NCBI GenBank assembly: GCA_005879405.1
Contig: VBKW01000194.1
Location: 1-35,394, forward strand
Length of the DNA: 35,394 nt
Source of the DNA: Deltaproteobacteria bacterium
GTDB lineage: Bacteria > Desulfobacterota > Binatia > UTPRO1
Direction: 5' to 3'
In this document: in pieces, positions 1-35,394 of the stretch
Numbering within the stretch: the first letter of the stretch is position 1
How the letters are laid out: each line of letters starts with the position of its first letter
Made by a program: the position numbers and the translations under genes
The notes under the pieces: model-generated
Seen by the model: the letters and a program-made list of their open reading frames with translations, nothing else
Database searches by the model: none
Told to the model about the DNA's origin: nothing

Positions 1-731
1 CACTCGGAGGGAGAGGACGACGGGGACGACGAAGCATACGAGCAGACGTCGAGGAGCTCGGGCGTGGTGTTGCTCGGAAAGTCGCTGTGCTTGACGCAGC
101 ACTGGGCTTGCGTGTCTCGCGTCGAGCAATTGGTCCCGTTACAGACGTTGCCGCTCTTGTGCTGACCCGTGAACGGATCGGCGACATTGGTCGCGACGCA
201 GGAGGACACGGCGGTGATCGCAGTCGCAGTGCCGCAGTTCAGCGCCTTGGTGTCGTCGCACGAGTAGAACTTCGGGCTCCCCGAGCTTTGCGCCGCCGGG
301 CTGCCGGCCACGGTCGCGCAGAGAGCGAAATTGGCTTTCCCGTCGCCGTCGGTGTCGTAGAGCGCGCAGGCGTCGCCGGTATTCGATCCGGTCCAGCCGG
401 TGTCGTCCCAGGTCCACATCAGATTCGCGTCCGAGGACAAGCAGCCGGAGAGGCCGCCGTCGTTGCCCGCCCCTTGGCAGAACTCGTTCAGGTCCTTCTG
501 ATTGGCGTTGATGTCGTCGGCGCCCGAGGTATCCAGGAGACACGCCGGCGCCGCGACGACCGGCGGCGTCGCCGTCAGGAACCCGATCGCGAGCGCAACG
601 GCGGCGAACGCACCCGCGAACGACGCCGTGCCGTCCGGTCTCTGCTGGCGCCGTCTACCGGCGCGCTCGCCGGCAGCTGGCAACGTGAACGCATCTAGGA
701 GCGGCGTCGTCGCGGGTGCTTCCGTCATCAT
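1..731 (-). CDS. Secreted Cys-rich surface protein, N-terminal part (runs off window start)
   Basis: I translated this frame by hand. It is open with no stop from ATG-ATG at 731/728 to the window edge, so the ORF track omits it. The N-terminus has an Arg-rich stretch (GRRRQQRPDG) and a long hydrophobic segment ending ...VVAAPA, a Sec-type signal peptide that would be cut near residue 62. The mature part is Cys-rich and holds a calcium-loop-like motif (YDTDGDGKANFALC), then paired cysteines (QAQCCVK) and LLDVCSYASSSPSS. From memory, this order (DTDGDG..ANF.LC, a CC pair, then L..VCSYPS..P.SDPS) starts long extracellular proteins with DUF11-like repeats in environmental bacteria. Any such repeats would lie outside the window. 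A GTGAGG lies just upstream of the start. The ORFs at 87-698 (+) and 139-543 (-) are shadows. Role unknown; cell-surface location is inferred. Confidence 0.82.
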   Translation of the reverse strand, partial: MMTEAPATTPLLDAFTLPAAGERAGRRRQQRPDGTASFAGAFAAVALAIGFLTATPPVVAAPACLLDTSGADDINANQKDLNEFCQGAGNDGGLSGCLSSDANLMWTWDDTGWTGSNTGDACALYDTDGDGKANFALCATVAGSPAAQSSGSPKFYSCDDTKALNCGTATAITAVSSCVATNVADPFTGQHKSGNVCNGTNCSTRDTQAQCCVKHSDFPSNTTPELLDVCSYASSSPSSSPSE

Positions 732-1114
732 GTGCCTCACTCTGAAGGTGGAGGGTCAGGAGTCGGTGTACTGTCGGCGCAGGTCGCTGGAGGAGGATCG
801 AGAGGCTTGCTTCGTCTCTCGGTGAGTCGAGCACGCGTCGGGCGTTGCAATGGCTGTGCCGTCTCGCATCAATGATCATGCGGGTGAACGCGTCTTTGCT
901 TCGCGGCCCGACCCGCGGTTCTGCACGGGTGTCGCGGCGTTGCGGGCTTCGGATTGGAGAGCTCCTCGGAGTGGGCCGCGACGCGGACTGTCGCCGGCGC
1001 TATCGCATCCGCCTTGCGCCGACGCTGTCGTGCTGTAGGGGAATTACCTGACGAAGTTATTGTCCCGCTTATTGCGCCATAATGACGCGATCAATTCATC
1101 ACTATTATACGTGA
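732..1114. other. Intergenic region, no gene seen
   Basis: This 383-base gap lies between the start of the secreted protein (minus strand) and the stop of the HGSNAT-like gene (minus strand). The small ORFs across it are Arg/Cys-rich and have no recognisable domain. Its right part (about 1044-1120) is much more AT-rich than anything nearby and contains TATAAT on the minus strand (about 1105-1110) without a convincing -35 element. It probably holds the promoter of the secreted protein gene, but I cannot place it. Confidence 0.4.
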
Positions 1115-1115
1115 T
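1098..1115. promoter_or_regulatory. Small inverted repeat in an AT-rich patch
   Basis: ATCAC-N8-GTGAT forms 5-bp arms around TATTATAC, flanked by GATCAAT and GATCAAA direct repeats. It sits at the 3' end of the HGSNAT-like gene and touches its stop codon. It could be an operator or -10 element for the secreted protein gene downstream on the minus strand, or chance in an AT-rich patch. Confidence 0.22.
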
Positions 1116-2077
1116 CAAATCGGCACGCGGATCCCGCGCCGTGCGAGTGCCAACGTCACGGCGGCGAGCGCGACGACGCATGCCGCGACGGCGGCGAGAC
1201 CACCGGCCTCCGGCAGGGCCGGCGGGGGACCGAAGACGTAGATGATGGGATAGTAGACGAGGATGTACTGCAGCACCCATGCGGTGAGCGCGCTCGCACC
1301 GAGGCGGACGAGCGAGTCGGGAAACCGCCAGCCCCGTACCTCCAATCGCGACAGCATGGCGATCAGCGACGCCGATGCCGCGATCGCGAGCAGCACGAAG
1401 CTGCTCGTGCCGATCACCTTGTTGAACGGCACCCCGGTGAGCCGCAGCGCGACGGCGAGCGTCAGCCCGCCGAGCGCGACGGTGACGGCGCGCCGCTCGT
1501 AGCCGAAGAGATCCCCTTTCGCGAGCGGCCGCCCGACGACGTACCCGATCAGCGTGATCGGCATGAACGGCAGGCAGTCGAGAAGCGAGCGGTGCACCTC
1601 GTTGTTGCCCGGACCGTAGTGGGTCGCGGTGATGACGGCGGCGATGGCGACGATCAGCGCGTCCGGCAGCTCGGAGAGCGCAACCGCAACGATCCCGCCC
1701 ATCCCGAGCGTCTGCAGCACACCCCAGCGGATCTCCACGCGCTGCGCGGCGACGGCGTCGAGCCCGACTCCCAGCGCGACGAGCAGCAGAAAGCGGCGCG
1801 CCGCGAGCCAGCGGGCGCGACGTCGCTCCGTCTGCCGTCCGCGGCGCTCGAGGAAGAGCACGAGCGAGAAGCCGATCAGGAACTGAAAGATCGGCGCCGG
1901 AAGATCGAGTGGGAGGAGCTCGTCGCCGAGATTGTGGCCGAGCCAGTACGGCCGCTCGGCGGCGAAGACGTTCACCAAATTGGCGACCAGCATCGCGACC
2001 ACCGCGAGGGCGCGTGCGGTGTCGAGGAACCGCAGGCGTCGCGCCGCCGAGGGGGAGCGGGTAGCGGCGTCACTCAC
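1115..2077 (-). CDS. HGSNAT/DUF1624-like multi-pass membrane acetyltransferase
   Basis: The ORF track starts this frame at 2590, but its first ~170 residues are an Arg-rich shadow of the upstream gene. The natural start is GTG at 2077, which overlaps the PIG-L stop as GTGA and gives 320 aa. The protein begins RRLRFLDTARALAVVAMLVANLV and has about ten hydrophobic segments. LGHNLGDELLPLDLPAPIFQFLIGFS resembles the catalytic region of heparan-alpha-glucosaminide N-acetyltransferase (H...W.G.T..DLVFP.F.F..G.S), so His48 lines up with the acetyl-carrying His of that family. By family it would move acetyl or acyl groups from cytoplasmic acyl-CoA to an amino sugar across the membrane; the substrate is unknown. 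It is translationally coupled to the deacetylase upstream. A YeiB/DUF418-type membrane protein is the alternative. Confidence 0.78.
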   Translation of the reverse strand: MSDAATRSPSAARRLRFLDTARALAVVAMLVANLVNVFAAERPYWLGHNLGDELLPLDLPAPIFQFLIGFSLVLFLERRGRQTERRRARWLAARRFLLLVALGVGLDAVAAQRVEIRWGVLQTLGMGGIVAVALSELPDALIVAIAAVITATHYGPGNNEVHRSLLDCLPFMPITLIGYVVGRPLAKGDLFGYERRAVTVALGGLTLAVALRLTGVPFNKVIGTSSFVLLAIAASASLIAMLSRLEVRGWRFPDSLVRLGASALTAWVLQYILVYYPIIYVFGPPPALPEAGGLAAVAACVVALAAVTLALARRGIRVPI

Positions 2078-3387
2078 CGCACGCGCGCATGCCTTTCCGC
2101 GTCCGCTGGCGTCGGCGTCGGAGCAGGCTGTCGAGGACTCTCGACGACGGCTGGCTGCGGCCCGGGCTCGGCGTGCCTCAGCTCGGGCCCACAGGGCGGC
2201 TCGCCGGGCTTCAAGCGCGCGAAGTCGGGGCGCTCGACGACGGCGAAGATCTCGTTCGGCCGGGCGAGCGCACGGAAGAGCCGGTCCATCATCGCCGCCT
2301 GCGTGCCGTGGCTCTCGAGCGCCGCCAACTTGGCGTCGATCTGGGCGGCGTCGAGCGGGAGCGAGTACCAGCGCGCCGGGGGAAAGGTCACCGGCGGAAG
2401 CGGCAGCGGCCCGGGGACTGACGGCGGCGGCGGCCACCAGCCGTCGTGGACGAGATACGTCAGCAAGCGGTCGGGGATTTTCGAGTCGCCGCCGGGCTCG
2501 GCCGCGAGCGACTTCAGCGCCGCCAAGAGAAAGGTGAACGTCGCGCAGTGGTCCGGATGCATATCGACGGGTATCGGCACCGCGATCCAATCGGGATCGG
2601 CGAGCGCCACCAGATGCGAGATCTGGTTGATCAGCTCGTGGCTCGTGTAGCCGGCGTGCGGATTGAACGCCTCGGGATACGGGGGACGGTCGTCGTGGGT
2701 GTACGGCGATTGGTACGCGGGGACGTGCGGCCCGCGCCGCCAGATCTCCTGCAAGCCGCCGTCGGGGAAGCCGAGGAACGTCACGGAGACCGGCAGGATG
2801 TGGTAGTGCTCGAGCGCGACCAGCGCCTCGGCGCGGCGGAGCTCGCCGAAGCCGCGGTAATCGACCGCCGTCGGCTGGCGGTGCCCGGTCGCGAGCGCCA
2901 CCGCCTCCGGGTAGCCGTCGCCGCTCGTCATGAAGACGACGTGCACGCGGCCGCCTTTCTCCAGCACCTGTTGCATGAGACCGCCGGCGGCGAGCGACTC
3001 GTCGTCGGGATGCGGCGCGACGACGAGGAGGCGGAGCTTCGGAGGCACCTCGAGCGTCGTGAGGTCGTGCTGGGAGGCGGCGCCTCGTCCCGGAGCCCCG
3101 GGAGGCACTGGCGCGCCAGGCGGCGAGCTCGTCGGCGCCGCGGCGAGCGGCGGCGCGGCAGCGAGCGGCGAAGCGGCGACCGCCGGTGACCTCACGGCCG
3201 CAGGCGACGTCGTCTGCGGCGCGCTACCGAGCCGCAGCGCTAGCGCGCCGGCCACGAGCGCGCCGAGCGCCACCGCCACGACCAAGCCCGGACCTGGACC
3301 CTTGCCTTTCCCCAGCAACCGCGTCACCCTCACCGCCGAGTTTCGAGCATATCCCCCTTTGATATCGGCATCGACCGGCGGCGTCAC
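2074..3387 (-). CDS. PIG-L/LmbE family zinc deacetylase, membrane-anchored
   Basis: PIG-L (LmbE) enzymes are zinc-dependent N-deacetylases acting on GlcNAc-containing glycolipids or thiol glycosides such as the MshB substrate. The hallmark HPDDE sits at residues 126-130 (LLVVAPHPDDESLAAGG), and MHPDHCATF is the later metal-binding His motif. A hydrophobic segment at residues 35-52 and a Pro/Ala-rich linker to about 105 precede the domain, so it is probably an N-terminally anchored protein with an extracytoplasmic catalytic domain. The ORF-track start is GTG 3387, which lacks a Shine-Dalgarno. GTG 3327 (VTRLLGKGKG...) gives a tidier signal-anchor and is as likely. The stop overlaps the start of the acetyltransferase by 4 nt. 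It is divergent from the molybdoenzyme gene. Family is certain; substrate is not. Confidence 0.9.
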   Translation of the reverse strand: MTPPVDADIKGGYARNSAVRVTRLLGKGKGPGPGLVVAVALGALVAGALALRLGSAPQTTSPAAVRSPAVAASPLAAAPPLAAAPTSSPPGAPVPPGAPGRGAASQHDLTTLEVPPKLRLLVVAPHPDDESLAAGGLMQQVLEKGGRVHVVFMTSGDGYPEAVALATGHRQPTAVDYRGFGELRRAEALVALEHYHILPVSVTFLGFPDGGLQEIWRRGPHVPAYQSPYTHDDRPPYPEAFNPHAGYTSHELINQISHLVALADPDWIAVPIPVDMHPDHCATFTFLLAALKSLAAEPGGDSKIPDRLLTYLVHDGWWPPPPSVPGPLPLPPVTFPPARWYSLPLDAAQIDAKLAALESHGTQAAMMDRLFRALARPNEIFAVVERPDFARLKPGEPPCGPELRHAEPGPQPAVVESPRQPAPTPTPADAERHARVR

Positions 3388-3434
3388 TACCAGTATTCGG
3401 CGGCCGGCGTGCCCTGGCGCGCGGAGTATCGACG

Positions 3435-5663
3435 ATGACGCATTTCCGGACCTGTCCCCTGTGCGAAGCGACCTGTGGGCTCGCGATCACGACGCGCGGC
3501 GCCGAGATCACCGCCATCCGCGGTGACGCTGACGACGTCTTCAGCCACGGCTTCATCTGTCCGAAGGCGTACGCGCTGAAGGACCTCGACACGGACCCCG
3601 ATCGCCTCCGCACGCCGCTCGACCGCCGCAGCGGCCGCCTCGAGCCCGCCTCCTGGGACGACGCGTTTGCGGAGGTCGAGCGCGGGCTGATGGCGGTGAT
3701 CGATACACACGGACGCCAGGCCGTCGGCGCCTACGTCGGCAACCCGAACGCGCACAACCTCGCGCCGATGGTGTACATGCCCGTCTTCTTGCGCGCGCTC
3801 GGCACCCACAACGTCTTCTCCGCCAGCACCGTCGATCAGATGCCGAAACAGGTGTCCGCAGGGCTCATGTTCGGCACGGTCCTCAGCATCCCGATCCCCG
3901 ACGTCGACCGCACCGACTACCTGCTCATGCTCGGCGCGAACCCGCTCGCGTCGAACGGCAGCTTGATGACGGCGCCCGACATGAAAGGACGCCTACGCCG
4001 TTTGCGGGCGCGCGGCGGAAGGCTCGTCGTCGTCGACCCGCGCCGCAGCCGGACGGCGCAGGAGGCCGACGAGCACGTGTTCATTCGTCCTGGCACCGAC
4101 GCGCATCTCTTGTTCGCGATGGTGCACACGCTTTTCGAGGAGCGGCGGGTCGCGCCCGGGCAGCTTGCGGAGCATCTCGCCGGGCTCGAGGACGTCCGCG
4201 CGCTGGCGCGCGACTTCGCGCCCGAGCGCGTCGCCGACGCCTGCGGCGTCCCGGCCGACACCATTCGCCGCCTCGCACGCGAGCTCGCGGCGGCGCCGCG
4301 CGCCGCCGTCTACGGCCGCATCGGCACCTGCACGCAGGAATTCGGGACGCTCGCGAGCTGGCTCGTCGACGTGCTGAACGTGCTCACCGGCAACCTCGAC
4401 CGCGAAGGCGGCGCGATGTTCACGAAGGCCGCCGCCGGCTCGAAAACCGCGCACGGTCCGGGCGGGCGCGGCCGCGGCGTTCAGTTCGGACGCTGGAAGA
4501 GCCGCGTGCGCGAGCTGCCCGAGTTCTACGGCGAGCTCCCCGCCGTCTGCCTCGCCGAGGAGATCGAGACCCCGGGCGACGGCCGGATCCGCGCGCTCGT
4601 GACCATCGCGGGGAACCCGGTGCTCAGCACCCCGAACGCCGCGCGCCTCGACCGCGCGCTCGCGTCGCTGGAATTCATGGTGAGCGTCGACATCTATCTG
4701 AACGAGACGACGCGGCACGCCGACGTCGTCCTCCCCGCGCCGTCCACCTTGACGCGCGGCCACTACGATCTCGCGCTCTACAATCTCGCGATCCGCAACG
4801 TCGCCCACTACTCGCCGCCGCTCTTCCCACTCGCCGACGGCGAGATGGAGGAGTGGCGCATCTTGCTGCGTCTCGCCGCGATCGCGATGGGCCAAGGGGC
4901 GCACGCCGATACCGACGTCGTCGACGACTTCGTCGCGACGCAGGTCGTGCAGCGCGAGGTCGGCGCGAGCGGCTCCGCGATCGCCGGGCGCGACGTCGCC
5001 GAGATCATGGCCGCGCTCGCCCCGCGCCGCGGTCCCGAGCGCATCCTCGACCTGTTGCTGCGGAGCGGCCCCTACGGCGATCACTTCGGCGCCAACCCCG
5101 GCGGTTTGACGCTCGCGGTGCTCGAGGCGCACCCGCACGGCATCGACCTCGGGCCGCTCGTGCCGCGGATCCCCGAGGTGCTGCGGACGCCGTCGGGGAA
5201 GATCGAGCTCGCGCCGCCGGCGATCGTCGCCGACGTGCCGCGTCTGCGCGACGCGCTGGCGCGCGTGCGGAGCGAGATGGTCCTCGTCGGCCGCCGTCAC
5301 CTGCGCTCGAACAACTCGTGGATGCACAATCTCGACGTCCTCGTGAAGGGGAGGCCGACCTGCACGTTGCACCTGCATCCGGTGGACGGCGCGCGCCTCG
5401 GCCTCGCCGACGGCGAGACGGCGCGCGTCACGTCGCGCGTCGGCGCCGTCGACGCGCCGGTGGAGCTCACCGACGCGATCATGCCCGGCGTCGTGAGCCT
5501 GCCACATGGGTGGGGCCACGATCAGCCCGGCGTCGTGCTGCGCGTCGCGCGCGCGCACGCCGGCGTCAACAGCAACGTCCTCGCCGACGAGCTCGCGCTC
5601 GATCCGCTCTCCGGCAACGCCGTCCTGAACGGCATCCCGGTGACGGTCGCGCGCGCGGGTTGA
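3435..5663 (+). CDS. Molybdopterin oxidoreductase (DMSO reductase superfamily) with [4Fe-4S] motif
   Basis: This is a complete bis-MGD enzyme of 742 aa. The N-terminal iron-sulfur motif is C7-x2-C10-x3-C14-x27-C42 followed by Pro-Lys, as in formate dehydrogenase and nitrate reductase large subunits. The molybdopterin core includes MLGANPLASNG and VVVDPRRSRTAQEAD, and the C-terminal molydopterin dinucleotide-binding domain includes RRHLRSNNSWMHN and LPHGWGHD. Where Mo-ligating Cys or SeCys normally sits the sequence reads STVDQMPKQ, so Asp134 (or Ser/Thr next to it) may take that place; this alignment is by eye. GGAG lies 8 nt before the ATG. There is no electron-transfer or membrane subunit nearby and no twin-arginine signal, so it is probably cytoplasmic. 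UbiA follows after 31 nt. The substrate cannot be read from sequence. Confidence 0.92.
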   Translation: MTHFRTCPLCEATCGLAITTRGAEITAIRGDADDVFSHGFICPKAYALKDLDTDPDRLRTPLDRRSGRLEPASWDDAFAEVERGLMAVIDTHGRQAVGAYVGNPNAHNLAPMVYMPVFLRALGTHNVFSASTVDQMPKQVSAGLMFGTVLSIPIPDVDRTDYLLMLGANPLASNGSLMTAPDMKGRLRRLRARGGRLVVVDPRRSRTAQEADEHVFIRPGTDAHLLFAMVHTLFEERRVAPGQLAEHLAGLEDVRALARDFAPERVADACGVPADTIRRLARELAAAPRAAVYGRIGTCTQEFGTLASWLVDVLNVLTGNLDREGGAMFTKAAAGSKTAHGPGGRGRGVQFGRWKSRVRELPEFYGELPAVCLAEEIETPGDGRIRALVTIAGNPVLSTPNAARLDRALASLEFMVSVDIYLNETTRHADVVLPAPSTLTRGHYDLALYNLAIRNVAHYSPPLFPLADGEMEEWRILLRLAAIAMGQGAHADTDVVDDFVATQVVQREVGASGSAIAGRDVAEIMAALAPRRGPERILDLLLRSGPYGDHFGANPGGLTLAVLEAHPHGIDLGPLVPRIPEVLRTPSGKIELAPPAIVADVPRLRDALARVRSEMVLVGRRHLRSNNSWMHNLDVLVKGRPTCTLHLHPVDGARLGLADGETARVTSRVGAVDAPVELTDAIMPGVVSLPHGWGHDQPGVVLRVARAHAGVNSNVLADELALDPLSGNAVLNGIPVTVARAG

Positions 5664-5694
5664 CCGAGTTTCGACGACTCCGTAAACGGAACGC

Positions 5695-6747
5695 ATGCCT
5701 GACTCTGCACGCGTCGTCGCCGACGCGCCGCCGCTCGGCGACGCCGTCGACGCATCGAGCCTCCTCGACACCTGGCGGAAGATCATCGCGAGCGGCAACA
5801 TTCCCGCCGGCCGCCGCATCGACGCCGTATCGCGCTGGCTCCTCATCACGCGCGCGTGCGTGTTCTCGATGACGCTCACCTCCGGGCTGATCGGCGGTCT
5901 TCTCGCCGCGGCGTCGGCGCAGCAGCCGCGCTGGGGGCTCTTCGCGCTCGCGCTCCTCGGCCTCGTGGTGGCGCACGCCGCCAACAACATGATCAACGAC
6001 TACTTCGACACGACCGAAGGCGTCGACGTCGAAGGCTACACGCGCACGCTCTACGCGCCGCACCCGCTCTTTTCCGGCCTCATCAGCAAGAACGGGCTGC
6101 GCGCGGCGATCGCCGCCTGCAATCTCCTCGATGTCGCGATTCTCGCCGTGCTCGCGCGGGCGCGCGGCTGGCCGGTCGCGGCGTTCGCGCTCGCCGGGCT
6201 CTTCGTGAGCGTCTTCTACGTCGCGCCGCCGCTCAAGTTGAAGCATCACGGCCTCGGCGAGCCGGGCGTGTTCGTCGTCTGGGGGCCGCTCATGATCTGC
6301 GGCACGTACTACGTCACGGCGGGAACGCTTCCGGCATGGACGTGGCTGGCGTCGATTCCCTACGCGATCGTCGTGACGACGGTGCTGATCGGGAAGCACG
6401 TCGACAAATACGAGCAGGACCGCGCGCGCGGCATCCACACGCTCCCGGTGCTCCTCGGCCGCACCGCCTCGCTACGCCTCAATCAACTGCTGATGATCGG
6501 GTTCTACGTGATCATCGTGGCGCTGGTCGCGCGCGGCGTGCTCGGGTGGGGCGTGCTGCTCGTCGCGGCCGCACTGCCGCGGCTCGTCGAGGTGCTGCGC
6601 GCGTACTCGCAGCCGAAGCCGGCGGCGCCGCCGCCGGGGTATCGCATCTGGCCGCTCTGGTTCGTCGCGCTCGCGTTCCACCACAATCGCCTCGCCGGCG
6701 CGCTCTTCGTCGTCGGCCTCGCGGTGAACGCGCTGCTCGGCCTCTGA
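5695..6747 (+). CDS. UbiA-family prenyltransferase (MenA-like)
   Basis: This integral membrane enzyme would transfer a polyprenyl chain from a diphosphate donor to an aromatic or quinone-precursor acceptor. Both Mg-diphosphate motifs are present: NNMINDYFDTTEGVD (NDYFD at 101-105) and HVDKYEQD in the second half. About eight hydrophobic segments cover residues 50-350, with a polar N-terminal extension of about 45 residues. The 350 aa length is slightly above the family norm because of that extension. It starts 31 nt after the molybdopterin enzyme on the same strand and is likely co-transcribed. The pairing suggests a prenylated quinone or related cofactor linked to the redox enzyme, which is inference. 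Heme O synthase (CtaB) or chlorophyll synthase are less likely from the motif context. Confidence 0.88.
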   Translation: MPDSARVVADAPPLGDAVDASSLLDTWRKIIASGNIPAGRRIDAVSRWLLITRACVFSMTLTSGLIGGLLAAASAQQPRWGLFALALLGLVVAHAANNMINDYFDTTEGVDVEGYTRTLYAPHPLFSGLISKNGLRAAIAACNLLDVAILAVLARARGWPVAAFALAGLFVSVFYVAPPLKLKHHGLGEPGVFVVWGPLMICGTYYVTAGTLPAWTWLASIPYAIVVTTVLIGKHVDKYEQDRARGIHTLPVLLGRTASLRLNQLLMIGFYVIIVALVARGVLGWGVLLVAAALPRLVEVLRAYSQPKPAAPPPGYRIWPLWFVALAFHHNRLAGALFVVGLAVNALLGL

Positions 6748-6759
6748 TCTCGGCGACGC

Positions 6760-7266
6760 ATGCCGCGCGCGTCGCAGATCCCGGCACCTGGCAGACGCGC
6801 GCGCGCCGCCGAGACCGCGACACCCGGGCGCCGCGTGCGCGCGACTGAGAGCCCGGCGCCCGGCAGGCGCGTCCGTGGCTCGCGAAGCGGGCGTCCAATC
6901 ATGGCGCTCCTCGACCTTCTCGGCCGCCGCTGGGCGCTGCGGATCCTGTGGGAGCTACGCGACGCGACGCTGGTCTTTCGCGCGCTCCGCGCCCGCTGCG
7001 ATGCGATGTCGCCGAGCGTGCTGAATCAGCGGCTCGGAGAGCTGCGAGACGCCGGCATCGTCGCGCTCGTGCCCGACGCCGGCTACACGCTGAGTCGCGA
7101 AGGAATCGTGCTGCTGCACGCACTCGCGCCCCTTCAAGGTTGGGCGACGCGCTGGGCGGACGGCGCGCCGCGCCCCGATGCGACGCGCGTACCCGCCGCT
7201 GCCGTGACCAGCGCCTCGTCGCGCCGCCGCGCGCGCCCGCTGCGCCGCACGCGTGCCACCCCATGA
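6760..7266 (+). CDS. HxlR/MarR-like winged-helix regulator with repetitive basic N-terminus
   Basis: The core from residue 48 (MALLDLLGRRWALRILWEL) through VLNQRLGELRDAGIVALV and YTLSREGIVLLHALAPLQGWATRW is the HxlR winged-helix fold, though the Cys often found near the N-terminus of the family is absent. Before it lie three 12-residue repeats of the type APGRRVRATES, and after it an Arg-rich tail (SSRRRARPLRRTRATP). No clear Shine-Dalgarno precedes ATG 6760. ATG 6901 is an alternative start that would drop the repeats but would also clip the first helix. The stop overlaps the TrmJ start as ATGA, so the two genes are translationally coupled. Targets are unknown; autoregulation is typical of the family. 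Confidence 0.75.
   Translation: MPRASQIPAPGRRARAAETATPGRRVRATESPAPGRRVRGSRSGRPIMALLDLLGRRWALRILWELRDATLVFRALRARCDAMSPSVLNQRLGELRDAGIVALVPDAGYTLSREGIVLLHALAPLQGWATRWADGAPRPDATRVPAAAVTSASSRRRARPLRRTRATP
6784..6891 (+). repeat. Three 36-bp degenerate tandem repeats coding a 12-aa basic repeat
   Basis: The 36-base unit encodes APGRRARAAETA, TPGRRVRATESP and APGRRVRGSRSG in succession. The copies are in frame with the HxlR domain and have diverged at DNA level more than at protein level. This suggests old duplication or selection on the basic peptide, perhaps as a nonspecific DNA-binding arm. Confidence 0.65.
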
Positions 7267-8147
7267 CGGCGGCTCGCACCCGACCGCTGAGCCTCGCCCG
7301 CATCCGCGTCGTGCTCGTCCGTCCGCAGCATCCGGGAAACATCGGCGCGGCCGCACGGGCGATGAAGAACATGGGCCTCGCCGACCTCGTGCTCGTCGCC
7401 GCGACGCCGCCCGACGTGCGCGCCGCCGCGCCCATGGCGGTGCACGCCCGCGACGTGCTCGCCGCGCACCGGCGCGTCGCGACGCTCGCCGACGCGATCC
7501 ACGACTGCGGCCTCGTCGTCGGGACGAGCGGCCGCGTCGGCGGCGACTTCCAGGGCGAGTCGCCGCGGGCGCTGGCGCCGGCGATGGTCGCCGCGAGCGC
7601 CGCGAACGATGTCGCACTCGTCTTCGGTCCCGAGGATCACGGTCTTTCGAACGACGAGCTGATCCACTGTCATCGCGTGCTCACGATTCCCGCGACGGGC
7701 GTCTACCCGTCGCTGAACTTGGCGCACGCGGTGCTCATTTGCGGGTACGAGCTCCGTCTCGCCGCCGCCGCGGCAGAGGACGTCGCCACGCGCGCCGCGC
7801 GGATAGCCGCGACAGACGACGCGGTGACGGACGCGCCGGAGGAAGCGTCGTCCGCCGCGGCGCGAGTCCTCGCACCGGCGCGTCTCGGCGAGCAGATGTA
7901 CGCGGCGCTCGAGGACGCGCTCTACGCGATCGGCTTCCTGCATCGGGACAACGGGGTGCACATGATGCGCGCGTTTCGCCGCCTTCTCGGCCGCGCCGCG
8001 CTCGACGCCTACGAGACGCGCGTTCTTTTCGCGCTCGCGCGTCAGATCGCCTGGATCGCCAAGGTCGCCGGGATCGTCCGGCCCCGTGCACCGCACGATC
8101 GTCGACGCGCGGCGGCGTTGACCACGGAGACGCACCAGGGATCATGA
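7263..8147 (+). CDS. trmJ: TrmJ-like tRNA (cytidine/uridine-2'-O-)-methyltransferase, SPOUT family
   Basis: The ORF track begins at 6948, but the first 105 residues are a shadow of the HxlR gene. ATG 7263 overlaps that gene's TGA and gives 294 aa. SPOUT/TrmH signature motifs are all present: motif 1 RPQHPGNIGAAARAMKNMGL near the N-terminus, motif 2 LVFGPEDHGLSNDEL and motif 3 PSLNLAHAVLICGYEL, which form the trefoil-knot SAM site. The C-terminal extension (LYAIGFLHRDNGVHMMRAFRRLLGRA) is typical of TrmJ, which methylates position 32 of the tRNA anticodon loop, and separates it from TrmH and TrmL. Coupling to an HxlR regulator is unusual for a housekeeping tRNA-modifying enzyme. Confidence 0.88.
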   Translation: MTAARTRPLSLARIRVVLVRPQHPGNIGAAARAMKNMGLADLVLVAATPPDVRAAAPMAVHARDVLAAHRRVATLADAIHDCGLVVGTSGRVGGDFQGESPRALAPAMVAASAANDVALVFGPEDHGLSNDELIHCHRVLTIPATGVYPSLNLAHAVLICGYELRLAAAAAEDVATRAARIAATDDAVTDAPEEASSAAARVLAPARLGEQMYAALEDALYAIGFLHRDNGVHMMRAFRRLLGRAALDAYETRVLFALARQIAWIAKVAGIVRPRAPHDRRRAAALTTETHQGS

Positions 8148-8177
8148 TCGGTGGAGCAGCGGAAGGAGGCTACCAGA

Positions 8178-8432
8178 GTGAGACGCGTTGTGTTCGGCGT
8201 TCTGTTGCTCGCGGTCGCGACCACCGGGTGCGCCCCCCGTCATGACTACTACGGCCGTCGCGGGCGCGAGATGGACGATCGCGACGCGTGGGAGATCGTG
8301 CGCAACGATCCGTGCCGGTACGACGAGTACCAACGCTTTGCGCACGAGCACAAAAACCCCGACAAGCGCCGCCAGGTCGTGTGGCAGCTCGCACGTGACG
8401 GATGCAGCCGCGAGCGCGAGTACCGCTACTAG
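8178..8432 (+). CDS. Small putative lipoprotein
   Basis: The track starts at 8151, but GTG 8178 has AGGAGG 8 nt upstream and gives a standard lipoprotein N-terminus: VRRVVFGVLLLAVATTGC, with the lipidated Cys at 18 (lipobox TTGC, slightly off consensus). The mature part of about 66 residues is highly charged and rich in Arg, Asp and Tyr (DDRDAWEIVRNDPC...), with two further cysteines that could form a disulfide. No family is recognised. It follows trmJ by 30 nt on the same strand. Function unknown; probably anchored to the periplasmic face of a membrane. Confidence 0.72.
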   Translation: MRRVVFGVLLLAVATTGCAPRHDYYGRRGREMDDRDAWEIVRNDPCRYDEYQRFAHEHKNPDKRRQVVWQLARDGCSREREYRY

Positions 8433-8531
8433 TCTCGCCCGCCGTCCGCCTACGACTACGAACGCTGAGCCCGCCGGCGGGGGCCCTCCGGACCTCCATC
8501 GACCGGGCGGCGCGCGCCCTCGGCGCGCCGC

Positions 8532-9488
8532 GTGACGCGCGCCGAGGAGCGCACCGGACTCGTCTTCGCCGCGCTGTGCGCGGTGAACGCCGCGTTCGTG
8601 CCCGCCGTCGCCAAGCTGACGACCGATCGCGCCGACGCGCTCTTCGTCGCGGCCGCGACGACGCTCTGCGCGGGCGCGGCCGCGCTCGCCGTGTTGACAC
8701 TACGGAGCGAGCTGGCGCTGCTCGTCGACGCGCGAATCGGTCCGCGCCTGTTGCTCGTCGGCGCCGTCGGCACCGGCGCGGCGTTCTGGTTCCTGTTCGA
8801 GGGCGCGCGCCGCGCGACCGCCATCCAAACCGTGCTCTGTCTGCAGATCGAGCCGGCGTACGCCTTGGTCGCGGCGTGGGCGGTCCTCGGCGAGCGCCCG
8901 AGCGCGCGCCGGCTCGGCGCGATCATCCTCGTCCTCGGCGGCATCGCGCTTGCCCTCCGCGCGGGCAGCACCTTCTCGCCCGCGGGAGTGTGGCTCCTCC
9001 TCGCGACGCCGCTCTGCTGGCAGGTGTCGCATCTCATCGTGCTGCGCACGCTGCGTGGCGTCCCGCCGCGCGTCCTCACCGGCGCGCGCTACGTCTATGG
9101 AGGCATCGTGCTCGGAGCATTCTGGGCGCTCCGCGGCGCGACCGTCGGTCTCGTGCCCGGCACGACTCTGCCCTCCGTCGTCCCGGCCCTCGTCCTGCAA
9201 GGGATCGTGCTCAGCTATCTCGGCACGATGATGTGGTACGAGGCGATCACCCGCCTCGATCTCGCGCGCACGACCGCGATCGTCGTCCCGTCTGTTCCCT
9301 TGTTGTCGCTCGTGGCGACGTTCGTGCTGCTGCGCGAGGTGCCGACGCTCCTGCAAGCCGTCGGCATGGCGGTCGCGGCGGTCGGCGTGCTCGGGTTCGT
9401 CACCGCGCCGCACGCGGTGTCGACGCGCGAGCGCGCGCCGGTGTGGACGGCGCCGCTCGCGACCCCAGAGGCGCCCGGTGACGAGTGA
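8532..9488 (+). CDS. EamA/DMT-family transporter
   Basis: This 318-aa protein has ten predicted membrane segments in two EamA repeats, the drug/metabolite transporter architecture. Family-typical stretches are IEPAYALVAAWAVLGERPSARRLGAIILVLGGIAL at the end of the first repeat and SVPLLSLVATFVLLREVPTLLQAVGMAVAAVGV at the end of the second. The start is GTG 8532. It is likely an inner-membrane exporter of small metabolites; the substrate cannot be told. The polar C-terminal tail of about 25 residues is dispensable-looking. It converges on the metallothionein-like gene with a 21-nt gap. Confidence 0.88.
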   Translation: MTRAEERTGLVFAALCAVNAAFVPAVAKLTTDRADALFVAAATTLCAGAAALAVLTLRSELALLVDARIGPRLLLVGAVGTGAAFWFLFEGARRATAIQTVLCLQIEPAYALVAAWAVLGERPSARRLGAIILVLGGIALALRAGSTFSPAGVWLLLATPLCWQVSHLIVLRTLRGVPPRVLTGARYVYGGIVLGAFWALRGATVGLVPGTTLPSVVPALVLQGIVLSYLGTMMWYEAITRLDLARTTAIVVPSVPLLSLVATFVLLREVPTLLQAVGMAVAAVGVLGFVTAPHAVSTRERAPVWTAPLATPEAPGDE

Positions 9489-9509
9489 GCGACTACCCGG
9501 CCCTGCGGC

Positions 9510-9752
9510 TCAGCGTACGCTGGCTGAGACGGCTTCGGCGGCCGACTCCGCGGCGCGGGCGCAGCGCGCGCAGCAGTAGATCGTCATGTCGGTCTCGACG
9601 CCGTGACCGATGATGCGGCAGCCGCAGTGGGCGCATGACGGCGCGAGGGCGTGGATCGCGCACTCGAAGCTGTCGAAGACGTGCGTCGTCTCGGCCATGA
9701 CGATCTCGAAGCTCTTCGGGTAGTCGTTGCCGCAGATCTCGCAGCGGGCCAT
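9510..9752 (-). CDS. Small Cys-rich zinc-ribbon protein (prokaryotic metallothionein-like)
   Basis: The track start at 9938 is too long. ATG 9752 has a perfect AAGGAGG 6 nt upstream and gives 80 aa. It reads ARCEICGNDYPKSFEIVM...FDSFECAIHALAPSCAHCGCRIIGHGVE...IYCCARCA, with about nine cysteines plus His residues in a CxxC / CxxCxC / CCxxC pattern. This closely matches small proteins annotated as 'prokaryotic metallothionein' in mycobacteria and other soil bacteria. It probably binds zinc, structurally or for storage; the YHS-like middle (FDSFECAIHA) hints at metal sensing or handling. It is divergent from the glucose dehydrogenase gene across 238 nt that hold a palindromic operator candidate. 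Confidence 0.82.
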   Translation of the reverse strand: MARCEICGNDYPKSFEIVMAETTHVFDSFECAIHALAPSCAHCGCRIIGHGVETDMTIYCCARCARAAESAAEAVSASVR

Positions 9753-9943
9753 GGGATCCTCCTTCCGACCGCGTGTCGGCGGCGACGCTCGGGTAGCGGG
9801 TGCGCACCGACGCGCGGGTATGATGTTACGCCCGCAGGTTGCGTGCCATCGCGAGCGGCGCGTACACGGCGGGGCCGCCGCCCACCGGGACGGGCGGCGC
9901 GCGCCGACCCAGGCGACGACGAGCGGCCGATGTGCCAAGCTCG

Positions 9944-9960
9944 CGTGTAATCGTTACACG
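9944..9960. promoter_or_regulatory. Perfect inverted repeat, operator candidate upstream of glucose dehydrogenase
   Basis: CGTGTAA-TCG-TTACACG is a perfect 7-3-7 inverted repeat centred 39 nt before the GTG start of the dehydrogenase, in the divergent gap shared with the metallothionein-like gene. A half-like TGTTACG occurs nearby at about 9824. The TGTAA-N3-TTACA form resembles operators of TetR- or GntR-type dimers. The cognate regulator is not encoded next to it. Confidence 0.5.
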
Positions 9961-9990
9961 ACGACGAGGCGCAGGACCGCAGGAGCACGC

Positions 9991-11034
9991 GTGCAGGCAT
10001 TGACGACGATCCCCGGGCAGGCGAGCTCGGCGCGGCTCGACGACGTCGACGAGCCGCCGCGCGGCGACGGTGCAATCCTCGTCGACACGCTCGCGATCGG
10101 CGTCTGCGGCACCGACGTCGACATCGTCGGCGGCGTCTTCGGCGCCCCGCCGCCGGGGCAGCAGCGGCTCGTCCTCGGTCACGAGTCGCTGGCGCAGGTG
10201 CGCGAGGCGCCGGCGGGGTCGGGCTTGGCGCGCGGCGATCTCGTCGTCGGGATCGTGCGCCGTCCGGACCCGGTGCCCTGCCCCAACTGCGCGATCGACG
10301 AGTGGGACATGTGTCGCAACGGGCGCTACACCGAGCGCGGCATCAAGGAGCGCGACGGCTACTGCGCGGAACGCTACCGGATCGAGCCCGAGTTCGCGGT
10401 CAAGATCGACCCGGCGCTCGGCGTCCTCGGCGTGCTGCTGGAGCCGACGAGCGTCGTCGCGAAGGCGTGGGAGCACGTCGAGCGCATCGGCGCCCGCGCC
10501 CGCTGGCGTCCGGCGCGCGTGCTCGTGACCGGCGCCGGTCCGATCGGGCTGCTCGCGGCGCTCCTCGGCCGGCAACGCGGGCTCGAGGTGCACGTCCTCG
10601 ATCGCATCGAATCGGGGCCGAAGCCGCAGCTGGTGCGTGACCTCGGCGCGACGTACCACACCGGCGCCGTTGCCGAGACGCCGCCTGCCGACGTCGTCAT
10701 CGAGTGCACCGGTGCGGGATCCGTCGTCGTGGACGCGATGATCCATGCAGCCGAAAACGGCATCGTCTGCCTGCTCGCGGTCTCGGCGGCGGGCCGGACG
10801 CTTCCCGTCGACGTCGGCACGCTCAACCGAACCCTCGTGCTGCGCAACGCCGTCGTGTTCGGCTCGATCAACGCCAACCGCCGCCACTACCACGCCGCGG
10901 CCGCGGCGCTCGCGACCGCGGATCGCGGCTGGCTCGAGCGTCTCATCACGCGCCGCGTACCCTTGCACGACTGGGCCGACGCGCTCGCGCGCCGCCCCGA
11001 CGACGTCAAACCGATCATCGATCTCACCCGCTGA
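9991..11034 (+). CDS. Zinc-dependent (archaeal-type) glucose 1-dehydrogenase, MDR superfamily
   Basis: GTG 9991 with AGGAG 5 nt upstream gives 347 aa; the track's start at 9727 reads through the shared promoter. Catalytic zinc ligands match the Sulfolobus/Thermoplasma glucose dehydrogenase layout: GVCGTD with Cys39, and GHES with His64-Glu65. The structural-zinc lobe is reduced to C97, C100 and C108. The Rossmann motif VLVTGAGPIGLLAAL follows. The C-terminal VFGSINANRRHYHAAAAAL is characteristic of this subgroup, where Asn in GSxNA binds substrate. It would oxidise glucose (or galactose/xylose) to the lactone with NAD(P). The next gene, a GH15 glucosidase, begins 4 nt after the stop, fitting a route from alpha-glucoside to glucose to gluconate. 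Confidence 0.88.
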   Translation: MQALTTIPGQASSARLDDVDEPPRGDGAILVDTLAIGVCGTDVDIVGGVFGAPPPGQQRLVLGHESLAQVREAPAGSGLARGDLVVGIVRRPDPVPCPNCAIDEWDMCRNGRYTERGIKERDGYCAERYRIEPEFAVKIDPALGVLGVLLEPTSVVAKAWEHVERIGARARWRPARVLVTGAGPIGLLAALLGRQRGLEVHVLDRIESGPKPQLVRDLGATYHTGAVAETPPADVVIECTGAGSVVVDAMIHAAENGIVCLLAVSAAGRTLPVDVGTLNRTLVLRNAVVFGSINANRRHYHAAAAALATADRGWLERLITRRVPLHDWADALARRPDDVKPIIDLTR

Positions 11035-11037
11035 CAC

Positions 11038-12730
11038 ATGCCGCTTCCGATCGAGGACTACGGGCTGATCGGCGATTGTCAGACGGGCGCGCTCGTCGGC
11101 CGCGACGGGTCGATCGACTGGCTCTGCGTGCCGCGGTTCGACTCGGGCGCCTGCTTCGCGGCGCTGCTCGGCAGCGAAGACCACGGCCGCTGGCTCCTCG
11201 CGCCGGCGCAGGGCGGCGCGTGCGTCCGTCGCCGCTACCGCGACGACACCCTGATCCTCGAGTCCGAGTTCGAGACCCGCGAGGGCGCGGTGACCGTCGT
11301 CGACTACATGCCGCCGCGCACGCGCGCCCCCGATCTCGTCCGCGTCGTCGTCGGCCGCCGCGGACGCGTCGCGATGCGCCTGCAGCTCGTCATTCGGTTC
11401 GACTACGGCTCGATCGTGCCGTGGGTCCGCCGTTTGGACGGCGGCGGCATCCGTGCCATCGCCGGGCCCGACGCGCTTGTGCTGCGCTCGCCGGTCCCGC
11501 TCCGCGGCGAAAACCTCACGACCGTCGCCGAGTTCGACGTCGCGGCCGGCGAGCGCGTGCCGTTCGTGCTCACGTGGCATCCATCGCACGACGAACCGCC
11601 GCCGCCGATCGACGCCGAGGAGGTGCTGACCTGCACCGAGCGCTGGTGGCGCGAGTGGGCGGCGCAGTGCCATGCCGACAATCGGTGGCGCGACGCCATC
11701 GTGCGCTCGCTCATCACGCTCAAGGCCCTGACGTTCGCGCCGACGGGCGGCATCGTCGCCGCACCGACGACGTCGCTGCCGGAGCAGCTCGGCGGCGTCC
11801 GCAACTGGGACTATCGCTACTGCTGGCTGCGCGACGCGACCTTCACGCTCTACGCGCTCCTCATCTCGGGCTACCGCGACGAGGCGCGCGCCTGGCGGGA
11901 GTGGCTGCTGCGCGCCGCCGCCGGGAGGCCGTCGGAGCTGCAGATCATGTACGGCATCGCCGGCGAGCGCCGGCTGACCGAGCTCGAGCTCACGTGGCTG
12001 CCCGGGTACCAGGGCGCGAAGCCCGCCCGCATCGGCAACGCCGCCGCGCGGCAGCTGCAGTGGGACGTGTACGGCGAGGTGATCGACACCATGTATCAAT
12101 GCCGGCGGAACGGCCTCGACGGCGACGAGGCGGGCTGGTCCCTCGAGCGCGCGCTCCTCGAGTTCCTCGAATCGTCGTGGGAGCAGCCCGACGAGGGCAT
12201 CTGGGAGGTGCGCGGCCCGCGGCGCGAGTTCACGCACTCGAAGATGATGGCGTGGGTCGCCGTCGATCGCGCGGTGAAATCCGTCGAGAAGTTCCGACTC
12301 GACGGTCCCGTGGACCGCTGGCGGAAGCTGCGCGCGACGATCCACGACGAGGTCTGCCGCAAGGGCTTCGACCCGCAGCTGAACGCGTTCGTGCAGTCGT
12401 ACGACTCGAAGCTCCTCGACGCGAGCCTCCTCATGATGCCGCTCGTCGGATTCCTGCCCGCGAGCGACGGGCGAAGGCGCGTTCCTCGCGTGTACGTTCT
12501 GGCTCGCCGACAATTTGGCGATGATGCACCGGCGCGACGATGCCGTACGCATCTTCGAGCGTCTCCTGGATCTCCGCAACGACCTCGGCCTGCTCTCGGA
12601 GGAGTACGATGTCGGCGCGCGGCGCTTGCTCGGTAACTTCCCGCAAGCCTTCTCCCACGTCGGGCTCGTGAACACGGCGCGTAACTTGACGCTCCACGAG
12701 GGTCCGGCCGAGCATCGCCGGCAGAGCTGA
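11038..12730 (+). pseudogene. GH15 glucoamylase/trehalase, broken by an internal deletion with frameshift
   Basis: The reading frame from ATG 11038 is a typical bacterial GH15 protein (PIEDYGLIGDCQTGALVGRDGSIDWLC, then NWDYRYCWLRDATFTLYAL) and carries the acid region EQPDEGIWEVRG (residues 382-392). After GFLPASD (about 12468) the frame becomes nonsense to 12636. GH15 sequence resumes one frame over at about 12470 as GEGAFLACTFWLADNLAMM, then LRNDLGLLSEEYD (where the family's catalytic base lies) and LGNFPQAFSHVGLVNTA, ending at TGA 12730. Compared with relatives, about 30-35 residues between LPASD and GEGAFL are missing, so this is a deletion whose length is not a multiple of three. The two catalytic carboxylates are now in different frames. 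It is either a true pseudogene or an assembly error. Confidence 0.88.
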
Positions 12731-12738
12731 ACGGGACG

Positions 12739-13611
12739 ATGACCGACGCACGGCACGCGGGCGCCGGTCGCGCCACGACACCGCGACGCTTCGCGGTCGT
12801 CGGCCACGTCACGCACGTCACGCTCGGCGCCGTCGCCGCGCTGCCGAAGCCGGGCGACATCGTTCACCTCGACGCGCCATGCTGGTTTCCGGGCGGCGGC
12901 GGCGGCATGACGTTCTTTCAGCTCGTGCGGAGCTCCGCCGAGGTGCACCTCTTCACCGCCGTCGGCACCGACGACGCGGGGGCCGCCGTCGCGGCACGGC
13001 TCGGCGCCACCTCCGCCGTCGTGCATGCGGCGCGGCGCGAGGCGCCGCACACTCGCGACCTGGTACTGGTGACGCCGGGCGGGGAGCGCACGATCGTCGT
13101 GATCGGCGCACCGCTGCACGCGCGCATCGACGATGCGATGCCGTGGGACGTCTTCGCGACCACCGATGGCGTCTACTTCACCGGGCAGGACGCGGACGTG
13201 CTGCGCGCGGCACGCGCCGCACGCGTGCTCGTCGTGAGCGCGCGTCGCCGCGCCGTGCTCGTTCGCTCCGGCGTCCGTGCCGACGTCGTCGTCGGCAGCG
13301 CACGCGACCCGCTCGAGGCGAGCACGCTCGCCGACTATCCCGTCGCGCCGGGGGCGCTGGTGATGACCGAGGGCGCCGACGGCGGACGCATCGCGACCGC
13401 CGCCGGGACGACGCGGTATCCCGCGGCGCCGGCGCCGCCCGCGCGCGTCGCGAGCTACGGCGCCGGCGACAGCTTCGTCGGCGCGCTCACCTGGTACCTC
13501 GCCTGCGGGTTGCCGCTCGACGAGGCGTGTCGCCGCGCCGCCGTCCACGGCGCGGCGCTGCTCGCCGGACCGACGCCGCTCGAGGCGCAGCTTCCGCTCG
13601 CCGCGCCCTGA
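12739..13611 (+). CDS. PfkB-family sugar kinase
   Basis: This ribokinase/PfkB-fold protein of 290 aa has the diagnostic motif 2, SYGAGDSFVGALTWYL, with GAGD at 241-244 supplying the catalytic Asp and anion hole. A Gly-rich N-terminal region (FPGGGGGMTFFQL) sits where motif 1 GG contacts sugar. The family phosphorylates sugars or nucleosides with ATP; this branch is divergent and its substrate is not identifiable. It begins 8 nt after the broken GH15 gene and is presumably in the same operon. A 2-keto-3-deoxygluconate-type kinase would fit downstream of glucose dehydrogenase, but that is context only. The gene ends convergent with a lipoprotein gene. Confidence 0.85.
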   Translation: MTDARHAGAGRATTPRRFAVVGHVTHVTLGAVAALPKPGDIVHLDAPCWFPGGGGGMTFFQLVRSSAEVHLFTAVGTDDAGAAVAARLGATSAVVHAARREAPHTRDLVLVTPGGERTIVVIGAPLHARIDDAMPWDVFATTDGVYFTGQDADVLRAARAARVLVVSARRRAVLVRSGVRADVVVGSARDPLEASTLADYPVAPGALVMTEGADGGRIATAAGTTRYPAAPAPPARVASYGAGDSFVGALTWYLACGLPLDEACRRAAVHGAALLAGPTPLEAQLPLAAP

Positions 13612-13640
13612 TCCTTCGTCGCCGTCGCCGCGCGGATCAG
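13608..13640. terminator. Inverted repeat between convergent stop codons
   Basis: CTGATCC and GGATCAG form perfect 7-bp arms with a 19-nt spacer. Each arm contains the stop codon of one of the two convergent genes. It could be a bidirectional terminator, but the loop is long and there is no T-run. Confidence 0.3.
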
Positions 13641-14074
13641 TGAATCGAAGGCGGCCCTTCGGTCCCGACCGGCCCGCGCGTCACTTCGAACGTCGAGTCG
13701 CATTGGTGATCGCCGTCGTGGACGCGGCCGTGACCCGCGTCCTGGGCGGTGAAGATGCCGTCGACGCGGAACGACCGACCGGCGCCCGCGAACGACACGT
13801 CGAACGTGCCGTCATCGTGAATCGGCGCCGGCGGCGAGAAGTCCGCCAGAATCGGCGTATTGCCGCATTCGAGGAGAATCTCCTCGATCGTGCCGACGCG
13901 CATGCTGATCTCGCCACCGAGACTGGTCGTCCCGTGGAAGGTACCCGGTTCCGGTATCGTGCCTTCCGACGTGGTGACGCGCACGTGGTGGTCGTCGCCG
14001 CAGCCCATGACGGCGAGGAGCGCAACGAGGACGAGGCCCAGGAGCGAGAATCGTCGAGCAATTGGCGTTTTCAC
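13637..14074 (-). CDS. Putative lipoprotein, unknown function
   Basis: The track begins at 14569 with a shadow. GTG 14074 gives 145 aa starting KTPIARRFSLLGLVLVALLAVMGCGDDHH, a lipoprotein signal with the modified Cys in VMGC; Asp after Cys may favour inner-membrane retention if E. coli rules apply. The mature part looks like a compact beta-rich domain (HGTTSLGGEISMRVG, DGTFDVSFAGAGRSFRVDGIF, DSTFEVTRGP) with a conserved-looking Cys pair (LECGNTP and HQCDSTF) that may be disulfide-bonded. No family recognised. It is divergent from the pseudo-protease lipoprotein across 181 nt. Confidence 0.72.
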   Translation of the reverse strand: MKTPIARRFSLLGLVLVALLAVMGCGDDHHVRVTTSEGTIPEPGTFHGTTSLGGEISMRVGTIEEILLECGNTPILADFSPPAPIHDDGTFDVSFAGAGRSFRVDGIFTAQDAGHGRVHDGDHQCDSTFEVTRGPVGTEGPPSIH

Positions 14075-14255
14075 GCGAGCCGCCGTAGACCATACCGCGC
14101 GCGATTTCAAGACCGCGCTGCTGCGGCCCGTCCTCGGCGACGAACTGCCGGCCTCAAATGGCGGCGACGACATCCCCGCGCGCCGTTGATTCGTGGCGCG
14201 GGTCGCGCTATCGGCGGCGGACACGTTCCCGCGCGATGCGGTGAGGAGGCCGACG

Positions 14256-15350
14256 ATGACAATGCGAGGATCGGTACTAGTGGCGGCGGTAATGGCGGTA
14301 GGGTTGGCCGCTTGCGGCGACAGCCGCGGGCACCACGGCGGAGGATCGGTGCCGGCGACGAGAATCACGGTCGTCGACCTCGGCACCGTCGCGCTCACGG
14401 CGGCGAACCAGGGGCAGACCTTCGACGTCGTGGTGAACCACGCGACGTCGTTCACGCTCGTCGCCGACGGCGGCGATGCGACCGACATCGACATCGAGAC
14501 CCTGCGGGCGCCGAGCGGAGCGCTCGTGGTCACATCCGCTCGCGGCGATGCGAATCCGCTCACGGGCACCGTCTCGCCGCAAGACGTCGGCGGCTCGGTC
14601 GCGACCGCTATCGTGCCGAGCCGGATCGCGACGCCGATCGAGAGCGGGACCTACACGTTCAGCATCGGCAGCTTCAACGCCGCCGGCACCCGCGTCGCGG
14701 CGACGGTCCACCTGACGGCCATCATCGACCGCCGCCCGTTCCCGACGACCGGCACGCTCAGGGTGCGGCTCTTCTTCGTCGGCGCGAAGGGACTCGACGC
14801 GGCGAGCGCCCTCGACTCGCCGGCGTTTCAGACGGTCTTCCACGAGCTCACGCGCACGTTCAACGCGATCGGCATCGACGTCGAGATCGCCGACCGCACC
14901 GACATCGGCGGCGACGCCGGGTTGCGGCTCGCCGTGCTCGATGTGCTCGACAGCACCACCGACCGCGTCGTCCCTGACCACAACTTGAATCGCCAATCGG
15001 ACGAGATGGACGAGCTCTTCGGCCTCGCGCCGCAGGGCGTGGGTGACACGATCAACGTGTTCTTCGTGGACGAGTTCGTGGCTCAGTCGGGCACCGACGC
15101 GGTGAGTGGCGGCCAGCCCGGCCCGTCGATCGTCTCCGGCACCGCGCACTCCGGTATCGCGGTCACGACGCGCGGCGGTCTCGCCGATCAGAGCGTGACA
15201 GACCTCGAAGCGATCGGCCAAGCGCTCGCGCGCGAGGTGGCCCGCTACCTCGGCGCGCAAGGCACAGTCGATCCCGAGGCGTTCACGACGGACCAGATGC
15301 TCGTGATCCGCGTGAACCCGGCCGTACAGGATCCGGACGCGGCAACGTAA
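14256..15350 (+). CDS. Lipoprotein resembling a secreted zinc metalloprotease with all zinc ligands lost
   Basis: ATG 14256 follows GAGGAGG at optimal spacing; the track start at 14193 is upstream of it. The signal MTMRGSVLVAAVMAVGLAAC has a clean LAAC lipobox (Cys20). The first half (residues 35-155) looks like a beta-sandwich of the pre-peptidase kind (FDVVVNHATSFTLVADGG, ESGTYTFSIGSFNAAG). The second half follows secreted metalloprotease-like lipoproteins: DTINVFFVDEF, a Gly/Ser-rich loop with TAHSGIAV, then ALAREVARYLGAQG where an active relative would read AHEIGHFLGLFH. Arg326 and Arg330 replace the two His, and the third ligand is Gly336. It is therefore probably catalytically dead, acting as a binding or scaffold protein at the cell surface. 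The assignment is by eye. Confidence 0.68.
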   Translation: MTMRGSVLVAAVMAVGLAACGDSRGHHGGGSVPATRITVVDLGTVALTAANQGQTFDVVVNHATSFTLVADGGDATDIDIETLRAPSGALVVTSARGDANPLTGTVSPQDVGGSVATAIVPSRIATPIESGTYTFSIGSFNAAGTRVAATVHLTAIIDRRPFPTTGTLRVRLFFVGAKGLDAASALDSPAFQTVFHELTRTFNAIGIDVEIADRTDIGGDAGLRLAVLDVLDSTTDRVVPDHNLNRQSDEMDELFGLAPQGVGDTINVFFVDEFVAQSGTDAVSGGQPGPSIVSGTAHSGIAVTTRGGLADQSVTDLEAIGQALAREVARYLGAQGTVDPEAFTTDQMLVIRVNPAVQDPDAAT

Positions 15351-15364
15351 CCGCGATGAGTCGC

Positions 15365-15393
15365 CGCGGCCGCGCGATGGTCGCGCGGCCGCG
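15365..15393. terminator. Very stable GC hairpin between convergent genes
   Basis: A perfect 13-bp stem (CGCGGCCGCGCGA with TCGCGCGGCCGCG) closes a TGG loop in the 51-nt gap between the convergent stops of the lipoprotein (15350) and ilvD (15402). Its position fits a bidirectional terminator. There is no U-tract, so termination may rely on the hairpin alone or on Rho. Confidence 0.6.
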
Positions 15394-15401
15394 CGTGATG
15401 G

Positions 15402-18759
<3,358 letters not shown>

Positions 18760-18777
18760 GCAGGGAGCCGCTGGCGG

Positions 18778-19197
18778 TCAGTCGTAGTATCGCGCCTCGA
18801 TGACGTTCTCGTCGGGGTCGCGGAAGTAGAAGGCGTTCGGCGCGAGTCCCTGGGCGCCGAACGACTGCTGCGTCATCGCCGACGTCGGCACGTCGTGCGC
18901 GGCGAGACGCTCGCGCAGCGCCGTGAACTCCCCCTCGCTCATCGAGAGACAGACGTGATTCACGCGCTGCCCGGCGCTCGCGTCGCTGCCGGTCATCGCG
19001 TCGACGACTGGAGCCGCGGCGCGGCTCATCAGATCGAGGATCGATTCGGAGGAGACCCGCACGCTCGGAAACGGCGCTCGGCCGGCGCGGAACTCCTCGA
19101 CGCGCACCGGCGCGAGGCCGACGATGCGCTCGTAGAACTCGACCGCGCGCAGCGGGTCGTCGGTCCAGAGGACGACGTGATCGACGGTGGCGTGCAT
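18778..19197 (-). CDS. VOC (glyoxalase/bleomycin-resistance/dioxygenase) family protein
   Basis: This single-subunit VOC protein of 139 aa has two beta-alpha-beta-beta-beta repeats. Likely metal ligands are His7 (VDHVVL), His81 (VNHVCLS) and Glu134 (NVIEARYY), with DPDENVIEARYYD as the canonical C-terminal end. The second-position ligand, usually Glu or Gln, may be Asp55 (SILDLMS). Candidate activities in the family are glyoxalase, epimerase, ring-cleavage or resistance binding; none can be chosen. It lies 60 nt downstream of the LLM oxidoreductase on the same strand and is probably in its operon. No strong Shine-Dalgarno is visible. Confidence 0.87.
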   Translation of the reverse strand: MHATVDHVVLWTDDPLRAVEFYERIVGLAPVRVEEFRAGRAPFPSVRVSSESILDLMSRAAAPVVDAMTGSDASAGQRVNHVCLSMSEGEFTALRERLAAHDVPTSAMTQQSFGAQGLAPNAFYFRDPDENVIEARYYD

Positions 19198-19257
19198 GCT
19201 CGACTGCCGCGGTCGTTAAACCGCGCTGGCGTCGTTCTGTCCACCAGTCGTGGTGGC

Positions 19258-20241
19258 TCAACTGCGCCGCAACACCGGTGCGACGCGCTCCATGAAGCGC
19301 TCGGCTTGCGACGTGCCGCTGCCGACGTCGGCGAGATCCTGGAACCAGAGGATGATCAGCTCGGCGCCGCGGTCGATGAAGAACCGCAGCTCGTCGATCA
19401 CCTTCTCGGTCGTGCCGACGCAGCTGTCGTCGAGAAAGGCGTTGATGCGCTCCGGTTTGTTGGTCGGCCAATAGCGCCGGATGAACGCCTGGCGCTCGCG
19501 GTCGTCGTCGAAGATCGCGCACGTGCGCTCGACGGAGATGCGCAGCGTGCGCGGATCGCGGCCGACGTCGCGGCAGTGGCGATGGAGGATCTCGAGCTTC
19601 TGCTCGAAGATGCCGGGGCCGCGGTTGTGGTTCCAGCCGTCGGCGAGCTCGGCGACCATGCGGAGCGCGACGCGCTCCCCCTGGGCGCCGATCCAGAGCG
19701 GCGGGTGCGGACGCTGGAGCGGCTTCGGCTCGTTCACCGCGTCTTTGACGGCGAAGTACTTGCCCTGGGCGCTGGCGCGCTCCTCGGTCCACATCGCTTT
19801 CAGGATACGCGCGGTGTCCGCCATGCGGTCGAGGCGGCTGCGGATCGTCCCGAAGTCGTAGCCATAGGCGGCGAACTCGTCTTCCTTCCACCCGGCGCCG
19901 AGACCGACGTCGACGCGACCGCCGCTGATCACGTCGACGCAGCTGCTGATCTTCGCGAGGTATCCGGGATTACGGTAGAGCGCGCACGTCACGAGCTGGC
20001 CGAGGCGGATGCGCGACGTCGCCTCCGCGAGCGCCGCCATCGTCGTCCAGCACTCGAACGTCGGCTGGATCTCGGGACGGGGAACGGTGTGGAAGTGATC
20101 GTAGAGCCAGAGCGAGTCGTAGCCGAGACGCTCGAGCTCGAGCGCGACGCCCTTCGTACGCGCCCACTGCGCGGCCGCGCCGTCGACGCCGCGCAGCTCG
20201 AGCCGCCATCCCTGCGGAGCGAAGGTTCCGATCTGCACCAT
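19258..20241 (-). CDS. F420-dependent LLM-class oxidoreductase
   Basis: This is a luciferase-like TIM-barrel protein of 327 aa. Typical stretches are GYDSLWLYDHFH, SRIRLGQLVTCALYRNPGYLAKISSCVDVISGGRVDVGLGAGW and PHPPLWIGAQGERVALRMVAELADGWN. These are hallmarks of the LLM F420-dependent group (HVDVGLGAGW and WIGG-like motifs) rather than FMN luciferases. It would carry out hydride transfer with F420 on an unknown substrate. A GAGGAGG lies 6 nt before the ATG. Upstream on the same strand is the hemerythrin gene (135-nt gap) and downstream the VOC protein. F420 use implies that the host makes F420; its biosynthesis genes are not in the window. Confidence 0.92.
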   Translation of the reverse strand: MVQIGTFAPQGWRLELRGVDGAAAQWARTKGVALELERLGYDSLWLYDHFHTVPRPEIQPTFECWTTMAALAEATSRIRLGQLVTCALYRNPGYLAKISSCVDVISGGRVDVGLGAGWKEDEFAAYGYDFGTIRSRLDRMADTARILKAMWTEERASAQGKYFAVKDAVNEPKPLQRPHPPLWIGAQGERVALRMVAELADGWNHNRGPGIFEQKLEILHRHCRDVGRDPRTLRISVERTCAIFDDDRERQAFIRRYWPTNKPERINAFLDDSCVGTTEKVIDELRFFIDRGAELIILWFQDLADVGSGTSQAERFMERVAPVLRRS

Positions 20242-20376
20242 GGGAGTCCTCCTCGACGATTCCAGGTCGTCGCCGGAGTCCTAGCGCGTCGACGCAGTCG
20301 AGCACCAGTCGCACGGCGCCGGCGCGAGAGGACGCAACGCGCCCATCCCGCGCCGGGTACGACGCGCCTTCGCTGC

Positions 20377-21198
20377 TCAGCGTCTCTTCGACGAGCGCCC
20401 GGAGCCGCGGCGCCGATTGCCACCGCCGGCGGCGGTGCGCTTCTGCCCGCGCGACCGGCGCGGGGCGCCCTTGGTCTCGGCGCTCCGCCCGCTGCGGCGC
20501 TTCTTCGCGCTCGCGGTCGACGGCTTCTGCGCTGCGCGTGCCCCGCCGGCACGCTTCTTGTTGATACCGCGCTGCTTCGCCGACGACTTGCCCGCGGAGC
20601 GCCGCCGACCGCCGCGTGCCGCGCCCTCTTTCTCCGCGGCGCTCTCGTTCCCGAAGATGAGGCCGCTCACGCCGCTCATGATGCGCTTGATCGTGGGCTG
20701 GCCGAGGGCTTCCTTCCGCGCCTGGAGCTGGCTGCCGAGCTCCTGCAGGCGTTTCTGCCCGAGCTGCGCCTCGACCCTGGGGAACATCTCGCCCTCCTCC
20801 TCCTCGATGTGATGCGCGACGTTCTCCTCCAGGACCGTCATCTTGGCGTCGAACTCCTCGTCCTCGGCCGAGAGCGAGCTGAGCTCGCGGAGGAGCGTTT
20901 TCACGACGGCGTGCTCCTCGAGCGACTCGTCGACGAGCTCCTCCGTCCCGCCGACGTCTTCCCGCACCGCCGGGTAGAAGATCTCCTCCTCGATCGTCGA
21001 ATGGGTCTCGAGCTCCCGCTGGATCTCCGAGAAGGTGTTTTGCTTCGTCTCCTGTGCGCCCTCACCCAGCTTCTCGAAGCGCGCAAAGAGCTGCTTCACG
21101 GTCGCGTGATCATTCTTGAGGAGCTGCGTGGCCGTGGTGCCACGCCCATCCGCACGCGACGATTGCCGCGTGCGACTTTCCTTGGTTGATCGTGCCAT
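20377..21198 (-). CDS. Hemerythrin HHE-domain protein with histone-H1-like basic tail
   Basis: The track start at 21396 adds shadow sequence; ATG 21198 follows AAGGAGG and gives 273 aa. Residues 24-160 form a four-helix hemerythrin-like domain with His31 (KNDH), His66...Glu70 (ETHSTIEEE), His96 (LEEH) and His129-His130...Glu134 (VAHHIEEEE), the di-iron ligand pattern of HHE proteins. A short linker with a hydrophobic helix (IKRIMSGVSGLIFG) leads into about 85 residues that are almost entirely Lys, Arg, Ala, Gly and Ser (AKKRRSGRSAETKGAPRRSR, NRRRGSGRSSKRR), like bacterial histone H1/AlgP tails. It probably binds DNA while binding iron, O2 or NO, perhaps guarding the nucleoid against oxidants as Dps does. 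The domain is clear; the role is inference. Confidence 0.86.
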   Translation of the reverse strand: MARSTKESRTRQSSRADGRGTTATQLLKNDHATVKQLFARFEKLGEGAQETKQNTFSEIQRELETHSTIEEEIFYPAVREDVGGTEELVDESLEEHAVVKTLLRELSSLSAEDEEFDAKMTVLEENVAHHIEEEEGEMFPRVEAQLGQKRLQELGSQLQARKEALGQPTIKRIMSGVSGLIFGNESAAEKEGAARGGRRRSAGKSSAKQRGINKKRAGGARAAQKPSTASAKKRRSGRSAETKGAPRRSRGQKRTAAGGGNRRRGSGRSSKRR

Positions 21199-21386
21199 CG
21201 AGTCCTCCTTTGGCGGGTCTGTGCTGACGATCAACCGAAGCGAGCAGCAAGGCGCATACCAGCAGGACCGTCGCGCACTCGGGTGACGACGACGATCGCC
21301 GAAATTTGCCGCCGAGGTGCGCGAAATGGTCGCCTCCGTCACGTCGCGAACTCGAGGCGAATTCGACGTCGCGATGCGCGACGCGA

Positions 21387-21409
21387 CGACGTGCAAGCTT
21401 TACACGTCG
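21387..21409. promoter_or_regulatory. Inverted repeat in the cstA-hemerythrin gap
   Basis: CGACGTG and CACGTCG are perfect 7-bp arms around the 9-nt spacer CAAGCTTTA, in the 276-nt gap between the cstA stop and the hemerythrin start. It could be a weak cstA terminator or an operator for the hemerythrin-LLM-VOC block. The rest of the gap shows nothing I recognise. Confidence 0.3.
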
Positions 21410-21474
21410 CGCGCGAGTAATTCGTGCGCGCCACGCGCATCGGACCGGCTCGGCGTCGGTGCGCGCCTGCGGCG

Positions 21475-23520
<2,046 letters not shown>

Positions 23521-23635
23521 CGCGTCCAATTATGCGAGCCCGCGCGGAGAGTACAGCGCGCGCGAGAGTTGGCAGTGGCTTAGGCCTGCACCCGCGAGTT
23601 TCGGCGACGCGGACGGCATCACATTCACGGCGGCG

Positions 23636-23661
23636 CGTCGCAGAGCCGCGGCTCTGCGACG
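23636..23661. promoter_or_regulatory. Perfect 26-nt palindrome in a divergent intergenic region
   Basis: CGTCGCAGAGCCG followed directly by its reverse complement forms a loop-free perfect palindrome, 49 nt upstream of the methyltransferase start and 115 nt upstream of cstA. With no loop it fits a dimer-binding operator better than an intrinsic terminator, and both flanking genes read away from it. A cruciform or mobile-element scar is an alternative. Confidence 0.5.
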
Positions 23662-23710
23662 GGCACGACGCGATTGCGCGGCCACTGCGCGACTCCTACA
23701 CTCGCGTGCG

Positions 23711-24499
23711 GTGCCCGACGATCTCACCACCTATGCCCGCGTACAGGCGAGCTTCGGCCCGAATGCGGCGCGCTACACGGCAAGCCGCGGGCACGCCGAC
23801 GTCGAGGCGCTGACGCGGCTCGTCGCGCGGCTCGCACCCCGGCCGACCGACGCGGTGCTCGACCTCGGGACCGGCGCCGGGCACACGGCGCTGGCGTTCG
23901 CGCCGCACGTCGCGCGCGTCGCCGCCCTCGACCTCACGCGCTCGATGCTCGACGAGGTGCGACGGAACGCGGCGCTGCGTACGGTCGGCAACGTGACCGT
24001 CGCGCAAGGCGCGGCCGAGGCCCTGCCCTTCGCCGACGCGACCTTCGACGTGGTCGCGTGCCGTCTCACGACGCACCACTTCGCGTCGCTGCCGCACGCC
24101 GTCGGCGAGATCGCCCGCGTGCTGCGTACGGGCGGACGCCTCCTCGTCGCGGACACGATGGTCCCGGAGGACGACGAGATCGACCGCGCCATCAACGAGA
24201 TCGAAACGCTGCGCGATCCCTCGCACGTACGCAATTGGCGGCCGTCGGAGTGGCGACACATGATCGCCGCGGCACGGATGCGCGTCGTCGAGTGCGACCT
24301 CGGCTACTACGACGAGGGCGACGGCATGGATTTCGAGGCCTGGACGGCGCGCATCGGCACGCCGCCCGACGCCGTGCGCGCGCTGCGCGCGCGCTTCGCC
24401 GCCGCGCCGCCGGCGCTCGTCGCGGCGTTGCGGATCGAGCCGCGCGGCGAGAATTTCCGCTTCGCGCTGCCGCGGCTCACGCTGATCGCCGCCAAGTAG
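23711..24499 (+). CDS. Class I SAM-dependent methyltransferase (UbiE/Methyltransf_11 type)
   Basis: GTG 23711 gives 262 aa; the track start at 23411 reads from within cstA and across the palindrome. The Rossmann motif I is VLDLGTGAGHTALAFAPHV, motif II VAALDLTRSMLDEV, motif post-I ALPFADATFDVVACRLTTHHF and motif III ARVLRTGGRLLVADTMVPEDDE, a UbiE/COQ5-like arrangement. The C-terminal third is substrate-specific and unassigned. The next methyltransferase starts with its GTG one base after this stop, so the two are probably made together. Acceptor unknown. Confidence 0.88.
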   Translation: MPDDLTTYARVQASFGPNAARYTASRGHADVEALTRLVARLAPRPTDAVLDLGTGAGHTALAFAPHVARVAALDLTRSMLDEVRRNAALRTVGNVTVAQGAAEALPFADATFDVVACRLTTHHFASLPHAVGEIARVLRTGGRLLVADTMVPEDDEIDRAINEIETLRDPSHVRNWRPSEWRHMIAAARMRVVECDLGYYDEGDGMDFEAWTARIGTPPDAVRALRARFAAAPPALVAALRIEPRGENFRFALPRLTLIAAK

Positions 24500-24500
24500 C

Positions 24501-25247
24501 GTGGCCGACGACGCGAACCGGCCGCGCGCGCGAGGCGCCACCGCGGCCACGCGTGCGTGGGGACCGCCGCGCGGGTTCTTCGACGTGTGGTCGCGCGTCT
24601 ACGATCATCCCGTGCTGCAGTGGATGACGTATCGGCCGGTGCACGACGCGGTCCTACGTGCGTTGCGCCGGCGTCCGCCGCAGTCGGTGCTCGACCTCGG
24701 CTGCGGCACCGGGCAGCTGCTGGCACGCATCGCCGGCGAGCTTCGGCCGCGCCGGCTCGCCGGGTGCGACTATTCGAGCGGCATGCTGACGCACGCCGCG
24801 GAGCGCCTGCGCGACGGCTCCGCGGTGCCGGTGCAGGTCGGCGGTACGTCGACGCCGGCGGCGCACGGCGCAACGCCCGCCGGTCTCGCGCTCGTGCGTG
24901 GCGACGCCCTCCGCTTGCCGTTTGCCAGCGGCGCGTTCGACGCGGTGGTGTCGACGGAGGCGTTTCACTGGTTTCCCGATCAGGACGCCGCGCTCGCCGA
25001 GATCGCGCGCGTCCTGCGACCCGACGGCACGCTCCTCCTCGGCTTCGTGAACCCGCCGCTCGCCGTCATCGGCGACGTTTTCCGGATCGGCTCGCGTCTC
25101 CTCGGCGCGCCGCTCCGTTGGCCGACGCCGGCGGCGCTGCGCCGCCGCGTCGAGGCCGCGGGGTTCGCGGTCACGGGGCAACGTCGCATCTTGCGCGTGC
25201 CCGGATTTCTGCTGCCGCCGGTGCTGACCGAAGCGCGCCGGCTATAA
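24501..25247 (+). CDS. Class I SAM-dependent methyltransferase (Methyltransf_11)
   Basis: GTG 24501 gives 248 aa, separated by one nucleotide from the preceding methyltransferase. Motif I is VLDLGCGTGQLLARIAGEL, with ...GCDYSSGMLTHA for motif II, LPFASGAFDAVVSTEAFHWFPDQ and ARVLRPDGTLLLGFVNPP. The STEAFHWFPDQ segment is common in small-molecule and phospholipid-type methyltransferases. An Ala/Gly-rich insert (GGTSTPAAHGATPAG) sits between motifs II and post-I. Two different methyltransferases in tandem suggest successive methylations in one pathway. It is convergent with the broken MFS gene. Confidence 0.87.
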   Translation: MADDANRPRARGATAATRAWGPPRGFFDVWSRVYDHPVLQWMTYRPVHDAVLRALRRRPPQSVLDLGCGTGQLLARIAGELRPRRLAGCDYSSGMLTHAAERLRDGSAVPVQVGGTSTPAAHGATPAGLALVRGDALRLPFASGAFDAVVSTEAFHWFPDQDAALAEIARVLRPDGTLLLGFVNPPLAVIGDVFRIGSRLLGAPLRWPTPAALRRRVEAAGFAVTGQRRILRVPGFLLPPVLTEARRL

Positions 25248-25278
25248 CGCGGCTGCCGCCGACTGATCCGTGGCGACG

Positions 25279-26527
25279 TTAGACCCCGTCGATCGTCGTC
25301 GACGGATCGATCGCGAGCCATGCGAGCGCGGCGAGCGCATAGCAAGCGGCGACACTCCAGAGCGGCGCCTCCCACGAGTGCCAGCGCTCGAGCGCGAAGC
25401 CGACTACGACCGGGCTGAGCGCCCCGCCGAGGTTGCCGAACGTGTTCATCGCGCCGCTCACCACGCCGGCGTGACAGCCGCCGATCTCGAGGCAGACCGC
25501 CCACGCCGGCGCGACCCCGAGCGCGGCGAGACCCGCGGCGGCGGCGAGGAGGAGCGCCGCCGCGAGCGGCGTGCGGGTGAGGAGGGCGCCGGCGATCGCG
25601 AGCGCCGCGAGCGGCAGACCGACGAGTCCCGGCGTGCGGCGCGCCGCGCGCGTGCCGACGTGCCGCGCGAGCGCGTCGCTCAGCGAGCCGCCGGCGAGCA
25701 CGCCGACGCCGATCGCGACCAGCGGCAACGCCGCCAGCCAGCCGACCTGCGCGAGATCGAAGCCCCGGGCGCGGAGGAGGTACGTCGGCAGCCAGGTGAG
25801 ATAGAAGTACCAGCCGTAGCAGGACCGCGCGCCATGGCAAGTGGCCGCGGGCGCGCGTCTCGGCGCCGCCGGCCGTGATGAGCGCACGCTCGGCGGCGTT
25901 CACCGCCGGGTGCTGGTGCGGTTCGTCGCGAAACCACCGCCACCAGGCGATCGTCCACACGAGCCCGACGCCGCCGAAGAGCGCGAACGTATGGCGCCAC
26001 GTCGTCACGCCGAGCAGCGCGACGACGAGCGGCTGCGTGACGGCGCCGGCGAAGGCGCCGGTCATGATCGCAAGCCCGAACATCCGTCCACGCTCGGCGC
26101 GCGGCAGCCAACGCGCGTAGACGCGCGCCATCGACGGGAACGCCCCGGCTTCGCCGAGACCGAAGAGGAGCCGCACCGCGAGCAGCGACGCGAATCCGGC
26201 GGCCGCGCCGGTCGCGGCGGTCATCAGCGACCACCAGACGACGATGCGAGTGAGCGTCACACGCGCGCCGAACCGATCCGCCATCCATCCGCTCGGCACC
26301 TCGAAGACCGCGTACGCGAACGTGAAGGCGCTGAACACGATCCCGAGCTGCGCGTCCGTCAGCCCGAGCTCCGCCCGCATCGCCGGCGCCGCCGTCGCGA
26401 TGCACACGCGATCGAGATACGCGATCGCGATCAACCCGAGCAAGAACCCAACAACGGTGTGTCGCGCCCGCGTCGGCACGGGAAACGCGCCCGGCGCATC
26501 GGCCGCTCGCGTACGCATCGACGCCAT
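25279..26527 (-). pseudogene. MFS transporter (ACS family, hexuronate/anion type), frameshifted
   Basis: From ATG 26527 (or 26518) the frame encodes a normal MFS N-terminal half: [20 protein letters not shown], the motif A loop [13 protein letters not shown] and [19 protein letters not shown], which is close to the ACS (anion:cation symporter) family. After HLPWRAVL (about 25825) this frame degenerates. The C-terminal half resumes in another frame as [21 protein letters not shown] (about 25821 downward) and runs to TAA at 25279. Relatives have roughly 12-15 extra residues (RSRNVW...MYF type) between the two parts, so a short out-of-frame deletion is likely. The track shows the halves as 24980-26752 and 25279-25887. 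As written, no functional 12-TM protein is made unless frameshifting occurs. Confidence 0.86.
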
Positions 26528-26576
26528 CGCCGCGATTCGACCACCATCGGTCCGAGAACGCAAAACTCGAACGCCG

Positions 26577-26777
26577 GCCGCCGCGCGTCGGAGCGGATGC
26601 AGGCGCGGATCGCCGCCCACCGCGGGGCGCTCGAGCGCTACGAGCAGCTTTGCCGCGAGGTCGGCGCCGAGCCGGCGGACGTCGCCCTCGCCTGGCTCTT
26701 GCAGCGGCCCGGCGTCACCGCGCCGATCATCGGCCCGCGGACGATGGACCAATTGACGACGAGCGTCCGCGCGGCGC
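26577..26777 (+). pseudogene. Aldo/keto reductase C-terminal fragment (gene relic)
   Basis: Within the open frame 25841-26827 (+) a stretch from [20 protein letters not shown] through [20 protein letters not shown] to [23 protein letters not shown] matches the C-terminal part of aldo/keto reductases, including the conserved [15 protein letters not shown] cofactor-binding strand. The N-terminal ~230 residues with the catalytic Tyr are absent, and the last ~20 residues are missing. At about 26777 it runs straight into the 3' end of the oppositely oriented YceK-like gene. It is a truncated relic beside a broken MFS gene. Junctions are approximate. Confidence 0.72.
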
Positions 26778-27071
26778 TCAGAACCAGCCGGCGATCACTT
26801 CGGCCGGCAGGAACGCGAGATCGATGACGATCGCCGGCGGGAAGAGCGGCACTTTGATCGCCGCATCGACGTCCATGTTGCTCACCATCTTCGTCGTTGC
26901 GAAGATGTACTCGTCGTTGTAGCTGCGCGTGCGGCGCTCTTCATAGCGCTCGCTGCGCGTGTCGTATCTGTCGTACGGGTCGTACGCGCGCGCGGCGCGC
27001 GGTCCGAGTACGATCACGGCGGCGAGCACGAGCCCGAGCAGAGCGGCGATTCGTTTACGTCCATCCGGCAT
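26778..27071 (-). CDS. Small exported protein, YceK/YidQ-like
   Basis: AAGGAGG lies 6 nt before ATG 27071. The 97-aa product has a Sec signal peptide ([25 protein letters not shown], cleavage after ARA) and a charged Tyr/Arg repeat stretch ([22 protein letters not shown]). The C-terminal core, [41 protein letters not shown], resembles the YceK/YidQ small-lipoprotein family (..PLFP..VIDL.FLP..VI..). There is no lipobox, so it would be soluble or loosely attached in the periplasm. It follows the O-methyltransferase by 95 nt. Function unknown. Confidence 0.72.
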
Positions 27072-27166
27072 GCGGTCCCTCCTTCAGGCGCCGCGACGGC
27101 GGCGCCGATGCGTCACGTACGCAGCAAACACCGGCGGCGCCGATTCGTCGCGTACTCATAGGAGAC

Positions 27167-28195
27167 TCACGACCCCTTCGTCGAGACCACCGCCCGCTGG
27201 AACGACGGCGGGAGCTCGCGGAGCTCGCTCCTCTCGAAGCCGGCGTTGCGAAACATCCGTTCCAGCTCCGCGAACGTGTACGCATCGCCCGCCGGGGTAC
27301 CGACGAGCATCACCAGCGCGAACGAGGCGGCGACGGTCGGCGTCACCCGGCTCTCGTCGGGGATGAACTCGACGGTGACCGCGCGGCCGCCGGGCACGAG
27401 CGCCGCGCGCACGCGGCGGAGAAACGCCTCGCACATCGCGACGTCGAAGTGGTGGAGGAAGTTCGGCAGCAGCACCAGGTCGTAGCCGGCGCCGAGATCG
27501 ACCTCGAACGCGTTGCCCTTGATCGTCCGAAAGCGGTCCTGCACCCCGGCAGCGCGGGCGTTCTCCTCGGCGACGGTGAGGACGTTCGCCCAATCGAGCG
27601 CGACGATCTCCGCCCGCGGATTCGCCTGCGCGAGCGTGATGCCGAACATCCCGTGGCCGGCGGCGACGTCGAGCACCTTCCACGGCGGCGCCTTCGGCAC
27701 CTCGAGTACGTTCGCGACCAAGCGCGCCGCGAACGTCGCCGGCGCCGCCATCGCGCGCGCGAACTCGACCCACATCGGGTTCTCGGCGGCGACGACGCCC
27801 TCGCCCGGGGCGACCGTGCCGCCCTTGCGGACCGCGGCGCCGACGTTCGCGAACGACTCCCACATCATCGACGAGGTGAGAAACGTGGCGGCGCTTCCCA
27901 TGTACGCCGGCGACGAGCGGTCGAGAAACGTTGCGGTCGTCGGCGTGAGCGCGTAGCGCGTCCCCTCCTTCGCGAGAAAGCCGCCGGTGGCGAGAAAATC
28001 GGCGAGGATGCGGACGCCGCGCAGCGAGGCGCCGCAACGACGCGCGAGATCGTCGGCCGTCGCCGCACCGGCGGCGATCGCCGAAAAGAGATCGAGCTCG
28101 ATCGCCGCTTTCAGTGCCCCGGTTCGGTGAAACGCGGTGAAGGCGGCGAAGATCTCCGCCGGGTCCGGCATCGCAGGAATGTCGTGCGCGCTCAT
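27167..28195 (-). CDS. SAM-dependent O-methyltransferase with dimerisation domain
   Basis: The 342-aa protein has the two-part layout of small-molecule O-methyltransferases. Residues 10-100 form a winged-helix dimerisation domain (AAIELDLFSAIAAGAATADDLARRCGASLRGVRILADFLATGGFL), followed by a Rossmann domain (VLDVAAGHGMFGITLAQ, AEIVALDWANVLTVAEENA, YDLVLLPNFLHHFD, RAALVPGGRAVTVEFIPDE). LPNFLHHF is typical of the hydroxyneurosporene/acetylserotonin-like group, which methylates hydroxyl groups of polyketides, carotenoids or phenols. AGGAG precedes the ATG. It sits downstream of the GNAT-like gene by 77 nt and in line with the P450 and flavin-type gene, so a small tailoring pathway is possible. 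Confidence 0.88.
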   Translation of the reverse strand: MSAHDIPAMPDPAEIFAAFTAFHRTGALKAAIELDLFSAIAAGAATADDLARRCGASLRGVRILADFLATGGFLAKEGTRYALTPTTATFLDRSSPAYMGSAATFLTSSMMWESFANVGAAVRKGGTVAPGEGVVAAENPMWVEFARAMAAPATFAARLVANVLEVPKAPPWKVLDVAAGHGMFGITLAQANPRAEIVALDWANVLTVAEENARAAGVQDRFRTIKGNAFEVDLGAGYDLVLLPNFLHHFDVAMCEAFLRRVRAALVPGGRAVTVEFIPDESRVTPTVAASFALVMLVGTPAGDAYTFAELERMFRNAGFERSELRELPPSFQRAVVSTKGS

Positions 28196-28272
28196 GGGAT
28201 CGCTCCTCCGAGGGGATATGCGATGCGGTTATACGTGCATGCGAGGACGCTGACCATGGGGGCCAGGGCGAT

Positions 28273-29346
28273 TCAGGCGAGCGGTCGGCCGTAGGCGACG
28301 TAGTGGGCGCACACGGCGGCGCCGAGCTTCTCGGCGGTGCGCCGCGACGGCCAGTTGTCGTCGAGGACGAGCGTGTAGCTGACGTGCGTCGCGCCCTGCG
28401 CCGCGAGATCGAGGAACGCCCGGCCGGCGAGCGCCAGATTCAGCCCGCGGCCGCGCACGGGCGCGAGGACGCCGATGCCAAGGTTGTTCAGCCGCTCCGC
28501 GGGCGCGACGTCGCGACCCGGCGCCGTGAGCGCCAACGACGCCGTCGTCGGCACGATCCACACGACGCCGACGGCGACACCACGGTCGTACGCGAGTCGT
28601 GAAACGTCCAGCATGCCGGCGGGCGCCAGCACCTCGACGAGCGCCTGCACCTCGGCGTCGCTGAACGGCGTCTGGCCCCAGTGGCGCGCGAAGGCCTCGT
28701 TCCAGACACGCGTGAACTCGGCCACACCGCGCGCGGGCGGCACGTCACGCAGCCGGATGAGCTCGAAGCCCGCCCGCGCGGCGGCATCGACGGCATCCTG
28801 CCAGCGCGCGATCAGCTCCGGGCGCACCTCGATCTTGTAATCGACGAAGCGCCGCTCGGGCGTGAAGCCCGCATCTTCGAAGAACGCGTGGTAATAAGGC
28901 GGGTTCTGACGCAGCCACGACGGCGGCAACACGTCGTACGCATCGGTCGCGAACGGCGACTCGAGCATCGCGAACCCGACGCGTGCCGCCCGCGCGCCTT
29001 CCTCGGCGAGCCATGTCGATGCCGCGGCGAGCAGCGGTCGCGTCGCCGCCGCCGCGTCGGGCAGCGCTTCGAACATGTTCAGGTGACCGAGCGGCTCGCC
29101 CCAGCGCTCCTGATACGCCTCGTCGATGACCGCGAGCACGCGCGCGACGACGCGGCCGTCGCGACGCGCGAGGAACGGCCGGACGCGCCGCCGCTCCGCG
29201 AACGGGCTCTCGCCGGTCAGCAGCGGCAGTTGGAACGAGACGAACGACGGCCACCGCACGCGGCGCTCGGCATACACGTCGTCGAAGAACTCGAGGAACT
29301 CGGTGTACTCGTCGACGTCGGCGGGGCTTTCGATCGTGAGCGCCAC
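28273..29346 (-). CDS. GNAT-fold protein, unknown acceptor
   Basis: GTG 29346 opens a 357-aa protein. The arrangement resembles two tandem GNAT-like domains. The first contains RPFLARRDGRVVARVLAVIDEAYQERWG and the second ends with GIGVLAPVRGRGLNLALAGRAFLDLAAQGATHVSYTLVLDDNWPSRRTAEKLGA, where VRGRGLNLAL is an acetyl-CoA loop (R/QxxGxG/A) and DDNWPSRRTAEKLG is the usual C-terminal GNAT motif. Similar long proteins are often annotated as 'GNAT N-acetyltransferase' or 'hypothetical' in deltaproteobacteria-like genomes. It starts 98 nt downstream of the flavin-type gene on the same strand. Activity is inferred from the fold only. Confidence 0.7.
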   Translation of the reverse strand: MALTIESPADVDEYTEFLEFFDDVYAERRVRWPSFVSFQLPLLTGESPFAERRRVRPFLARRDGRVVARVLAVIDEAYQERWGEPLGHLNMFEALPDAAAATRPLLAAASTWLAEEGARAARVGFAMLESPFATDAYDVLPPSWLRQNPPYYHAFFEDAGFTPERRFVDYKIEVRPELIARWQDAVDAAARAGFELIRLRDVPPARGVAEFTRVWNEAFARHWGQTPFSDAEVQALVEVLAPAGMLDVSRLAYDRGVAVGVVWIVPTTASLALTAPGRDVAPAERLNNLGIGVLAPVRGRGLNLALAGRAFLDLAAQGATHVSYTLVLDDNWPSRRTAEKLGAAVCAHYVAYGRPLA

Positions 29347-29444
29347 GCGCCGCGGCTACCACGCGCCCGGCGGTGCGACAAGTTACGACCGCATGTCGCC
29401 GCTACGCGCGCGGCGGTCGGCACATCGCGCCCGACGTCGCGTCT

Positions 29445-29903
29445 TCACTTCGGGACGTACTTCACCAGCACGCGCGAGCCGTCCTTGATGCCGTCCTTGA
29501 ACTTCTGCTCGTAGCCTGGCCAGCGGTCGGGATACTTTTTCGCGTACGTCTCGAAGAGCAGGTCGGCGACTTTCTGGTCCGTCACGATCGAGCCGACCGC
29601 GGCGAAGGACGGCCCGTCCGGCTTGCCGACGGCGATCTTCGCGTTCGGCCGGTGATGCTTGATGCGCTTCACGCGCCAGGTCGTCGGCGGCGTGCCGACC
29701 CACACGGCGCCATCGTGGTACATGAACCAGATCTCGGCGGGCTTGCCGAAGCTGCCGTCCTTGCGCTGCGTCGCGATGTACACGTACTTGGCCGACGCGA
29801 GCTGCTCGCGAACCGACGCGGGCAGCTCGGTGGCGTCGGCGGCGCCGGCGCCGAGCGCGACGACGAGCGCGGCGACTGCGAGAGACGACGTCGTTCGCGT
29901 CAT
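29445..29903 (-). CDS. Secreted split-barrel (pyridoxamine 5'-phosphate oxidase-like) protein
   Basis: GGAGG lies 6 nt upstream of ATG 29903. The 152-aa product has a Sec signal (SSLAVAALVVALGAGAADA) and then a single split beta-barrel domain: YVYIATQRKDGSFGKPAEIWFMYHDGAVWVGTP, VKRIKHHRPNAKIAVGKPDGPSF and a helical end KKYPDRWPGYEQKFKDG. The fold is shared by FMN/F420-binding PNPOx and deazaflavin-dependent nitroreductase-type proteins, but an exported member is unusual. The flavin site may be degenerate and could bind heme or another ligand instead. It starts 10 nt after the P450 stop, so the two are co-transcribed and possibly partners. Confidence 0.75.
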   Translation of the reverse strand: MTRTTSSLAVAALVVALGAGAADATELPASVREQLASAKYVYIATQRKDGSFGKPAEIWFMYHDGAVWVGTPPTTWRVKRIKHHRPNAKIAVGKPDGPSFAAVGSIVTDQKVADLLFETYAKKYPDRWPGYEQKFKDGIKDGSRVLVKYVPK

Positions 29904-29913
29904 GAAGGTCCTC

Positions 29914-31158
29914 CTACCGCGGATGCAATCGCAGCGGCAGCGCGGTGACGCCGCGGAAGACGATGCTCGGGTGAAGCGGCAGCGGCGCGTCGTCGATCCG
30001 CTCGAAGGCGCGGGTACGATCGAGGAGCGCCGCGAGCGCGACCTGCGCCTCGAGGCGCGCGAGATTGGCGCCGAGGCAGTAGTGCGGCCCGAAGCCGAAG
30101 GCGAGGTGGCGGTTGTCGGTGCGGGCGACGTCGAAGCGCTCGCCGTCCGGGAACACGTCCTCGTCGCGGTTCGCCGACCCGAGCCAGCAGACGACGAGCT
30201 GATCGGCGTCGATGCTGTGGCCGTGCAGCTCGAGCGCGCGGGTCGCTCGCCGCGGATCCATCTGCACCGGCGACGACCACCGCATCACCTCGTCGACGGC
30301 GGACGGCAAGAGCGCGCGCTCGGCGCGCAGCCGCGCCAGCGCGTCGGGATGGTCGAGGAGCGCCAGCACGGCGTTGCCGATCAGGTTCGTCGTCGTCTCG
30401 TTGCCGGCGACGAGGAGGAGGATCAGCATGCGCAGCATCTCGGCATGCGTGAGGTGCGAGCCCTCGAGCTCGGCCTGCACGAGACCGGTCAGCAGATCCT
30501 CGCGCGGACGACGGCGGCGCTCGTCGGCGAGCACCGAGAAGTACGCGTCCATCTCCTCCCGCACGGCGTTCAACCGTTGCAAGCGCTCGCGCGTCGGCGG
30601 CACGAAGAGGCCATACCCGAGCCCCTCGACCGCGACGTCCGACCAGTGCTTGAAGCGGTCGCGATCCTCGGGCGGCACGCCGATGATCTCGGCGATCACG
30701 ATCACCGGCAGTGGGTACGTGAGCGCCTCGACGAGATCGACCTCGGCGCGCTCGACCGCCGCGGCCACGAGCTCGGCTGCGATCGCGTGCATGCGCGTCT
30801 CGAGCCCCTGCACGATCCGCGGCGTGAAGGCCTGATTCACGAGACCGCGCAGGCGCGTGTGCCGCGGCGGGTCCAGACCGAGCATGCTCGGGTCGGGCAT
30901 CAGCTCGGGGTCGATGCCGGGGATGGTGAAGTTGTTCGACCAGGTCGTGGGGTCCTTCAGGATCCGTTGCACGTCGGCGTAGCGAAAGACCGAGACGACG
31001 GGGAAACCGGCGTGCGGAAACACGGGATGCTGGCGCCGTGCGCGCGCAAAGACCGCGTACGGGTCGCGCCGGGTGGCGACGTCGAACGGATCGAAGCGAA
31101 ATCCGTCGCCGGCCGCGTCGTCGACGCGATCCCGTACCGCGCGTTCGGAGCTCGTCAT
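29914..31158 (-). CDS. Cytochrome P450 (bacterial class I)
   Basis: The track ORF from 31881 has a long shadow prefix. ATG 31158 (or 31170) gives about 414 aa. All P450 hallmarks are visible: I-helix LLLVAGNETTTNLIGNAV, ExxR in VDEVMRW, and the heme-binding loop LAFGFGPHYCLGANLARLE with the axial Cys. LGLDPPRHTRLRGLVNQAFTPR is the conserved C-helix region. There is no membrane anchor, as for soluble bacterial CYPs using a separate ferredoxin, and none is encoded nearby. The closest general look is the CYP107/CYP125-like broad family, substrate unknown. It is first in the minus-strand series P450, split-barrel, GNAT-like, OMT, YceK-like. It is divergent from a small ORF across about 200 nt. 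Confidence 0.92.
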   Translation of the reverse strand: MTSSERAVRDRVDDAAGDGFRFDPFDVATRRDPYAVFARARRQHPVFPHAGFPVVSVFRYADVQRILKDPTTWSNNFTIPGIDPELMPDPSMLGLDPPRHTRLRGLVNQAFTPRIVQGLETRMHAIAAELVAAAVERAEVDLVEALTYPLPVIVIAEIIGVPPEDRDRFKHWSDVAVEGLGYGLFVPPTRERLQRLNAVREEMDAYFSVLADERRRRPREDLLTGLVQAELEGSHLTHAEMLRMLILLLVAGNETTTNLIGNAVLALLDHPDALARLRAERALLPSAVDEVMRWSSPVQMDPRRATRALELHGHSIDADQLVVCWLGSANRDEDVFPDGERFDVARTDNRHLAFGFGPHYCLGANLARLEAQVALAALLDRTRAFERIDDAPLPLHPSIVFRGVTALPLRLHPR

Positions 31159-31356
31159 CGCCGCCGGCATAGCGGCTACGCACGCGCGAGTACAGTCGCC
31201 ACGGCGACGGACGCCGGCGATCACGCGTCCGACGATACAATCGCCGGGTGTAAAATCTTCCCTCGCAGCGAGCGCAAGGAGCGGATGCAGCGACGCACAC
31301 GTGCGCCCGGGAGCGGCGTACGGTTTGCTATCCTCCCGCAGGTGCGGAGGACGACG

Positions 31357-31560
31357 ATGAGAAACGAATCGTGTCCGACCGAAGAAGCCTCGGTCAGCGG
31401 CAAGAGCGGATACGAGCGGACGCCGCGTCGCGAGCGGACGTCGCTGTCGGTGCATGACGAGCGCCGGCTCCTGCACCGCGAGCTGGCCGCCGCCGCAGCC
31501 GCCGGCGACGAAAGCGAAGTGCAGCGCATCAGCGCCCGCCTGCGTCTCCTCGAGCGCTGA
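31357..31560 (+). CDS. Small hypothetical protein (67 aa)
   Basis: This short ORF is the true C-terminal piece of the shadow ORF 29659-31560. ATG 31357 has GCGGAGG 6 nt upstream. The protein begins MRNESCPTEEASVSGKSGYE, is hydrophilic and ends with an amphipathic helix or coiled-coil-like stretch (LLHRELAAAAAAGDESEVQRISARLRLLER). No family is recognised. It is convergent with the GST gene (13-nt gap). A good ribosome site and acceptable composition support it, though its small size keeps the call modest. Confidence 0.55.
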   Translation: MRNESCPTEEASVSGKSGYERTPRRERTSLSVHDERRLLHRELAAAAAAGDESEVQRISARLRLLER

Positions 31561-31573
31561 GCGCAGCGGTCGC

Positions 31574-32227
31574 CTAGTCGCGGTCCGGCGCGCCGAGTGG
31601 AAAGAGAGGCCGGTAGGGGCGTGCCTCGTCGACGGCGCGCGCGAAAGACGGCCGCGTGAGCAGGCGCCGCCGGTACGCATGCACGTTCCCGTATGTCGGA
31701 CCGATCGCGTGCGCCCAGTCCGCGTAGAACAACGCCGGCGCGGCGGCGCAGTCGGCGAGCGTGAAGGCATCGCCCGCCGCCCATGCACGTCCGGCGATCG
31801 CACCGTCGAGCCAGCGATACGCGGTGTCGAGTAGCGCGCGCGCTTCGGCGACTCCGAACGGGTCGCGATGCTCCCGCGCACGAATGCCGTCCAACACGAT
31901 CTTCTGCATCGGCGTCATCACGTAATTGTCGAAGAATCGATCCAGCATCCGAACGACGAGCGCCGCGCGTGCGTCCGCGGGAATCAGCCGCACCGGACCG
32001 GGGTGATGCAGGTCGAGATGCTCGATGATGATGCTCGTCTCGACGACGGTGCGTCCGCCGTCGACGAGCACCGGCATCCGCTTGAGCGGCCACAGGGCTG
32101 CGTGCTCGGCCGCCGCCTGCTGATCTCCGGGCGTGAGCATGCGGAGCTCGAACGGGATCGCGTTCTCGTAGAGCGCAGTCAGGACCTTCTGACAGTACGA
32201 AGAAAAGAGATGCGCATAGAGCTTCAT
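31574..32227 (-). CDS. Glutathione S-transferase family protein
   Basis: ATG 32227 (GGAAGGAG about 11 nt upstream) is preferred to 32281 and gives 217 aa. The N-terminal thioredoxin-fold domain reads KLYAHLFSSYCQKVLTALYENAIPFELRML, with Ser/Tyr/Cys near the glutathione site, and the conserved cis-Pro motif is RMPVLVDGGRTVVETSIIIEHLD. The helical C-domain contains WAAGDAFTLADCAAAPALFYADW (N-capping box). It conjugates glutathione or reduces peroxides or disulfides in the cytoplasm. It is divergent from the PQQ dehydrogenase across 126 nt that presumably hold both promoters. Confidence 0.9.
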   Translation of the reverse strand: MKLYAHLFSSYCQKVLTALYENAIPFELRMLTPGDQQAAAEHAALWPLKRMPVLVDGGRTVVETSIIIEHLDLHHPGPVRLIPADARAALVVRMLDRFFDNYVMTPMQKIVLDGIRAREHRDPFGVAEARALLDTAYRWLDGAIAGRAWAAGDAFTLADCAAAPALFYADWAHAIGPTYGNVHAYRRRLLTRPSFARAVDEARPYRPLFPLGAPDRD

Positions 32228-32353
32228 GAACGTCGCGGCTCCTTCCGACGGATTCGACGGCGATGGTAGCGCCTCACGCAAGGACGGCGCGAGCGGACAA
32301 GAGGTGCCTTACGCCGCCGCCGGCCGACGTATACAACTTGCGAGAGGGCCGCG

Positions 32354-33568
32354 ACGACGAAGCGCGACACCACCCGGATCGTCACGGCGCTCGGAGCTGT
32401 CACCCTCGCCGCGGTGGCGACGCTCGCCGGCGGCGCGCGTCGTCCTACCGGGCCCACGCCGCCACCGCCGCCGCCGGTCCCCGCCGACGTCGCGCGGGGG
32501 GTGACGCTCACGAAGGTGCTCGACGGGCTGGATCAGCCGGTCGCGCTCACGTTCGCGCCAGGCGATCCGCAGCGGCGGCTGTTCATCGTCGAGAAGAAGG
32601 GACTCGTGCGCATCGTCGTCGACGGGCGGCTGCAACCCGCGGCGGCGGCGTTTCTCGACCTCCGCGGTCGCGTCTCCGGGTGGACGGAGCAAGGGCTCCT
32701 CGGCCTCGCGTTCCACCCCGACTTCGCACACACGCGACGCGTCTACGTGAACTTCACCGATACGAAGGGCGACACGCGCGTCGTCGAGTTCGCGGCACGC
32801 GCCGACGATCCCGATCACGCCGATCCCACGTCCGAGCGCGAGCTGCTGTTCGTCAAACAGCCCTACGCGAACCACAACGGCGGCGACGTCGTCTTCGGGC
32901 CGGACGGCAAGCTGTACGTCGGCCTCGGTGACGGCGGCTCCGCCGGCGATCCGCACGGGAACGGCCAGAGCGAGGCGACGCTCCTCGGCAAGATGTTCCG
33001 CCTCGACGTCGACGAGCACGGCGAGCGCCCGCAACCCGTCGTCGTTGCCAAGGGGCTACGCAATCCGTGGCGCTACGCGTTCGACCCTGCGACCGGCGAT
33101 CTCTGGATCGCCGACGTCGGCCAGAATCGCTGGGAGGAGATCGACATTCTCCCCGCAGCGGCGCTCGCCGCCGCGAAGCCGGTGAACTTCGGCTGGAACA
33201 CCATGGAGGGACGCCATTGTTACGCGCGGCGGAACTGCGACCCGACGCAGTCCGTGGTGCCGATCCTCGAGTACAGCCATGACGAGGGATGCTCGATCAC
33301 CGGTGGCTTCGTCTACCGCGGCCACGCCCTCCCGACGCTCACCGGCAGCTATTTCTACGCCGATTACTGCACCGCGATCATCCGCAGCGTGCGCCGCGGC
33401 CCGGACGGCACGCTGCGCGACTCCTGGGAGTGGCGCCCCGCCCTCGACCCACGTTCGCAGCTCGCGAATATCTCGTCATTCGGCGAGGACGCGGATGGGG
33501 AGCTGTACATCATCTCGTTGGACGGCGTCGTCTACCGCCTCGACGCCGTCGGCGGCGGCGCACACTGA
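32354..33568 (+). CDS. PQQ-dependent aldose sugar dehydrogenase (YliI/Asd type), start codon atypical
   Basis: This is a six-bladed beta-propeller quinoprotein. Motifs include LDQPVALTFAPGDPQRRLFIVEKKGLVRI, YANHNGGDVVFGPDGKLYVGLGDGG (His of NHNGG is the catalytic base position), KGLRNPWRYAFDPATGDLWIADVGQNRWEEID and FYADYCTAIIRSV. The family oxidises aldoses in the periplasm and passes electrons to quinone. The only in-frame canonical start, GTG 32414, yields no signal peptide. Reading upstream in frame gives TKRDTTRIVTALGAVTLAAVATLAG, an intact signal peptide, preceded by GAGAGGG and an ACG at 32354 (or 32357) at the correct spacing. I therefore start at 32354 and treat ACG as a rare start, a mutated ATG or a base error. 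Cofactor PQQ genes are not nearby. Confidence 0.85.
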   Translation, partial: TTKRDTTRIVTALGAVTLAAVATLAGGARRPTGPTPPPPPPVPADVARGVTLTKVLDGLDQPVALTFAPGDPQRRLFIVEKKGLVRIVVDGRLQPAAAAFLDLRGRVSGWTEQGLLGLAFHPDFAHTRRVYVNFTDTKGDTRVVEFAARADDPDHADPTSERELLFVKQPYANHNGGDVVFGPDGKLYVGLGDGGSAGDPHGNGQSEATLLGKMFRLDVDEHGERPQPVVVAKGLRNPWRYAFDPATGDLWIADVGQNRWEEIDILPAAALAAAKPVNFGWNTMEGRHCYARRNCDPTQSVVPILEYSHDEGCSITGGFVYRGHALPTLTGSYFYADYCTAIIRSVRRGPDGTLRDSWEWRPALDPRSQLANISSFGEDADGELYIISLDGVVYRLDAVGGGAH

Positions 33569-33658
33569 CGGCCGCCGCCCGCACCGACGCCCCGTTCTCG
33601 AGCATCCGCGGCGAAGACGAGCGTTGACGCAGCAGCGAGCCGCGCGCTACGGAGCGGC

Positions 33659-34504
33659 GTGCTGTGGACGCGGGCATTCCGCGGCAGGACCGTCGTCGTC
33701 ACCGGCGCGTCGAGCGGGATCGGACGCGCGACAGCGGTCGCGTTCGGCGCCCTCGGCGCGCGCGTCGCCCTCGTGGCGCGGCGGCGCGCCGTGCTCGAGG
33801 AGGTGGCGAAGGAGATCGCGGGCCGCGGCGGCGAGACGCTCGTCGTGCCGACCGACGTCACGCGCGAGGCCGCGGTCCGCACCGCCTTTCGCACGATCGT
33901 GGAGCATTTCGAGCGCCTCGATGTCGTCGTGAACAACGCCGGGATGCTGATTCCGTCGCCGGTCGTCGACATGCGCGCGGCGGATCTGCGGGCGATGTTC
34001 CAGGTGAACTTCTTCGGCGCGGTCTACGTGATGCAGCAGGCGGTGGCGCGCATGCGCATGCAAAAGGACGGCGGCTGCGTCGTGAACGTCGCCTCGCTCG
34101 GGGGTCGCCGCGGCGTGTCGCCGATCGGCGGCTACTGCGCGACGAAGTTCGCGCTCGTCGGCGTGACCGAGGCGCTGCGCGTCGAGCTCCGCGGCACGCC
34201 GGTCCACGTCGCGCTCGTCATGCCGGGCGTGATCGAGACGCCGATGGCGGAGCACTTCGCGGAGTCGGAGCTCGACGTCTGGCCGTCGGCCCTCAACATG
34301 CCGACGGCATGGGTCGTGTGGGCGATCCTCGCGGCGGCGCGCTTCCGCCTCGTCGAGCTCGCCGTGCCACCGGGCGCGGCGACGCTCGAGAAGCTCGCGG
34401 CGCTCGTCCCCGGCGTCACTGACAGCGTCCTCCATTGGGGCACCACCGCCACGCGCTTTCTGACCGATCTCGTCGAGGGCAAGGACGCGCGTCGCCGGCG
34501 CTGA
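33659..34504 (+). CDS. Short-chain dehydrogenase/reductase (SDR)
   Basis: GTG 33659 gives 281 aa. Classical SDR features are the cofactor loop VVVTGASSGIGRATAVAFG, NNAGMLIPSP, catalytic Ser in VVNVASLGGRRG and YCATK (Tyr-x3-Lys) in IGGYCATKFALVGVTEALR, followed by MPGVIETPMAEH. Arg/Arg residues after the second strand (ARRRAVLEE) favour NADP. A C-terminal extension of about 70 residues (LVELAVPPGAATLEKL...) resembles that of lipid-metabolism SDRs near membranes. The substrate is unknown. It follows the PQQ dehydrogenase by 90 nt on the same strand. Confidence 0.92.
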   Translation: MLWTRAFRGRTVVVTGASSGIGRATAVAFGALGARVALVARRRAVLEEVAKEIAGRGGETLVVPTDVTREAAVRTAFRTIVEHFERLDVVVNNAGMLIPSPVVDMRAADLRAMFQVNFFGAVYVMQQAVARMRMQKDGGCVVNVASLGGRRGVSPIGGYCATKFALVGVTEALRVELRGTPVHVALVMPGVIETPMAEHFAESELDVWPSALNMPTAWVVWAILAAARFRLVELAVPPGAATLEKLAALVPGVTDSVLHWGTTATRFLTDLVEGKDARRRR

Positions 34505-34604
34505 CGATAGCCCGGCCGAGCGGCGACGTCGCGCGCGCCGTCGCGCGCGACGAGTTGCCGTGCCCGTGGCAGCGTGATTGGGAACACGGCGAGGAGGATC
34601 GCGA

Positions 34605-34976
34605 ATGCTCGAGGAGGCCGACGTCAGAAAGATCATGCAGGGCGTGCGAGCGATTCTGAACGCCGACCAGTCGACGTCCGGCGTTATCGCCGACCGCTGG
34701 CAAGGCGGCCAGCTCGTCCTGCGTCCCGGCAAGGCCGGCACGCAGGAGAAAGTCGTCCCGATCGACGCCTTCTTCCGCAAGATCGTCATGGTGCGCGATC
34801 GCCTGCGCGTCCTCGAGCAGCGGATCAACAACCACCCGAAGCTCGCCGACAGCGACCGGCTCGAGCTCCACGAGTACATCACGCGCGCCTACGGCAGCCT
34901 GACGACCTTCAACGTCCTCTTCGCCGACGCCGCCGACCGGTTCGTCGGCGCCGGCAGCGCGGCCGACGAGTCCTGA
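34605..34976 (+). CDS. Conserved-looking hypothetical protein (123 aa)
   Basis: The track begins at a TTG (34578). ATG 34605 has GAGGAGG at ideal 7-nt spacing and is the likely start. The product (LEEADVRKIMQGVRAILNAD..., RWQGGQLVLRPGKAGTQEKVVPIDAFFRKIVMVRDRLRVLEQRINNHPKL...) is soluble, with mostly helical ends around a short beta segment that reads like a small SH3- or PilZ-like hairpin. No known family is recognised. There is no signal peptide or Cys. It is convergent with msrB across 10 nt. Codon use looks like that of its neighbours. Confidence 0.75.
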   Translation: MLEEADVRKIMQGVRAILNADQSTSGVIADRWQGGQLVLRPGKAGTQEKVVPIDAFFRKIVMVRDRLRVLEQRINNHPKLADSDRLELHEYITRAYGSLTTFNVLFADAADRFVGAGSAADES

Positions 34977-34986
34977 GCCCGGCGGA

Positions 34987-35394
34987 TCAGTCGCCGGACA
35001 CGGCGGGCGCGGCGCCGAAGAGCGGCAGATACTGCGCGTAACCCTCGGCGGCGAGACGCTCGACGGGCACGAAGCGGAGCGCGGCGGAGTTCATGCAGTA
35101 GCGTTTCCCCGTCGGCGGCGGCCCGTCGTCGAAGACGTGACCGAGATGCGAGTCGGCGTGCGCGGAGCGTACCTCGGTGCGCGCGACGAACAGCCCGCGG
35201 TCGACGCGCTCGCGCACGTTCGCCAGCTCGAGCGGGCGCGTGAAGCTCGGCCATCCCGTGCCGGAGTCGAACTTGTCGCGTGAGCTGAAGAGCGGCTCGC
35301 CGGAGACGACGTCGACGTAGATGCCGGCGCGCTCCTCGTGCCAGTACGCGTTCCGGAAGGGCGACTCGGTCGCCTCTTCTTGCGTCACGGCGAA
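34987..35394 (-). CDS. msrB: Peptide-methionine (R)-S-oxide reductase MsrB, partial (runs off window end)
   Basis: MsrB reduces R-methionine sulfoxide in proteins. The catalytic Cys lies in [15 protein letters not shown], and [29 protein letters not shown] and [10 protein letters not shown] are family signatures. The two CxxC zinc motifs of many MsrBs are absent (YVDVVSGEP in place of YxCxxCGxP), so this is the zinc-less type, as in Neisseria-like MsrA/B. The track's GTG at 35388 is internal: the frame is open past it (F-A-V-T-Q-E-E), and family members have about 20-25 more residues (...L(T)PEQY.VTQEEGTE). The true start is beyond the window. Confidence 0.93.

Follow-up and report, generated by a model that had tools for sequence, protein, structure and literature searches.

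Why do the genes for a deacetylase of the PIG-L/LmbE family and for a transmembrane acetyltransferase (TmAT) related to human HGSNAT lie so close together that the GTG start codon of the second shares bases with the TGA stop codon of the first, and could their products act on one substrate? This question is raised by two minus-strand genes in a 35,394-base stretch of DNA (hereafter the window), which is one whole contig (G000:C146) of a 4.49 Mb draft genome. Among named relatives, the closest found for this genome is a MAG from groundwater that bears the label Deltaproteobacteria (JACQEO010000067.1). Each of the two proteins comes from a known family, while their pairing appears undescribed: no paper on PIG-L proteins paired with HGSNAT, DUF1624, DUF5009 or NagX was found in the literature library searched, in line with the preliminary description of this DNA, which knew of no described system of this exact pair. 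The side-by-side occurrence of such genes in distant bacteria, as documented below, suggests a two-step editing of envelope sugars.

The two overlapping genes and their products

The positions of the two genes, of their 4-nt overlap and of the motifs discussed in this study are listed in Table 1. The overlap, to which the preliminary description had drawn attention, is kept in the related genome G001 of the same genus. Between two species of this genus, dN/dS was ~0.19 for the PIG-L gene and ~0.27 for the TmAT gene, from which both genes look to be under purifying selection.

Table 1. Features of the PIG-L/TmAT locus, with positions in the window.
Feature	Position	Strand	Evidence and remarks
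PIG-L/LmbE-family metal-dependent de-N-acetylase, N-terminal anchor or signal (predicted)	2074..3387	-	437 aa from GTG 3387; PF02585
Hydrophobic N-terminal helix, PIG-L residues 34-50, basic residues before it	3238..3288	-	predicted helix, hydropathy, sequence
HPDDE motif, PIG-L residues 126-130	2998..3012	-	alignment with MshB HPDDE; ligands per PMC4101496
HPDH motif, PIG-L residues 277-280	2548..2559	-	alignment with MshB GHPDH
GTGA stop/start overlap of the PIG-L and TmAT genes, 4 nt	2074..2077	-	sequence; same in G001
Compact HGSNAT-type transmembrane acetyltransferase (TmAT superfamily)	1115..2077	-	320 aa; PF07786, AlphaFold2, Foldseek
DxxR motif, D19-R22, TM helix 1 of TmAT	2012..2023	-	invariant in 7 orthologues; superfamily motif (PMC12423673)
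N33 of TmAT, aligned with HGSNAT Asn258	1979..1981	-	invariant (7 orthologues); HMMER alignment
H48 of TmAT, aligned with HGSNAT catalytic His (H269/H297 by numbering)	1934..1936	-	invariant; HMMER alignment
PFNK motif, TmAT residues 217-220	1418..1429	-	alignments: PVNK in HGSNAT, PINK in NagX-like proteins

The first protein matched PF02585 in a Pfam profile search with 92.5 bits (cut-off, 28.2; E = 4e-26). Alignment with MshB located the HXD1D2 plus distal His metal site at H126, D128, D129 and H280, and H277 is equivalent to His144 of MshB. Residues D275, H277, D279 and H280 are invariant across 15 PIG-L homologues. In the LmbE-type motif, the ligands are His-Asp-His and an Asp serves as the general base (PMC4101496); by homology, H126 and D129 of the window protein would be metal ligands, D128 the general base and H280 the third ligand. 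The AlphaFold2 model had a pLDDT of 78, with values >90 across much of the domain; only the N-terminal region, a linker and short segments close to the C-terminus scored low. Foldseek searches with this model returned LnmX, MshB, diacetylchitobiose deacetylase and glycopeptide deacetylases (E about 1e-9 to 1e-10). The window protein has its fold and its HPDD plus HPDH metal site in common with LnmX, MshB, diacetylchitobiose deacetylase and the deacetylases of the teicoplanin/A40926 type (reviewed in PMC4101496). Its scores stayed below the NCBIfam equivalog cut-offs for MshB, Mca, BshB1 and BshB2 (26-33 bits against 182-277), and its subfamily differs from the MshB-type enzymes in being longer and, by prediction, exported.

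Upstream of the catalytic domain, the predicted helix, with a maximum hydropathy of 2.69 (17-residue window), would serve as an export signal or membrane anchor, and the basic residues before it predict an N-in, C-out orientation. The exact start of the protein is uncertain, as a codon model favours a later start; the hydrophobic helix is largely retained in both versions. The earlier reading of this gene as encoding a PIG-L-type deacetylase with an HPDDE motif and an N-terminal anchor was thus borne out by the profile match, the motif and the helix.

The same account had described the second product as a multi-pass, HGSNAT-like protein that keeps the catalytic His, and our results agree with it. 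A Pfam profile search of 1115-2077 gave the HGSNAT family (PF07786, HGSNAT_cat; 34.8 bits against a cut-off of 22, E = 1.7e-8) and not an unrelated one, and the His of the string LGHNLGDELLPLDLPAP in this protein was aligned by HMMER with the catalytic His of human HGSNAT. A profile built from seven orthologues retrieved HGSNAT from the PDB at 1.3e-7; in this alignment, H48 falls on the catalytic His and N33 on the Asn (Asn258) that hydrogen-bonds acetyl-CoA in HGSNAT (PMC11357348). Signatures of the TmAT superfamily are invariant in these orthologues, i.e., D19 and R22 of DxxR in TMH1, F64 and G69 of FxxxxG in TMH2, and R95 in TMH3; Trp267 stands at the place of the TMH9 Tyr, in a segment of the alignment (the second domain) that is not significant. 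The AlphaFold2 model (pLDDT 84.8, pTM 0.87) had human HGSNAT (8vli) as its first Foldseek match, at E = 2.7e-8 and a TM-score of 0.75 on the query, followed by GWT1 at E = 8e-5. HGSNAT is therefore the best fold match as well as the sole sequence relative of solved structure that was found, and its DxxR motif, TM1 Asn and catalytic His are kept. The window protein differs from HGSNAT in its identity of only ~17% over the model, in its compact size and in having no lumenal domain; alignment revealed that its subfamily is without the luminal stretch, including DPEG, that is seen in canonical members. Because this segment is missing, the acceptor of the compact subfamily may differ from the canonical one. 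Acetyl transfer to an amino-sugar acceptor is the activity predicted for the protein. A further PF07786 gene (55 bits; G000:C43, 20168-20806) and a further PIG-L gene (94 bits; G000:C248, 3655-4071) are present in the window genome and are not adjacent to each other.

That GWT1 was the second fold match, and that PIG-L and PIG-W share one eukaryotic pathway (GPI synthesis), raises the possibility of a GPI-like route, in which PIG-L would de-N-acetylate a GlcNAc-lipid that a PIG-W/GWT1-like enzyme then acylates. We consider such a role very improbable: it is disfavoured because the Asp of DxxR and the catalytic His are missing in GWT1 (PMC12423673) and present in the window TmAT, the fold match to HGSNAT is much better than that to GWT1, and the eukaryotic PIG-L acts on the cytoplasmic face, whereas the window PIG-L appears exported. 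These two residues and the best fold match, HGSNAT, also led us to reject a GWT1/PIG-W inositol acyltransferase identity for the TmAT.

Distribution of the pair within the class

A close TmAT homologue was found in 7 of 148 genomes of the class, and a more distant one in G505 (E = 6.6e-8). The PIG-L subfamily is present in all seven class genomes with the compact TmAT, compared to 21 of 98 overall (Fisher 8e-6 by genome and 0.003 by genus, neither of which corrects for kinship). In G001, the two genes are adjacent with identities of 73 and 78% for the pair, and the PIG-L orthologue adjoining the same partner is 75-78% identical; in G037, which belongs to another family of the class, they are adjacent with a 1-nt gap. 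The neighbourhood is thus conserved in relatives, a point on which the preliminary description had made its reading depend. Another four genomes (G017, G024, G044, and G051) have the two genes at separate places, with the TmAT gene after an alpha/beta hydrolase gene in the first three of them and PIG-L adjoining an acyl-CoA dehydrogenase gene in the scanned loci of this set. Genus g3 (G003-G005), from the family of the window genome, has a PIG-L gene that retains its large, divergently transcribed neighbour as well as the gene for a serine-hydrolase-like protein and has no TmAT beside it, which indicates that the TmAT gene was either inserted beside, or lost from, an older PIG-L locus. A PAS/HisKA_3 sensor kinase gene lies by PIG-L in G003 and G005 (L070, 6204-7298; L071, 7303-8358), at the place that TmAT takes in the window genus. 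Close relatives often hold PIG-L without TmAT, and the link between the two is recurrent, not obligatory; the many genomes with PIG-L only imply that this enzyme can work without a TmAT partner.

Recurrence of the pair in a distant family

When ~40 PF07786 loci from a phylum-wide sample were examined for PIG-L neighbours, one further pair was identified in G382, a member of the distant family f101. Among 26 f101 genomes searched, most contained the PIG-L subfamily, some of them in several copies, and 17 contained PF07786; in eight genomes from three genera, a TmAT gene lies beside a PIG-L gene of the same subfamily. The TmAT gene comes first in G382, G543, G545, G546, G537, and G538, the PIG-L gene comes first in G529, and the two are head to head in G539. 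Random placement would yield 0.056 adjacencies compared to the eight observed, and with one genome per genus three were observed compared to 0.025 expected. Left out of these counts was locus L120, where a PIG-L gene only distantly related to this subfamily lies ~2 kb from TmAT on the opposite strand. The PIG-L subfamily reaches up to five copies per genome in f101 (e.g., G539 and G545), in varied neighbourhoods that include ABC transporter and DUF4147/MOFRL genes.

The f101 partners are canonical NagX-like HGSNAT proteins that are far in the tree from the compact clade of the window. Paired PIG-Ls are spread over several separate clades and their partners come from two deeply separated TmAT clades, in trees that do not fix the number of gains versus losses of the pairing. 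That the partner clades and the gene orders differ suggests that proximity was selected for repeatedly. These observations bear on the explanation that the neighbours are functionally unrelated, with PIG-L in an ancient solo role and TmAT landing beside it by chance or hitchhiking. Such a coincidence would account for the g3 loci, where PIG-L has the same flanks and no TmAT, for the four class genomes with the genes apart and for the plasmid-borne PIG-L relatives in Thermus and Deinococcus, beside which no TmAT gene was found. It is hard to reconcile with independent adjacency in distant lineages, involving two TmAT clades and three arrangements, with an adjacency far above chance even at one genome per genus, and with a 4-nt overlap conserved within the genus; we therefore regard it as improbable. 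The PIG-L gene on the Deinococcus aetherius plasmid adjoins a gene annotated as nitrate reductase. Plasmids NC_014818.1 and NZ_CP155750.1 carry HGSNAT-like genes that overlap, or directly adjoin, genes for alpha-N-acetylglucosaminidase, which is reminiscent of the lysosomal HGSNAT/NAGLU pair.

Flanking genes

The immediate neighbours of the pair in the window (3435-6747, plus strand) encode a divergently transcribed molybdopterin oxidoreductase, which is formate dehydrogenase-like and did not reach the equivalog cut-offs, and, after it, a UbiA-family prenyltransferase similar to MenA. Pfam searches assigned the divergent gene to the molybdopterin oxidoreductases in both the window and G001; that of g3 presumably has the same identity, as judged from its position and from its length, which equals that of the window gene. 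Across the paired loci the flanks vary and include genes for molybdopterin oxidoreductase, UbiA, DUF3141/PHB-depolymerase-like hydrolases, PAS kinases and a PDDEXK nuclease. Neither a glycan operon nor a glycosyltransferase gene was found around the pair in the window and the paired loci examined. Because the flanks differ and no glycan gene adjoins the pair, the context indicates no substrate.

A gene for a SpoU-type RNA methylase (7140-8147, plus strand) lies ~4 kb from the window PIG-L and directly adjoins PIG-L homologues in G092 and G030 (L076 and L077), hinting at an old shared PIG-L/SpoU methylase locus. In addition, the window contains a 333-residue ORF (14349-15350, plus strand) with a good coding signal and no Pfam match.

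Predicted topology and proposed mechanism

Every paired PIG-L appears from its sequence to carry an N-terminal signal or anchor; for G543, G537, and G538 the hydrophobic start is located in the DNA upstream of the called ORF, which was the version used in the tree, and in G382 the signal ends with an ARA-A type site. HGSNAT uses cytoplasmic acetyl-CoA to acetylate an amine on the other side of the membrane (PMC11357348), and NagX has been proposed to make periplasmic GlcNAc from glucosamine with cytoplasmic acetyl-CoA (PMC9007349). Taken together, the signals or anchors of the paired PIG-Ls and the geometry of HGSNAT and NagX place both active sites probably on the periplasmic face of the membrane.

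In the mechanism that we propose, PIG-L would be exported, or anchored in the membrane, so that its metal site lies in the periplasm; there it would hydrolyse an N-acyl group, most likely N-acetyl, off a glucosamine-type residue. The multi-pass TmAT would take cytoplasmic acetyl-CoA and pass its acetyl group, via N33 and H48, to an acceptor at the periplasmic face. Jointly, they would most likely edit one shared envelope or secreted amino-sugar substrate by N-acyl removal and (re)acetylation, and in the detail that we prefer, one acyl group would be swapped for acetyl on the same nitrogen. Restoring the very group that was taken off would be a futile cycle, unless removal and addition differ in acyl group or in position.

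The preliminary description had suggested one pathway for the two proteins, which would perhaps make an N-acyl-glucosamine lipid or swap acyl groups on surface glycans. The first part of this suggestion, one pathway, is favoured by the recurrence of the adjacency in unrelated lineages and by the periplasmic location that the two proteins probably share; nothing points to either substrate, and the lack of glycan-synthesis genes in the flanks, the g3 synteny with PIG-L only and the four class genomes with the genes apart count against a joint role. On balance, the chances appear even that the pair works as a small module of the cell envelope, in which one enzyme de-N-acylates and the other acetylates the same amino-sugar substrate. 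More tentatively, we propose a so far undescribed two-protein system for N-acyl editing, in which an exported PIG-L would strip a periplasmic amino sugar and an HGSNAT-type protein would re-acetylate it with cytoplasmic acetyl-CoA, and which may have been assembled independently in several lineages from two TmAT clades.

The main rival to this proposal is that the two enzymes act at different positions of one polymer, PIG-L freeing an amine and TmAT O-acetylating (or O-acylating) the polymer elsewhere, for which IcaB and IcaC on PNAG and the PgdA-type and OatA-type enzymes on peptidoglycan are parallels. Such a division of labour would sidestep the futile cycle, and in the compact subfamily, without the luminal DPEG, the acceptor need not be a glucosamine amine; furthermore, many bacterial enzymes of the TmAT superfamily are O-acyltransferases (PMC12423673). 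We nevertheless find it rather unlikely, as the nearest family by both sequence and fold is HGSNAT, an N-acetyltransferase whose catalytic His is retained, no polymer synthase was found nearby and the known systems use CE4 deacetylases, to which PIG-L is unrelated.

A NagX-like scavenging role, in which PIG-L would strip exogenous N-acylated glucosamines and TmAT would make GlcNAc for import and catabolism, seems decidedly improbable. It would agree with the resemblance of the canonical f101 partners to NagX, the proposed maker of periplasmic GlcNAc from glucosamine (PMC9007349), and with the alpha-N-acetylglucosaminidase genes that adjoin some plasmid-borne relatives. However, searches of six genomes carrying the pair (drafts, 88-100% complete) found nagA above the curated cut-off in none of them, and likewise no NAGLU, the partner glycosidase of HGSNAT, which disfavours a NagX-type catabolic role. 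Moreover, the window TmAT scored 24.7 bits against the cut-off of 480 for the NagX equivalog (NF046061), and no sugar transporter gene is adjacent to the pair in the window. PF01182, with the glucosamine-isomerase fold, was found in four of the six carriers and is uninformative because this family also includes 6-phosphogluconolactonase.

Comparison with known systems

NagX belongs to the same catalytic family as the window TmAT, and it differs in sitting in chitin/GlcNAc operons and in working together with NagA and transporters instead of an exported PIG-L. IcaB and IcaC of PNAG synthesis likewise combine an extracytoplasmic deacetylase with a TmAT-superfamily protein, but IcaB is a CE4 deacetylase, IcaC is an AT3 protein, and the two are set with a polysaccharide synthase. 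PNAG modification of the IcaB/IcaC type was rejected for the window locus, where the deacetylase is of PF02585 and no polysaccharide synthase is among the immediate neighbours. The logic proposed here is also that of teicoplanin/A40926 tailoring, in which a PIG-L deacetylase acts and an N-acyltransferase then re-acylates the same glucosamine. This tailoring differs in that its acyltransferase is not known to be an HGSNAT-type membrane protein and in that its substrate is an antibiotic. DnpA of P. aeruginosa is a PIG-L enzyme encoded in an LPS cluster, with no TmAT partner mentioned in those passages of PMC6048251 on which this comparison draws.

Implications

Bacterial HGSNAT-like proteins are widespread, and their acceptors are mostly unknown; the sole role that we found, that of NagX, is a proposal based on fitness data. 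A recurrent neighbour that would expose free amines at the same membrane face provides a substrate hypothesis for this HGSNAT-like class as well as for a PIG-L subfamily predicted to be exported and not cytoplasmic. If the proposal is true, the pair would be a bacterial parallel to lysosomal processing, in which an amine is first exposed and acetyl is then transferred to it across the membrane.
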